From assembly GCA_016783545.1 (NCBI GenBank), contig JADHWJ010000003.1:36174-100173 (forward strand): a DNA stretch of 64,000 nt, read 5' to 3'. Below are positions 1-64,000 of this stretch, in pieces. The notes under the pieces were generated by a model. It did no database searches. It was given only the letters and a program-made list of their open reading frames with translations, and had not been told where the DNA came from. Numbering within the stretch: the first letter of the stretch is position 1; every line of letters starts with the position of its first letter. Both the position numbers and the translations under genes were made by a program. This DNA is from Candidatus Aenigmatarchaeota archaeon (GTDB taxonomy: Archaea; Aenigmatarchaeota; Aenigmatarchaeia; QMZP01).

Positions 1-7
1 TAAAGGA

Positions 8-2185
8 TTAGCTTGACCACACAACAACCGTTATCTTATTACTATTATGGGAAGAACCACCTGTTGTAACCGCTTTCAGATAGACTTCAATAATACCCTG
101 ACTATCTATTAAATACCCTGGATCTACATAAGGATAGTATAGATTACAATCTGTAAAGTCAGGTGATAAGCATCTTTCTCCAGGGTTTTGTAATTGTGGG
201 TCATAATAACCACCAAACCATCTCAGTTCTCTTAGATCACTATCTATAAAGCCAACATCAGTATCCCTCTCAAACAATACCTGTACTCTATAATCCAGAC
301 CGTCTAAAAATTCAAGATCGAACATACCTGGATTTAAAACAGCTTTAGATAGATCAACAAATAATCTATAGTAATCTAAAGCAACTTCTTTAGTATAGAA
401 AACTTCATCAATATATCCACCACTACTATCTGTTATTATAATCTTTGGTAGATAATCATCTATGTTTACAAAATTTCCTCTTGTAACACATTGATTTGAA
501 TCAATATCACATCTACCATCACATAGTGTGGTAGTATGACTGAGTTCATTGCCATCACAATCATATACTCTAAATCCTTGTGTGTATTTCCCACCGTCTG
601 TTGCAGCGCCAACACAGTCATCATAATAACGTTCTGTGCAAGCCGCAGCGCCATCATCATAATCTATGCAGCTTGAACATGTGAATTCACATCTTCCTGT
701 CAACTTATTACAGCTATAGTCAGATCCTAAAACAGCTGAACATGAATCACAGCCTGGTAATATACCACCACAACCATTATCAAAATCATCATCACCGCAT
801 TCAACTTCTGTTCCTATGAAATCATCACATGTTTTGCATTCTAAACAGTCTCCAGATATACAATTAAATCCTGCGGGGCAGTCACCACTAAGACCACCAC
901 AGCTCAAATATCCGCATTCAGGATCCATACCGCACTCATTATCACCACAATCGGGATCACAGCATATACCACCTATATCCATTCCAACACCGCATTCACA
1001 TTGCCCGCCAATACAAACAAAACCAGCACTAGAATCACATGTCCCACAAGAGCCACCGCAGCCATCGTCTCCACATAACTTGCCATCGCAATTTGGTACG
1101 CATGGTATTTTCTCACACTTGTTACTGACACACTCATAACCATCATCACAAGAACCACAATCAAGTTCCCCTCCGCAGCCGTCATCAGACCATGTTCCAC
1201 ATTCCAAGCCTAGACCACTGCAACTCAATGGATTAGCACAAACACATTCATATACCTGAATACCTGTAGGCTTTGTAACTTTCTTGCATATATCTCCATC
1301 ATCACAGTTACCGCAATTAATTGTACCGCCACAGCCATTAAGTAATGATCCACAATACATCGGAATATCACGTGTCAGGCAATCAGCAACTGTCAATGGC
1401 TCGCAAACACATCGGCCACTTATACAACTGGACCTTGGATTATCGCAGGTACCGCAATTAATTGTACCGCCACAGCCATCACTATATGGTCCGCCACACT
1501 CTCTTCCTAATGACTCACATGTAATCGGTTCAGTGCAATCACATACACCTGTTTCTTGATTGCAAGACTCTCTCGCACCTGGACACTCTCCATCAAAATC
1601 CCCACAAAGAAGCTCTCCGCAATGATCAGTACCGCATTCCCTGGTTCCGCAGTCTGGCTGGCATTCGCAATATCCGAACTTAAAATCAGTCTTTTTCTCG
1701 CATTTATTGCCTTTACAACTTAGGGCACCATCTCCCTGGGTATTAGCAACCCAGCCTTCAGGGCAGTCCAGCTTTTTGCTAACCATCTGGAATTTACTAC
1801 CTTTCCGCTGGCAGTAACCTTCTTCAATTGTATTGCTATCTATCTTTTTGTCAGCTATACACTTCCATTTCCATTTGCCTTTTTCTTTCACCTTTCCACA
1901 GACAATTCCACCATAGAACTCATCATTCCCTAAAGTAAGGGTTTTCCTTGGATTACCCTTGGAAGCATTATCAAATTCAAAACTACCCATTGCTAAATAA
2001 TTATAATCTCTGCAATTATCGCCTCTCACCTTCATTCTAAACTGACCTAAAGGATCTGTTAGATCAATACCCAATTCATCAGCAAAAACAATAATAGAAA
2101 CAAATGCAACAGCGACTATTGCTATTATAGCTATTGGTAATAATTTTTTTATCTGAGTATTTTTCACTACTTTCTTTTTTAGCAT
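8..2185 (-). CDS. Secreted/membrane-anchored Cys-rich modular protein
   Basis: N-terminal TM segment (KKLLPIAIIAIVAVAFVSIIVFA) followed by many CxxxxCGxxxDGCGGxxxCGxC modules. Confidence 0.8.
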   Translation of the reverse strand: MLKKKVVKNTQIKKLLPIAIIAIVAVAFVSIIVFADELGIDLTDPLGQFRMKVRGDNCRDYNYLAMGSFEFDNASKGNPRKTLTLGNDEFYGGIVCGKVKEKGKWKWKCIADKKIDSNTIEEGYCQRKGSKFQMVSKKLDCPEGWVANTQGDGALSCKGNKCEKKTDFKFGYCECQPDCGTRECGTDHCGELLCGDFDGECPGARESCNQETGVCDCTEPITCESLGRECGGPYSDGCGGTINCGTCDNPRSSCISGRCVCEPLTVADCLTRDIPMYCGSLLNGCGGTINCGNCDDGDICKKVTKPTGIQVYECVCANPLSCSGLGLECGTWSDDGCGGELDCGSCDDGYECVSNKCEKIPCVPNCDGKLCGDDGCGGSCGTCDSSAGFVCIGGQCECGVGMDIGGICCDPDCGDNECGMDPECGYLSCGGLSGDCPAGFNCISGDCLECKTCDDFIGTEVECGDDDFDNGCGGILPGCDSCSAVLGSDYSCNKLTGRCEFTCSSCIDYDDGAAACTERYYDDCVGAATDGGKYTQGFRVYDCDGNELSHTTTLCDGRCDIDSNQCVTRGNFVNIDDYLPKIIITDSSGGYIDEVFYTKEVALDYYRLFVDLSKAVLNPGMFDLEFLDGLDYRVQVLFERDTDVGFIDSDLRELRWFGGYYDPQLQNPGERCLSPDFTDCNLYYPYVDPGYLIDSQGIIEVYLKAVTTGGSSHNSNKITVVVWSS

Positions 2186-2281
2186 TAATATATACTTTGG
2201 TTTTTATTTTATTTAAATATGATAAAGGGATTTCGAATTGGTGAAGCATATTAATTAAAAGATTCAATTCCAAGTTTTAGT

Positions 2282-2725
2282 ATGCCTAAAATAGGTCCTG
2301 GTGTTGGAGTAGCTGCAATGATTGTAAAGGATGGGAATGTGCTTCTTGGTAAAAGGCATGATGATCCTGAAAAAGCTGATTCTCTTATGCATGGTGAAGG
2401 TACATGGACAATGCCTGGCGGTAAATTGGATTTTGGTGAAGGCCTTATCAATGGTGTTTGCAGAGAAGTATCTGAAGAAACCAGTTTAGAACTGGATAAA
2501 GAAAAGATTAAATTGTTTAGCATTGGAAATGAGATAGTACATGATGCTCATTTTATAACACTTGGCTTTCTTTCTAAGGACTTTCAAGGTGAAGCTGAAA
2601 TAATGGAACCTGATGAGATAACAGAATGGAGGTGGTTTCCATTGGATAGTCCACCAGAACCAATGTTTCCACCAGCTGAGAAGATGTTAAAGAACTATTT
2701 AGACAAGGAATTGTATAAACACTGA
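2282..2725 (+). CDS. NUDIX hydrolase
   Basis: Nudix box GGKLDFGEGLINGVCREVSEETSLEL. Confidence 0.9.
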   Translation: MPKIGPGVGVAAMIVKDGNVLLGKRHDDPEKADSLMHGEGTWTMPGGKLDFGEGLINGVCREVSEETSLELDKEKIKLFSIGNEIVHDAHFITLGFLSKDFQGEAEIMEPDEITEWRWFPLDSPPEPMFPPAEKMLKNYLDKELYKH

Positions 2726-2727
2726 TT

Positions 2728-2892
2728 TTAATTGCTCAGAACTGACTCTTCGTCCATATCTATTTCTTCTCTGCCTGCAACAACCCCGAACTTTGAGAAA
2801 ATAGAACTACATTGCGGACATCTGAACACATCTGGATCAGTCTCCCAATTCTTACCCTTAGTTCCGCAGAAAGGACAATTATTATTAAACAT
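2728..2892 (-). CDS. 54-aa zinc-ribbon protein
   Basis: Hand translation MFNNNCPFCGTKGKNWETDPDVFRCPQCSSIFSKFGVVAGREEIDMDEESVLSN; two CxxC pairs; absent from ORF track. Confidence 0.7.
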   Translation of the reverse strand: MFNNNCPFCGTKGKNWETDPDVFRCPQCSSIFSKFGVVAGREEIDMDEESVLSN

Positions 2893-2921
2893 GCAAATCA
2901 ATAAACTATATTGTTAATTAA

Positions 2922-3236
2922 CTATTTATTCTTTACATGGAGTCCTTGTTTTTCTGCATTTTTAAGGATTTCCAATCTCTTTTTCTTCCCAACACCAGAA
3001 GCAATTAATAGAATACCTTTCTTGTCTGTTTTTTTAAGATCTGAAACATTAAAAACTCTGAATATTTTCTTTCCACCAACTGTTCCTCTTATAGAACTTG
3101 GTTTTTTATAGCCTACTATAGGCATCTTTCCTCTCCCTTTTAATTTTTTCTTTAGTTTGTTATCTAAGCCCCTTGGCTTTCTCCAAACTTTTTTTAGTTT
3201 TTTGTTACTCTGTTTTGCTCTTTTGAATATTTTCAT
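2922..3236 (-). CDS. rpl32e: Ribosomal protein eL32
   Basis: WRKPRGLDNKLKKKLKGRGKMPIVGYKKPSSIRG motif. Confidence 0.9.
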   Translation of the reverse strand: MKIFKRAKQSNKKLKKVWRKPRGLDNKLKKKLKGRGKMPIVGYKKPSSIRGTVGGKKIFRVFNVSDLKKTDKKGILLIASGVGKKKRLEILKNAEKQGLHVKNK

Positions 3237-3242
3237 AATAAC

Positions 3243-4349
3243 CTAGTTGTTTTTATCCTTGACAATATGTTTTGAATGACGCCATGCCGTTGATGTAGAT
3301 ATATTTAGTTTTTTTCCTATACCAGAATAGCTTAGCTCATTTTTCCTCAATTCTATTATTTTTGATTTCAACATTGAAACTTTCCAATTCGGAGTTTGAT
3401 ACATTTTATATCCATTAATTAAATTATACAAGTTCTCTTTTTTTCTTTTTATATTGAAATTAATACATTTAGCAAAATTTTCCAGTGGTCTTCTTGATTT
3501 AATAAATACACCAACTTTTCTAATACTTAGACCATCAATACCAACATCTTTTAGTAAGGAAGCTATCTCTTTTTTACCAATTTCATTTCTAGAACATAGA
3601 ACCACACATTTTGTAGTATCGTAATTGGCAACAGATCCCTGAGAATCGGCCATTCCTTGGAGATATTTTGCTTTAATGTTTTTTGAAGCCTTTTTGATAA
3701 CTTCTGGTATATCCCAAGTTTTTTCTTTAAAATTAGCATTATAATTTAGAATATCGTCACATACCGCTTTAGATTGTAAAATGCATTTATAATGTATTTT
3801 TGTATCACCTCTTCTCATTTTTAGTTTTACGATTTTAGGTTTTATTCCATACGTAATATTTAAACATAGACTGAAATATTTAATAAAATCCAAGTCAGTA
3901 GCTTCAAGGGCAACTCTATGAACTCCATTGTCTTTCCTATACTCAATAAAACCATCTCCAGGTCCAACAACACCTAAAACATAAGCCTTTTCAGAAGTTA
4001 ATTGATGATGTTTGTAGTTTAAAATTTTTTTAGGATCTCCTCGTTTTTTTAGATTAATATCCTCTTTATGTAAATGTCTTTGAACTGTAGAAAAACTAAA
4101 ATCACAGTTTTGAGCTATCTGATTTATTGACCATCCTTTTTTATACAATTCGACAAACCTTCTATGTAGGTATATGTTAACTGCATCCTTTGGGGATATC
4201 CTAAATCTTACATTCTTTTTTAATAAATTATTCCTTACACTAGTCTTACTCATACCTATTTTTTTGGATATTTTATCTGTTCCCAGACCCTTTTTATATA
4301 ACAATACCATCGATTTCTGTAAGCCTTCTGAACTTTTCTTATTGATCAT
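3243..4349 (-). CDS. Free-standing LAGLIDADG homing endonuclease with HTH segments
   Basis: Motifs AYVLGVVGPGDGFIE and YLQGMADSQGSVA; N- and C-terminal HTH-like segments; start overlaps uL6 stop. Confidence 0.8.
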   Translation of the reverse strand: MINKKSSEGLQKSMVLLYKKGLGTDKISKKIGMSKTSVRNNLLKKNVRFRISPKDAVNIYLHRRFVELYKKGWSINQIAQNCDFSFSTVQRHLHKEDINLKKRGDPKKILNYKHHQLTSEKAYVLGVVGPGDGFIEYRKDNGVHRVALEATDLDFIKYFSLCLNITYGIKPKIVKLKMRRGDTKIHYKCILQSKAVCDDILNYNANFKEKTWDIPEVIKKASKNIKAKYLQGMADSQGSVANYDTTKCVVLCSRNEIGKKEIASLLKDVGIDGLSIRKVGVFIKSRRPLENFAKCINFNIKRKKENLYNLINGYKMYQTPNWKVSMLKSKIIELRKNELSYSGIGKKLNISTSTAWRHSKHIVKDKNN

Positions 4350-4890
4350 GTTCAATCTCCTTAGCTTTCTGAGTGAGCCAGCAGCCATCCTGGAAAACCC
4401 TTCTGTCATAACCTCTTACAATTGTTAACTGCTCAATTTTTGCAGCTGCCTGTCCCACAGTATCTCTGTTGATACCTGAAATTACTACTTCATCCTTTTG
4501 TATTTTAACATCAACACCTTCTGGCAGGCTAACCTTCCTTGGTTTCTTCTCTCCCATGAAATTGTTAATTATGAATTCATTACTCTCTGTACTTAATTTA
4601 ACAGGAAAATGCGTATATACCATTTTCATCTTTGCTTCGAATCCCTTTTCAACCCCAGCAAGCATGTTATTCAGGTGTGCGGCCCATGTACCTAATATAG
4701 CCTTTATTTTCTTGTTTTTTTCTTCTGTACTAATTTTAATATTATTTCCCTTTACAGAAAGCTTTACAAGCGGGTGATTAAATATTCTTTCAATTTCGCC
4801 TTTTGATCCTTTTACAGCTACTTTTTTCCCTTCCTGCTTCACATCTATTCCTTCTGGAATAACGATCTCTTTCTTTGCTATTTCTGGCAT
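4339..4890 (-). CDS. rpl6: Ribosomal protein uL6
   Basis: Archaeal L6 sequence; VRGYDRRVFQDGCW. Confidence 0.9.
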   Translation of the reverse strand: MPEIAKKEIVIPEGIDVKQEGKKVAVKGSKGEIERIFNHPLVKLSVKGNNIKISTEEKNKKIKAILGTWAAHLNNMLAGVEKGFEAKMKMVYTHFPVKLSTESNEFIINNFMGEKKPRKVSLPEGVDVKIQKDEVVISGINRDTVGQAAAKIEQLTIVRGYDRRVFQDGCWLTQKAKEIEHDQ

Positions 4891-4935
4891 GATTATCACT
4901 TTTACTTTAATAATTAAAATAAATAGCTTTTAAAC

Positions 4936-6066
4936 TTATTTTTTCTTTTTTTCAGGTATTCTACCTATAAGCTCGAAACTGCCTGTGCCTATAGGAGCAA
5001 CCTGGTTCATCATTATATTTTCAACTGTTCCTCTTAAACCATCACTTTCACCAGATATAGAAGCGGCTATAAAGTGTTTCTTTGTTTCTTCAAAGCTGGC
5101 CCTCACAAGAATTGAAGATTTCTGACCTGAAATACCATACCTTCCTATTGCTCTTATATCTCCTTCAAATGTCATTAAATCTGCAAGTATCATTACATAT
5201 CTCACATCTACACCAAGACCCTGCTCTTCCATTGTATATCTTGCTTCATTGATTATGGAATTTCTTGCGGCCTCAATACCTAAAACAGAATATATTTCGA
5301 ATATGTCATTTGAAAATGTCTTTGTTGTGTCAACTCCTTCCACATTAAATACCTTTTTCAGATTAGATCCCAGAGTATTGATTACCCATTCATCACCCTC
5401 TTTTAGAACAATGACCTGTGTTATTCCCTTTATACCAGCTATATGAGTTTCCAAAAAATTATATTTGAGCTTGTAAAGGCCTGCAATATCCTTTTTCTTT
5501 AATTTCACTATTATAACATTTTCTTCTTCATCAACATCTACCAGACCATCTCTTACTTTGAGTTTCTTTTTAAGAGTTTTCATCTCTATACCATATCTTT
5601 TTAATTTAGACATATCTGGCTTACATTTTACCCACAGATCTGTCATATCAACTGTAGTTGTTTTTACAACATCCTTTACTTTTACTTCCTTTATCTGCTC
5701 TGCTATTTTCTTTACTTTTTCTATGTCCTGGAATTCCTGTAATATGTATATCATCATGCTCGGTGTTGTTGGTGATTTCCTCGCATCAAATATCTCTATC
5801 ATTCTTGGAAGTCCTAGTGTTACCTGTATACCTGCTGTACCTGCGAAGTGGTATGTTCTCATCGTAAGCTGAGTAGCAGGCTCTGATAGGGACTGTGCTG
5901 TAATAACACCAACAGGCTCTTCTGGTGAGTATTTATATTCTTTGTAAAGTTTAATTACTTTTTCTTCTATCTGTTTCCTTTCTTTTTCAGGTATTTTTTC
6001 GTCTTCAAAATATTTCTTGACTTCTTTCTCAATTTTTTCTGGAAGTTTAATTGTCATATATCTCAC
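4936..6066 (-). CDS. rpoA2: DNA-directed RNA polymerase subunit A''
   Basis: [31 protein letters not shown]. Confidence 0.95.
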
Positions 6067-8555
6067 CTAATCTCTAGTTTATTTTTCCAATCAAATACAC
6101 CCCAATCTGATTTTGATGGATCTATTCCATCCTCACCTGCTTTGAATTGTATGATTTCACCATATGAGTTTTTGATTGTTCCGTCGTCTTTAACCTTTAA
6201 GTCCTGTAAAGCATTAACAAGTCTTCTTTGCATGTAACCTGACTTTCTTGTTCTCAGTGATTTATCCATCAGACCTTCTCTTCCGTTCATAATGTTCCAG
6301 AAAAGCTCAAAAGGTGTAAGACCCTTCTTAAAGCTACTTGAAACAAAACCATGACTTATTGGAGAAAGATCGCCTGCCATTATATGAGGCAGTGTTCTTC
6401 TATGATATCCCCTTGATATCCTTTTACCCAATATTGTCTCTTGACCCACTACAGCAGTCATCTGAGTTGAATTTATAATAGAACCTTTAGCCCCGGATAT
6501 GGCCATATGTATAAGATCGTTTTCTATTATATTATCACTCACTATGTCGCTCGCTCTACTAACACCGTTTGCAAGGGCATTCATTATCTGTGCTTCCAAT
6601 GATTCTTTTGGTGTCATTCCTGGAAGAATCTTTATTTGCTTGTTATTGAATTTCTTTATGAGATTATTAGACTCCTGGATTGCTAAATCTATTTCATTTG
6701 TTATACCATTTTCTGCTTTAGTAGGAAGATCTAAATCTGAGATGCCTATAGACATTCCTCTTTTAGTTAGATAAGAAACCGCAAGTTTTCCTGTCTGGTC
6801 TATGAAATCCTTTAACGTATCACTATCAGTATATGTTTGGAATGCCTTTAATATTTTTCCTTTCATAGCGCCAACAGATGCAGCGTCAATAGTTCCTGTT
6901 TTTATCTTTCCGTCTTTTATTCTTACCCATGAATCATATTCACATTCCTCTTCAGTACAGGTAATGCAATTTTTGCATCTTTTTGCTTTAAACCCAGGCA
7001 TTGAGAACCCTTCTGGTAAAAGCAGGCTGAAAATTTCCTTTCCAGTGAAAGTGTCTTTTTCAGGCAATTCAACATCTATATCAGCATCTGCAAGTAACTG
7101 TGCTGCTGCTTCTTTAGATAATACAACATCCTCTTTTGTGAGAAGATATATACCAGAAATTTGATCCATGTCAAGACCTATTGCAGGTCCTCCAAATTTA
7201 GGTGACATTATATTATTTTTAACTTCCATCAGCATGGTAGCTTCTGTTCTTGCCTCATCTGTCTGTAAAACGTGAATATTCATCTCGTCACCATCAAAGT
7301 CGGCGTTATATGGTGGACATACCTGCATCGTCAATCTAAATGTTTTGTATGGCATTATTTTCACTCTGTGAGCCATTATAGAAGCTTTGTGAAGAGATGG
7401 CTGTCTATTGAACAGAATTATATCATTATCTTTTAATTGTCTCTCAATTACCCAGTCCAATGCAATGGTTTCTAATATTTCTTTTTTGTTTGTCTTTGTA
7501 ATTTTTATTCTCCTTCCGTCAGGTCTTACAACATAATTAACAAGATTATTTTTGAAGAGATTTTTTATATACAGCATATTTGTTTTTGTTACATATTCAG
7601 GTATTGTTAGTTCTTTTGCAACAATTTTTGGAATACCGACTTCATTTATTGATATTTTAGCATCTGGTGATATTACTGTTCTTGCGCAGAAATTCACTCT
7701 TTTACCAAGAAGATTTCCTCGTATCCTGCCCTCTTTTCCTTTCAGTCTCTGAACAAGACCTTTCAAAGGACGTCCTGATCTGTGCCTTGCCAAAGGAGTT
7801 CCACTAAGTTCATTGTCAAAATATGTGGACGTGTGGTATTGCACTAACTCACAAAGATCGCTTATTATAAACTCAGGAGCACCAATTTCCATATTCTCTT
7901 TAAGACTTTGATTTATTCTTACTATATCAACAAGCTTATGTGTGAGGTCATCCTCTGACCTTTCACCGCCCTCCAATGTTATGGATGGCCTTGTTGTTAC
8001 TGGAGGTATTGGAAATAATGTGAGAATCATCCATTCAGGTCTTCCTCCACCAAAGCCTATTTTCTTTAGATCAACATTTGGTATGTTTTCAAATCTTTCC
8101 CTTATATCAACAGATGTAATCTCTTCCTTATCTTCATAAAAAGTATATGGTTTTGAGAACTTTATTTTCTTCTGAAGTGCTTTACAGTGCGGGCATTTGT
8201 TTGGCTGTTCAAATGATTTTGAATTTTTAACTGCTTCGATCATTATCTTGTTGCACTTTCTGCATGTCACTTTTAGTAATTCAAAAGTTGATTTTATGTA
8301 AAGAACATTCAAAATAGGTTTTGCAAGTTCTAGATATCCAAAATGCCCTGGGCATTCATCTATCCCACCATTGCAGGTTCTGCATTTTAGACCTGGGTCT
8401 ATCACACCCAATCTTGGATCCATTACACCACCTTCTACAGGATACCCATCTGCATCGTATAGTTCAGATGTAACTATTCTGACTTTTCCCATATCCTTTA
8501 TCTGATCAGGTGAAATTAGCCCGAATTTCATGGATTTTATTCTTGATTCAGCCAT
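6063..8555 (-). CDS. rpoA1: DNA-directed RNA polymerase subunit A'
   Basis: [10 protein letters not shown] catalytic motif; Zn-binding N-terminus. Confidence 0.95.
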
Positions 8556-8556
8556 A

Positions 8557-10344
8557 TTAAAGCTCCTCTGTTTTTATCTTAGGATATATTCCTAACGATT
8601 TCAACTCATCCAGTGTTAGCTTAAAAGCATAAGATGTTTCAACCCATGCAACATCACTCTTCTTGCATAAACTACAATATGATTTATTCTTTATAACATC
8701 AAAAGTTGCAACAAACCCACAGCCTTTACATATTGGTATATCTACCTTGTCTGAATCAAATCTTTCCTTAAGGGTAAGTGCAGCACCATGTCCGATTAGG
8801 CACTGTTGCTCCATCTCACCGAGTCTGAGGCCACCCCTCTTCGCCCTACCTTCAGTTGGCTGCTTTGTCAGAAGTGTAACAGGTCCTCTGCCCCTTACAT
8901 GAATCTTGTCAGTTACCATATGATCAAGCCTTAGATAATATGAAATGCCAGTAAATATCAGAACTTTCAATATCTCCCCTGACTTTCCATTATACAAAAC
9001 CTGTTTACCATCATTTCTGAAACCAAGACTTTTCATTGATTTTCTTATTTCTTCTTCGCTTGTATAATTGAATGCAGAAGCGTTTATATGTTCTCCGCTA
9101 TATGCGCCTAGTTTCCCGCCTATAATTTCCAGTAAATGACCAACTGTCATTCTGGAAGGGATTGCATGTGGATTAAATATTATATCTGGAACAACACCTT
9201 CTCTTGTAAATGGCATATCCTCATGAGGTATCATAAGACCTACAATACCCTTCTGGCCGTGTCTTGATGCAAATTTATCACCAATTTCAGGAATTCTTTG
9301 ATCTCTTATTTTCATTTTTATAAGCTGGTTTGCATCTGGTGTTTCAGTGATGAGCACTGTATCTACTATACCCCTTTCTCCATGTCTGACCGACAATGAC
9401 GTTTCTCTTATATTCTCTATATCAGCTATAAATTCTTCAGAAGTGAGAAATCTCAATGGGCTTGTTCTTCCAATTAAGATTGAATCAGATTCTACTTTTG
9501 ATTCTGGGTTTAAAATACCATCTTCGTCAAGATCTTTATATGCGTCTTCACCTCTATGTCCCATTATGCCTGGTTGAGGGACACATATATCATCTTCCTG
9601 ACCACCCCAATATCTCTTTTTCATTGCATCATATGTTCTGAAATAGAATGATCTGAACAGGCCTCTTTCAATAGATGATTTATTCAAAACAATAGCATCG
9701 TTTACATTGTAACCTTCATGGCACATTACTGCTATAACCAAATTATGCCCGCTTGGGAATCTTCTCAATATATCACTTGTAATAGTATTAACAAGTGGTA
9801 CCTGCGGATAGACAAGTATATTGAATTTTGTATCTGTTCTTAGAGTAAAATTAGTGGCAGGTATACCAACAGACTGACCAATCATTTTTGCACCAAAATT
9901 TATCCTATCGCCCCTACTAAACTCTGGATATGGTATCAAGGTTGTTGGAACACCGAGTATGCCTATGGGATCTATTTCAAGATGTGTGTGCTTATTTGTC
10001 AATTCGTTTTCATTTATTGCAATAAAGGTGTTTTCTTCCTCATCTGCATCCAGATATTCTATAATACCATTTTCAATAAGATAATTCCATGTTATTTTTT
10101 CCCGCTTTAGTTTATCCAATAAAACAGGTGTAAGTTTTGGTTTTTTATTTTCAACTATTATCAAAGGCCTTCTTGCTCTTCCATGTTCTGTGTTTATCCT
10201 TATTTCATCATGTAATGGAAAATATGAAATATTTACCTGTGAAAGCAAGGAATTCTGCCTTCTCTTCTTTCTAATATTTGCTGCCATCTCTGCTGGTTTG
10301 CTTGTATGCCCTATCCACTTTCCATTAAAATATATATCAGCCAT
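8557..10344 (-). CDS. rpoB1: DNA-directed RNA polymerase subunit B'
   Basis: GDKFASRHGQKGIVG; KRGGLRLGEMEQQCLIGHGA. Confidence 0.95.
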   Translation of the reverse strand: MADIYFNGKWIGHTSKPAEMAANIRKKRRQNSLLSQVNISYFPLHDEIRINTEHGRARRPLIIVENKKPKLTPVLLDKLKREKITWNYLIENGIIEYLDADEEENTFIAINENELTNKHTHLEIDPIGILGVPTTLIPYPEFSRGDRINFGAKMIGQSVGIPATNFTLRTDTKFNILVYPQVPLVNTITSDILRRFPSGHNLVIAVMCHEGYNVNDAIVLNKSSIERGLFRSFYFRTYDAMKKRYWGGQEDDICVPQPGIMGHRGEDAYKDLDEDGILNPESKVESDSILIGRTSPLRFLTSEEFIADIENIRETSLSVRHGERGIVDTVLITETPDANQLIKMKIRDQRIPEIGDKFASRHGQKGIVGLMIPHEDMPFTREGVVPDIIFNPHAIPSRMTVGHLLEIIGGKLGAYSGEHINASAFNYTSEEEIRKSMKSLGFRNDGKQVLYNGKSGEILKVLIFTGISYYLRLDHMVTDKIHVRGRGPVTLLTKQPTEGRAKRGGLRLGEMEQQCLIGHGAALTLKERFDSDKVDIPICKGCGFVATFDVIKNKSYCSLCKKSDVAWVETSYAFKLTLDELKSLGIYPKIKTEEL

Positions 10345-10345
10345 A

Positions 10346-11833
10346 TTATTTTCCTTTTATATACTCCATTATTTTTTCATTATCTCTCTCTGATAACCCT
10401 GGTGTGATTTCAGAGAACATTGCCAAATGCTTTCTAAGACCTATACTAGAACCTTCTGGTGTCTCTGCCGGGCATATTCTTCCCCACTCAGTTGGATGTA
10501 TCTGCCTTGCCTTGAAATGCTCCTGTGTTGATGTCAAAGGTGATACTACAGACCTTAAATGAGAAATTGTTTTTATATAAGAGCTTCTGTCCAATCTTTG
10601 AGAAACACCTGTTCTTCCTCCAATCCAATTACCTGTTGCCAGGCTCGAAAGTATCTGTTTTGTAACAGCATTTGTTTCTATAACACCCTGTATACTTGGT
10701 TTTTTTCCTCTTTTCAAAAGTTTTTGATAATTATATGTCATCTTAGCAAGTAATCCCCATCTTCCCAGAAGTATTGATCTGAATAACTGAGCAAGCAGCT
10801 CCCCTGACATAAGAAGTCGTTTGTTGTTATAATGATCTATATCATCATTCGGTATTTTTTTAAGAGAAAGTAATATAACCTTCTTTATTATCTTTGACAT
10901 TATCAGCGCTTTTTCTATTCTATTTTCTTTCTCTTGGCCTATATGAGGAAGGAGATACTTATCCAAAATCTGATTTACTCGCTCTTCTCTATAATCTTCT
11001 GTTACCTTCAGTTTTCTTCCTATGGAATCTATTGCTTCTTTCGAAGTTGTGGCTTCGCATTGGTAGAAATTTATGAACATCTCATTCAATAATTTCTGAT
11101 CATTTGATATCTTATTACATATGTCCCTGTCTGTTTCCAAACCCAATGCTTTCAATAATGTAACTATCTGAAGTTTTCTTAGATTTGCAAAGGATATTGT
11201 TATTTCCCCATCAGGCTTTCTTTCAATTATATGCCTCTGTCTAAACCCAGATTTTTCAGAATTCATTCTCACAGATATTTCATTACCACTTCTTTCAAAT
11301 ATAGGCTTATTGGAGGTTATTTCCTCTATCAGAACAATTACCCTCTCTGTTCCATTAATTATAAAGTAACCACCTGGATCATCAGGATCTTCTCCGTTCT
11401 CAATGAGCTCGTTTTTGCTAAATTCTCTTGTTGAACAAAGACCTGATTTAACCATTACTGGAAGATCTCCCACATGCACCCTTTCAGGTCTTTCCTGTAT
11501 ATCGTTTATGATAGGGGCTATATCAACAAATATTGGGGCTGAATATGTAAGATTTCTTATCCTTGCTTCATTTGGAAATATAAGTCTTGTTGAACCATCT
11601 GGCTCTTTTATAGCAGGCTTTCCTATAAACACCTTGCCAAACTTCAGTTTCATCCCGCCTTCTTCTGGATTAAGCTCAACCTCTCCTATCTCATCTATTA
11701 TTTTCTGCATACCAACGTTTACAAACTGATTAAAACTCTCTATCTGGAAGTTAATCCATCCTCTTTCCTTTTCATACGCATTTAACAAGGGCAATATAAA
11801 CATATCTATCATATACCTCAAATATAGATTCAA
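10346..11833 (-). CDS. rpoB2: DNA-directed RNA polymerase subunit B''
   Basis: SQRLDRSSYIKTISHLRSV; CPAETPEGSSIGLRKHLA. Confidence 0.95.
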   Translation of the reverse strand: MNLYLRYMIDMFILPLLNAYEKERGWINFQIESFNQFVNVGMQKIIDEIGEVELNPEEGGMKLKFGKVFIGKPAIKEPDGSTRLIFPNEARIRNLTYSAPIFVDIAPIINDIQERPERVHVGDLPVMVKSGLCSTREFSKNELIENGEDPDDPGGYFIINGTERVIVLIEEITSNKPIFERSGNEISVRMNSEKSGFRQRHIIERKPDGEITISFANLRKLQIVTLLKALGLETDRDICNKISNDQKLLNEMFINFYQCEATTSKEAIDSIGRKLKVTEDYREERVNQILDKYLLPHIGQEKENRIEKALIMSKIIKKVILLSLKKIPNDDIDHYNNKRLLMSGELLAQLFRSILLGRWGLLAKMTYNYQKLLKRGKKPSIQGVIETNAVTKQILSSLATGNWIGGRTGVSQRLDRSSYIKTISHLRSVVSPLTSTQEHFKARQIHPTEWGRICPAETPEGSSIGLRKHLAMFSEITPGLSERDNEKIMEYIKGK

Positions 11834-12066
11834 CCTTCTACAACAAATCTATAATAAATCGCTTTTCCTGATGTCGGAGACTTTCTTGTTATTCTTATTA
11901 AATCACCTGGTTTTGCGCCTATCACTTTTACAACAGAATCTGATACGCTTATCCTAGGTAATTTTTCCTTCTCTATGTTGAATTTCTTTAAAACTTCTCT
12001 TTTTTCTTTAGATGAAAGAATTTCATGTTTTGGAACTAATTGATGTTTTAATATCTCTAAATTCAT
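11830..12066 (-). CDS. rpoH: DNA-directed RNA polymerase subunit H
   Basis: LVPKHEILSSKEK...GDLIRITRKSPTSGKAIYYRFV. Confidence 0.95.
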   Translation of the reverse strand: MNLEILKHQLVPKHEILSSKEKREVLKKFNIEKEKLPRISVSDSVVKVIGAKPGDLIRITRKSPTSGKAIYYRFVVEG

Positions 12067-12074
12067 ATACTCCT

Positions 12075-12091
12075 CCGATCAATTCGATCGG
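12075..12091 (-). promoter_or_regulatory. Hairpin in rpoH 5' leader overlapping the Shine-Dalgarno
   Basis: CCGATC-GAATT-GATCGG followed by AGGAG and ATG. Confidence 0.5.
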
Positions 12092-12188
12092 CTCAAAAAT
12101 CCTCTCTTTTGGAGAAGATGGATGCGACTTTCCCACTCTTATATATTATGAGCCAATGAATATAAACATTTAATGATTTCTAATACTT

Positions 12189-13199
12189 TTATTCTTTACT
12201 TAATAATTCCAGTTCTTCGTCTCTTATCTCTTTAATAAATGGAACATATCTCTCTTCAAACATATCAGGATGTATTCTTCTCAATCTTTCAATTGCACCA
12301 ATATCTCCGTTTCCTCGGAATGTTTCAAAGAGTTCTTCAATTAATCTCGGTTCTTTTTGATAACCACTTTTAGATGCAATAACACACGGTTCTGTATGTG
12401 TTACTATTTCAAGTTCACCTGTTTGCTCATCAACAACCCACCACCAAGAATGCTCAGAACCATCACCACTTCTCTTGTCCCTTAGGCTTTTTCCTGTTTC
12501 TGTGACTTCGCTCATGACATTACCGCAGCCATATTCAATTTGCGCTTCTATTGCACCAAAACCCTCAACCACTTCGCCTCCAATGCCTTTCTGCCAAAAG
12601 AAATCACCCAATATATGGGGACATACTGTAACACCTATAATGCTTTTACCGTATTTTTTCATATCAGCTATTGTTTTGAATCTCCTATCCTTTGTCACAA
12701 GATTAAATATAACAGGCTTGAACTTGAGTGTCATTGCAGCCTCATACCCTGCCCTATGTAATTCTGATTCCATCAATGCTTCCCGCTCTTCAGCTGATGT
12801 TCTAAAGCTCCCGTTAAGAGCCAGCGGTGTTAGATCGCTTTCATCCATAAGAATATCATATCCAGAGCCTATCGCCATATCTATAACACCCCTTTCCAGC
12901 CATTTTGGATGGTCTTGTGGATAGAATAATGCAACGCGTTTCGCTCTGTCAGCATATTCAGGATTGTCTGTGAAAAGGGCAAACTTTGGAGCATGATTCA
13001 CCATTTTTCCTTTAACATCCCTTCTACATTCTTCGCCTGTGAGAGGAGCCAATCTTTCTCCACTGATTTCATCTGGGTTGTATAAGCAAATACCTGCTTC
13101 TCTGAGAAGCTTAATACTTCCTCTATAATGATCACCAACAGCGATTACAACATTCAGATTACCAAAAGGACTATATTCAGGACATTTGTTATTTTTCAT
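12189..13199 (-). CDS. HisG-like ATP phosphoribosyltransferase (orphan)
   Basis: Type II PBP-like fold motifs: LNVVIAVGDHYRGSIKLLREAGI, DMAIGSGYDIL, CGNVMSEVTETGKSLR. Confidence 0.65.
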   Translation of the reverse strand: MKNNKCPEYSPFGNLNVVIAVGDHYRGSIKLLREAGICLYNPDEISGERLAPLTGEECRRDVKGKMVNHAPKFALFTDNPEYADRAKRVALFYPQDHPKWLERGVIDMAIGSGYDILMDESDLTPLALNGSFRTSAEEREALMESELHRAGYEAAMTLKFKPVIFNLVTKDRRFKTIADMKKYGKSIIGVTVCPHILGDFFWQKGIGGEVVEGFGAIEAQIEYGCGNVMSEVTETGKSLRDKRSGDGSEHSWWWVVDEQTGELEIVTHTEPCVIASKSGYQKEPRLIEELFETFRGNGDIGAIERLRRIHPDMFEERYVPFIKEIRDEELELLSKE

Positions 13200-13200
13200 A

Positions 13201-13596
13201 TTAATCTAAAATCTCCATCTTCTTAACAACTCCGGAATTTAATATTTTTTCTTTAATAGTCTCCATTTCTCCATTTAGTTCTGAAATATCAGTTATTATG
13301 TCCCACTCAGCTGTCTTTCCTCTAACCAATGTCCTACTTTCGCTCATGACTATGTTAACACCGTATTGAGAGAATAAATCTGCAATTTTTGCAAGACTTC
13401 CAGGAGCATCGTCAATTAGAATTCTAATCTCAGCTGTTTTATCTCTTAACAATGGCAAAAGTTTAACCTGTGAATTCTCATTATCTGGTATCAATATAAT
13501 TTCTGTACCATCATCTGCCTTTAATACATCTCTAATATGTTTTGGAATAAGTATCCTGCCCTTTTGATCCAATTTTGTAATATTTGAATTTTTCAT
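13201..13596 (-). CDS. SpoVT/AbrB DNA-binding domain fused to ACT domain
   Basis: LDQKGRILIPKHIRDVL (AbrB) and EIRILIDDAPGSLAKIADLFSQYGVNI (ACT). Confidence 0.85.
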   Translation of the reverse strand: MKNSNITKLDQKGRILIPKHIRDVLKADDGTEIILIPDNENSQVKLLPLLRDKTAEIRILIDDAPGSLAKIADLFSQYGVNIVMSESRTLVRGKTAEWDIITDISELNGEMETIKEKILNSGVVKKMEILD

Positions 13597-13688
13597 AATT
13601 CCCTGAACACAATACTTGCAATTTAGAATTTATGTAACTATATATATAGTACAAAAGCTTATAAAGTTTTCCCACAAATGGGGGATTT

Positions 13689-14600
13689 TCATACGTTTTT
13701 GATAAAATTCTTTATCGTATGTTTGGAATATCTTTGAATCAGCAATTCTGCTTTTTTTATCAGGTTTTCTTTATTTTTCTCCAAATCATGTCTTACAAGA
13801 GCTGTTGGTCCGGGTTGTTTAGGAATAATTTTGATTCCTTTTTCTGTTTCCAGCATATCGTTTTCTTTTTTATTTTTTCCGAGTATTATCTGACTTTTTT
13901 CAAAATGCCTTCCTATTGAAAGCAATCTGATATCATTATATACCAAAGTCTTCTTGTTCAAAACCTGTTTTAGTTTCTTGCAGTATTCTCTTTCACATAA
14001 AAGACATCCTCCAGCTGGATGTGGATAATCTATTTTATATTTCTTTGCAAGCGCTATTTGATTCTTTCTCTGCCTACCTCTAATATCAAAAAGCTTTTCT
14101 CTGTCTATCAAACCATCTTTCTCAGCACTGGTTTCTGGAAGAAGTTTTGCTGAGAGCGGTCTTAGCACTTCAACTCCAGCTTCCCTTTCAATTAAACTCA
14201 GTGCTCCTTTATTCTGGCTAAGCGGTCTCTCTCCGAGAACCTCTCCGGTTACAATAACCTGATTTCCTTTGAGGTGTTTCTTTGCTTTTTTCAACATGAA
14301 AAGATGACAATCTATACACGGATTCAGTGCTGTTCCCCTTGAGAATTTTGGTTTTCTCAGTATATTGATATATTCTTTAAATAATCTACCTTTTGTACAG
14401 TCAACGATATTCAGCGTTATTCCATGCCTTTGGGCGAACCTTGTTACACAAAACCTGTCTGAACAACACCCTCCACCAAAGGGAAGAACAAAGAACATTG
14501 CTTCAATGTTTTCTTTTCCTAGTTGTTCTTCTAGGATTTTACAAGCTAGTCTGCTGTCCAGTCCACCTGAGAGTAGTATTAGGGCTTTGGTATTAACCAT
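13689..14600 (-). CDS. PP-loop ATPase, tRNA thiolation-like
   Basis: LLSGGLDSRLACKIL P-loop; GTALNPCIDCHLFMLKKAK; GEVLGERPLSQ. Confidence 0.8.
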   Translation of the reverse strand: MVNTKALILLSGGLDSRLACKILEEQLGKENIEAMFFVLPFGGGCCSDRFCVTRFAQRHGITLNIVDCTKGRLFKEYINILRKPKFSRGTALNPCIDCHLFMLKKAKKHLKGNQVIVTGEVLGERPLSQNKGALSLIEREAGVEVLRPLSAKLLPETSAEKDGLIDREKLFDIRGRQRKNQIALAKKYKIDYPHPAGGCLLCEREYCKKLKQVLNKKTLVYNDIRLLSIGRHFEKSQIILGKNKKENDMLETEKGIKIIPKQPGPTALVRHDLEKNKENLIKKAELLIQRYSKHTIKNFIKNV

Positions 14601-14634
14601 AGAAAATAATTAACGAGTTGTGTTTAAAAATAAG

Positions 14635-14838
14635 TGGGCCCGAAGGGATCTTCAGCTCTGCTGAAGGTATGTGTTTCAGCAAAACATTTGAACCCTCGAC
14701 TCTCCGGTGTCTTCTCTGTCATCGCGGTTATACCGCTAAACACGCTTTTAACTGATTAAAAGCTTCACCGGGATTTAGCACCCTCGGATGCTCTAACCAT
14801 TTCAGGGAGTTATTCGCTCCAGACTGAGCTACGGGCCC
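14635..14838 (-). tRNA. tRNA-Lys(UUU) interrupted by four introns (14800-14821, 14764-14784, 14709-14756, 14649-14686)
   Basis: 204-nt locus with acceptor GGGCCCG/CGGGCCC; removing four BHB-bounded introns gives 75-nt GGGCCCGTAGCTCAGTCTGGTTAGAGCATCCGGCTTTTAACCGGAGAGTCGAGGGTTCAAATCCCTTCGGGCCCA. Confidence 0.9.
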
Positions 14839-14927
14839 TCTTTATATTTATTTAATAACTTATAGGATTTATAAGAATAAAACAGTTTTATAAACATCTT
14901 CTTAATATATATAATAAGTCAAAACGC

Positions 14928-15029
14928 GCCCCGATAGTGTAGTGGTTAATTTTAGTTGCTTTGCAACTAAGAGTCAATGCATAAGGCCCTGTCACGGCCT
15001 TGACGCGGGTTCAAATCCCGCTCGGGGCG
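14928..15029 (+). tRNA. tRNA-Asp(GUC) with 28-nt D-loop intron (14950-14977)
   Basis: GCCCCGA/TCGGGGC acceptor, AGGCC-CTGTCAC-GGCCT anticodon arm, GCGGG-TTCAAAT-CCCGC T arm; extra hairpin inside the D loop. Confidence 0.9.
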
Positions 15030-15064
15030 CTAAAACTTATTAACAAGGAAACCCTAATCTTATT

Positions 15065-15532
15065 ATGATTCTTTTTCATGCAGGGATATCAATAATTGTT
15101 GGTATTACAGCTGCCATAATAGCATATGCGATTTATAGAAAAGCATCAGTCTCTTTATGGGCATATCTTGCTGGATTTCTTCTTGACCTACCTATTTTCA
15201 TTCTCATACCGTTCAAAGTTTCAAATTTGGACAATCTGCTTTTATTCAGCCATACAGCAGGCATATTTATCTGGCCAGTTATTTTGGTTATTCTGGATAT
15301 TTTCCTCATAGAGGCTCAGTTATTGAAATATATAGTCGCTCTTTTGAAACTCATTCATTTGGGAATCTCAAACAAGAGTGTAAAAAGATTGGAAAAGATA
15401 GATGGACTTTTGGAAAGGCTTGAAGAATACCACATTATTCCAGCACCAATAAGGCTTAGCAGAGTTTACATTGTCGGTGTCATGGCAGGGGTAGTTCATC
15501 TGGTAATTAATCTTGCTATAGGTGTGCTTTAA
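15065..15532 (+). CDS. Multi-TM membrane protein of unknown function
   Basis: Long hydrophobic segments, ORF directly after tRNA-Asp. Confidence 0.6.
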   Translation: MILFHAGISIIVGITAAIIAYAIYRKASVSLWAYLAGFLLDLPIFILIPFKVSNLDNLLLFSHTAGIFIWPVILVILDIFLIEAQLLKYIVALLKLIHLGISNKSVKRLEKIDGLLERLEEYHIIPAPIRLSRVYIVGVMAGVVHLVINLAIGVL

Positions 15533-15535
15533 ACA

Positions 15536-17353
15536 CTATCTAAATTTTATTCTAAAACCGAAAAATAGAAAAATAGCGACAATGAGAATTATAATAGAAC
15601 TGGAAATGACAGGATTTTCTGCAATTTTTATTATTTCGCCTGTCATGTCAATAGGTGTGTCTGTGATATTGAGTGTTGTGTTTATTGGCATGATTACAGG
15701 AACTTGCCTTGGTTCCTCTTCTATGCATACATCTTCAGAGCATCTGTATTCACATGTTTTTTCTTTAATCCAATCAGTTCCTTCATAACACATCATTAAG
15801 TCATTTTCAAGACAGACTCTAGAAGTTGGATAACATATTAGTTCAGTTAGATTCTCAGTTATGTTCTTGGTTTTGTTCTCAGTTATGTTCTTGGTTTTGT
15901 TTTCTATGCGAAGAAAGACTGTTCCCCCGCCAGAGGAACAGGCACCGCAATCAGTCGAACAGGAAGAACATCCTTCTCCGTTGTTACAAGAGCCATCACC
16001 GCAATAAGTAGCTAGGTTTCCAAACACACCAAAGAAACTAAGATGTGTTGAATTTGTTTCTACATAATTAGCTGTTTCATTGACAATTGTATTCATCTCC
16101 TCCCAGAAGGTTTCGTTGTAGAAATATATCTTAATACCACTTTCATCAATTCCTGATATTTCAGCATCTGTATAATATATTCTTATAAGAACCCAGCTCA
16201 GATTATTCGATGTTTCGTTATTGGTTTCTATTTCAATATATTTCAAACCGTTTAGACCTGATATATTTTCAAGTGGATTCTGGTCATATTTTAAAACAGT
16301 TAAATAAGATGTAAGGTTTTCTTTAACAGAAATGTTAAGAGTGGTATTAGTGCTATTTTTAGCATCTAAAAAAGAACTTTGATTTTCTACCAATCTAATT
16401 GAATCATTGGCAAACACACTATCTGCTTTTTCAGATACCACAAAAGCTTTTGTCCTATTTACAGAATTACCAAACATATCAGAAGCAAACGCAAAGATAT
16501 AAAATGTTCCATTATTGGTTGCATTCCAATTTCCAGAGAAAACAGAGTTGTTCTCTTTCAAAGGAACTTCAGTAATTGTTTCTGTTTCATTTTTTATTAC
16601 AACACTTACAGATGTTTTATTAAGAAAGCTCTCATTCGCATATATGATTATTGTCATGTTCTGCCCCGGTCTTGCTAGATTTGTTGCAGTGATTTCTATC
16701 TCTGGTGAAATTGTATCGTTTACTGTGCAATTTATAGTTCCAGAAGATAGCAGGTTCCCGGAAGTATCAGAAACAGAACCTGTGATTGTTATATTTGTAT
16801 TATTTATCTCAATATCATCCTCTAAGAATAAAGTCACGCTATTTCCTGAAGCATTTAGACTGGTTATATTATATTTTGTACTGAAATCTGAGATATTAAA
16901 ACTTGAATTATCCAATAACTCACTGAATATTAATACTAATGTTCTGAAATCTGAAGCTAAGCAGGAATCCATGATTGGGGATATTCCATCCATTGGTGTT
17001 ATGTTCTGATCAAGGGCTTTATCACCACTGGAGTTTTTCACACCACCATACCATGTTGAATTATAGTAAACGGTTAGAGTTTCATTTGTTTTTAGAGAAT
17101 AATTTAATGTAAGTGTAACTATATTGCCTTTTGTAGAAGCTGATAAGATATTAAATGATTTTGAATTGTTTCCAACACCAAAATCATTTTTTTGTACAGC
17201 TGTTAGATTCTCAGTCCAATTCAGAATTATTTTATCTGTCACCGTACTGTTACCTGATAAGGAACCTGTTATTGCAAAATTAATATATGGCAAAGCAGAA
17301 ACAGTTTGCATCAGTAAGAAAATAATGATAACAAAGATCATTACTCTATGCAT
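15536..17353 (-). CDS. Surface glycoprotein-like protein with signal peptide, Ig/SbsA-like repeats and C-terminal TM anchor
   Basis: Signal peptide, many N-x-S/T sequons, CGDGSCNNGEGCSSCSTDCGAC motif, tandem NKTKNITE, TM near C-terminus. Confidence 0.75.
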   Translation of the reverse strand: MHRVMIFVIIIFLLMQTVSALPYINFAITGSLSGNSTVTDKIILNWTENLTAVQKNDFGVGNNSKSFNILSASTKGNIVTLTLNYSLKTNETLTVYYNSTWYGGVKNSSGDKALDQNITPMDGISPIMDSCLASDFRTLVLIFSELLDNSSFNISDFSTKYNITSLNASGNSVTLFLEDDIEINNTNITITGSVSDTSGNLLSSGTINCTVNDTISPEIEITATNLARPGQNMTIIIYANESFLNKTSVSVVIKNETETITEVPLKENNSVFSGNWNATNNGTFYIFAFASDMFGNSVNRTKAFVVSEKADSVFANDSIRLVENQSSFLDAKNSTNTTLNISVKENLTSYLTVLKYDQNPLENISGLNGLKYIEIETNNETSNNLSWVLIRIYYTDAEISGIDESGIKIYFYNETFWEEMNTIVNETANYVETNSTHLSFFGVFGNLATYCGDGSCNNGEGCSSCSTDCGACSSGGGTVFLRIENKTKNITENKTKNITENLTELICYPTSRVCLENDLMMCYEGTDWIKEKTCEYRCSEDVCIEEEPRQVPVIMPINTTLNITDTPIDMTGEIIKIAENPVISSSIIILIVAIFLFFGFRIKFR

Positions 17354-17493
17354 AATTCAGATTTGGGAATAAGCTTTATTAGCGTTTGCTTGTTTCATTT
17401 CAGGGGTTTTTGACGTTGAGGACTTTTTGATGGAAGCGGAAGCTCCAAAAAGTCTTCATTTCATTTAAATTATTTTCTTTCAATTCTATACCA

Positions 17494-17637
17494 ATGAAAC
17501 CGGTTCAAGTGAGATTAACAGAGAAGATTCTTGGAGAACTCGATAGACTAGTAAAGGAAGGCAGCTATCCAAACCGTTCAGAAGCTCTGAGAGATGCTGC
17601 AAGAAGAATGTTAATGGAATTAAGAAAATCGCTTTAA
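17494..17637 (+). CDS. Ribbon-helix-helix regulator (47 aa)
   Basis: MKPVQVRLTEKILGELDRLVKEGSYPNRSEALRDAARRMLMELRKSL; absent from ORF track. Confidence 0.8.
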   Translation: MKPVQVRLTEKILGELDRLVKEGSYPNRSEALRDAARRMLMELRKSL

Positions 17638-18447
17638 TTTTTCAATATCAGCCCATGAATCCCTGATATCACCATCTCTTTCAGGTGCATGGGTAATTTC
17701 TGAATTGCTTTTGTTTTCTTTTATTATTCTCTCTGCTAGTTCATTTATTTTTGTTGGTTTTCCTGTTCCAATGTTAAATGTTCCAGAATTGCCCATAAGC
17801 TTTATTGCAAGCTCTGCCACACGCTCGGCTGGTATGAAATCTCTTGTCTGATTACCATCACCATATATTACAAGATTTTCACCTTTCTTTGCTCTTTCTG
17901 TAAAAATGGATATAACCCCAGAATAAGGGGAATTAGGGTCCTGTCTTGGACCATAGATATTGAAAGGCCTAACTATTGTAACAGTCATATTTTCATAAAG
18001 CCTGCAATAACCTTCTGCTGCCAGCTTGCTTGCGCCATACGGGCTTATTGGAACTGTAGGGTCGGTTTCACTTATTGGGACTTTTTTTGGGTTCCCATAA
18101 ACTGCCGCAGAACTAAAATAAATAAAGTTCTTTGCGCCTGCTTTTTTTGCTGCCTCAAGCATGTTAATTGTACCTAATACATTTATTCTTGAATCTTCAG
18201 CTGGATTTTCAGTTGATTTTTGCACAGATACCTGTGCCGCAAGATGGAACACGGTCTCGCATCCGGAAACTGCTTTTATACAATCTTCTGTTTTACATAT
18301 GTCCCCTGACACAAGTTCTGCTTTGGGGCTTAAATTATTCCCATTGCTTAGGTTATCAAGAATTACCACATCGTTTCCAAGATCTATTAGTTTATCTGTT
18401 ATATACGAACCAACAAATCCTGCACCACCTGTTACTAAAATCTTCAT
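17620..18447 (-). CDS. NAD-dependent epimerase/dehydratase (UDP-glucose 4-epimerase-like)
   Basis: MKILVTGGAGFVGSYI Rossmann motif; YGASKLAAE active site. Confidence 0.9.
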   Translation of the reverse strand: MKILVTGGAGFVGSYITDKLIDLGNDVVILDNLSNGNNLSPKAELVSGDICKTEDCIKAVSGCETVFHLAAQVSVQKSTENPAEDSRINVLGTINMLEAAKKAGAKNFIYFSSAAVYGNPKKVPISETDPTVPISPYGASKLAAEGYCRLYENMTVTIVRPFNIYGPRQDPNSPYSGVISIFTERAKKGENLVIYGDGNQTRDFIPAERVAELAIKLMGNSGTFNIGTGKPTKINELAERIIKENKSNSEITHAPERDGDIRDSWADIEKLKRFS

Positions 18448-18485
18448 ATAAACTCCATTATAGAAAAAGGTTGTATACACTATAT

Positions 18486-18854
18486 TTAAGCTTTAGAAAT
18501 ATACTTTCCCTGTCTTAATGTGATTATTCTTATATCATTTACCTTTAGTTTTCTTATCAGCCCTTTATCCTGAGTAAAAACTAGATATTCGTTTCCTATT
18601 CGCACTATCTCATCATCAGCTGATTCTCCGCCAGATCTTATTATCACTACATCATTTCTTTTTAGAAGTTCTAATCCTAACTTTGCATATCCACTATCTT
18701 TTCCAGAGGTTTTTGTAATTTTTTTAAGTTCTGTTACAACAAGATCCAATGTGTATAGCTCTAGCTTTCCAAATTCTTCCCTAAGTTGCTCAAATATATC
18801 CACTTTGAATTTTCCTGGTATCAGAAAGCTATTTGTATCTAAAAGTATTTTCAT
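18486..18854 (-). CDS. PIN-domain protein, FCF1/Nob1-like
   Basis: MKILLDTNSFLIP and acidic PIN motifs ADDEIVRIG, TQDKGLI. Confidence 0.75.
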   Translation of the reverse strand: MKILLDTNSFLIPGKFKVDIFEQLREEFGKLELYTLDLVVTELKKITKTSGKDSGYAKLGLELLKRNDVVIIRSGGESADDEIVRIGNEYLVFTQDKGLIRKLKVNDIRIITLRQGKYISKA

Positions 18855-18899
18855 ACTATATATTTTCCTTTATATAGTAAATAAAAGAATGAACCAATC

Positions 18900-19166
18900 T
18901 TATAGATTAAACAATAATACCCAGACAACTACCCAAATTAGAATATAAATGAAACCACCATTTCCAAACCACCACTTAATACCTTTTTTTTCACCAACTA
19001 TTCTTTCTGTGATAAAACCTATTACAATGAGCAAGACAAATCCTATTATTATGGAATAAAGGCTTCTATACATTGAAGCTATTATTAGTGATAAATAACC
19101 CATTGCTATTGCTGCAACTGCATGAATACTTATAGCAACTCGTTGAGGTTTTAGATCTTCATCCAT
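18900..19166 (-). CDS. Small multi-TM membrane protein
   Basis: Three hydrophobic segments. Confidence 0.5.
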   Translation of the reverse strand: MDEDLKPQRVAISIHAVAAIAMGYLSLIIASMYRSLYSIIIGFVLLIVIGFITERIVGEKKGIKWWFGNGGFIYILIWVVVWVLLFNL

Positions 19167-19236
19167 AGAATCTTTTTATTGGTCGCATTTATTTAAAAAG
19201 CTTCACCAAAAAACCTCCAGTATATTCTAAACATAA

Positions 19237-19326
19237 CTATTTCTTCCTATACCTCATTTTTTTCCTTCTTTTCTTTAGCTTATGAGACTTCATCTTCTTC
19301 TTTTTTCGTTTTTTCCCTGACGGCAT
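19237..19326 (-). CDS. 29-aa Lys/Arg-rich mini-protein resembling bS22/mS38 (AURKAIP1/COX24-like) or eL41
   Basis: Hand translation MPSGKKRKKKKMKSHKLKKRRKKMRYRKK; absent from ORF track. Confidence 0.6.
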   Translation of the reverse strand: MPSGKKRKKKKMKSHKLKKRRKKMRYRKK

Positions 19327-19422
19327 GAGTATCAATTATTATATTGTTAGAATGGTTTAAATAATAAGATGCATTACGCATCCATTACATAACTTTAAAT
19401 TAGTTTTAAATAAATAAAGTCT

Positions 19423-20142
19423 ATGGGAGATATTATAGAATTTGACAAAACCATAGTTCCTGCATGTGATGTTGAAACTTTGGAACAGCTTAAAAGAGTT
19501 GTTTATGCTACAAGAGAATTTCCTGGAGTTGTAGCATATAAACTAGGATTTGTCATGGGATATAGTTTTGGTTTGCCAGCCGCAGTAGGCACCATAAAAG
19601 ATGCATATTCTGAAGCTGTAGTTATTTTTGATCATCAAAAAGCCTGCACTGATGTTCCGTTTACAGGGGAGAAATTCGCAAAATTAATGGATGATTGTGA
19701 GGTTGATGCAGCTATATTATTTCCAAGGGAAAATGATGCAGTGACACAGTATGCATGGACAGATGAACTTCTTGAAAGAAAAATTGGGGTTATTGTTGGT
19801 GGTGAGCTAACTTCTAGACCAGCTACTCCTGATATAGAAAGAATATATGATAATGCTGTTCTTCAAGGTGTAACTAACTTTGTGGTTCCTGGCAACAAAC
19901 CAGAAAGGGTTGAACACTATAGAAAAAGATTTGAAGATTTTGGAATTGAGGCTGATTTATTTGCACCAGGGTTTGTCTCACAGGGTGGTGACATTTCTGA
20001 GGCCGGTCAGGTTGCAGGTGAAAGATGGCATGCCATCTGTGGCAGAGCTGTGTATAATCCTAATAAGAAAAATTTGGATGATGTCACAGAAGAAGAAATA
20101 AATGAAAGTGTAGCACAGCTTGTAAGTAGTTTAGGTGATTAG
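19423..20142 (+). CDS. pyrF: Orotidine 5'-phosphate decarboxylase-like
   Basis: IFDHQKACTDVP and LFAPGFVSQGGD motifs; cluster context. Confidence 0.75.
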   Translation: MGDIIEFDKTIVPACDVETLEQLKRVVYATREFPGVVAYKLGFVMGYSFGLPAAVGTIKDAYSEAVVIFDHQKACTDVPFTGEKFAKLMDDCEVDAAILFPRENDAVTQYAWTDELLERKIGVIVGGELTSRPATPDIERIYDNAVLQGVTNFVVPGNKPERVEHYRKRFEDFGIEADLFAPGFVSQGGDISEAGQVAGERWHAICGRAVYNPNKKNLDDVTEEEINESVAQLVSSLGD

Positions 20143-20871
20143 ATGTTTGATCAAGACGCATACCATGATTTTGTATTGGATTATAAGAGTCCTGAAGGGA
20201 AGGGTGTTGTGGGATTTTTTCCAGAGAAAAGAAAACTAGCATCAGGAAGGGAATCTGGATGGTATTGGAACGGTAGAGTACTCTTAGCTTATGAAAGGCC
20301 ACTACTAAAACTTGCAGATTTTGTTTTAAGTTATTGTCAAGGGAATGGTATAATGCCTGATTATTTCTTGAATGTCCCTGAAGGAGTTAACATGCTAACA
20401 AATCATCTAAATATTGAACTTGGTGGCAGACAAGTGATGGTAAGAGCTAATCCAAAAACACATGGAGATCCTATGGATGCTCAATTTATTGGTCCTGCAG
20501 AAAAAGGTGACAAAGTTGTAATTGTAGAAGATGTTACAACAACAGGTGGTTCACTTATGGGAACATTAACAAGATGTCTGGATGCTAATTTAGATGTCAT
20601 TGCAACACTCTGCGAATGCAATAGAATGGAATGTGCTGCAGAGGGTAAAGGTGAAGAAAGAGTGGATTTTGATTTCAGTGTTGCTGAATACGTTTCACGG
20701 GCAAGACATAGAGGAGTGCAGCACCATGCTCTTACAGATGCTGAAAAAATAGTTCCTGCTGCTTTTGAACTATGGACCCCAGAAGAAGATGGTTTGAAAG
20801 AAGAAATTGCACAAGTTTTGAAAGAAGAATATGAAGACCATGGAATTATCCCAATGGAATTGGAAGTTTAA
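20143..20871 (+). CDS. pyrE: Orotate phosphoribosyltransferase
   Basis: PRPP motif VVIVEDVTTTGGSL; starts immediately after pyrF. Confidence 0.85.
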   Translation: MFDQDAYHDFVLDYKSPEGKGVVGFFPEKRKLASGRESGWYWNGRVLLAYERPLLKLADFVLSYCQGNGIMPDYFLNVPEGVNMLTNHLNIELGGRQVMVRANPKTHGDPMDAQFIGPAEKGDKVVIVEDVTTTGGSLMGTLTRCLDANLDVIATLCECNRMECAAEGKGEERVDFDFSVAEYVSRARHRGVQHHALTDAEKIVPAAFELWTPEEDGLKEEIAQVLKEEYEDHGIIPMELEV

Positions 20872-20907
20872 CCAATCCAAATAAAAAACTTACTATTAAT
20901 TTTACTT

Positions 20908-22017
20908 ATGATAGATCCTCATGTTCATACAAGAGACAGAGACCAATCATATAAAGAAACAATAGAACATGGCCTTAATGTTGCTTATAGAGCTGGACTT
21001 TCTGGCATATATGCCATGCCAAATACATCACCTCCTGTAGCAGAAGAGGGAGATGTTCAAGAAGTTCTAGGTATTGCAAAAGCTGCTAACAGCAGAGTTT
21101 TTTATGGTGCGTTTATCGGAGTGACGCCTGATACTGAACAGGTGAAAAGAGCCACTGCTTCTCATAGAAGGCACTTCATACCAGAAGTTGAGCAAGGATC
21201 ATGGAGACAGGTAGGAACTGTTGGCTTGAAAATGTTTGCAGGTCGGTCTGTTGGCGACCTTACTGTAGCAGAGGAAGACCAGCAAAAAGCTGTATACAGA
21301 ACGCTGGCTAAAGAGGGTTTTGAAGGTGCTTTAGTAGTTCATTGTGAAAAAGAGGAATATATAAACTCAAGAAAATGGAATCCTGATCATCCAAGAACAC
21401 ACCCACTCGCCAGGCCAATGATAGCAGAAATAAATTCTATCGAAAACCAGATAGCTTTTGCAAAAGAAGCTGGTTATACTGGAGTATTACATATAGCGCA
21501 TGTATCAGCCCCAACATCTGTTACTGTAATTGAATCTGCAAAGGATGCTGGTATGAATATAACATGCGAACTGACATCTCACCATTGCATTCTTAGTACA
21601 AAGTCAATACCAAATGACAGAAGTGGTCTTATCTATAAGGTAAATCCGCCTATAAGAAACCAATTAGCGCAAAAAAATATGATTGGTCTCCTCAGATCAG
21701 GGGCAATTGATTGTGTAGCATCTGATCATGCTCCGCACATTATGGATGAAAAAACAGGAGTTGCTAAAAACGCTGAAGGAGAGCCGCTTTATATGTCTGG
21801 TTTTCCTGGTCTGCCGAACTGGCCTCATTTCAAAAGATATCTAGAATTAAATGGTTTTTCAGAAGTAGATATTCAAAGGGTAACTCATGATAACGTGGAA
21901 AGAATTTTTGGAATCAGAATTCCACCAATAGAATTCTCAGAAGAGCCTGATCTTGATCTTCATGGTGAATATCCAGTAGATGTCTGGGCAGATTTTAGGG
22001 AGGGTCTGTATGCCTAA
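20908..22017 (+). CDS. pyrC: Dihydroorotase
   Basis: MIDPHVHTRD; GLKMFAG; CVASDHAPH. Confidence 0.9.
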   Translation: MIDPHVHTRDRDQSYKETIEHGLNVAYRAGLSGIYAMPNTSPPVAEEGDVQEVLGIAKAANSRVFYGAFIGVTPDTEQVKRATASHRRHFIPEVEQGSWRQVGTVGLKMFAGRSVGDLTVAEEDQQKAVYRTLAKEGFEGALVVHCEKEEYINSRKWNPDHPRTHPLARPMIAEINSIENQIAFAKEAGYTGVLHIAHVSAPTSVTVIESAKDAGMNITCELTSHHCILSTKSIPNDRSGLIYKVNPPIRNQLAQKNMIGLLRSGAIDCVASDHAPHIMDEKTGVAKNAEGEPLYMSGFPGLPNWPHFKRYLELNGFSEVDIQRVTHDNVERIFGIRIPPIEFSEEPDLDLHGEYPVDVWADFREGLYA

Positions 22018-23673
22018 TTTTTTTGGTAAAGAAATATCAGGAAGCTTTACAATTCCTTCTGGAATTATAACAACAAATAGATATACAATGGGTAGGATTG
22101 CCAGGGATGTCCCTCAAGTTGGTGTAGTTATAACAAAAAGCACAAGAAAGAACCAAAGGAAGGTTATAGGGAACCAATACTTCATTGTGTTGTACCAGGA
22201 AGACCTGGAACATTTGGAAATGCTGTTGGTTTAAGAACCAAAGGTGTGGATGCTATTGTAGAAGATCTTGCTGAATTCAATTATCACGATAGATCTTTAT
22301 TGGCTTCTATTTTTGCTGATACGCCTGAAGAAATGGCCTATGTTGCTGGGAGGCTTGAACCTTTTGCAGATGCTGCTGAATTGAATTTTTCATGTAGACA
22401 CTCACCTGGACATGGAGCAACACATGGATCTCAAGCACATACCCCTACATCAATTGGGGAATTTACCAGAGCTGTAAAAAGCAGGTTTGGAAAACCAGTT
22501 ATACCAAAATTTAGTCCAAATGATTCAAACGAAGAACTAAAAGCGAAAATAAGGGCTGCTATAGATGCAGGAGCAGACGGGATATCATTGATAAATACAA
22601 TGGGCCCTGAGGTTTTTGAGATTGATGGTCACCCTGCTCTTACAAGTGATGTTGGTGGTAGTCTATCTGGTGATGGTATAAGAGAAAGAGGATTTGAATG
22701 CACAAAAATAGCTAGGGAAGAAGTTGGTCCTGACGTTCCTCTTATAGTAACGGGTGGTCTATCAACTGCTGAACATATAAGAAAATCCAGAGCACTTGGT
22801 GCAACCCTTAATGGGATAGGAACAGCTCTTGCAGGAATGAGTACATCAATATTAGCTAAATATTTTACTGCACTAGATTTTGATCTAGAAAATGGTACTA
22901 ATACAGCAGAACAATATCTAGTTTTTAACAGATCCGGGCATAAAAAATTCAGAGTTAAGGAAAATTATAAGTATACTGATGACCTAAGCATGCTTGTTCT
23001 TGATGATGGTTTTGAGATAGAACCAGGTCAATTTGTATTCACATGGCTTCCAAAAGATATGTATAGAGAAGGGGATGGCGAGAAGCCATACAGCCTTTAT
23101 GATAATGATCCAGCAACATTAGTTGTACAAAGAAGGGGAAAACTTTCAAATGTTCTTGCAAATCTTCGGCCAGGAGAAGAATTATATCTGAGGGGTCCTT
23201 GTGGAAATCCTGTAGATCTAGATATAGAAAAAGCTATTTTAGTTGGAGGTGGAACAGGAATAGCTTCTCTTCGTTCAATAGCAAGAGCTCTAGATGAAAG
23301 AGGTGTACCAACAACAAGTTTTCTTGGTGCAGTGGATCGTGATCACATATCATTTGCTGAAGAATCTTATAATTCAGGAGATGTTCGGTTTGCGACTAAT
23401 GATGGTAGCTTTGGAAGGCATGGAAATATCACAGCATATCTTTTAGATAAGATAGGAACATTAAACCTGGAACACGGTGTATTCTTTAACTGCGGACCTT
23501 CTCAGATGATAAGAAGTGCAGAGATATTTGAAGGGCGTTACGTGGGTTCGGAGAGTATGTTTTCATCAGAAGAACAAGAGACAAGCTGCGGTTATGGTCT
23601 TTGTGCTAGATGTGCAAGAGAGGATGGACTCAGAAGTTGTGTTGATGGATATTTTATGAATCCTATTTGTTGA
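22010..23673 (+). CDS. pyrD: Dihydroorotate dehydrogenase fused to PyrK-like electron transfer domain; apparent frameshift near 22134-22170
   Basis: Frame 1 MPNFFGKEISGSFTIPSGIITTNRYTMGRIARDVPQVGVVITKS then other-frame PKEGYREPILHCVVPGRPGTFGNAVGLRTKGVDAI...; C-terminal CGYGLCARC 2Fe-2S motif. Confidence 0.8.
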
Positions 23674-23878
23674 ATTTTTTGTAGGCAAGCTTTACATCAG
23701 AATCCAGTATTGTTCTTCTTCCTGCATGCCTTGCTAATTCCTCAGCATCAGCTGCAAGTTCTTTTGATATTTCTCCAACTGCTAAAGTGAACTCTTTTGT
23801 TGCTCCTTCAGACACTCTGATATTATTACTTGTTTCTTTCAATATTCTCTCAAATGTTGCCAATGGTATTTTAGCCAT
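23663..23878 (-). CDS. Archaeal histone
   Basis: Histone-fold MAKIPLATFERILKE...RTILDSDVKLAYKKF. Confidence 0.95.
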   Translation of the reverse strand: MAKIPLATFERILKETSNNIRVSEGATKEFTLAVGEISKELAADAEELARHAGRRTILDSDVKLAYKKFNK

Positions 23879-24100
23879 AAAATCACCTATTTTCCTTTTT
23901 GAATTCTTCCTTATTAATTCATTTAACTTTTAACCGTTTAAAAGGTTTTTTATCATTAAAGGTTAGAGGAAAGGTATTTAAATGTTTCTATAGTCCAAAT
24001 TAACCCATTTTTGTGTCGATTTGCTCTGAAAAACATATATAAATCAAAAAACTAATTTAATTATATTCTCTTCTAAGGGAGTGTTTATAGGAGGTTTAAT

Positions 24101-24241
24101 ATGACTCAAGGATATTGCGTTAAATGCAAGGCAAAACAGGAAATGAAAGATGCAAAAGCCGTTACACTAAAAAACGGAAGAAAAGCAACAAAAGGTGAAT
24201 GTCCAAAATGCGGCACAAAAATGTTTAGAATTGGTGGTTAA
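24101..24241 (+). CDS. 46-aa zinc-ribbon protein (DUF5679-like)
   Basis: MTQGYCVKCKAKQEMKDAKAVTLKNGRKATKGECPKCGTKMFRIGG. Confidence 0.8.
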   Translation: MTQGYCVKCKAKQEMKDAKAVTLKNGRKATKGECPKCGTKMFRIGG

Positions 24242-24419
24242 TAATATTCCACCCTTTCAATTTATTTGGTGAAAGCACTTTGTTCTTTTAGTTATGTTTT
24301 TATTCTTTTATGAAATGTCCGTTTTTACGAAAATCAGAGCCCGGAATTCTTCTGCTTTATTTGTTTTCTGGTATTATCATCAATCCAGTCCTTGTATATT
24401 GGTAGAATAATATTTTCCT

Positions 24420-24545
24420 TTATTTCTTCTTTTTCTTACCTCTTCCGAAAAAACTCAGATCTTCATGGTCTACAACCAGTTCTGAAAATGCTGCAAATGG
24501 TATTGCTATCAGAATGACAATCCCTATAACACTCCAAGTAATCAT
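24420..24545 (-). CDS. 41-aa single-TM micro-protein
   Basis: MITWSVIGIVILIAIPFAAFSELVVDHEDLSFFGRGKKKKK; ATGA overlap with upstream micro-ORF. Confidence 0.4.
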   Translation of the reverse strand: MITWSVIGIVILIAIPFAAFSELVVDHEDLSFFGRGKKKKK

Positions 24546-24646
24546 CTCTCCTGTGGAAACAACAATTGTATAAGGTCCTCTGTGATACCCATTACAAGGC
24601 CTATTATAAGAAACTCTAATAATCTATGCAGATGTTTTCTTTTCAT
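24542..24646 (-). CDS. 34-aa hydrophobic micro-protein
   Basis: MKRKHLHRLLEFLIIGLVMGITEDLIQLLFPQER; ATGA overlap with next micro-ORF. Confidence 0.35.
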   Translation of the reverse strand: MKRKHLHRLLEFLIIGLVMGITEDLIQLLFPQER

Positions 24647-24924
24647 TGGTATAGTATTGGTCTAGATGGGATAAAAGCTTAATTCAATAATTGTTTCACA
24701 AAACCAACCGACTTCTCAACATCCCTACTTTCAAGTAGGGGTTTTATTTCTGAAAATCTAAATCATAATCACCATACTAAACCACATCCAATTCCCAGAA
24801 ACTCAAATTTCCGAAAACATTTCCAGAATCAAACATTCTTTACATACCGATTTAAAGCTCTCTACGAAGGTTTCCGGAAATCCGCTCCCATTAACAATAT
24901 AAATGATCTACCCAACCTTCAAAT

Positions 24925-26052
24925 ATGAAATTAGATTTATTCGAGTTATGTTTAGCTAAGGATAATATAGATACAAGATCTTGGATTTTAGTTAGTGGTA
25001 GTGATTTAAATAAAATATTTATGGAGTTAAAAAATGAAATTCTATCCAAAATCAATGAAATTGAGTTAATAAATAAAATACTTTTCAATCTCAATATATG
25101 TATAGAATTAGTTAAATATGAAAACCCTAGAAAATTATTAAAATCTTGGATTAAAAAACAAAAACCATCAGGCTTTGACATTGCTAGTTTCACAGGAACT
25201 AGTTATGGAGATTGGAAAAAAATTGAGACCGGTAAACATTTGCCAAGTTGTCAAAAAATCAGAAAAATATCTATTCTTTTTGGCAGTCCTTCAGGGTTTA
25301 GACATAAGTGCAAAAACAATGATTTTTGTTTCAGGGCATTAGTCTGTATTTTTTCTTCATTGAATATTAATAAAAAATTCATTCCGCTTAACATTATTTT
25401 AGAAATATTAAAAATCTGGAAATGTATCTTCAATAAATCGGAATTCGAGTTTAATCAAAAGAAATTGGATATAATGAAAAATATAGATTGGTTAAAAATG
25501 AATCAGCATCGTTCTAGATCTATAAAAGCAGTGAAAAATATTGATAAAAATTTATCTAAAATTATAGGAGCGTTTGCTGCTGATGGTAATTTTTATCCTC
25601 CGGACATGATAAGATGGGAAGAAGAATATGAAGATAATATGATTGCATTATCTAGATGGTTATACTATTCATTTGGTATTGTAATTAAGGTGAAAAAATC
25701 TAATAGAGAAAGAAATAGCCACGTATTTAGGTTTCGGAATAAAATAATCTCGAGATATCTAGAAATATTCTTTAATTTCAAACCCAAGGCAAAAACTTAT
25801 TCTGTTGATGAACCAGATTGTATCAAAAAATCTTCACTTGATATAAGAAGGGGATTTGCTAAAGGTGCTTTAATGTTCGAATCTGGAGTAAATACAGATT
25901 TTAATATAACTCTTCATGTTAGAAGTAAAAAGTTTAGAGATTCTTTGGTGAATATTATTAAAACTGATACAGATGTAAAAAAATATATAGTAAAGGTTTC
26001 TACGGATTTAGAATACCTTTATCTAAGAATAAAAACAATAAACTATTGCTGA
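24925..26052 (+). CDS. LAGLIDADG homing endonuclease
   Basis: IIGAFAADGNFY and FAKGALMFESGVNTD motifs. Confidence 0.75.
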   Translation: MKLDLFELCLAKDNIDTRSWILVSGSDLNKIFMELKNEILSKINEIELINKILFNLNICIELVKYENPRKLLKSWIKKQKPSGFDIASFTGTSYGDWKKIETGKHLPSCQKIRKISILFGSPSGFRHKCKNNDFCFRALVCIFSSLNINKKFIPLNIILEILKIWKCIFNKSEFEFNQKKLDIMKNIDWLKMNQHRSRSIKAVKNIDKNLSKIIGAFAADGNFYPPDMIRWEEEYEDNMIALSRWLYYSFGIVIKVKKSNRERNSHVFRFRNKIISRYLEIFFNFKPKAKTYSVDEPDCIKKSSLDIRRGFAKGALMFESGVNTDFNITLHVRSKKFRDSLVNIIKTDTDVKKYIVKVSTDLEYLYLRIKTINYC

Positions 26053-26393
26053 ATTATTTTGAAAAAGGAACTATAAAATGGAAGAGACTAAATGAATTTA
26101 TAAATGGATTTGAAGAAACTGTTGAAAATGTAGAAGTTGCTAAAAATATACTTGATGCTTCGTATCCAAAATTAAGGAAAATTTCATTTTCAGATATAAT
26201 AGAGATTATAAAAAATAAAGAAAGTTTTGATCTATATGAAATATTGGAAAAAGTAAATTTATGTAGATCAAGTCTAGGGAAAAGGATGGAACTACTAACT
26301 CGTACAAACATTTTAATAAAGAAAAGAAGAAAAAGAAATATTTACAATTTTAATGAAAATATTAAAAAATGGAGGCTTCCAAATACTAACTAA
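26046..26393 (+). CDS. Probable C-terminal piece of the preceding endonuclease in another frame (winged-helix-like end)
   Basis: Overlapping frame; LLNYFEKGTIKWKRLNEFINGF then SSLGKRMELLTRTNILIKKRRKR. Confidence 0.5.
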   Translation: MLNYFEKGTIKWKRLNEFINGFEETVENVEVAKNILDASYPKLRKISFSDIIEIIKNKESFDLYEILEKVNLCRSSLGKRMELLTRTNILIKKRRKRNIYNFNENIKKWRLPNTN

Positions 26394-27390
26394 CCAACAA
26401 CTTTGATATTTTCTTTGGATCATATTCTTCTAAATCATTATATTCTTGTCCTGTACCTAAAAAAAGTATGGGTTTTTTCAACACGAAGGCTGCAGACATG
26501 ATAGCACCGCCCCTTGTGTCAATATCTACCTTTGTCAGTATTATAGCATCGACATTTACCATTTCGTCAAACATCCTTCCCTGGGATATTATATCATTTC
26601 CAGTTAAACTATCAAGGACTAAAATCTTCATATCGGGTTTATTAACTTTGCATATTTTTTTTAATTCGTCAGCAAGATCTTTATTAACATGGGTTCTTCC
26701 GGCAGTATCAGCCAAAACTATATCACATCTATTTGCTTCTGCATATTTTTTTGCATCAAAAACAACAGCTGCAGGATCGGCATTATACTGGTGCTTTATC
26801 ACTTTCATACCTAATTTATTGCCATGAACCTCTAGCTGTTCTTGAGCTGCACTTCTAAAAGTGTCAGCTGCAGCGAAAACAAATTTGTATTTTTTCTTTA
26901 ATTTATATGCTAGTCTCCCTATACACGTCGTTTTTCCTGCACCATTAAATCCGAGAAAAACAAATAGAGCAGGTCTTTTTTCAGATTTTGCTTTTTTAAT
27001 CACATCTTCAATTTTAATTTGTTTTTGATTTAGAACCTTAAAGACAGCATTTTCAAAACTTTCCCTTATAAACTCCTTTGCACTTGTTCTTTTGATAGGC
27101 TTTCCAGCAAACTCTTTTTTAAGATTTTCCTTCAGAAAATCTATTACTTCCAATGCAACATTTGCCTGCAAAAGCTCTGTTTCCAGATCTGTAAAAAAGT
27201 TATCTACATCTTTTTCAGTAAATTCCTTTTCAGTGACCTTTTTTGTTATTTTCTTCAAAAAACTGGTTTCTTTGGGCTTTGGTGGCTCCTTCAGCTCCAA
27301 GAATTCCTCTTTTTCTTCTATTGGTTCCTCTGCTTTTTTTGTTAATTTTTCAACAGATTCTCTGAGTTTCTTTTTCAATAATCCGAACAT
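26386..27390 (-). CDS. ftsY: Signal recognition particle receptor FtsY
   Basis: GFNGAGKTTCIGRLA; ADTFRSAAQEQL; DTAGRTHVN. Confidence 0.95.
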   Translation of the reverse strand: MFGLLKKKLRESVEKLTKKAEEPIEEKEEFLELKEPPKPKETSFLKKITKKVTEKEFTEKDVDNFFTDLETELLQANVALEVIDFLKENLKKEFAGKPIKRTSAKEFIRESFENAVFKVLNQKQIKIEDVIKKAKSEKRPALFVFLGFNGAGKTTCIGRLAYKLKKKYKFVFAAADTFRSAAQEQLEVHGNKLGMKVIKHQYNADPAAVVFDAKKYAEANRCDIVLADTAGRTHVNKDLADELKKICKVNKPDMKILVLDSLTGNDIISQGRMFDEMVNVDAIILTKVDIDTRGGAIMSAAFVLKKPILFLGTGQEYNDLEEYDPKKISKLLVS

Positions 27391-27440
27391 AATATAGATT
27401 TCACTAGAGGTTATAAAAACTTTGTTTTCAAGTATTCTCC

Positions 27441-28286
27441 ATGAATACCACAAAAAAGCTATATGAAGACGGTATAGAAAGATTACTTGGAGCCCAGGTG
27501 AATAAAAGAGAGCTTGCAAAAATCGTTAGAATTGAACTTAAAAAAAGATTTAATATTTCGGTGAAAGCTGAAACCGTGAGAAGAGCGTTTAGGAGGAGAG
27601 GTAGAACAAGGAAATATATAATAAGAATACTCGATGATATGGTAAGGGACCAGGACGAAAGGCTAATACCTGTTTATACTGGTCTTATAAGTAGAGATGC
27701 TTTGCCTGATCTTGAAGATTGTATTAAAGTCTTGCATTTTAGAAGCTATAGAGCAATAGCATGTGCAGTTGCAGAAGAGACAGGTATTCCACTTGACACC
27801 GTTATCAATAGTATAGGAAAAAAGAAAAGTTATGGATATATAAGAAGAGAGATAGTTCAATATCTCAAAGATTGGCTGGATTTGGCAAAATCTGGTGGAA
27901 AGCCAGATATAGACTCAAAATACACTGGTGTTAGAACAAGCATAATAAAATCGATGATGCGACTTCTGATTGAAAATGGAGAATATCCTACGAATATTGC
28001 TGTATGTAGATATGTTGCTAAAAAACATGGGTTACGTGCTGAAACAATATATGAAAAATATTTTCTCTGCAAAGGCGATTATGCGCCATTGGATGTATAT
28101 GAAGAGCTTAAAGAAAGAACCAAAGGAGTGAAGCTCTATGACATGACACTCGGTGGATATATGAAAGGTGATAAAATATATCACCATGTATTTGGAGTGG
28201 GTGTTGTAAAGTCTATCAGACCACAATCAATTGACGCTGAATTTGACGGTGATATGAAAAAGCTTGCTATAAACTATGAAATCTGA
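27441..28286 (+). CDS. HTH protein with C-terminal CarD/UvrD-tudor-like domain
   Basis: HTH-like N-terminus; GDKIYHHVFGVGVVKSIRPQSIDAEFDGDMKKL. Confidence 0.5.
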   Translation: MNTTKKLYEDGIERLLGAQVNKRELAKIVRIELKKRFNISVKAETVRRAFRRRGRTRKYIIRILDDMVRDQDERLIPVYTGLISRDALPDLEDCIKVLHFRSYRAIACAVAEETGIPLDTVINSIGKKKSYGYIRREIVQYLKDWLDLAKSGGKPDIDSKYTGVRTSIIKSMMRLLIENGEYPTNIAVCRYVAKKHGLRAETIYEKYFLCKGDYAPLDVYEELKERTKGVKLYDMTLGGYMKGDKIYHHVFGVGVVKSIRPQSIDAEFDGDMKKLAINYEI

Positions 28287-28335
28287 ATATTTGGGGTAGT
28301 AAAGGTTAATAAATATTAACTTGTAAAAAGGTTCT

Positions 28336-29364
28336 ATGATTGAGATACCGAGGTTGATTTTGATAGAAAAAGGGGCTATAAACAAGCTTCCTGAAGTCCT
28401 GCAAAAACTGGATATTAAAGGAAAGGCTTTGATAATTGTAGATGAAATAACAAAGGATATTGCTGGTAATAAGATAAAAGAAAGCTTGGAAGGCTCTGAT
28501 TTTGTTATGATAAAAAGTTCCAGAATGGAAGATGTCGAAACAATCAAAAAAGCTGCAGAAGGGTTTGATTGTATAATAGGTGTTGGTGGTGGCAAGATAT
28601 TGGATACCAGCAAAATGGCTGCAATGGAAACAGAAAAACCTTTCATATCATTCCCGACAGCTCCTTCGCACGATGGTATATGTTCAGAGAATGTCTCTTT
28701 AACCGTTGATGGAAAATACCAATCATTAAAGGCAAGAGTTCCTTTTGCATTAGTAGCTGATATTGATATAATAAAAAAAGCTCCATATAGAATGATTGCA
28801 TCTGGGGCAGCAGATCTTGTTGCAAAATATACAGCAAATTTTGATTGGAAGCTTGCAAAGGATAAGCAAAACGAAGAATACAATGATTATGCAGCAGAGC
28901 TTGCATTAGCTTCTGCAAAGATTGTCAAAGATAATGCAAATGATATAAAAAATCTTACTGATAATGGTATAAAGAACCTTGTATGGGGCCTGGTTATATC
29001 AGGCATTTCAATGTCAATGATAAGTAGCTCAAGACCTGGTTCAGGTGCTGAGCATATGTTTTCTCATGCTTTGGATGCACTATGTTCTGAAAAGGGTATA
29101 AAAGGCGCTCTACACGGCGAACAGTGTGGATTTGGTTCCATATTAATGGGACATCATCAAGGAGAGAACTGGGGGGAAACCAAGGAACTTTTGGAAAAAA
29201 TCGGGGCACCTACAACTGCCAAGGATTTGGGCATTGAAGAAGAGATACTAATTGAAGCGCTGTTAAATGCAAAGAACATAAGGGATAGATATACCATCCT
29301 GGATGAAAAACCATTAGACAGGGAGAAAGCAAGGGAGATATTAATAAAAACAGGAGTTATTTAG
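28336..29364 (+). CDS. egsA: sn-Glycerol-1-phosphate dehydrogenase
   Basis: GVGGGKILDTSKMAA; FPTAPSHDGICSE; GEQCGFGSILM. Confidence 0.9.
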   Translation: MIEIPRLILIEKGAINKLPEVLQKLDIKGKALIIVDEITKDIAGNKIKESLEGSDFVMIKSSRMEDVETIKKAAEGFDCIIGVGGGKILDTSKMAAMETEKPFISFPTAPSHDGICSENVSLTVDGKYQSLKARVPFALVADIDIIKKAPYRMIASGAADLVAKYTANFDWKLAKDKQNEEYNDYAAELALASAKIVKDNANDIKNLTDNGIKNLVWGLVISGISMSMISSSRPGSGAEHMFSHALDALCSEKGIKGALHGEQCGFGSILMGHHQGENWGETKELLEKIGAPTTAKDLGIEEEILIEALLNAKNIRDRYTILDEKPLDREKAREILIKTGVI

Positions 29365-29392
29365 CTTTTTAAACATATTTCTAAGAGATAGT

Positions 29393-30172
29393 ATGAAAGT
29401 CTTTGAATATATAAAAGAGAAGAGAAAAATCACACCTCTACATTTTACACTCATAGATCCTGATAAGCAGAGCCCTGAACAGGCAGGAGAATTTGCAAAA
29501 AAGGCAAAAGAATCTGGTTCAGATGCCATAATGATAGGCGGCTCACAGCCTGATCTGCTTATGTATCTAGATGAAACTGTTAAAGAAGTGAAGAAACGTG
29601 TTGGAGACATCCCTGTTATACTTTTCCCATTTTCCCATTCAGCGCTTTCAAAACACGCAGATGCTGTGTTCTTTATGAGTCTTTTGAATTCCAGATCAAC
29701 ACAATACATAATAGAGGAACAGATGAGGGGTTCTGTTGTCATTGCAAAACATGCAATTGAACCGCTTTCAATGGCATACCTGATAATAGAATCTGGAAAA
29801 CCAACATCAGCTGAATTTGGTGGAGATGCAAAGCCCATCCCAAGAAAAAAGCCGGAATTTGCGGTTGGCTATGCACTTGCTGCAAGATATTTTGGCATGA
29901 AATTTGTTTATTTGGAAGGTGGCTCTGGTGCTGAAAAACCGGTCACAACAAAAATGGTTGCAATGGTTAAAAAAGCTGTTGGGGAAGATGTTTTTGTTAT
30001 TGTTGGTGGTGGTATAAGGGATTCTGAAACAGCAAAATCATTAGCAAGCGCAGGTGCGGATATTTTCGTTACTGGAACAATAGGTGAAGAAGATCCTGAA
30101 AAATTCAAAGAGATAATAAAGTCTATAAAAGAGGGTTCTATAACAAACCTTGACGATTACGTTACACATTAG
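29393..30172 (+). CDS. Geranylgeranylglyceryl phosphate synthase
   Basis: HFTLIDPDKQ; YLEGGSGAEKPV; VGGGIRDSETA. Confidence 0.9.
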   Translation: MKVFEYIKEKRKITPLHFTLIDPDKQSPEQAGEFAKKAKESGSDAIMIGGSQPDLLMYLDETVKEVKKRVGDIPVILFPFSHSALSKHADAVFFMSLLNSRSTQYIIEEQMRGSVVIAKHAIEPLSMAYLIIESGKPTSAEFGGDAKPIPRKKPEFAVGYALAARYFGMKFVYLEGGSGAEKPVTTKMVAMVKKAVGEDVFVIVGGGIRDSETAKSLASAGADIFVTGTIGEEDPEKFKEIIKSIKEGSITNLDDYVTH

Positions 30173-30201
30173 CTTTTTAAACATTATATTAATTTCTAAA
30201 T

Positions 30202-31899
30202 ATGATACCATCAGAAGATGAGCTCTATAGCATATCAAAAGATATTATGGGACAGGGACTCTTAAGAATAAGGAAACCCTGGTTTAAAAGGGTTCATAGA
30301 GTGGAAAAGGTAATCCCGAAAAGGCATAGAGAAAGCACATTCAGGGATTGGTTTGATCCTCTTTTTACAGGATTTTTTACAGGATTCATGGCATTTGCAC
30401 CTCTTGGTTTAGAAGCCGGGCCATTGAAAGGAAGTGTAAAGAATTACAGGAACAGACCAGTTGCAGAGGCAATAGTATATGCAAAACAGCCCAGAGGCGG
30501 GATAGTTGATATTTCAGAGACAGACATATCCGGCAATTACAGACTGGACCTTGAGCCGAGTGATTATATAATAAAGGTGTTTTACAGAGGGAAAAGATTC
30601 AGCAAGTCTATCAGAGTGCCCTCTCTTTTTCCTGGCCAAGAATTGGAAAATCAGGACATATCAATTGATGCGGACACTGACACTAAATTACTAGCAGAAG
30701 CCAGCTCATTTAAAGACTATTTCAAGGTCTATGTGCTTGACACAAGACCAAAAAAGGTTGTTTTCTGTGAGACTCCATACGCAAGCAAAGACGGCTATGA
30801 ATTTACAGGAAAAGGCTATATTCTCCTTGCGGGTGATGATGGTATTAATTTTGGAAGCTCAAATCTTCTTTTCAATTGTAATGATATGGGAAAGGTTAGG
30901 AAAAAAGCGTACACGCCCCCAGATGATATGGAAAAGTTTGCTGATGTTCTTTTTGATCTTGGGCTTGGAATGGCAGTGCCAGGAGGCCCGATAAAATATG
31001 CAGTTACAGTTCCAATAGAGCTATCAAAAATTGCGCGCCCTAAAGAGGGTGTAAGATTCGGAATGAAACCTGAGGATTTTATAAGAAGAACTAGGGGAAG
31101 GACACCGTTAACACGCCCATGGGATGTTCTTCGTGTGCAGAGAGCTGCTTCAGACGCTGGATTAAGGGCAGGATATTATTGCTCGCCTGTTGAACTTGAA
31201 TTCGATGTTGGCGGAAACGGCAATATAGAAGTCTATGCGCTTGCTGCCTGCCATAAGATGGGAAAGAGAGGAAGGGAATGGACTGGGATTAATTGTGATT
31301 TTGATATTGGAAATGGTGTTGCAAGTGAACCGATTGTCAGTAAATCAGGTCTTCAGCATCTTGCAAGAGTTGACAAGTTTGGATACCATTACCCAAATGG
31401 TGTTGATATGGTTGGTGGTGATTATAGATACGATTTCACTGACCCTGAACAATCTTGGTGGGCGCTTATAGAAGCAGCTTCTGCAAAAAATTCTGAATTA
31501 TTTTGTTCATTACTAAGCGAAAGTTTGAAGAGAACAAATGAAAAAGAGATTAGAACATTAAAAAGTATGGGTAGTCGTAGAAGGGCTTCTTCGTTCAGGC
31601 CTTTTCCGAATTATTTTAGAATAAGCTCGAGTGTGCCAGCGAGTTCTGTGAGAAGCTTAAGAAATTATGTTGAATTCAAGTACTCTGGACCTGATTCAGG
31701 TCCGCGCGTAGAAAAAGCAGGTTATATGATAATTGATAAAAAACATGATCCGAGTAAATGTGTTCTGACAACTACAATTGAAACAGAAGACCCGGACGCA
31801 TCTGGCCTAAGAAATCCAAATGCACTCAAATACCATTTTTTCAATGAATTTACATTTGTAAAAGAAGATGGGATATGGAAATTATACAGCCAAGAATAA
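30202..31899 (+). CDS. Membrane protein with carboxypeptidase-regulatory-like domain
   Basis: VAEAIVYAKQPRGGIVDISETDISGNYRLDLEPSDYIIKVFY. Confidence 0.55.
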   Translation: MIPSEDELYSISKDIMGQGLLRIRKPWFKRVHRVEKVIPKRHRESTFRDWFDPLFTGFFTGFMAFAPLGLEAGPLKGSVKNYRNRPVAEAIVYAKQPRGGIVDISETDISGNYRLDLEPSDYIIKVFYRGKRFSKSIRVPSLFPGQELENQDISIDADTDTKLLAEASSFKDYFKVYVLDTRPKKVVFCETPYASKDGYEFTGKGYILLAGDDGINFGSSNLLFNCNDMGKVRKKAYTPPDDMEKFADVLFDLGLGMAVPGGPIKYAVTVPIELSKIARPKEGVRFGMKPEDFIRRTRGRTPLTRPWDVLRVQRAASDAGLRAGYYCSPVELEFDVGGNGNIEVYALAACHKMGKRGREWTGINCDFDIGNGVASEPIVSKSGLQHLARVDKFGYHYPNGVDMVGGDYRYDFTDPEQSWWALIEAASAKNSELFCSLLSESLKRTNEKEIRTLKSMGSRRRASSFRPFPNYFRISSSVPASSVRSLRNYVEFKYSGPDSGPRVEKAGYMIIDKKHDPSKCVLTTTIETEDPDASGLRNPNALKYHFFNEFTFVKEDGIWKLYSQE

Positions 31900-31936
31900 A
31901 AACTAATTTTTAACTTTAGAGAGCGAATAATAAAAC

Positions 31937-32464
31937 ATGGCAGATAATCTTGTTATATCAATAATGTTGACAGCGGCTGCACTTGTATTTATAACGATTG
32001 CTATTATTTTTGCCGTAACATATATTCCTGATGTTATATCCGCCGGCTGCTGGATGAGCGCCCAGCAACAGACCAAACAGTTTGTCGGCTGGTATGTTGA
32101 AGGCCCTGGAAAAGGCGTCTTTACAAAAGAAATCAAAGATCTTCACAGAGAACTGAACCTTGGGGACTGTGTTGAAAAAACAATATTCACAAACAGCCCT
32201 GAAGTCATGTGCAATGATGTAAACATAGTGGCCAAGTGTCCTGCTGATAAGAAAGGCTATATCATCACCTGCAGGGATTCGTCTACAGGAAAGGTTGAGC
32301 AATTCTTCAGAGGTGCGCAGAATATTTGTGTGGGATTTTCAAAGCCTATTGACAAGGAACTGGAGCTAGAGGGCAAGAAAAAGTGGTGCGTTAGCATAGA
32401 CCTTATTGAAAGAAAATATAAAATCTCAGCAGAGGTGGGAGAATGTATAAGAGAAAAGGACTAG
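31937..32464 (+). CDS. Orphan single-TM protein, Cys-containing ectodomain
   Basis: N-terminal TM, six or more Cys; overlaps next ORF. Confidence 0.6.
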   Translation: MADNLVISIMLTAAALVFITIAIIFAVTYIPDVISAGCWMSAQQQTKQFVGWYVEGPGKGVFTKEIKDLHRELNLGDCVEKTIFTNSPEVMCNDVNIVAKCPADKKGYIITCRDSSTGKVEQFFRGAQNICVGFSKPIDKELELEGKKKWCVSIDLIERKYKISAEVGECIREKD

Positions 32465-32823
32465 TACACTCGATGATGCTTGCAGCATTTGCATTGATTT
32501 TGGTATATTTTGTTCTTACTCTTCTTGGAACAAGACCTTTCTGGTCCAATTACAATGAAGCTCAGGCAAAGATAATAGCTCATTCAATATCATCCGGTGT
32601 CTCAGTGCTTTCTGTTTCAGACGGTTCTATAACAGAGGAGCTGGAAAGGGAATGGGACATAACAATATCAGATAAGGAAGTAGAGGTTACTTATCAGAAG
32701 GTTAAAAGTGGAAAAGTCAAGCTCAATACAGATTTTGATCTATCAGATATGAAACTGGAAGCTGTGAAAAAGATTGTTATAGAAAGAACTGAATCTGGCA
32801 TCAGAATAAGGGAGGTAGCATAA
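32443..32823 (+). CDS. Orphan single-TM pilin-like protein
   Basis: MYKRKGLVHSMMLAAFALILVYFVLTLLG N-terminal TM. Confidence 0.6.
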   Translation: MYKRKGLVHSMMLAAFALILVYFVLTLLGTRPFWSNYNEAQAKIIAHSISSGVSVLSVSDGSITEELEREWDITISDKEVEVTYQKVKSGKVKLNTDFDLSDMKLEAVKKIVIERTESGIRIREVA

Positions 32824-33203
32824 TGCCTGAACAGAATACACTAGTAAGTGGCTTTAATGATATAATTTTCGTGGCTTTTGTTGTAGCCCTTATAATCTAT
32901 GTAGGGATTAATTTTACAGACCTTCAAGTTAAAATGGATCAGACATTTGATGTTGCTGAAGTAAAGCATATAGCACATCTGGCTGAAAACTGCCTGAAAG
33001 GCGGCAATGATTATATTGATCTGGATGATATTAACATGGAGAACTGCATGTTTGACGCTGATCTAATGATAATAACAGATGCTATTACAGGAAAAGAAAA
33101 GAAAGAGGGATGGAATATTATAGGCAGCAGGAGCCATAGGATTGCTGTCAACATAAAAGCTGGTGATGATATACATCCGGGGTGGTTATATGTGGAGTTC
33201 TAG
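32823..33203 (+). CDS. Orphan single-TM protein
   Basis: N-terminal TM; overlaps neighbours. Confidence 0.6.
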   Translation: MPEQNTLVSGFNDIIFVAFVVALIIYVGINFTDLQVKMDQTFDVAEVKHIAHLAENCLKGGNDYIDLDDINMENCMFDADLMIITDAITGKEKKEGWNIIGSRSHRIAVNIKAGDDIHPGWLYVEF

Positions 33204-33633
33204 GAAAGGTATTTACGGCATATTTTTCATAGTTACCATAGGGGTGGCGATGATGTTTTTTTTCATAGCCATGCACACTATTGGGCTGGGTAATATTCTC
33301 ACACTAAGCAAAACTATCATGCTCTCAACCGAGCTTGATGAAAGAGGTTCTTTCTTATGCACATTTATGAATTCAGAAAAAGACGGTATAAAAAATATGG
33401 AGCTTCTTGCTAATCTCTATATTGACTCCACACTAAATACAGAATTTCTTGAGGATATGGTTGATAAAATTTATGGGCCTTACTGGCAGATGAAAATCCA
33501 ACATTCCAGCGGTGAGATTGTTCTGGGAAGGGAAGAGATAGATGATGATGCTATGGGAACAACTATTGATATTCCCATACCAGGTGCTGGAAAATCAGGG
33601 GCTACAAAATCTAAGGTGGTTTTCAAGATATGA
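33190..33633 (+). CDS. Orphan single-TM pilin-like protein
   Basis: MWSSRKGIYGIFFIVTIGVAMMFFFIAM. Confidence 0.6.
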   Translation: MWSSRKGIYGIFFIVTIGVAMMFFFIAMHTIGLGNILTLSKTIMLSTELDERGSFLCTFMNSEKDGIKNMELLANLYIDSTLNTEFLEDMVDKIYGPYWQMKIQHSSGEIVLGREEIDDDAMGTTIDIPIPGAGKSGATKSKVVFKI

Positions 33634-34595
33634 AAGGCTTCATTGACCCGAACGTGTGGATACTAATCGGAGCAATGATTATCTGCGGACTTTTGGTGCT
33701 TGCATTAATGTCGCTTAAATTTTCCAGTGTTAAAAGGATCACAGAAGATGTCACGCTTGAAGAAGACAAATATACAATGGTCTATGCAATGAATGCTGCA
33801 AACCTATATGCAAAAACCTCCCTGAATTATGCTGTCTATCAGGCATGCTATGACACCTTGAGAAATTCTGAAGTAGGGTCTGAGGAGCAGTTTGAATCAG
33901 CTCTTGGAAACGCTGTTAAGAACAATCTAAATACATATCTATCAGACTATCGCTTTCTTGAAGCATATGTAGTGAAATTCCCAAGTCAGGATATGAAAAT
34001 AAAAATCGAGCCTGATAAGATAGAACTGAATTTAGATGGTAATCTTGTCATGGAGAAAACAAGGGTTGTTGAAAAAGTTATGAAAGAAGAGATAAAACTG
34101 GAAGGTGGTGCTTCTTTGGAAGTGGTTGTGGAAATACCATGCCTTGATACATATCAAATCGGTGTTAGGGAAGAGGATGGTGTAGCAAAAGATCTGAAAA
34201 TAGAGCTAATCAATGCAAAATTAGCGGCTGGCCTTGAAGATACATTTTCTGCTGATGTTGGTAGTGATATTGACTGCGATGCTGTTTTTGAGAGCGCATT
34301 CGGAACAAAAAAGCATGCAAAAGATACTCTGAGAGCAGAACTGGAATCCAGAATAGAAAAACTAAGCACTGGGACAATAGCACTTGAACTAAAGGACCTT
34401 AGTCTTATTATTAAAAATGCAGGCGGGCATACGTCTGATGATGAGACCATATGTGATTTTAATTATGAGATAAAAGCAGACATCCTTATGACTGTTGATG
34501 TTTCAGATGAGAAAACATATCCTGTATGGAACGGAAACGCTATTGCATTTGAAAGACTGATATACCAAACCCTACTAGTAATTATATATCCTTAG
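33630..34595 (+). CDS. Orphan single-TM protein
   Basis: MKGFIDPNVWILIGAMIICGLLVLALM; ATGA coupling with upstream ORF. Confidence 0.6.
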   Translation: MKGFIDPNVWILIGAMIICGLLVLALMSLKFSSVKRITEDVTLEEDKYTMVYAMNAANLYAKTSLNYAVYQACYDTLRNSEVGSEEQFESALGNAVKNNLNTYLSDYRFLEAYVVKFPSQDMKIKIEPDKIELNLDGNLVMEKTRVVEKVMKEEIKLEGGASLEVVVEIPCLDTYQIGVREEDGVAKDLKIELINAKLAAGLEDTFSADVGSDIDCDAVFESAFGTKKHAKDTLRAELESRIEKLSTGTIALELKDLSLIIKNAGGHTSDDETICDFNYEIKADILMTVDVSDEKTYPVWNGNAIAFERLIYQTLLVIIYP

Positions 34596-34738
34596 ACTGT
34601 TTTGAACATACTCTGAAGATTCCCAAAGAAGCTTTTTACAGCAACAAGCGCATCACCGCTTTTGCTGGACACTATCATTATCAGCATCAAAACCACTACA
34701 AGAATGACAATTGCGAAAACAATTATCTTTAATGGCAT
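34592..34738 (-). CDS. 48-aa single-TM peptide
   Basis: MPLKIIVFAIVILVVVLMLIMIVSSKSGDALVAVKSFFGNLQSMFKTV. Confidence 0.45.
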   Translation of the reverse strand: MPLKIIVFAIVILVVVLMLIMIVSSKSGDALVAVKSFFGNLQSMFKTV

Positions 34739-34799
34739 CTCCATAATTAATATTGGTAATGGTTTAATAAATATATAGGGCTCTGACCAATTATTAGTT

Positions 34800-34901
34800 A
34801 TGAAAGGTAGTTCATTCAAACTTCTTTTTGATGTAATACTAATTGTGATAATCCTTACAATAATAAGTTATGCTATATTAACGATGACGGAGGTAATATG
34901 A
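34800..34901 (+). CDS. 33-aa single-TM peptide
   Basis: MKGSSFKLLFDVILIVIILTIISYAILTMTEVI; ATGA coupling. Confidence 0.4.
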   Translation: MKGSSFKLLFDVILIVIILTIISYAILTMTEVI

Positions 34902-35056
34902 AAGGGGAAATAAGTGCAAAAATGTGGTGGATATTAGGGATTATAGTGCTTACTGTTATCCTGATAGTTGTTTTTTCAGGAAGCTTTAGTAATTTTTTTA
35001 GTAAGGCCGGACCTTACATGGCAAATCTATTCAAAATGATTTCATTTGGTGGTTAA
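34898..35056 (+). CDS. 52-aa single-TM peptide
   Basis: MKGEISAKMWWILGIIVLTVILIVVFSGSFSNFFSKAGPYMANLFKMISFGG; directly abuts next gene. Confidence 0.5.
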   Translation: MKGEISAKMWWILGIIVLTVILIVVFSGSFSNFFSKAGPYMANLFKMISFGG

Positions 35057-37339
35057 ATGGCTGAAAAGACGTTTGAGATAATTGGCTTTATGATATTTGC
35101 ACTTGTTGCTATACTGATTCTTGCATATTGGATGTACGGTCCTGATGGTATAGCGCAGTTTCTTGGCTTTGATCCATTTGAGCCTCTCGAAAAGCTCTTT
35201 GCCCAGTTCTTTGGCGGTTCAAAGGAAATGGTGGAATATCAGAAAGCAAAATATTCAGCAAAGGCTGTATGGTGCGCGGTTATGGTGGCGTCGCGGGGTA
35301 ATATAAATGATCCATGTCTGGCTGAGTTTACAGAGGAAATAAAAAATGGGTTTAAGGTCGGTGACATGGAAAAGGAGAACCATATAATACAGGCAACAGG
35401 CAAGGCAGATGCAAGGAGCAAATGCACAGTAAAATGCACAAGGGATAAGATAGGCTGCAAGCCTGAGATAGTGCCGAAGGAAGGCACAAATGAATTCGAA
35501 TGTATAATAAGATGGAGTAAGACAGGAATGTCAGGTGGAGCGTTTTTCAAGCCAGTAGGCCTGGCAGTGGCGCCTGCAATACCCACAATAGACACTAATA
35601 AAGAACCTGAATATGATGAGGATTATGTTGGAGCAGCCAATATTGAATGCAGGGAACTTGGCGGCACAAAAGCAGTTGATTTCATTGATACAACAGACAA
35701 AGATGAGGCAAAGACAGAATGCAATGAAATGTTTGGGGACAAGGCCATGGCAGAGATATATGAAGCCGGTGTCTACAGGTGCATGGTACCTGAGGTCAGC
35801 TGCACTATTGATGAATTCATTCTTCCGCAAAGGATTACTGATGCAGAAGAACATATTGCGCATTATGGAGACCCATTGTATCTGATTTATTGGGAAGAGT
35901 TCCCAAAGGAGTGGGACACATGGACATATGAACCTGACTGGAAGATGCATCTATTAATAGGTACAATCTCTGTTTTCCCGTTCGGCAAGATAGGTGGCAT
36001 GCTTTTCAAAGGCAGTGTTAATATAGCAAAAGGTGGGAGGGCAGCAACAGCCCTTGCTGCCTCGCTTAAAACAGCACCAGGTGTGACAGATGATGCAGCA
36101 AAGGTTGTAATTGCTACACTAAAATCTGGTGGTGGGAAAGTTACAGACAAGTCTCTGAAAGCTGCGATAAGAACCGCTATGCCAGGAGCATTAGGCCCAC
36201 AGATAGATGATATTGCTCTAGCAGCCAGCAAGAGCATGGGCAAACACCTAGGCTATGGTGGCGTCAAGGAAATATTAAAGAGAACATTCTCAGCGCACAT
36301 GGCAAGAAAGCTTGTAAAATATCCATTAAAACATCCGATAAGGGTTTTGGGTAAGTTTGTTGCAGGGGAGGCAGCACTTCTTTTGGTAAACCTTGTTGAA
36401 AGCATGTCCCATAAATATGAGCCAGTGGGCAATTCAATTGTTCTGAAGATACCTTTCCTTGACCCTGACAACTTTGAGCTGACAGAAGGCTGGGAAGGAA
36501 AACCTGTAGTGGTTAAATGGAACCCTGGCGCATTTGGTTTTGAAAAAACAACAAGATTCCATCTTGTTTCCCCATGTAAGATCTCAAAGCTGGACATAAC
36601 TCAAAAATATGTGGAATGCAGCAGCTATTCCTATAATTGGAAAGAAAAGGCAACAAAATGCACATACGCTGACCCAGACGAGTCTGATTGGGGAATTGAA
36701 GAGGTTTCAAGCATTGAAAAGTCCAGGATGTGCAGACTGAAAAGCCTTGCTGGTATAGACACTGAAAAACTGGACAAGACCAACACAAGGGATTTCATAC
36801 ATGAACTGTTTTATAAGGACTATAGTGTAGAAACAATAGACATTGAGATTGGTGATGAGGTTGTCTCAAAGAAAATTCCATTAACAGAGCTTCCTTCTGA
36901 AGATGACACGCTTGGTATGTCAATAAGCACAAGAATGAATGGGAATGATATCATATTCAGAGACGCAGACGGCGACGGATTCCTTGACACTTTCACTGTT
37001 CTCGGCTGTCAGGCACCTGCTATAGAAGTATGGGCAGATGTCGGAGGTGTTGCATCGTGGGGAGAAATGGACGGTGATTATGATGATAATTATTGTTTGA
37101 ACAGAAAATATGAGGTTATAGAAAAACCCACAGTGTTCTTGAAGAATGTGGCACTCTATATTGGAATGGGTGGTGGTTTAATTGTTGCTGGTGTTAGCGG
37201 CATTGCTGGGTTCTTTTATCCACCAGCATGGTTGGTTACTGCAGGCTCTATGAAAGTTTTCACTGCCAGTGCAATTGCATCTGGTGTTTTTGAGATTGCT
37301 CAGGGAACCTATGAATATACAGGTATATGGCCAAGTTAA
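35057..37339 (+). CDS. Large orphan membrane protein (760 aa), TM at N-terminus, C-terminal hydrophobic hairpin
   Basis: TM IIGFMIFALVAILILAYWMYG; DADGDGFLDTF; C-terminal two TM segments. Confidence 0.6.
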   Translation: MAEKTFEIIGFMIFALVAILILAYWMYGPDGIAQFLGFDPFEPLEKLFAQFFGGSKEMVEYQKAKYSAKAVWCAVMVASRGNINDPCLAEFTEEIKNGFKVGDMEKENHIIQATGKADARSKCTVKCTRDKIGCKPEIVPKEGTNEFECIIRWSKTGMSGGAFFKPVGLAVAPAIPTIDTNKEPEYDEDYVGAANIECRELGGTKAVDFIDTTDKDEAKTECNEMFGDKAMAEIYEAGVYRCMVPEVSCTIDEFILPQRITDAEEHIAHYGDPLYLIYWEEFPKEWDTWTYEPDWKMHLLIGTISVFPFGKIGGMLFKGSVNIAKGGRAATALAASLKTAPGVTDDAAKVVIATLKSGGGKVTDKSLKAAIRTAMPGALGPQIDDIALAASKSMGKHLGYGGVKEILKRTFSAHMARKLVKYPLKHPIRVLGKFVAGEAALLLVNLVESMSHKYEPVGNSIVLKIPFLDPDNFELTEGWEGKPVVVKWNPGAFGFEKTTRFHLVSPCKISKLDITQKYVECSSYSYNWKEKATKCTYADPDESDWGIEEVSSIEKSRMCRLKSLAGIDTEKLDKTNTRDFIHELFYKDYSVETIDIEIGDEVVSKKIPLTELPSEDDTLGMSISTRMNGNDIIFRDADGDGFLDTFTVLGCQAPAIEVWADVGGVASWGEMDGDYDDNYCLNRKYEVIEKPTVFLKNVALYIGMGGGLIVAGVSGIAGFFYPPAWLVTAGSMKVFTASAIASGVFEIAQGTYEYTGIWPS

Positions 37340-37425
37340 AGCTTATAAACTCTTTGTCTAATTATTTAATTAACTAATAGATGTGCATGGACACACTGTT
37401 TTAAACCAGCCATGCAAAATAAAAA

Positions 37426-37674
37426 ATGGAGGATAAAACGATAACAATGGTCGAATTTGAAACAATTAAAGCAGAGGAAGTAAAGTTCGGTAAGAACAAC
37501 TTTTTGGAAATTGCAAGAAAGAAAGCAAAAACAGAAGAAGGCGAAAATGAATTCATTGCAGTTACAAGAGGATTCTTCCTTCCAGACGGACAGAAGAGAT
37601 TCAAGAAATCTCTTGCAGTTCCTGACGAAAAAGAAATTAAAGAATTTGTTGCAAAGAAAATAATGGAAGTATAA
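37426..37674 (+). CDS. Small conserved-looking charged protein (82 aa)
   Basis: Soluble compact ORF with good start context. Confidence 0.5.
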   Translation: MEDKTITMVEFETIKAEEVKFGKNNFLEIARKKAKTEEGENEFIAVTRGFFLPDGQKRFKKSLAVPDEKEIKEFVAKKIMEV

Positions 37675-37764
37675 GGCTTAGGCCTTTTATTTGTGAAATT
37701 TTTTCTTTTTATTTTATTTCTAATTTAGGTCGAAGCTCTATCGTTCAAATTATCATAATTTGAG

Positions 37765-39066
37765 TTATTCAACATCTCCAGAACTATACGTATTTTTGAT
37801 TCTGTATCCTGTATCTACTTTATATTTTGCATCATTATCATCCTTGTATTCCCTTGATTCTTTCTCTTCATACTTTTCCTCTTCCTTTTCATCTGAAGCC
37901 TCAGATGCTAACGGAATATTTCTTTTTTCCTCAAATTCCATATCTATATCACATTCTGATGCATAACTTAAACTTGTCTTAAATTCCCAAACCAGTTCCC
38001 CTTCATTAGCTGATACGCATCTAAGTTTGCAATCCCAACCACCAAAATATATCATATTATTATAAACAGCAATACCAATTGTTTCATATTCATTTGTTTC
38101 AAACTTCCAAACAAGCTTTCCGGCCATTGTCAAGCAATAGAAATTCTTGTCACATGCACCAAAGTATATTTTATTATTATAAATTGTAGGGTATGCATAG
38201 AGCATGTTCCCTGTTTTAAATTTCCATTTTATCTCTCCATTAGTTGAAACAGCATACAGATTATGATCATATGAACTAAAATAAAGAATATTCTCGTAAA
38301 CAAGTGGTGTTGATATTATTGCACCACCAGTACTAAACTTCCAAATTAATTTACCATTATGAGATATTGCATAGAGGTTATGATCTCTACTTCCAAAATA
38401 AATACCATTCTCATCTATTGCTAAACCCCAATTTATTTCATCACCTGCAGTAAATTTCCAAATCAATTTACCATCAAGACTTAACACATAGAGATTATGA
38501 TCCCAAGAACCAAAATATATATTATCTTTGTATATCTTTGGGGTCATTATAGAGCCTTTTGTATGAAATCTCCAGAGTTCTTTTCCTGTCTTTGAATTAA
38601 GAGCATAGAAGACGTCATCTTTTGATCCAAAATAAACAACACCCCTATATACAATTTGATTAAATAACTTACTGTTCGTATTGAATTTCCAAATAAGCTT
38701 TCCAGTTTCTATATCCACAGCATACATCAAACCATCAAAACTACTAAAATATACAATATCATCAGCCAATGCGGCTCTATCTCCTACTAATGGTCCTTTA
38801 GTTCTAAATCTCCATAATTCTTCTCCTGTTTCAGCATCAACTGCATAGAAATTATGATCACATGCACCGAAATATAGAACACCCTTATGGACTACTGGTA
38901 TATAATTAACACTACCACCTGTTTTAACACCCCAAAATACATCTTTGTTGGCTTTTTTAACTATTGCCCATTCAGCTTCTTCTTGAACTTCTTCTAGAAT
39001 AGATCTGTCTATTTCAATACTTGTTTTGATCTCTGGTACAGTGGTATCTGATTCAAAATATTCCAT
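37765..39066 (-). CDS. PQQ-like beta-propeller repeat protein, no signal peptide
   Basis: Repeated G.LIWKF.T...IYFGSxDHNLYAL blades. Confidence 0.85.
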   Translation of the reverse strand: MEYFESDTTVPEIKTSIEIDRSILEEVQEEAEWAIVKKANKDVFWGVKTGGSVNYIPVVHKGVLYFGACDHNFYAVDAETGEELWRFRTKGPLVGDRAALADDIVYFSSFDGLMYAVDIETGKLIWKFNTNSKLFNQIVYRGVVYFGSKDDVFYALNSKTGKELWRFHTKGSIMTPKIYKDNIYFGSWDHNLYVLSLDGKLIWKFTAGDEINWGLAIDENGIYFGSRDHNLYAISHNGKLIWKFSTGGAIISTPLVYENILYFSSYDHNLYAVSTNGEIKWKFKTGNMLYAYPTIYNNKIYFGACDKNFYCLTMAGKLVWKFETNEYETIGIAVYNNMIYFGGWDCKLRCVSANEGELVWEFKTSLSYASECDIDMEFEEKRNIPLASEASDEKEEEKYEEKESREYKDDNDAKYKVDTGYRIKNTYSSGDVE

Positions 39067-39241
39067 ATATTACTTTTCTCGATCAGTCTAAAAAAGATTT
39101 CAATTTTTTCTTTTTATTTTATTTTTCTTATCGAAAGAATATTCTTGTTCTTAGTTTTTCGTAGACATTTTTGTGATAGTGGAAGCTGGCCGAACTTGTG
39201 AGGTCAGCTCCTTTTTGCTTGAGATTTTTCTTGAAAAAAGC

Positions 39242-40801
39242 TCAGTCTACCTGCATCTTATCCATTAAGAACTGTGTTATGGTTTTGTAGTTGGCTCCTG
39301 TAACAGGATTATGCATTTTGCTCACCCTTTCTTTTACAGTATTTTCATAAGGGCCTTTTTTCACAAAAATATGGAAAAATTTACTCATACCAGAGTTTAC
39401 TTTGCTCCCACCTGATTTTATTTTTTCTCCTGCTTTTTTCAGGTCAGCGTGTTTTTCAGGTTCTTCATCTTCAAACATCTTTTCAACCTCTTTCTCTATC
39501 TCTTCCTCTCTCTCGCTCGAACCTATTATTTCATTTATGTATTTTGTGAAAACCTTCTCTCTTGCATACAGCTCAATAAGGAAAACAAGCATTACATTCT
39601 GTGACATCTCATAAGCTGTTATAGGCATTATCATTGCATTATCTGATTCAAAACCTTCTGGAGGGGGTGTTCTTACAAGACTCAACATAAATTTTATATC
39701 AAAAAGCATGTAGTAAAACCTGTGCGGATCAAGCGGTTTGCCGCCAACACTAGTTTTCATTATTTTTTCCACTTCTTCGTCGCTTATCTCAATATCATAA
39801 TACTTCTCAATCTTTTCCTTCCATTCATGTGCAAAATCATCATATGGGTTCACAAGCCAGCCATCTTTCCCATAAACAATTGATTCAGGTTTTCCTCTTT
39901 CAGCCGGGCCATAACATTTATACGCCCATAACCTCACGCCCATATCTGCTTGTGACTGACCAAATCCTGGTGTTACATATGGATTCTGCAAAATTTCAGT
40001 TGGTTTTGCCTCTGCCTTTTCCCTTATCATTTTGAACTTTGCTATATATGGTTTCAGCCAATTCTTATATTCATCAACTGATCTCTTCCTTGCTTCCACA
40101 AGAGTCTGTATCCTTGCATACCTTTCCTTTACTGTGGGAAAGAAAAGCGCTTTCCATTCTTTGAAAAGATCATTTTTTGTCTTCAGGACAGTGGCTTCTG
40201 CCATAGAAACATCCAGCTCTTTCCTTATATCATCCCTTTCTGTCAGTTCCTCTTTCATTCTAATGAAATCTGTTATTATGGTTGGCCATCTTCTTGCCAT
40301 TGTTACCAATGAATATCCTTCTCCTGTATGCACATCAACCCTGTCAAGAAACAGGCTTCTTAGAATATGTTCATCTTTTTTTGCAGCTTTGAAATAATCA
40401 AGCATCTCTTTATACCTTCTTGCATCATGATTTAGTAATTCAAAGTCAGCAACAGCCTGGGTTGCAGAAGTAAGTCCTGTCTTTATTGCCTGCTCTAGTT
40501 TCTGCTTCTGCGCAATGGTTATGTTATAGTATTCTGCCCATGTAGGTGTTACTTCTATGTATTCATCTATTTTCTTTACAGTAAAGTCCCATTTTGGAAG
40601 TTGATATATTAAAGAATAATAAATATTGGAGCCTCCTCCCCTGAGCGCTGTAAAATCAAGTATCATGTTCATTTCTTTTGGTCTTATAAAAAACATATCA
40701 CCTTTAGCGCCTGGCGGGCTTTTGAACAGATCATCAACTACAAGTTTGTCCGGATTGATAAATTTAGATTTCTCTATTTTTTCATCAGTCATGTTATCCA
40801 C
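39242..40801 (-). CDS. Orphan soluble protein (519 aa)
   Basis: Long ORF, Lys/Glu-rich linker near C-terminus. Confidence 0.55.
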   Translation of the reverse strand: MDNMTDEKIEKSKFINPDKLVVDDLFKSPPGAKGDMFFIRPKEMNMILDFTALRGGGSNIYYSLIYQLPKWDFTVKKIDEYIEVTPTWAEYYNITIAQKQKLEQAIKTGLTSATQAVADFELLNHDARRYKEMLDYFKAAKKDEHILRSLFLDRVDVHTGEGYSLVTMARRWPTIITDFIRMKEELTERDDIRKELDVSMAEATVLKTKNDLFKEWKALFFPTVKERYARIQTLVEARKRSVDEYKNWLKPYIAKFKMIREKAEAKPTEILQNPYVTPGFGQSQADMGVRLWAYKCYGPAERGKPESIVYGKDGWLVNPYDDFAHEWKEKIEKYYDIEISDEEVEKIMKTSVGGKPLDPHRFYYMLFDIKFMLSLVRTPPPEGFESDNAMIMPITAYEMSQNVMLVFLIELYAREKVFTKYINEIIGSSEREEEIEKEVEKMFEDEEPEKHADLKKAGEKIKSGGSKVNSGMSKFFHIFVKKGPYENTVKERVSKMHNPVTGANYKTITQFLMDKMQVD

Positions 40802-40824
40802 ACTTGCCCAGATTTTTTATAAAA

Positions 40825-41337
40825 TTATTCGTCTTTGATTTTATTATATATTTCTTTGAGCTTTTTTTCGAAAAATGAAATAGAATGCCTACATTCTTCA
40901 TTATATTCCTCCCTTTTCTTATGATAGAATGCCCTGTGCCAGAATGTTCTCATCATTTCATAGAAAAGGCTTCTCTGCCAGATAGTGTCCTGAGGATATT
41001 CACTTCTGAGAACACCCTTTACCTTTATGACAGCATTACCTGATTTTCCACTCTGTTGACCAGAGAGATCAAAACTTATATAAAAATAAGAAAAAAGGTC
41101 CAAATCTTTGTGAAGCCACCACCTAACTTTGAATTTTTCTCCCTTTTCTATTTTTCCCCAATTATGCATTGTTTCCTGTATATCCGCATCTGTTGCATTA
41201 AAAACCGCTTTTATCAACTCATACACTTCATTATATAATTTTGAGACATTTGGCCCAACAAGCCTTAGTTCAACTGAGCCTGGATCCTCTTCAAAACAAT
41301 TGTCCTGCAAAACCAGCTTAGTTCTAGCAAATACCAT
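40825..41337 (-). CDS. Orphan protein, distant paralogue of 41611-42126
   Basis: Shared order of W/aromatic beta strands then basic C-terminal helix. Confidence 0.55.
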   Translation of the reverse strand: MVFARTKLVLQDNCFEEDPGSVELRLVGPNVSKLYNEVYELIKAVFNATDADIQETMHNWGKIEKGEKFKVRWWLHKDLDLFSYFYISFDLSGQQSGKSGNAVIKVKGVLRSEYPQDTIWQRSLFYEMMRTFWHRAFYHKKREEYNEECRHSISFFEKKLKEIYNKIKDE

Positions 41338-41437
41338 ATAAACACCTTCAGGCAGAGATTAACATTGCCCTTTGAATGGGAAATTTGTTGATAATATCAA
41401 CTATACTATTTATTTAACTTTAGATAAATAAATTAAT

Positions 41438-41608
41438 ATGTGGGGTTTTTTAGGAATTGTCGTTGGAATACTACTAATATTGATAGGTGGATTCCTTATG
41501 TTTCTATTTCCTGGAGCACCTGAACATCAGACAGAAAGCTTTTCACTTGTTGGTGTTGTGCTGGGTTTCATACTCATAGTGATAGGAGGACTGTTAATCT
41601 TTTTGTGA
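41438..41608 (+). CDS. 56-aa two-TM protein
   Basis: MWGFLGIVVGILLILIGGFLMFLFPGAPEHQTESFSLVGVVLGFILIVIGGLLIFL. Confidence 0.55.
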   Translation: MWGFLGIVVGILLILIGGFLMFLFPGAPEHQTESFSLVGVVLGFILIVIGGLLIFL

Positions 41609-41610
41609 TT

Positions 41611-42126
41611 ATGGCAGTGATAAAAATAATTGATGAATGCCTTGCCCCTGATAAATTCATACATTTTGATTACTCTGGGCCAGATCCGTGGGGAGTGGCA
41701 AAGAAGATATCTGAATCTGCGAGAGGATTCTTTCATCTGGGAGCATCTGCATTTTATTTTGACAGAATTAACTGGGATATAAGCGGAGACCCTGTATCAT
41801 TCTGGGGACTCTGGAAATGTGAAATACCTACCAGCAGATGGAGCACTATATGGATATATATAAGAGTGCAGGGCGACAAAGGCAAGACCAATAATGTTGG
41901 AAAATTCACAATGAGAATGAATGCTGAGATTATAACACAGTTTGAAGGCTGGAAGCTATTTTTAAGACCATTATACAATCTTTATTCATACTTATTTTAT
42001 AATAAGGTAAAGAGAAGGCTATTAGAACGATGCACTGGCTTTGTTCTTGGATTCAGAAATGAGATAAAAGAGCACTTTAATGTACAGACAACAGAAATAC
42101 CAAGTGCCCAGGCAGAATATGGATAG
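41611..42126 (+). CDS. Orphan protein, distant paralogue of 40825-41337
   Basis: See 40825-41337. Confidence 0.55.
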   Translation: MAVIKIIDECLAPDKFIHFDYSGPDPWGVAKKISESARGFFHLGASAFYFDRINWDISGDPVSFWGLWKCEIPTSRWSTIWIYIRVQGDKGKTNNVGKFTMRMNAEIITQFEGWKLFLRPLYNLYSYLFYNKVKRRLLERCTGFVLGFRNEIKEHFNVQTTEIPSAQAEYG

Positions 42127-42140
42127 CTTTTGAGATTAAA

Positions 42141-42626
42141 ATGCCCATACTAAGTCTTAACATACCTGAAAGAAGAAAATCTGTTCTTATAGGTAAGAAT
42201 GGGTCTGTTAAAAAAATGATAGAAGAAAAGACAAAATCCAAAATTACAATTGGTAATGGTGTAGAAATAGAAGGAGAGAATCCATTAATTGCAAAAGATA
42301 TTGTACAGGCCATAGCAAGAGGTTTTGATTCTGAAACAGCGCTACTGCTTCTGGATGAAGACAACTGTCTTGAAATGATCAGTTTGGAAGGAGAAAGGGA
42401 AAATACAAGAAAAAGACTTTTTGCAAGGGTTATAGGCAAAGACGGGAAGATTAAAAAGTTTATTGAGAATTCAACAGATACTCACATAACCATTTATGGA
42501 AAAACTGTTTCCATTATTGGGGAATGGAAAATGGTTAGCATAGCAAGGAAAACTGTTGAGATAGTCCTGAGTGGAAAACCATTTTCAGCAATGAAAGCAT
42601 TTTTAGAAAGAGAGTTAAAGGGATAG
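42141..42626 (+). CDS. KH-domain rRNA-processing protein, Pno1/Dim2-like
   Basis: Two KH-like GKNG/GKDG motifs. Confidence 0.85.
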   Translation: MPILSLNIPERRKSVLIGKNGSVKKMIEEKTKSKITIGNGVEIEGENPLIAKDIVQAIARGFDSETALLLLDEDNCLEMISLEGERENTRKRLFARVIGKDGKIKKFIENSTDTHITIYGKTVSIIGEWKMVSIARKTVEIVLSGKPFSAMKAFLERELKG

Positions 42627-42657
42627 ATTTATTAGGGCATGTATACAAATATATTTT

Positions 42658-43077
42658 ATGCCCATGTTTATAACACAACTGGTAGCATTAAATGCAACCA
42701 ATGTTATTACACCAGTTACAATCCTTGCAGTTGTTTTTGCAGTAATTATTCTTTTGAAAGCTGTTATGGGAATTTGGAGACCTCAGACAAGACTAAAATT
42801 CGCAAAGGCTGTTTGGAAAAGATCTGAATTGTTGTCTGCTACCTGTCTGTTATTTTTAATAATCATAGGTTATTTTATTCTGCTTGAATTAACAATAGTA
42901 CAGGTGGCTGCTGTGATGTTATTTACAACAATCCTCATGGGTCTTAATATGGCAGCATACCCAAAGGCTATGGAAAAATTAATAAATGAAGTTCTGAGGA
43001 AGAGAAGCAGGTTCTGGGCATCCATGATTATCTGGGTTGTAATTGCATTGTGGGTTCTGTACGCAGTTTTTGTTTAA
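42658..43077 (+). CDS. Multi-TM membrane protein
   Basis: Four hydrophobic segments. Confidence 0.55.
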   Translation: MPMFITQLVALNATNVITPVTILAVVFAVIILLKAVMGIWRPQTRLKFAKAVWKRSELLSATCLLFLIIIGYFILLELTIVQVAAVMLFTTILMGLNMAAYPKAMEKLINEVLRKRSRFWASMIIWVVIALWVLYAVFV

Positions 43078-43144
43078 ATTTTTATTTTATTCTGTCATAT
43101 AAAGGGGATAGAAATATAATAACATATCAAACCAATATTATTTT

Positions 43145-43894
43145 ATGGAAGAATCCAAAAATTCTGGAAATAAATTAACATGGATTCTTATTGCAATCAA
43201 TGTCATAGTTTTCGAGTTGGTTTTTAGCCTGCCTGAAGCTACCAGGGAACTGGTTTTTGAAATGTTTTCTTTCTCTTTTGGGAACATGTTCCAGATATGG
43301 AGATGGTTTAGCTCATTATTTCTTCATGTAGATGCAAATCATCTGTTCTTTAACATGCTTGGGCTTTATTTTTTTGGAAAGGTCCTGGAAGAAGATTTAG
43401 ACAGGAAATGGTGGATTGCTATTTATTTTGCTGCGGGCTTGCTTGGAAATTTTGCATTTATGTTCACGAGTATGTCACCTGTTATAGGTGCATCTGGATG
43501 CATGTTCGGTTTAATGGGAGCTGCAATGTTTTTGAAACCACTGAAAAAAATACACCTATATATTTTTCCTTTACCACTGGGAATAATAGCAATAATACTT
43601 GCTATTTTTGAAAGCCTGATGACTGCAATGGGAAGTGTTGGACAGGTAGCAAATATAGCACATGTTGCAGGATTGATTACAGGAGCAATATTTGCATTTT
43701 TTCACTCACCTAAACAGGCTGCAAAAGGTATTATGTTCTTGGTAATACTGATGGTTTTGCTCATGTTACTAATCCCGTTCTTCCTTTTGATAACAACAAT
43801 AGGTGGGGTTATATTGGGTGTGGTAGAATCAATAGTTGGATTTTTCCTTTACGGTATTGCCAATATTATCTCGTTTTTATGGACACTTTTCTAA
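43145..43894 (+). CDS. Rhomboid intramembrane serine protease
   Basis: HLFFNMLGLYFFG, GASGCMFGLMG, HVAGLITG. Confidence 0.85.
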   Translation: MEESKNSGNKLTWILIAINVIVFELVFSLPEATRELVFEMFSFSFGNMFQIWRWFSSLFLHVDANHLFFNMLGLYFFGKVLEEDLDRKWWIAIYFAAGLLGNFAFMFTSMSPVIGASGCMFGLMGAAMFLKPLKKIHLYIFPLPLGIIAIILAIFESLMTAMGSVGQVANIAHVAGLITGAIFAFFHSPKQAAKGIMFLVILMVLLMLLIPFFLLITTIGGVILGVVESIVGFFLYGIANIISFLWTLF

Positions 43895-44135
43895 TTCTGT
43901 CTTCTGGCCTTCCAACAAGATCATTTCCTTTAACAGGTATCCAATCAGCATCCAAGCATCGAATAAAAAATTCTGATTGCTCCTTTATCAGTGTTTTTGA
44001 ACCAAAATCTGTATCTAGAACAAATGTGTTTCTTGTTTCGTCTATGAATTTTCCTCTAATACCTATCATATTAGAATTTGTAGAACTAATTATTTTTGCT
44101 TCAAGGCCTATTAATTCATCTCTGAGTATTTGCAT
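43866..44135 (-). CDS. rnp1: RNase P protein component 1 (Rpp29)
   Basis: LIGLEAKII...GIRGKFIDETRNTFVL...GNDLVGRPEDRIRK. Confidence 0.85.
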   Translation of the reverse strand: MQILRDELIGLEAKIISSTNSNMIGIRGKFIDETRNTFVLDTDFGSKTLIKEQSEFFIRCLDADWIPVKGNDLVGRPEDRIRKVSIKTR

Positions 44136-44184
44136 ATTTTATTAATTGTATCATTAGTTGAAATGTTTAAGAGCCTTTTCAACA

Positions 44185-44493
44185 TCAATTAACTTCTATT
44201 TGATCCTCAGCAAAGCCTAGTTTGACAAGAAGGGTTTTTATTTTATCTTTGTGATTTCCCTGTAATTCTATGTTTCCATTGTCGTTTATTGTTCCACCGC
44301 AGGCAAGTTTTGTCTTTAGTTCCTTTAGAATTTGTTTTTTGTCCACGTCTTTTTCCATTCCATCAATAATTGTTGTGAACTTGTTATATCTTCTTTTCAC
44401 AAGATACACTCTTATTGTCTGTTCCTCTCTTACCAAAGTTTCGCACGTGCAAAATTCTTCACTGAGTCCGCACTTAGGACATACACCATTCAT
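44185..44493 (-). CDS. Translation initiation factor aIF1/SUI1
   Basis: YNKFTTIIDGM...LKTKLACGGTI...IELQGNHKDKI. Confidence 0.95.
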   Translation of the reverse strand: MNGVCPKCGLSEEFCTCETLVREEQTIRVYLVKRRYNKFTTIIDGMEKDVDKKQILKELKTKLACGGTINDNGNIELQGNHKDKIKTLLVKLGFAEDQIEVN

Positions 44494-44690
44494 TTGCTTT
44501 TTTCACCCTTTAATGTTTTTATTCTTGCAATTGTTTTTTTAATCTCTCTTATTCTACCAGGAGAAGTTGTAGAAGCACCTACAGAAATATTTGCTTTTTC
44601 TTTAGAGAGCTCAAGCTGCAATTCGTTTAATCTCTTGTCGAGTTCTTCTGGTTTCATTTTCCTTATATCAACAGGTCTTAGAATAGCCAT
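44490..44690 (-). CDS. rpl29: Ribosomal protein uL29
   Basis: IRKMKPEELDKRLNELQLELSKEKA. Confidence 0.9.
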   Translation of the reverse strand: MAILRPVDIRKMKPEELDKRLNELQLELSKEKANISVGASTTSPGRIREIKKTIARIKTLKGEKSK

Positions 44691-44732
44691 AACACAAAAG
44701 TATAATTTTATTGTTTTAAATATTTAAATGCT

Positions 44733-45482
44733 TTATTTTACTTTCTCCTTAGTTTTCAGGGGCTTGGGTTTCTTCAATATTTTCTTAGTTGGTTTCTTTA
44801 CTACATTCTTAGTTGATTTCTTCACAGATTTCTTCACAGTTTTCTTCTTCGTTTTCCCTTTCTTAGAAGCGCTTTCCTTTACTTTGGGTTTAGAAGGAAC
44901 TATTTTCTTCATTTTGAATTCAGACCTTACACCTCTCATTATTTTTACTGTAATACCTATTATGCCTGGATTTGTCTGCGCTGTTTCAAAACCAGAATCA
45001 ACAAGCTCTTTCACAGGCTGACCTGCCTGTTTTATGTAACCTTCTATAAATTTGGATCTCATTGCTTTTCCACCAGAGACTTTTCCAGAAATTATTATTT
45101 GCACGCCAATAGCACCTGCGTCCATAACCCTCTTTAATGTAAGATTTCCTATTTTTTTGTAATTGTATCCCCTTTCGAGTGAAGATGAAATCTGCTTTGC
45201 AACTATCTTTGCATCTAAATCAGGATTTTCTATAGCCTTGACATCAAGCTGCGGATTCTCAATATCAAAATTGTCTCTTATTGCATCTGTCATCTCATTT
45301 ATCACAGAACCACCCTTACCTATTATTCTGCCTGGCTTGTTTGTATAGATAACTATTTTTATACCAAGTGGTGTTCTTTGCAGTTCTATTTTAGAATAAT
45401 CCCCTAGAGGGAATTTTTTTCTAATAAAATCATTAATCTGAGCTTCTTTAAGTCCTTGTTTTACAAAAAAATCCTTGAGCAT
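44733..45482 (-). CDS. rps3: Ribosomal protein uS3 with Lys-rich tail
   Basis: KH motif GRIIGKGGSVINEMTD; RGVRSEFKMK. Confidence 0.95.
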   Translation of the reverse strand: MLKDFFVKQGLKEAQINDFIRKKFPLGDYSKIELQRTPLGIKIVIYTNKPGRIIGKGGSVINEMTDAIRDNFDIENPQLDVKAIENPDLDAKIVAKQISSSLERGYNYKKIGNLTLKRVMDAGAIGVQIIISGKVSGGKAMRSKFIEGYIKQAGQPVKELVDSGFETAQTNPGIIGITVKIMRGVRSEFKMKKIVPSKPKVKESASKKGKTKKKTVKKSVKKSTKNVVKKPTKKILKKPKPLKTKEKVK

Positions 45483-45483
45483 A

Positions 45484-45867
45484 TTATTTTACCTCCAATA
45501 CGAACTGTATATTCGTTACCTTTCTTCTCTGTCTTCTTACCTTAAACCTTCTTGGTCTCCAAAACCTGAAACCTTTATGAGCAGAAGCATGTATGTGTAA
45601 TTTTGATGGGTCTAATCCCTTAAACTCCGCATTGTTTTCAGCAGACTGTAAAATATTCAAAATCTCTTTTGAGACGTTTGTGTAGTATTTACCTCTCAGG
45701 CTTCGTTTCTGTAAAACCAAATCTTGAAGTAATCTCTTTCCTTTGTCCAGTTGTTTTCCTGTTATTTCATCACATATAACTGCACTGCTTTTTGTTGAAA
45801 TCCTTAATCCACTACCAAAAACTTTCACTGATTTCTTGGGATTTGGTTCGTATGTATATTTTAACAT
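45484..45867 (-). CDS. rpl22: Ribosomal protein uL22
   Basis: Position and conserved C-terminus HKGFRFWRPRRFKVRRQRRKVTNIQFVL. Confidence 0.9.
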   Translation of the reverse strand: MLKYTYEPNPKKSVKVFGSGLRISTKSSAVICDEITGKQLDKGKRLLQDLVLQKRSLRGKYYTNVSKEILNILQSAENNAEFKGLDPSKLHIHASAHKGFRFWRPRRFKVRRQRRKVTNIQFVLEVK

Positions 45868-45877
45868 ATTTTTCTCC

Positions 45878-46258
45878 TTACTTCAATGGTACAAATTTGG
45901 ATGATTTTGTTGCACCGAAACCTGGTGATGAATGCTTAACTGGTTTTCTTGTCATTGCAAATTCACCAAGCCTGTGACCAAGCATTTCTGTTTTAATCTC
46001 AACTGTCACATATTCATTTCCATTATAAACTCCTATTTTAATGCCAAGCATTTGAGGTATAATAATCATTTCTCTGTTTTTTGTTCTATGAAACTTCTTT
46101 GGGTCTGCTTCTATTTTTGCGAGCAGTTTCTTCTGTATTTCTGTAAACCCTCTTTTCAGGCTTCTTCTCTGCCTTGCTGGAATAATCTTTCTGAATTCTT
46201 CTATCTCCATATTTGCAAGCTCTTCTTCACTCTTACCTTTCATCTGAAATTTTGCCAT
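45878..46258 (-). CDS. rps19: Ribosomal protein uS19
   Basis: [26 protein letters not shown]. Confidence 0.95.
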
Positions 46259-46259
46259 A

Positions 46260-46628
46260 TTAAACACCACCCGGCACTCCTGCCATTACAGAGCCACCGC
46301 CTCTCGCAGTTGATTTTTGACGTTCAACTATTAATTTACCATCAACATAATAACTACCGCTTTTTGGTATTTTATGCATCGCTGTTTCTTCTATCTCTGC
46401 AAATGCGTTTTCCACTGTTTTTTGAGCATAATCATCTCCCCAAGGATTTGGGTCTCTTCTAACATTACAGACTTTGCACCAAGTTTCAGGTGATCTGCTT
46501 GGATGCTGGGTCATTTTAAAACCATCTGGAACCTGATCATTGAAATGATCTAGACAGTATACATGTTCATCTGTAGCATAGATACCATCATCATCTGCTT
46601 TGCTGACAACTATTTTAATTCCTTTCAT
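46260..46628 (-). CDS. Uncharacterised protein embedded in ribosomal operon
   Basis: 122-aa ORF between uL2 and uS19 with 1-2 nt spacers. Confidence 0.6.
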
Positions 46629-46630
46629 AT

Positions 46631-47296
46631 CTACCTCTTCTTTCCTGTCCTTTTTGGTGCAATATGACCAACCTTTCTTCCAGGCGGAGCATTTCTTGAA
46701 GCAGGTGACCTTGACCTACCCATACCACCACCACCAAATGGATGGTCAACCGAATTCATTGCTTTTGCAGTGGTTCTTGGATATAATTTTCCTCTCCTAT
46801 GCATAGCAATCCATCTTTTACCTGCTTTTACCCATGGTTTTTCTTTTCTACCTTCTCCAGCAGGAATTCCAATACTTGCCATACATTCTGGATGCACTTT
46901 TAACATTTTCTTTGATGGGAGCATTAATATACATTCTTTTTTTGTCTTTGATATTAAAGTTGCAAAGCTACCAGCTGCTCTGCAGAGCTTTGGCCCTGAG
47001 TTTGGCCTTAACTCTATACCAAAAACCTTTGAACCTTCTGGTATTTCTGATAATGATAAAATCTTTCCTGTTATATCCTCACCAACCGCTATTCCCTCAG
47101 GTGCAATTATATAACCCTGAGTTTTGTCGTCATACTCTATCTTTGCTAGCGGAGATGCCATTAGTTTGTTTGCAAGTATATCAACTACTTTTCCGTTCTG
47201 CTTTTTATATTCAATCTTAGGCCTAAAGGAATATGTAGGCACCCTGTAAGTTGAAGTACCTCTTCCTCTTCTCTGAGAGATTATTCTTTTACCCAT
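46631..47296 (-). CDS. rpl2: Ribosomal protein uL2
   Basis: MNSVDHPFGGGGMGRSRSPASRNAPPGRKVGHIAPKRTG. Confidence 0.95.
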   Translation of the reverse strand: MGKRIISQRRGRGTSTYRVPTYSFRPKIEYKKQNGKVVDILANKLMASPLAKIEYDDKTQGYIIAPEGIAVGEDITGKILSLSEIPEGSKVFGIELRPNSGPKLCRAAGSFATLISKTKKECILMLPSKKMLKVHPECMASIGIPAGEGRKEKPWVKAGKRWIAMHRRGKLYPRTTAKAMNSVDHPFGGGGMGRSRSPASRNAPPGRKVGHIAPKRTGKKR

Positions 47297-47303
47297 AATT
47301 CAC

Positions 47304-47723
47304 CTAAAGCATTCCCATTCTTGAAGCAATATCTGCAGCTTCATGGTCTGGGTGTAGTTTCACATATGCTTTTTTGTCACCTTTCATTGTTTTTAGTAAA
47401 TTAACTTTCAGAACTTTTACATTAAATCCCTTTTCAACAGCTTCTTTGATAATTGGTTTTTTGGAATTTTTATCAACTATGAAAACAAGAGTATTGCCCA
47501 TCTCTACCATATTCATTGACTTTTCAGTCATACTTGGATGGCTAAGAACATTCCATGGATTATAATCAGGTTCTTTTCCTTTTGAGTTTTTTTCTTTTTT
47601 CTGCTCTTTGGATTTGTCTTCTTTTTTCTGTTTCTCTATTCCTTTATCTATCATTTTGTCAAGTTCTTTATCAGACATCTTATCTTTTGTCTGCTTGGGT
47701 TTCTGTTCTTTTTTTGCTGGCAT
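47304..47723 (-). CDS. rpl23: Ribosomal protein uL23 with charged N-terminal extension
   Basis: LSHPSMTEKSMNMVEMGNTLVFIVDKNSKKPIIKEAVEKGFNVKVLKVN. Confidence 0.9.
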   Translation of the reverse strand: MPAKKEQKPKQTKDKMSDKELDKMIDKGIEKQKKEDKSKEQKKEKNSKGKEPDYNPWNVLSHPSMTEKSMNMVEMGNTLVFIVDKNSKKPIIKEAVEKGFNVKVLKVNLLKTMKGDKKAYVKLHPDHEAADIASRMGML

Positions 47724-47851
47724 AGATATCACATGTCCAAGAAAATATAGCAGAAGGAGAAATTTCAGACTTTATCAGGTCTGTGACTTTCTACCCTTCT
47801 AACGGTTTTTCTCGGGCAATTAAATAATTAATACTCTGTAGGTTTATAAAC

Positions 47852-49264
47852 CTATCGGCCGTATCTGGCTATTCTTTTAAGAATCTGTTTATTAGGGGCA
47901 TCTATTCGGTCTATTCTTCTTTCAAATCCTTCTGCATCACCAGGATAGTAACGTTCTAGTGCCTCATGATAATCATGTATCATGGAATTTGGTATTGGAA
48001 TTGTTGTTGGTATGAAAACCCTGTACTCTGTATTTCTTCTTGTACTATCATCAAATTCAACTTGGTCAAGGAACAACTCTTCAAATGGATGTAAATAGGA
48101 TACATCATCCATATCTCTGAAAGGGTCAACAGGACCAGATTCTCGATACTTTCTATGTATACAGACAGGTGGATATCCACCCTGTCCTCTTTTATCAGCC
48201 CTCATTATCAATCTCAGGCTTTCGCCTTTCTTTTTGTATTCCATTCCAACGACCTCGAATGGAGAGTCTTTTTTCTCAATAACAAAACCTTTTTTCCTGA
48301 ACCATCTTGTACTTTCAAACTGTCTATCAAGATTCCTAAACCATCCTTTCAGGTCAACAGGAACTGCTGGATTAGAATGTTCAAAAATATATTTATTTGC
48401 AACAACTTCAAAAGCTGCTTTTCCTTCACGAATTGCATTGACTAATCTCATATCATATAACCATGGATTTTTCAGAAGTTCTTTTCCGATTTCAAAGTAT
48501 GTTCTTTTTCCTTTGAAGTAACTATAAAGAACATCCATCATCAAATGTGCTGTGTCAGGCAGCTCTTCGCCATATTGATCCCAATATAATTGAGCAACAT
48601 CTTCCTGAGGATCAATTGGGTGGAATGGGAGGAAAACATCAGTCTTCATTCGCTGTTTTGTTGCCTGAAGATTTCTCACAGCAGCGGGATTATGCCTGGC
48701 AAAAAGAGCTAGAGTGGCAATATCTGCGCAATAGATTTGCAATCTTTCATTGACCTCTTTCATTTCAGTATAATCAGCATCGCCACAGCTACAATCCAAA
48801 TTACCAAGTAATGGGCCGCTCTTTTCATAGGGCCCTGTTATTGCTACATGTCTATATGAACCCAGACCTCTACTATCGCTTTTTTTATGAACATCAGAAC
48901 TTAGAACTTTTCCGCCAGCATGTGGACCTGAAGACTGACCTGCATTCATGGCTTCTCCATTACCAACATTCCAGAGATTTAGTGCACCTTTTCTTGTTCT
49001 TATTGCATCTAAAAGTTCATCCCTAACCTGAGGTGCTTCAGCTTCAGAAAAATCTGTCTCAAAAAGCCCGTTTTCAGGATGTTCTCTTCTATCTTCAAAC
49101 CATCCACTAAACATACCATCTAATCTGTTTGGTCTTGTAAGAAGTGCTCTTGCTACAAATAATCTTTCTGCTGGAATAAGGGGTTTGTTTTTTCTTTGTT
49201 TGTTTGTCAGTGCAACTCCGTATGTTCTTCCTGTGAATTCAGGGTATCTTAAAGCATATGTCAT
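47852..49264 (-). CDS. Orphan soluble protein (470 aa)
   Basis: Long ORF divergent from TrmB-like gene. Confidence 0.6.
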   Translation of the reverse strand: MTYALRYPEFTGRTYGVALTNKQRKNKPLIPAERLFVARALLTRPNRLDGMFSGWFEDRREHPENGLFETDFSEAEAPQVRDELLDAIRTRKGALNLWNVGNGEAMNAGQSSGPHAGGKVLSSDVHKKSDSRGLGSYRHVAITGPYEKSGPLLGNLDCSCGDADYTEMKEVNERLQIYCADIATLALFARHNPAAVRNLQATKQRMKTDVFLPFHPIDPQEDVAQLYWDQYGEELPDTAHLMMDVLYSYFKGKRTYFEIGKELLKNPWLYDMRLVNAIREGKAAFEVVANKYIFEHSNPAVPVDLKGWFRNLDRQFESTRWFRKKGFVIEKKDSPFEVVGMEYKKKGESLRLIMRADKRGQGGYPPVCIHRKYRESGPVDPFRDMDDVSYLHPFEELFLDQVEFDDSTRRNTEYRVFIPTTIPIPNSMIHDYHEALERYYPGDAEGFERRIDRIDAPNKQILKRIARYGR

Positions 49265-49342
49265 AATATCACATATTTCTTGTATTTAATAGCTTTTACA
49301 GCTACTGATTTCTTGATTTTTTGCATATATTAACAAACCATC

Positions 49343-49354
49343 CCCCCTAGGGGG
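49343..49354. promoter_or_regulatory. CCCCCTAGGGGG palindrome, candidate operator
   Basis: Perfect 12-bp GC palindrome in AT-rich divergent intergenic region upstream of TrmB-like gene. Confidence 0.45.
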
Positions 49355-49392
49355 TATAATTAATTAATCTTATAAGTAAAAAAATATAAATT

Positions 49393-50157
49393 ATGAGTAT
49401 GGAAGCAGATGTTCTAAGAAGAATAGGATTGACTGGTGGAGAGGTAAAAGTATATCTAGCTCTTTTAAGCATAGGTCAAAGTTCTGTCGGACCTATTATT
49501 AAAAAATCTGGTATTTCCAGTTCTAAGATATATGTTGTTCTTGATAGGCTTGCAAAGAAAGGCCTTGTGACGCATATAACAGAATCGAATAAAAAACAAT
49601 TCAAGGTCAGCTCACCAAGAAAAGTCTTTGACTTACTGGAAAGGAAAAAATCCGAAATAAAAAGACAGGAGAGGGAATTCAGCAAGATTTTACCAGTGCT
49701 TTTAGAAAGAGAAGGTAAAAGAACAAAACCACATGAAGCGCAAATATTTGAGGGATATGGTGGGGTTAAGACATACTTTAATAATCTTTTAAATGATATG
49801 GAAAATCGTGGAGAAAGACTGGTTTTTGGAGCAAGGTCTGATTATTCTGTTTCAAAACCTGCAAAAAGATTTTTTGAAAACTATCATAGGAAGTGGGTAA
49901 AGGCAGGCCTTAGAACAAGAATCATATTTAATAGTGATTTTAAAGACACTGGATCAACCAAATTCTTTGAAAAAGCAAATCTAACACAGGTAAAATACCT
50001 ACCGCAACACACACTATCTTCTATTGGTATTCAAGAGGATAGTATAGACATTCTCATCTGGACAGAAGAAACAGTAATAGTTTTTGTTATAAAAAGTAAA
50101 GATGTTGCAGACAGTTTTAAAGCATATTTTGAAATTCTATGGAAAGCCGCTAAATAA
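49393..50157 (+). CDS. TrmB-family transcriptional regulator
   Basis: GLTGGEVKVYLALLSIGQSSVGPIIKKSGISSSKIYVVLDRLAKKGLV winged helix. Confidence 0.85.
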   Translation: MSMEADVLRRIGLTGGEVKVYLALLSIGQSSVGPIIKKSGISSSKIYVVLDRLAKKGLVTHITESNKKQFKVSSPRKVFDLLERKKSEIKRQEREFSKILPVLLEREGKRTKPHEAQIFEGYGGVKTYFNNLLNDMENRGERLVFGARSDYSVSKPAKRFFENYHRKWVKAGLRTRIIFNSDFKDTGSTKFFEKANLTQVKYLPQHTLSSIGIQEDSIDILIWTEETVIVFVIKSKDVADSFKAYFEILWKAAK

Positions 50158-50192
50158 CGTTTTTAAGCAAAAAATTCAATTATAACTCATTA

Positions 50193-50957
50193 ATGGTTAA
50201 AAGTGGTAATATGAATGTTCCAACAAAGAATTTTTGGACAATGACGAGTATGAAAAGAGGCGGCATGGCTAATATAGCCGAAAGTATAGGCGGTAATGCT
50301 GGTTCTATAGATGGTTTTGCCTTTGAAGCACATAATTTTTATTATAGTCCAGAAGACGGTGAAATTCAGGTTTTCTATGAAGGCAAAACACCAAGAGATG
50401 TTTTATCATTGGGGCATGGGACAGTTACATGTGCACATGACATCAAATCCCAATTATTCAAACTTGTGCATGTTGACATGAGCCATGGAAATCAGCTGGC
50501 CTTGGATAATATGAGAGAGACTATAAGGCTGTACAACGAACAATTTGAAGACCATTTGGTTCAATGGTACAGAAGCACAGAGCCCAAACTATGCACAGGA
50601 GGTGTTCGATTTTCTTTTGAATCTGGCACACTCAGAACAACAAAAAAAGGGGAAGAAGCTGCTATAGTTCCTCACAATGGTGCAATAACGATTGGAAGGA
50701 GTAGCGAAAATGACATCGAAATACCAGAAGAGCCAAAGCCTGGAGAAGAGGGTCACAACGCAATTCTTCGTGAAAGGTATGAATCTGTCTCAAGAAGACA
50801 CGCTGAACTAAGAATCAAAGGTGATGATTATTTCGTAAAAGACCTTGGCAGCACGAATGGAACAAATGTTTTTGGGCTTCCAATAGGGGATTGTGAATAC
50901 CCATTGGAGAGGCTAAGTTTTGTTAGCCTTGGTGGATATAATTTATTCTTTGAATAA
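50193..50957 (+). CDS. FHA-domain protein with unknown N-terminal domain
   Basis: ITIGRSSENDIEI...SRRHAELRI...LGSTNGTNVFG. Confidence 0.85.
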   Translation: MVKSGNMNVPTKNFWTMTSMKRGGMANIAESIGGNAGSIDGFAFEAHNFYYSPEDGEIQVFYEGKTPRDVLSLGHGTVTCAHDIKSQLFKLVHVDMSHGNQLALDNMRETIRLYNEQFEDHLVQWYRSTEPKLCTGGVRFSFESGTLRTTKKGEEAAIVPHNGAITIGRSSENDIEIPEEPKPGEEGHNAILRERYESVSRRHAELRIKGDDYFVKDLGSTNGTNVFGLPIGDCEYPLERLSFVSLGGYNLFFE

Positions 50958-51743
50958 TTATTTTATTTCCTTTGTAGCATCTTCTGACCAAATGCAAATT
51001 CTTCCTGGGTCTCCGCCAGGAGCAAGATCTTGAACCCTTAATTTTTTCAGAGAAACAACATCAATACCAGCAATATTTCTTCCTGCTTTTAATATTCCTT
51101 TATCATCCTTTACTATTATGATTGGCCCTTTTTTTCTTGTATATTTTCTTCCCCTACGTGTTCCTTTTCCAGGCCTTACTTTTTTCTCTCTGCACCTGCT
51201 TAGCTCGTTCTTTAAACCGATTTTTTCCAGAAGATTTTTTATATCCTTTGTTTTTTTCAATGACTCTATCTTACTTTCAATAACCAGAGGCAATTCGTTT
51301 ACTTCCTTTATTTTATGCCCTCTTTTCTTTACAATCTCTTTATTTGAACATGCTGAAATAGCAGAATAAAGGGCAGCTGTTTTTTCTTTTTTATTAACTT
51401 TCTGCTCCCAATTCTTTTCTGATTTTGGAGGATGTGCTTTTCTTCCCTTTGTTGCCTGAGGAACTATCCTTGCCGCAAAACCGAGAAAACTCGCATCATG
51501 TATTCTCTTCATTCTTGCCATCTCTCTGTTCATCATTGAATGCCTGATTCCTCTTCGTCCATGATAATGAGCAGATGTTCTCATTCCTGCAGTTTTGTTT
51601 GCACCATATGCTTGCCTATCATCATTCCTTTCTGAAAGAACTGCTTTTTTTATAATATCCTCTCTAACAGGCTTTGAGAAAGCACTGGCTAAATTTATCT
51701 CGCCTTTTTTTGCTCCAGTTACACTATAAACCACGGTTTTCAT
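50958..51743 (-). CDS. rpl4: Ribosomal protein uL4
   Basis: QAYGANKTAGMRTSAHYHGRRGIRHS; RPGKGTRRGRKYTRKKGP. Confidence 0.95.
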   Translation of the reverse strand: MKTVVYSVTGAKKGEINLASAFSKPVREDIIKKAVLSERNDDRQAYGANKTAGMRTSAHYHGRRGIRHSMMNREMARMKRIHDASFLGFAARIVPQATKGRKAHPPKSEKNWEQKVNKKEKTAALYSAISACSNKEIVKKRGHKIKEVNELPLVIESKIESLKKTKDIKNLLEKIGLKNELSRCREKKVRPGKGTRRGRKYTRKKGPIIIVKDDKGILKAGRNIAGIDVVSLKKLRVQDLAPGGDPGRICIWSEDATKEIK

Positions 51744-51838
51744 AATATCACTTTAAATACTCAATATTTATATAATTAACTAATATTTAAGTTATATATA
51801 ACTTAAAGATAGGTAATAGGTCAGTTGATCCTTAGATT

Positions 51839-51926
51839 GACAGAATATATCGAGTGAATAAATCTGTCTTTTACATGGGTATGACCGAGGAATCATTGCA
51901 AGTATATGCAATATTATTTCTTCGGT
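51839..51926 (+). other. Two-hairpin structured leader upstream of rps13
   Basis: GACAGA/TCTGTC and ACCGAGGAA/TTCTTCGGT with inner TTGCA/TGCAA. Confidence 0.4.
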
Positions 51927-51944
51927 TTATATATTAAGATAATT

Positions 51945-52490
51945 ATGTCAAAAAAAGAATCTCAAGAAAAATCTGGTAAAGAAAAGGAAACTCAGCAAAA
52001 GCCAAAGGAAAAAAAAGCATTTGTGGAAAAGAAAGTATTTGTAGAAAATATTGTAAGGCTTGTTGAGACAAACCTAGATGGAAAAAAGACAGTAAAAGTA
52101 GGTTTAAGGGACGTACGGGGAGTTTCTTTCATGTTTGGGAATACCATTTCTAATCTCTGTGGATTTGGTGATAAAAAAATAGCTGAGCTTAGTAATGAAG
52201 AGAAGAAAAAGCTTGAGGATATGATTCTTAATCCTGGTAAATATAATATACCTTCCTGGATGCTCAATAGAAGGAAATCTGAAACTGGTGAAGACAAGCA
52301 TATCACTGTTTCTACTTTACAATTAACAACAAACATGGATATTAACGAACTAAAGAAACTAAGGTGCTATAAAGGTGTAAGACATTCTCAGGATCTTCCT
52401 GTAAGAGGACAGAGAACAAGAGGAAGCTTTAGAAAGGGTAAAACAGTTGGTGTCAGAAAAAAGGCTGTTCCGTCAGGAGGAAAGAATTAG
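51945..52490 (+). CDS. rps13: Ribosomal protein uS13
   Basis: LKKLRCYKGVRHSQDLPVRGQRTRGSFRKGKTVGVRKK. Confidence 0.95.
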   Translation: MSKKESQEKSGKEKETQQKPKEKKAFVEKKVFVENIVRLVETNLDGKKTVKVGLRDVRGVSFMFGNTISNLCGFGDKKIAELSNEEKKKLEDMILNPGKYNIPSWMLNRRKSETGEDKHITVSTLQLTTNMDINELKKLRCYKGVRHSQDLPVRGQRTRGSFRKGKTVGVRKKAVPSGGKN

Positions 52491-52491
52491 T

Positions 52492-53079
52492 ATGCGAAAA
52501 CTAAGAAAAAAATACAAGAATTCAAGGTCCCCTTGGAGTGCTGAAGAGTTAGAGAAAAACAAAGAGATTTTGAGGATATATGGTCTAAAGAAAAAGAAAG
52601 AGATTCTAATTGCAATGGAAGTTCTAAGGAACTTCAGAAGAAGGGCCCGAAACCTGATTACAACCAAAGATGAGGAAAAGAAAAAGATGCTTATAGATAA
52701 AGTTGTTGGTCTTGGACTATTAAAAAAAGGTGGAGATTTGGATGATATTCTTGCACTTAGTATAAATAATATTTTGGATAGGAGACTTCAGACAGTTGTT
52801 TTTAGGAAAGGCTTTGCAAAAACTGTCAAACATGCAAGACAATTAATAGTTCATGGATATATTGTAATTAACGATGAGAGATTATCTTTCCCAGCATATC
52901 TTATTCCTGTTTCAGAAGAAGCTAAAATAGAAGTTATTGAGATTGTTAAGAAAAAGAAACCAGCTGAGAAGCCTAAGAAAAAGGCAAAACCAACTGAAAA
53001 ATCTAAAGAAGAGAAACCAGCTGAGAAGCCTAAGGAAGAGAAGGTAGAAGAGAAACCAGCTAAGGAGGAATCCAAATGA
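52492..53079 (+). CDS. rps4: Ribosomal protein uS4 with Lys/Glu repeat tail
   Basis: [30 protein letters not shown]. Confidence 0.95.
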
Positions 53080-53687
53080 AAGAAAATAAAGATGTAAAGA
53101 AAAAAGAAGCTCCTGTAGAGAAAGTTAAGGCTGTAAAGAAAAAGGAAGTTTCTATAGAGAAAAGCAAAGTTGTGAAAAAGAAAGAAGCTCCTATTAAGAA
53201 AAGTGAGATTGAAGGGAAAAAGGAAATTCCTCAGATGCAAAGAAGGCCAAGGAGAGATTTCCAGTCAGATAGATTTTCTGGTAGAATGAATACTCCTACA
53301 AAGAAAGAGAAGTGGGGAATAGCGCATATATTTTCTTCAACAAACAACATAATAATTCATATTACAGATATAACAGGTTCTGAAACAATTGCGAGAATTT
53401 CTGGAGGCATGGTTACAAAAAAGGATAAAGACAAGGGTGCTCCATTTCCGGCAATGATAGCTGCAAGAAAGGCTGCTGAAATAGCAAGAGAGAGGGGTCT
53501 TAATGGAGTTGATTTGAAAATAAGAGCTCCTGGAGGCATAAAGAAAAGGATTCCTGGACAGGGTACACAACCTGCTATAAGAGCAATAATAAGAGCTGGC
53601 CTTAGAATAGGAAATATTCAAGACGTTACACCAATCCCGCATGACGGATGTAGAAAATCCGGCGGACGGCGTGGACGGCGTGTATAA
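53076..53687 (+). CDS. rps11: Ribosomal protein uS11 with Lys-rich N-terminal extension
   Basis: [47 protein letters not shown]. Confidence 0.95.
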
Positions 53688-53689
53688 GC

Positions 53690-54904
53690 CTATTTATTTA
53701 GAAAATACTTTGCTTGCATTTCATCTGCGATTGTATAGATTTTTGATTTTCCAGTTCTCTCGCCTTTCTTATTCTTTCTGAAACCAACAAACGTAATTAT
53801 TCCTTTATCTATAAGACCGTCTGTATTCTGATCTCCAGAATGTACACCATTTATGAGATTTGATACACTTGTAGCTCTTATATTTAATTCAAAAGCAAGA
53901 TCTGTGATAGATTTTGGATCATCTAAAAGAGATTTGATAATTAGTTTCTTGGTCTCATTTGGTTTTCTTTTATACCATCCACGAGATTGTCTCTTTACTA
54001 TGAATTCAACTGCTTTCTGTTTATATGATAATGGAAATTCTATATTTTTATGTAAATTTTTTATTGATTTGCTTGAGAATTTCCAAGCCCATTCAAGTAA
54101 TTTTTTATTTGTTATTCCTTTTCTTATCCTTGGATTTTCTGGAAATCTGCCAACATTATAATGTGCTTTAGCTATCTCCCAAACATCTTTACACAATTCA
54201 CCATTACTTAGAGAAAATCCTATTCTATCACCGACCCACCCTTCATCAACTATTGCAGATTTTATTATTTCGTTAGCAATGTTTTGGTCTTTTATAGCTA
54301 ATCCCTTTAAATTTTCAGGTATTCTAGCCTCCATACTCTTAAATGAATTTACTTGAAAAATTTCATTAACTATAAAGCCAATAACCCAAGGGAAATATAA
54401 CTGTTTGTCATTATCCATAAAGTTGGTCTGAACCATTCCAAAATTTTGTAATCTGTTATTATGATATTCTAATAATTCATTTTGCGGTGCCATGAAATAG
54501 CAACCTTTTGGTCTTGCTGATCCATCAAAAATTAAATGAGAATACACATAAACCAAATCTTTTAACATGAATGGAAATCTTGGGTAATATATCCTTTTAT
54601 CTGCATGAGTACCTATTGATATTATATTCTTTTCAATATTCCTAATAGAAAACATAATATCTTCAATAAAATATTTCTTTCTAAGACTTTCCAATAATTT
54701 GACAGGAAATCTATTTCTACTGTTGAAAAGCCTTGCACCTTTCCAGTCTTCTATGCCAATAACTCTACCAAAACTTAATTTACTTTTTAGATGCTCTTTA
54801 TTAAGTATTGCTTTGCAAAATCTACTACAAAAATCTGGTCTTAATTCTATTAGAACCCCTTCCGGTAAATCATTAAAATGAAATTTATACTTCATGCCAT
54901 ACAA
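53690..54904 (-). CDS. LAGLIDADG-like endonuclease with C-terminal winged helix
   Basis: VYVYSHLIFDGSARP and EIIKSAIVDEGWVGDR degenerate motifs. Confidence 0.65.
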   Translation of the reverse strand: MYGMKYKFHFNDLPEGVLIELRPDFCSRFCKAILNKEHLKSKLSFGRVIGIEDWKGARLFNSRNRFPVKLLESLRKKYFIEDIMFSIRNIEKNIISIGTHADKRIYYPRFPFMLKDLVYVYSHLIFDGSARPKGCYFMAPQNELLEYHNNRLQNFGMVQTNFMDNDKQLYFPWVIGFIVNEIFQVNSFKSMEARIPENLKGLAIKDQNIANEIIKSAIVDEGWVGDRIGFSLSNGELCKDVWEIAKAHYNVGRFPENPRIRKGITNKKLLEWAWKFSSKSIKNLHKNIEFPLSYKQKAVEFIVKRQSRGWYKRKPNETKKLIIKSLLDDPKSITDLAFELNIRATSVSNLINGVHSGDQNTDGLIDKGIITFVGFRKNKKGERTGKSKIYTIADEMQAKYFLNK

Positions 54905-54983
54905 TTAATTTCCTTATTTAAATACTTTTAGGTATTTAGTATTCATTAGTAATCTTTAAATACTATCAAAACTATTATAATTC

Positions 54984-55130
54984 ATGGAAAAAGTAAAAAC
55001 ATCTGTAACTTTAAGCAATGAAATTCTAGATTGGATCGATAAAGAAATTGAGAATAGAAAGTTTGCAAGTAGAAGCCATGCTGTTGAATATTGCATAAAT
55101 AAAATAATGAAACTGAATAAAACCATTTAA
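54984..55130 (+). CDS. Ribbon-helix-helix protein (48 aa)
   Basis: MEKVKTSVTLSNEILDWIDKEIENRKFASRSHAVEYCINKIMKLNKTI; absent from ORF track. Confidence 0.8.
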   Translation: MEKVKTSVTLSNEILDWIDKEIENRKFASRSHAVEYCINKIMKLNKTI

Positions 55131-55181
55131 AAACTTAAATATATAGTAATTAACTAAAAATGATGATAAGAGGTATAGATT

Positions 55182-55583
55182 ATGTCAACATTTGAAATTT
55201 TTCAAAGCAAATTAGCCGAATTAAACAGAAGATATACAAGCGAACCAGAAGTATATGCATCTACAGCTGATTATCTATATGGTTGGGAAGATACAGGAGA
55301 AAGATGGAGAAAAGGAGATATTGGCGGAACTGTACTTAAGAAACAGATAAATCAAGTCAGTGAAATCTATGTTTTTGTTGGTTCCAGAATAATGGTTAAA
55401 AGAGATGTTGGTGTTATGTTTAAAACAATGAAAGAAACAGACTGGGACATGTTTGGTTCCTATTGTGCATGTGATATATATGCCACATTATCTAAAGTTG
55501 AATCTGCAATAGATTCAGCAGAAGAAGCATGTTTAGAAGCAATGGATGAAGAACCTGTAACAGTGGAGGTAGCACATGGCTAA
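55182..55583 (+). CDS. Uncharacterised acidic protein overlapping rpl3 start
   Basis: 133-aa ORF, 8-nt overlap with rpl3. Confidence 0.55.
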   Translation: MSTFEIFQSKLAELNRRYTSEPEVYASTADYLYGWEDTGERWRKGDIGGTVLKKQINQVSEIYVFVGSRIMVKRDVGVMFKTMKETDWDMFGSYCACDIYATLSKVESAIDSAEEACLEAMDEEPVTVEVAHG

Positions 55584-56538
55584 AGGACATAAACCAAGAG
55601 CTGGTTCAAGAGCATACTGGCCTAAGAAAAGAGCAGCAAGGATTTATCCTAGAATAAGATCTGCTCCGAAAACAAAAGAAGCAATTCCACTTGCATTTGC
55701 TGCGTATAAAGCAGGAATGACACATGTTACTTATACTGATACAAAGGAAGGTTCACCTACACAGGGACAAGATATATCAAAGGCTGTTACTATTTTTGAT
55801 TGCCCTTCTCTGGTTGTATATGGATTCACGACTTATAGAAAAACACCGTATGGCTTTAAATGTACTGGGCTTGTTATTTCTGAAAAACCTTCTAAAGACC
55901 TTGAAAGGAAAACAAAATTACCGAAAACTTCTTCTAAAATTGAAAAAGACTTGGAAAATATTTCTGACATTAGACTTCTTGTTCATACAAAACCAAGGGA
56001 GGCTTTGGGAAAGAAAAAACCAGAGATATTCGAAGTTCCTATTGGCGGGGAAAAAGAGGAAAAACTGGAATATGCCAAATCAAAACTTGGGCAAGAAATA
56101 AAAATAACTGATGTTTTTAAATTAGGTGAATTCATTGACGCAAGTGGTATTTCAAAGGGAAAGGGTTTCCAAGGACCTGTTAAAAGATTTGGAGTTAAGA
56201 TAAGGGGAAGGAAACATACAAAAAAGAGAAGGCATATAGGTGTTCTTTCTGCAAGAAATATTGCAAGAGTTCTTCCAAATTCAGTTGCATATGCAGGTCA
56301 GCTTGGTTTTCAAAGAAGAACTGAATATAATAAAAGGATTTTGAAAGTTGGAGAAAAGGGTGAAGATGTTAATCCAAAGGGCGGGTTCATCAATTATGGT
56401 CTAGTTAAGAATTATCTGATTATAGAAGGTTCTGTACCAGGACCAAGAAAAAGATTAATTATTCTAAGAAAAGGTATGAGAGCAAAAAAAGAACAGCCAG
56501 TAGAACTGAAAAAGATTTCTTTAGAAAGCCAGCAGTGA
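55576..56538 (+). CDS. rpl3: Ribosomal protein uL3
   Basis: GHKPRAGSRAYWPKKRA; KGFQGPVKRFGVKI. Confidence 0.95.
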   Translation: MAKGHKPRAGSRAYWPKKRAARIYPRIRSAPKTKEAIPLAFAAYKAGMTHVTYTDTKEGSPTQGQDISKAVTIFDCPSLVVYGFTTYRKTPYGFKCTGLVISEKPSKDLERKTKLPKTSSKIEKDLENISDIRLLVHTKPREALGKKKPEIFEVPIGGEKEEKLEYAKSKLGQEIKITDVFKLGEFIDASGISKGKGFQGPVKRFGVKIRGRKHTKKRRHIGVLSARNIARVLPNSVAYAGQLGFQRRTEYNKRILKVGEKGEDVNPKGGFINYGLVKNYLIIEGSVPGPRKRLIILRKGMRAKKEQPVELKKISLESQQ

Positions 56539-56543
56539 ATTTT

Positions 56544-56777
56544 CTATCCGCCGCCTTTATAAAAAACTAAATCGACCATAAACACTGAAATAGGTACCAT
56601 GAATGCGAAAACAACAGCAAGAACAACCGTTATAAAGGGATCGATTTCAAAAATAATTGAATAATAGATACCATAACCCAATAAAAGAAAAACTATAACA
56701 ACTGTCACAAGAACCATTATCTTTTCAATCACTGAATAATATATGCTCTCTCTTCCCTTCTCTGGTTTGGGTCTCAT
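56544..56777 (-). CDS. Small two-TM protein coupled to aIF1A
   Basis: Hydrophobic segments, ATGA overlap with aIF1A stop. Confidence 0.5.
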   Translation of the reverse strand: MRPKPEKGRESIYYSVIEKIMVLVTVVIVFLLLGYGIYYSIIFEIDPFITVVLAVVFAFMVPISVFMVDLVFYKGGG

Positions 56778-57058
56778 ACATATCCTTTGCGTCTTAGCCA
56801 ATCTGCTTGAGTCTTTGTATATATCCAAGCAACATCTCCCTTTTCATCTGGCTCTATTGACCATGGCTTTATAAGAACTATAAAACCAGCTCTTATGTTT
56901 ATTCTTTTCCTGAATTTGCCTGGTATTCTGCACATTCTTATCTTTTCATCTGTACATCTAACCTTGAATCTGCTTGCACCTAGAACTTCCTCTACCTCTC
57001 CGATTATTTCATCGTCTCTGGGCAGGCGCACTCTCACTGGACCTTGCTGTTGTTCCAT
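56774..57058 (-). CDS. Translation initiation factor aIF1A
   Basis: GEVEEVLGASRFKVRCTDEKIRMCRIPGKFRKRINIRAGFIVLI. Confidence 0.95.
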   Translation of the reverse strand: MEQQQGPVRVRLPRDDEIIGEVEEVLGASRFKVRCTDEKIRMCRIPGKFRKRINIRAGFIVLIKPWSIEPDEKGDVAWIYTKTQADWLRRKGYV

Positions 57059-57092
57059 AAACATCATTTGTTTGCTCTATTTAAATGCTTCC

Positions 57093-57554
57093 CTAAAACC
57101 TATATCCAAGACTCAGAACAATCTCAGCCGGATCATTAGTTGGTTGAATTTTGAATATTGAAGCTTTGACAGGATTTTTTATACTATTCAGTATAATAGG
57201 GGAGATTCCCATATCATCTATCATTTCTAATTTGTATATTGTATTTTTAGATAAGTAATTATCCAATACTACTTTTATCTCCTCAATATATAATTCTGGA
57301 CTATCTAGGTATCCCTTCTCATTCAGTATAAACAACATATCTTCTGCATGGAACTGTAGCTTTGTTCTATCCCATTGAGATTCAGAAGCAGGTATATGAG
57401 AAAGCTGCAAAAGAAGTATAGTTGCTACAAGAACTATGACTATTATTTCCACAATATGCATGAAACCTTTTAGAGGCCGAGGCCTTCTTTGGATAAATTG
57501 GTTATCAAAAGTTTTCAATACTAAAAACCTATTGAAACTAAAACCTTTTCTCAT
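57093..57554 (-). CDS. Pilin-like single-TM protein
   Basis: RPRPLKGFMHIVEIIVIVLVATILLLQLS. Confidence 0.45.
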   Translation of the reverse strand: MRKGFSFNRFLVLKTFDNQFIQRRPRPLKGFMHIVEIIVIVLVATILLLQLSHIPASESQWDRTKLQFHAEDMLFILNEKGYLDSPELYIEEIKVVLDNYLSKNTIYKLEMIDDMGISPIILNSIKNPVKASIFKIQPTNDPAEIVLSLGYRF

Positions 57555-57585
57555 ATTAACTATTTAGAGAAATTGAGTAATATAT

Positions 57586-58893
57586 TTAACTTAGAATTTT
57601 TCTAACTGGTCTCAATTCCAAAAACCCAGTATCGTCTATATCTCCAAGAAGCGGCTCCACCCATTCAACAAAATCAGCATTCGGCTGATTTTCAGTATCA
57701 AAGAACTCTCTAGGCACTAGTTTTACTAGCTTCTCCCCAGGTTTTGCAACATCAGAAAGCTCAACTGGTTCATATGATACTTCGTATGGTTTTGTTGATC
57801 TCCTAACAATGCTTATCATCTTTCCTGCTTCTCCCATTTCAAACACTAATCTCACTGCTTCTCTTCCTACCATTTCAGCCTCAGTGTCATCAATATCAGA
57901 AAAAACACCATTAAATGATCTCTGCCCATAGCCAAGTGAATTCGCAACTATTCTGGCACCTGTTGCTTTCTTCAATCTGGGTGCAAGAAGTTTTGCCAAT
58001 GACATGTCAGAAAGCACAGCCCTTCCTATAGCATCCCTTCTCATCTGGAACATTGAATCTACATCAGTACCTTCATTGAAGCTCTTTATAATATCATTTG
58101 CGAGTTGTTCGCCCCACTCACCTTTGCCGTTTCTAGCACCTTCAGAGACAACGACCTGAAGAAGCCCCTCTTCTCTATATCTTTCTACAACTAATTCAAC
58201 AAACTCATTAATATCCATTGGGTTTTCTGGAGTAATTATTAGAGGGTTATATCCGCGCGCTCTGCACTTTGCAGCTGATGCAGCAACCCATCCGGCATTT
58301 CTTCCCATGACATCGTTTATATCTATTGTATTTCCATTTGAACGTGCATCAAAATATGTTCCAAGTACATAGTTTATATCAAATGTTGCTATTGATGGGT
58401 AACCAGGGCAATGGTCTGTCAAAATAAGGTCATTGTCCACTGTTTTCGGTACATGAACAATCCAGAGCTTGTAATCTCTCTCTTCTCCGGCTTGGCTTAA
58501 GACCTGTGCTGTTTCAGCTGAGTCTCCTCCGCCTATTGTAAAAATATATCTAATATTATGTTCTCTAAGAACATTAATTGCACGATCGATATCTTCTTCT
58601 TTTCTTTGAATCTGGCCATCAATTTTTTCTGTAAGTTCGTGTCTTGTTGTACCTAAAGCAGAGCCAGGTGTGTCCTTAACAAGACCAAGATCAGAATTTA
58701 ATAAATCAGTAAAATTTTCATCAAGAATTCCTCTTACTCCATGAAGACTTCCGTATATACCTTGCAAAACATGACTCGGTCCTTCCGCATAACCCATTAA
58801 TTCATCCACAACACCATACAAGCTGTAGTTTATCACCCTTGTTGGCCCGCCTGATTGAAAAACAAGCGCTTTTCCAGGAATTAGATCTTTCAT
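57586..58893 (-). CDS. PfkA-family phosphofructokinase, probably PPi-dependent
   Basis: TIGGGDSAET and VPKTVDNDL; NAGWVAASAA. Confidence 0.8.
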   Translation of the reverse strand: MKDLIPGKALVFQSGGPTRVINYSLYGVVDELMGYAEGPSHVLQGIYGSLHGVRGILDENFTDLLNSDLGLVKDTPGSALGTTRHELTEKIDGQIQRKEEDIDRAINVLREHNIRYIFTIGGGDSAETAQVLSQAGEERDYKLWIVHVPKTVDNDLILTDHCPGYPSIATFDINYVLGTYFDARSNGNTIDINDVMGRNAGWVAASAAKCRARGYNPLIITPENPMDINEFVELVVERYREEGLLQVVVSEGARNGKGEWGEQLANDIIKSFNEGTDVDSMFQMRRDAIGRAVLSDMSLAKLLAPRLKKATGARIVANSLGYGQRSFNGVFSDIDDTEAEMVGREAVRLVFEMGEAGKMISIVRRSTKPYEVSYEPVELSDVAKPGEKLVKLVPREFFDTENQPNADFVEWVEPLLGDIDDTGFLELRPVRKILS

Positions 58894-58979
58894 AGTCTCT
58901 CCAATAGAATAGATTGAAAAAGAAGTTTTTTAAGCCTTTGTCTATAGAAAATATCTTAGTATATCTCATATATTGACTA

Positions 58980-59543
58980 TTACTCTTCAACCATTTCAAT
59001 AAGTCTTTTATTTTTGTATTTTAGATATTCGCTCATTGAAGCAAATACATCTCCCATGCGTTCCACAACACCATCAACTATTCTCTGATAATTCAACTGG
59101 AAGAAATTTGTTCTTTCTATTGATTTTCTCCATCTCAGAAAACTTTCAAACTCTCTTTCAATAAGAGTATATTTGGCATACCCAACCTCAATAGCTATTG
59201 CCTGAAAATGCTCTCTTAATCCAGTCTCATCAAAACCTCTTGGAGCAGCATGATCCGCTAATGCATGCATTGCTGCAAATTTTCTATAAAATTCTGGTGT
59301 TCTACATGTAACAAAAAACATTCCTCCAATTGCACCTGCATGTTGTTCATCATCAAGAATTTCTCCTAATTCATTCCCTTCTACCATGGCTGCTGTTACA
59401 GGTAATTTTCTTTTTCCGACATAAACATCTATAACAATCTTTTCACTTTCAGTATATAATTCCAATGCACTTTGATAGGGGCTTTTATGTTCTTGTCTTT
59501 GCCTCTGTTCAAGAATTGGCACCAATTCTAATCTAATAGCCAT
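58980..59543 (-). CDS. Uncharacterised protein (187 aa)
   Basis: ORF only. Confidence 0.5.
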   Translation of the reverse strand: MAIRLELVPILEQRQRQEHKSPYQSALELYTESEKIVIDVYVGKRKLPVTAAMVEGNELGEILDDEQHAGAIGGMFFVTCRTPEFYRKFAAMHALADHAAPRGFDETGLREHFQAIAIEVGYAKYTLIEREFESFLRWRKSIERTNFFQLNYQRIVDGVVERMGDVFASMSEYLKYKNKRLIEMVEE

Positions 59544-59583
59544 AAAAAATACTTTTATTTAAAATTTATAAACCATTTTCCAA

Positions 59584-60954
59584 TTATAAATCCTCAAAAG
59601 CAGCACCAATAGACAGTATTTTATCCTCCTGTAAATGATCTCCCATTATATGAAGACCTATTGGAAGGTTGTTTTTCTCTCCACAAGGGAGATTAACATG
59701 GGGTATTCCAGCTAAATTTGGCGCAGAATTGAGTATATCCATCATATACTGCTCCAAGGGGCTCATTTTGGCTATATCTGACAGTTTCGGCGCTATTACA
59801 GGCATTGTAGGTGCCAGTAAAACAGCATGTTTTTTGAAGGCATTTTTGAACTCATTTATGATCATTGTTCTTACTTTTTGCGCTTTTAGGTAATATTGGT
59901 CTCTATAACCAGCCATTCTGGCAAAAGTTCCTAGTAAAATCCTTCTTTTTGCCTCTTCTCCAAAATACTTGCTTCTTATTTTAGAGAAATATTCATTGAA
60001 ATTTCCTTCTATATTTTCTTCTGCACCATACCTTAATCCAGAGAATTTTGCCAGGTTTGTGCTTGCTTCTGAAGTGGCAATTATATAGTATGCTGCCAGG
60101 GCATGTTCTGTCATTTTCAGTTCTATTTCCGAATAGGTTGCGCCTAGACTTTCCATTTTTTTGATTGCATTCCAGACTGTTTTTTCCACATCTTTATCCA
60201 GATTTTGAAAATATTCTTTTGGTATGCCTATTTTCAAGCCCTTCAGATTCCCATTCAATTTATATTCTTCTGGCTTTTTGTTTATTGAAGTGGAATCCTT
60301 TGGGTCATGTCCTGATATGACTGAAAGTCCTAAAGCAACATCTGAAACAGTTTTTCCCATTAAACCAATCTTATCCAATGAGTTTGCATAATCAATAAGA
60401 CCATATCTTGAAACCAGTCCATATGTTGGTGTTAAACCAACAACGCCACAGAAACTCGCAGGACAGCTTATGCTTCCGCCAGTTGATTCAGAAATAGCTA
60501 TATGAGGAAAGTTCAATGCTTTTGTCAGGCCTGCTGCACCACCAGAACTACCACCACAGCTTCTTGTTGGATCTATTGGATTTTTTGGTACACCAAAACC
60601 TGAGTTTACAGAAAATGTTCCAAAACCGAACTCGTCTTGAACGGTTTTTCCAATAGTTATTCCTCCAGAAGTTTTTATTCTCTCTGAAACAGTTGCATCA
60701 AAAGGTGATATGTAACCCTCAAGTATTTTTGAGCCTGCTGTTGATTGTATGCCTTTTGTACAAATACAATCCTTAAACGAAACCGGAAGTCCTTTTAATT
60801 TTCCTTCTCTTTTTTTAGGAATCTCTTTATTCAGTGTAACAAAGTAATTGTATTTTTTCTGAAGGGTTTCCAGCTCTGAATGCAATTTTGAATAGAATTC
60901 TTCTATATTCAGATCTGTTTTAAGGAACTCCTGAACTGAAATATTATGATTCAT
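59584..60954 (-). CDS. gatA: Glutamyl-tRNA(Gln)/aspartyl-tRNA(Asn) amidotransferase subunit A
   Basis: Amidase signature GGSSGGAAG; SFKDCICTKGIQSTAGSKIL. Confidence 0.9.
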   Translation of the reverse strand: MNHNISVQEFLKTDLNIEEFYSKLHSELETLQKKYNYFVTLNKEIPKKREGKLKGLPVSFKDCICTKGIQSTAGSKILEGYISPFDATVSERIKTSGGITIGKTVQDEFGFGTFSVNSGFGVPKNPIDPTRSCGGSSGGAAGLTKALNFPHIAISESTGGSISCPASFCGVVGLTPTYGLVSRYGLIDYANSLDKIGLMGKTVSDVALGLSVISGHDPKDSTSINKKPEEYKLNGNLKGLKIGIPKEYFQNLDKDVEKTVWNAIKKMESLGATYSEIELKMTEHALAAYYIIATSEASTNLAKFSGLRYGAEENIEGNFNEYFSKIRSKYFGEEAKRRILLGTFARMAGYRDQYYLKAQKVRTMIINEFKNAFKKHAVLLAPTMPVIAPKLSDIAKMSPLEQYMMDILNSAPNLAGIPHVNLPCGEKNNLPIGLHIMGDHLQEDKILSIGAAFEDL

Positions 60955-60985
60955 GCTTTTAATTTAGTTTAGTAAAATATAAAAT

Positions 60986-61321
60986 ATGTTGAAGATACCA
61001 GCATCTTTAAGGCAGAAAAAGAGATATGTTTATTTTAAAATATATTCTCAGAACAAAATACCATATGAAAATCTAAGGAATGCGATATGGAATATATTTT
61101 TGGATTATCTTGGAGAGCTTGGCACAGCAAAAGCAAATATAAGGATTGTTAGAAATCTCTGGGATCCGAATGAACAGAAAGGTATAATCAGATGCTCACA
61201 TAGGCATGTAGATGAAGTAAAGATTTGTCTGGGACTTTTGCACCAAATTGGTGATGAGAAAACTGTTTTTCAGACCCTAAGGGTTAGCGGAACTATTAGA
61301 GGCGCTATGTCAACGAAATAG
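60986..61321 (+). CDS. rnp2: RNase P protein component 2 (Pop5)
   Basis: SLRQKKRYVYFKI...GELGTAKANIRIV...GIIRCSHRHVDEVK. Confidence 0.85.
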   Translation: MLKIPASLRQKKRYVYFKIYSQNKIPYENLRNAIWNIFLDYLGELGTAKANIRIVRNLWDPNEQKGIIRCSHRHVDEVKICLGLLHQIGDEKTVFQTLRVSGTIRGAMSTK

Positions 61322-61395
61322 GCATCTAGTCTTATACGCTATTGATTATCAGTATAGATGGAACTGAGAATATTAAAATAAAAAATAATATGAAA

Positions 61396-61833
61396 TTATT
61401 TTGCTAGTTTTATATCAATTACTGAAATATTTAGTCTTCTTCCTTCGTTATCTGTTATTTCATCTGTTGATACGTTTACTGTGGATTTCAGGTCCTTCAT
61501 GAACTTGTTTCTGACAGCTTCTGCAACATCCACTGCTCTTGATATTGATCTTCCTCTTGATTTTACATGGACTTCTGTCTGGTCGTTGTTAAACTGTGTT
61601 ATAACTGCCATTACATAAGACATTGTTGGTTTCTTTCCTACGAATACAACATTGTCGTCTGCTCTTGACCTCCTAAAAGTTCCTTTGGAACTTTGGGACC
61701 CGGAAGTTTTAGCCGCGAGAGAAGCTTCGCTTCTCTGTGCGCCAGATCTCTGATCTGAGCGTTCTTGGGTTACTGGTTTCTCTGCTTTTTTTGTTTCCTG
61801 TTTCTTTACTTCTGCTTTTTTAGCTTCTGTCAT
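61396..61833 (-). CDS. Alba DNA/RNA-binding protein with low-complexity N-terminus
   Basis: FVGKKPTMSYVMAVITQFNNDQTEVHVKSRGRSISRAVDVAEAVRN. Confidence 0.9.
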   Translation of the reverse strand: MTEAKKAEVKKQETKKAEKPVTQERSDQRSGAQRSEASLAAKTSGSQSSKGTFRRSRADDNVVFVGKKPTMSYVMAVITQFNNDQTEVHVKSRGRSISRAVDVAEAVRNKFMKDLKSTVNVSTDEITDNEGRRLNISVIDIKLAK

Positions 61834-61889
61834 ACTCAAATTCCTCCTATTGTTTGAATTTAGTATAGTTAATATTAATAGTAACATTT

Positions 61890-62096
61890 TTAAGTCTTTT
61901 GTTTGTATTTTTCATCAATAATACATTTCCCACAGCCACCAGATTCACTAAAAAAACATACATATCCATCATCTCTTGGTACCCATTCTCGCATCACTAC
62001 AAAACTATATGCAGGACATCTCTTTTCAAATGGCACCAAACCCTGAAATATTATATTACCTTGGAAATTATCAGGAACGTCTATTTGTATTCTCAT
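61890..62096 (-). CDS. Small uncharacterised protein (68 aa)
   Basis: ORF; Cys cluster near C-terminus. Confidence 0.4.
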   Translation of the reverse strand: MRIQIDVPDNFQGNIIFQGLVPFEKRCPAYSFVVMREWVPRDDGYVCFFSESGGCGKCIIDEKYKQKT

Positions 62097-62101
62097 AATA
62101 G

Positions 62102-62320
62102 TTAATCTAATTCTCCTATTCTTTCAATATGAAATGTTACATTATACCCCTCTTCATTCTCCAGTGGTTCTAACATTCTCCCTCTTTCTATCACTGTTTT
62201 AAGATAATCTCTAAGCATTTTTGCCAAAAAATCAGGATCATCTAATTCAGAATCACCAATCTCTTTTGTTAAAGGTGATATATCTCTTGCATCACTATCT
62301 ACAGTAACTTCATATATCAT
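62102..62320 (-). CDS. Small acidic uncharacterised protein (72 aa)
   Basis: ORF upstream of 61890-62096. Confidence 0.4.
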   Translation of the reverse strand: MIYEVTVDSDARDISPLTKEIGDSELDDPDFLAKMLRDYLKTVIERGRMLEPLENEEGYNVTFHIERIGELD

Positions 62321-62389
62321 AATTTTATATGATATGTTTATTTTTAAAGGTTAATTTTGAGTTTTTATAACTTATTTCTAATTGATATT

Positions 62390-62683
62390 ATGTCCAGAGT
62401 GCCAAGTAAAGAGAAATTAAGAAAATTGGGGGCAGAAGCTACTAGAATTCTTGAAGATGAATTAAGAAGAGCTGGTATTAAATATGATTATGCTGAAGCA
62501 ATTGTTTATGATAAAAGAACAGTTGGTGTGCAGGGTGATGAGAGAACCTGGGTTCATGTTGCAGAAGTAGAAGTGAAAGATAACGGAAAACATATATATG
62601 ACACTGATTTTCTAGGAGATCTTAGCACAAGATTAACAAATGAAATGAGAGATGTTAACAGAGTTGTTTATGCTCTTATTTAA
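62390..62683 (+). CDS. Stand-alone GMP-synthase C-terminal (dimerisation) domain-like protein
   Basis: VGVQGDERTWVHVAEVEV...DFLGDLSTRLTNEMRDVNRVVYAL resembles GuaA C-terminus. Confidence 0.75.
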   Translation: MSRVPSKEKLRKLGAEATRILEDELRRAGIKYDYAEAIVYDKRTVGVQGDERTWVHVAEVEVKDNGKHIYDTDFLGDLSTRLTNEMRDVNRVVYALI

Positions 62684-62709
62684 TTTTATATTTAACTCAA
62701 GTAGTTACA

Positions 62710-62772
62710 GACCGCCATTGCACTTAACATCGAAGTTATGATTAGTTTCTGCCTTTAAACAAAGCGGCGGCC
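62710..62772 (+). repeat. Repeat copy A: GACCGCCATTGCACTTAACATCG + GTTATG + AGCGGCGGCC
   Basis: 22/23 identity with 63666-63688; inverted match with 63295-63380. Confidence 0.65.
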
Positions 62773-62802
62773 GATTTATTAATCCGTAATACAAATTTTA
62801 TT

Positions 62803-63057
62803 ATGGCTTACAGAGTCATAGTCTCACCAACTGCGGAGAAAGACCTGAAAAAATTTAACATTGAACTGCAAAGAAGATTTTTCAAGAAAATAAAGAAACT
62901 TAAAGATTATCCAGATATTTATGGCAAACCGCTTAGATGGCCACTGACGGGAAGATGGGAACTAAGATTTGAAAAACGATGGAGAATCATCTATATTATC
63001 GATGAATCAATCAAACAAGTAAAAATAGTTTCCATCCTACACAAGGATGATTTCTAA
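62803..63057 (+). CDS. RelE/ParE-family toxin
   Basis: YRVIVSPTAEKDLKKF...GRWELRFEKRWRIIYIID...VKIVSILHKDDF. Confidence 0.8.
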   Translation: MAYRVIVSPTAEKDLKKFNIELQRRFFKKIKKLKDYPDIYGKPLRWPLTGRWELRFEKRWRIIYIIDESIKQVKIVSILHKDDF

Positions 63058-63248
63058 ATTCCAAACTCTTTTTTAACAGTTTCCAGTGATTTTCCTTTGC
63101 CCTCAGCCAATTCCTTTTCTCCCTGCATAATTTTCTTCATAGCCTTAGGGCTGGATAGAATATCAATTGTAGACTTCATGCTTTCATATTCATCAAGGGA
63201 TATAGTAACCCATTGAGTTTTATGTTCACCGTGCATTAACTTTTGCAT
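63054..63248 (-). CDS. Phd/RelB-like antitoxin, convergent with toxin
   Basis: VTISLDEYESMKSTIDILSSPKAMKKIMQGEKELAEGKGKSLETVKKEFGI. Confidence 0.65.
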   Translation of the reverse strand: MQKLMHGEHKTQWVTISLDEYESMKSTIDILSSPKAMKKIMQGEKELAEGKGKSLETVKKEFGI

Positions 63249-63294
63249 GTTTTCACCAATAAATAATTGTATTGAGTTTATAAATGCTTTAAGA

Positions 63295-63380
63295 GGCCGC
63301 CGCTCCCTAGTAAGGCTGAAATTAGGACGCAACGAGCGGTTTACTCAGCGAGTGAAGTGTCATAACTTTTTGTTAAGTCC
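63295..63380 (-). repeat. Repeat copy B (inverted relative to A)
   Basis: Reverse complement carries GGACTTAACAAAAAGTTATG and AGCGGCGGCC. Confidence 0.6.
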
Positions 63381-63402
63381 AGCCGCTCATCAAACAATAA
63401 AA

Positions 63403-63627
63403 TCAAGAATGCGGCGTAGTGGTGGTCGGAGGATTACAGAATGAATCAAAAGCTTCTTCAACAAGTTCCAAGGCATAACCAGTTATTTTTCTTCCATTGA
63501 CAAGAAAATCTTCACTATCAGTACCTAATTTAACTGTTACTGATTTTCCTCTATATTCTGCTGGGATTCTTTCATCATCTGGGAAAGTAATATCAGATTC
63601 CCAACTCATTGCATATTGTTTACCCAT
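63403..63627 (-). CDS. Small uncharacterised protein (74 aa)
   Basis: MGKQYAMSWESDITFPDDERIPAEYRGKSVTVKLG... Confidence 0.5.
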   Translation of the reverse strand: MGKQYAMSWESDITFPDDERIPAEYRGKSVTVKLGTDSEDFLVNGRKITGYALELVEEAFDSFCNPPTTTTPHS

Positions 63628-63665
63628 AATAGCAATTATCTGTTAAATTTATAAATACATAAACC

Positions 63666-63856
63666 GACCGCCATTGGACTTAACATCGGGCTTAAAAGAA
63701 GTTTTGATTTCCCTCGTGAGCAAATTTTTCTCTCGAAAATTACGGCAACCCAAATTTTCAGAGCTAGGAAAATTTGCGATAGAGCTGGAAATCAAAATTT
63801 GGGGAAATTGGAGTGCTGAGGCTCCGATTTCCCTTTTAAGCCCTGTTATACGAATC
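63666..63856 (+). repeat. Repeat copy C with nested inverted repeats (attC-like hairpin)
   Basis: GGGCTTAAAAG 63688-63698 / CTTTTAAGCCC 63833-63843; TTTTGATTTCC 63702-63712 / GGAAATCAAAA 63787-63797; flanked by ACTTAAC and GTTATAC. Confidence 0.6.
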
Positions 63857-64000
63857 CGACGGAATGAACGAAGTTCATGGAGGAGGACTCGAAGGTGAGC
63901 GAGGAAAATTTTACAGCTGTAAAATTTTCACTCCTGCGAACCATCGAGGTATGACGCAGAAAGAAAAAGCCCGATAAATTTATATATGACTGCGACCATG

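Follow-up and report, generated by a model that had tools for sequence, protein, structure and literature searches.

Organization of the locus

The window, the whole 64,000-nucleotide stretch analysed from a Candidatus Aenigmatarchaeota archaeon, ends in a short array of small modules bounded by recombination-type boxes (Table 1). Its last base is also the end of the contig (C13:100173), and the array runs off the contig. In the first complete module the toxin-like and antitoxin-like open reading frames (ORFs) (62803-63260) converge, with their ends overlapping, which is not the usual operon order. The ORF of the second module is directed away from the predicted attI side, like most cassettes of this type. 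Just outside junction A, a 97-amino-acid ORF (62390-62683, plus strand) matches the C-terminal domain alone of GMP synthase (PF00958) and, from this match, may be a stand-alone fragment or a split subunit.

Table 1. Features at the end of the window and the recombinase gene on contig C11 of the same genome
Feature	Position	Strand	Evidence
Junction A (copy A), ACTTAAC-ATCGAA-GTTATGA, without hairpin	62722..62741	+	No significant model match (10.4 bits, E 0.85)
Gene cassette A-B, 632 bp	62735..63366	.	Ends GTTATGATT / TGTCATAAC complementary 7/9
ParE/RelE-like toxin ORF, cassette A-B	62803..63057	+	Pfam PF05016, E 2e-8
Phd/YefM-like antitoxin ORF, cassette A-B	63054..63260	-	NF008499 E 3e-6, PF02604 E 2e-4, both below cut-off
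Junction B, TCATAAC-TTTTT-GTTAAGT, inverted, without hairpin	63360..63378	-	No model match
Gene cassette B-C, 313 bp	63372..63684	-	Ends GTTAAGTCC / GGACTTAAC complementary 9/9
Cassette B-C ORF, 74 aa	63403..63627	-	No family match
attC-like hairpin site (copy C)	63672..63857	+	Models R1, R2; covariation; DNA fold
Next cassette start (GTTATACGA...), truncated at contig end	63845..64000	.	Sequence
Tyrosine recombinase, 300 aa	C11 900-1802	-	Best family archaeal XerA (NF040815)

The array was noticed through a 23-base motif, GACCGCCATTGSACTTAACATCG, present at 62710-62732 and 63666-63688. The initial annotation gave the two copies as 22/23 identical, and one base of the 23 indeed differs. The 886-kb genome holds just these two copies, even when three mismatches are allowed over a 19-base core, and the flank of junction A (62710-62721) carries the cassette-end motif in common with copy C. 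From its small size and its kinship to other genomes, this genome is probably of a DPANN lineage. Copy C continues from the motif in the order ACTTAAC (63678-63684), ATC, GGGCTTAAAAG (63688-63698), CTTTTAAGCCC (63833-63843), T and GTTATAC (63845-63851), the last being part of the far box GTTATACGA at 63845-63853. The two inner segments pair as an 11-bp outer stem, and the conserved motifs GAAG and TTTGG are located at a three-way junction. With DNA parameters the predicted fold has an energy of -47 kcal/mol, in agreement with the hairpin proposed in the initial annotation. As in attC sites, boxes of the R type (RYYYAAC/GTTRRRY) flank an imperfect hairpin. The R' box of copy C is GTTAAGT when read away from attI, and the other box, GTATAAC (GTTATAC), is one base off the attC consensus.

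Copy A had been paired with copy C as a second attC-like hairpin, and here the initial annotation was mistaken: the R-type boxes of copy A are separated by just 6 nt and enclose no hairpin. Such hairpin-less junctions are A, B and one on contig C14; these would be decayed sites that have lost their hairpin, though they may instead serve as double-stranded, dif-like sites. Across the array loci, hairpin-less junction cores are not enriched (46 vs 41 in shuffles).

The hairpin site as a family across archaea

Similar hairpins were first collected from relatives by a DNA search and from recombinase loci by scanning for stems. In an alignment of 15 sites, compensatory change was seen in 16 of the 26 pairs, and attC-like sites were found with model R1 in 93 of 392 archaeal genomes. 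In addition, 62 sites from 20 further loci gave 336 doubly changed cells vs 106 +- 9 in shuffled data and at most 55 when the pairing partners were slid, a count biased toward the structure by the fitting of the 62-site alignment to the model. A covariance model, R2, was made from the 62 sites of other genomes only, with no sequence from the archaeon's own genome. Its match in the window covers exactly 63672-63857 (64.6 bits, E 5.2e-11, with 279 kb of the own genome searched), so that the site scores significantly in a model independent of it. Two further sites of the own genome are matched by R2, on contigs C11 and C14. Additional copies at cassette-like spacing, named as a check in the initial annotation, occur here and in the 93 archaeal genomes.

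The hairpin matches no family in an Rfam search, and the rarity of G-T pairs in the variable helices favours DNA folding rather than RNA folding. When the recombinase of contig C11 was searched against contigs, the matches were to Bacteroidota only, and the loci of these are without a site bar one weak match (E 0.12). The best match of R2 in 21 Bacteroidota genomes is just 35 bits. A weak site-like hairpin (35 bits) with a GAAGTT motif is located at the start of a Bacteroidota contig (G410:C96:109-214, locus L183). In one single-contig archaeal genome (G319:C1), at least six attC-like sites are dispersed singly round the chromosome, with one more adjoining its recombinase gene (locus L179).

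Cassette structure

In 14 of 16 multi-site loci all sites are on one strand. Thirty-five cassettes contain an ORF of at least 180 nt, and in 28 of them the longest is directed away from the attI/recombinase end, so that the hairpin follows the gene. As with the gene cassettes of integrons, most units consist of one gene plus a site, repeated in tandem on the same strand. The cassettes are also privately tagged at their ends. Among the 33 of 37 cassettes with intact GTT/AAC ends, the first nine bases (GTTN6) agree with the complement of the last nine in 20, no more than one of the six variable bases being mismatched; the highest agreement in 20,000 shuffles was 10. This end complementarity ceases at base 10. 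The cargo includes DNA methylases, GmrSD, AbiEii, hydrolases and transporters.

Some cassettes of the archaeon's own genome have complementary ends well past the 9-bp box, in contrast to relatives, where the match generally stops at base 10: 62743-62772 of the window is complementary (inverted) to 63295-63324, and in locus L014 the same is true of 341-355 with 822-836 and of 401-411 with 799-809. In another locus (L162 7039-7648) a 194-bp cassette adjoining a recombinase gene is present as a tandem duplicate, 96% identical.

Cassette exchange

Two lineages that are apart at class level or higher (G089 and G359) share a methyltransferase cassette with 88.7% identity over 754 bp, and the similarity ends at the boxes. 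Its AAC end has an attC partner in G089 and an attI-like partner by a recombinase gene in G359. Genomes of different families (G005 and G099) have a TauE cassette in common, with about 80% identity over 1500 bp in an alignment that spans the cassette plus its flanking sites. In the own genome, an identical 139-nt cassette end stands in two contexts, beside a hairpin on C11 and beside an attI-like sequence on C1.

The sequence on C1 (L036 5811-5862), at the end of that contig, is a second attI-like sequence, near-identical to that of C11 and directly 3' of the radA stop codon. The two copies may reflect two arrays or strain variants. The radA gene itself (L036 4800-5400) is apparently interrupted by an intein-like insert.

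Recombinase and attI-like sequences

From its start, contig C11 carries a cassette, an attC-like site, a second cassette (438-797), an attI-like sequence with two copies of the repeat ACTTCCGATAATAC, and the gene of a tyrosine recombinase. An integrase in the genome had been named as a check on the integron proposal: a tyrosine recombinase gene does adjoin such a site, and the domain specific to IntI is absent from its product. The protein scores 220 bits against the archaeal XerA family (NF040815), exactly on the cut-off of 220, and falls below the cut-off of the integron integrase family. Its best solved relative is XerA of P. abyssi (4a8e, E 5e-46), and in the comparison with IntI4 (2a3v) a gap of 40 residues coincides with the IntI-specific domain. 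The corresponding part of IntI1 (about residues 199-229) is missing from all 29 archaeal XerA-type recombinases in the comparison; for 21 of these, a site was located in the stretch that holds the gene. None of the 392 archaeal genomes, 234 of which are at least 90% complete, passes the cut-off for an integron integrase (TIGR02249), and the best matches break at the missing domain. A strict integron has an IntI with this domain, and the array is therefore not an integron by that definition.

In 8 of the 17 genomes that were not used for the model, a recombinase gene is located within 7 kb of a site, where 0.6 would be expected. At genome level, the co-occurrence of recombinase and site is marginal after removal of the model-source genomes (p 0.08), and the case therefore depends on the physical closeness of gene and site and on the exchange of cassettes. 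The recombinase is patchy in distribution; at E 1e-40 it is present in 25 of 145 genomes. Its gene occupies the attI end in an arrangement conserved in several clades. In most clades it is the 5' end that points toward the array, and in the clade of C11 (L014, L088, L089) the 3' end. A conserved attI-like sequence occupies the attI position in the L102-L106 clade, and in nearly all loci read the first cassette at the attI-like site starts with GTTN6AAT. By sequence these sites resemble an attI that lies by a recombinase gene and receives cassettes, given the conserved attI-like site and the cassette joined to attI in one genome and to attC in another. A recombinase tree including IntI1 has many weak forks and gives IntI1 no firm place, and no relative of the L104 recombinase was detected in the viral contigs searched. 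On contig C7 (L015 4768-6457), two tyrosine recombinase genes are overlapping in tandem, the second with a long unrelated N-terminal part.

Interpretation and alternative explanations

Copy C is very probably an attC-type recombination site in an integron-like array worked by a XerA-type recombinase. In the proposed mechanism, a tyrosine recombinase of this type would join cassettes, free or borne on arrays, at the attI by its gene and at attC hairpins. A cut next to GTT would leave a matching 9-bp box at both cassette ends and the hairpin behind the gene. The position of the nearby XerA-type gene suggests that its product is the joining enzyme, and the substrate would be the folded single strand, as in bacterial integrons. 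What can be read from the DNA is a folded site, privately tagged cassettes, one-strand arrays, attI-like sites, adjoining recombinase genes and cassettes common to distant genomes. Judged on these features the array would be integron-like in behaviour, though outside the strict IntI definition; of the integron attC site originally proposed, the attC-like site of a cassette array stands and strict integron membership does not. None of the three outcomes named in the initial annotation as refuting it was obtained. Several points count against the integron reading: the recombinase is without the domain that reads the folded strand in bacterial IntI, single sites are scattered far from any such recombinase gene in some genomes (G319), junctions A and B of the window are hairpin-less, and the window array and the recombinase contig C11 are not joined in the assembly.

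The arrays could be remnants of canonical archaeal integrons, that is, attC clusters without IntI in which an ordinary IntI with its extra domain, located elsewhere or lost, moves the cassettes and the XerA-type gene is a passenger. Most archaeal integrons in the literature are clusters of this sort, the six IntI among them being described with the IntI domain (PMC9668308), and the present genome is just 70% complete. Against this, no archaeal genome surveyed exceeds the integron-integrase cut-off, and XerA-type genes hold the attI end in several clades, which makes the remnant explanation unlikely. Xer/dif modules of the pdif kind, toxin-antitoxin modules that have double-stranded dif-type cores of alternating orientation on either side and are moved by the cell's XerA, are a still weaker candidate. 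Junctions A and B do consist of inverted boxes with 5-6 bp spacers in alternating orientation, they bracket a toxin-antitoxin-like pair, and the recombinase is XerA-type. However, a 28-bp double-stranded dif-type site at every boundary, alternating, is what this explanation calls for, and just A, B and the C14 junction come near it; elsewhere most junctions are the conserved folded site on one strand per array, hairpin-less cores show no enrichment, and the recombinase is patchy, unlike a housekeeping XerA.

An origin of the hairpins as mobile inverted repeats of the MITE/REP kind, or as structured RNA elements standing between genes by chance, is scarcely credible. The palindromes are strong and single copies are scattered in some genomes, as such elements would be, but the cassette-specific end tags, the attI-like partners and exchange with ends at the boxes are at odds with this origin, and so are the missing Rfam match and the few G-T pairs in the helices.

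Implications

Escudero et al. 2020 placed the origin of single-strand attC recombination by a Xer-like enzyme in the gain of the I2 helix in IntI (PMC7790495). The chances are about even that small-genome archaea host an integron branch of their own, in which folded attC hairpins are recombined by a Xer-type enzyme that never gained the I2 helix or lost it. If true, the arrays would be natural examples of the proposed pre-integrase stage or an independent solution of the same problem. The I2-gain step would be open to test with real enzymes in a natural system that has cassettes and attC-like hairpins and is without the I2 helix. In addition, the clusters of attC known from archaea and described as 'lacking an integrase' may own a recombinase that was overlooked because searches require the IntI domain. 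The system would also be a widespread route of gene exchange in DPANN-like archaea, with cassettes that cross families and classes. In the open-access part of the literature no paper was found on archaeal arrays with recombinases that are without the IntI-specific domain, which is not proof of novelty.

Comparison with known systems

Like bacterial integrons (intI/attI/attC), the archaeal arrays have a recombinase gene, an adjacent attI-like site and single-gene cassettes with a hairpin after the gene, and they share cassette-specific complementary R boxes starting with GTT and same-strand arrays. They differ in the recombinase, which is without the IntI-specific domain, in an R box of 9 bp and in a three-way junction that is conserved together with the motifs GAAG and TTTGG; the archaeal site model has no match in two class 1 integron stretches. 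The pdif modules are Xer-driven cassettes of bacterial plasmids, with inverted recombinase boxes, a Xer-type enzyme and toxin-antitoxin cargo. The archaeal arrays resemble them in all three respects, and differ in having hairpin sites on one strand and an attI by a dedicated recombinase gene. Archaeal XerA (NF040815, 4a8e) provides both the best family and the best solved relative of the recombinase; unlike XerA, the universal chromosome-dimer resolvase, the enzyme is patchy and is encoded beside cassette arrays.

Ghaly et al. 2022 described integrons in 75 archaeal metagenome-assembled genomes, mostly attC clusters without IntI, and six archaeal IntI with the IntI-specific domain (PMC9668308). 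The recombinases by the present arrays are without this domain. By description, both sets are attC-like arrays in archaeal metagenome-assembled genomes, including DPANN, mostly without a recognised IntI, and both carry toxin-antitoxin and restriction genes as cassette cargo.
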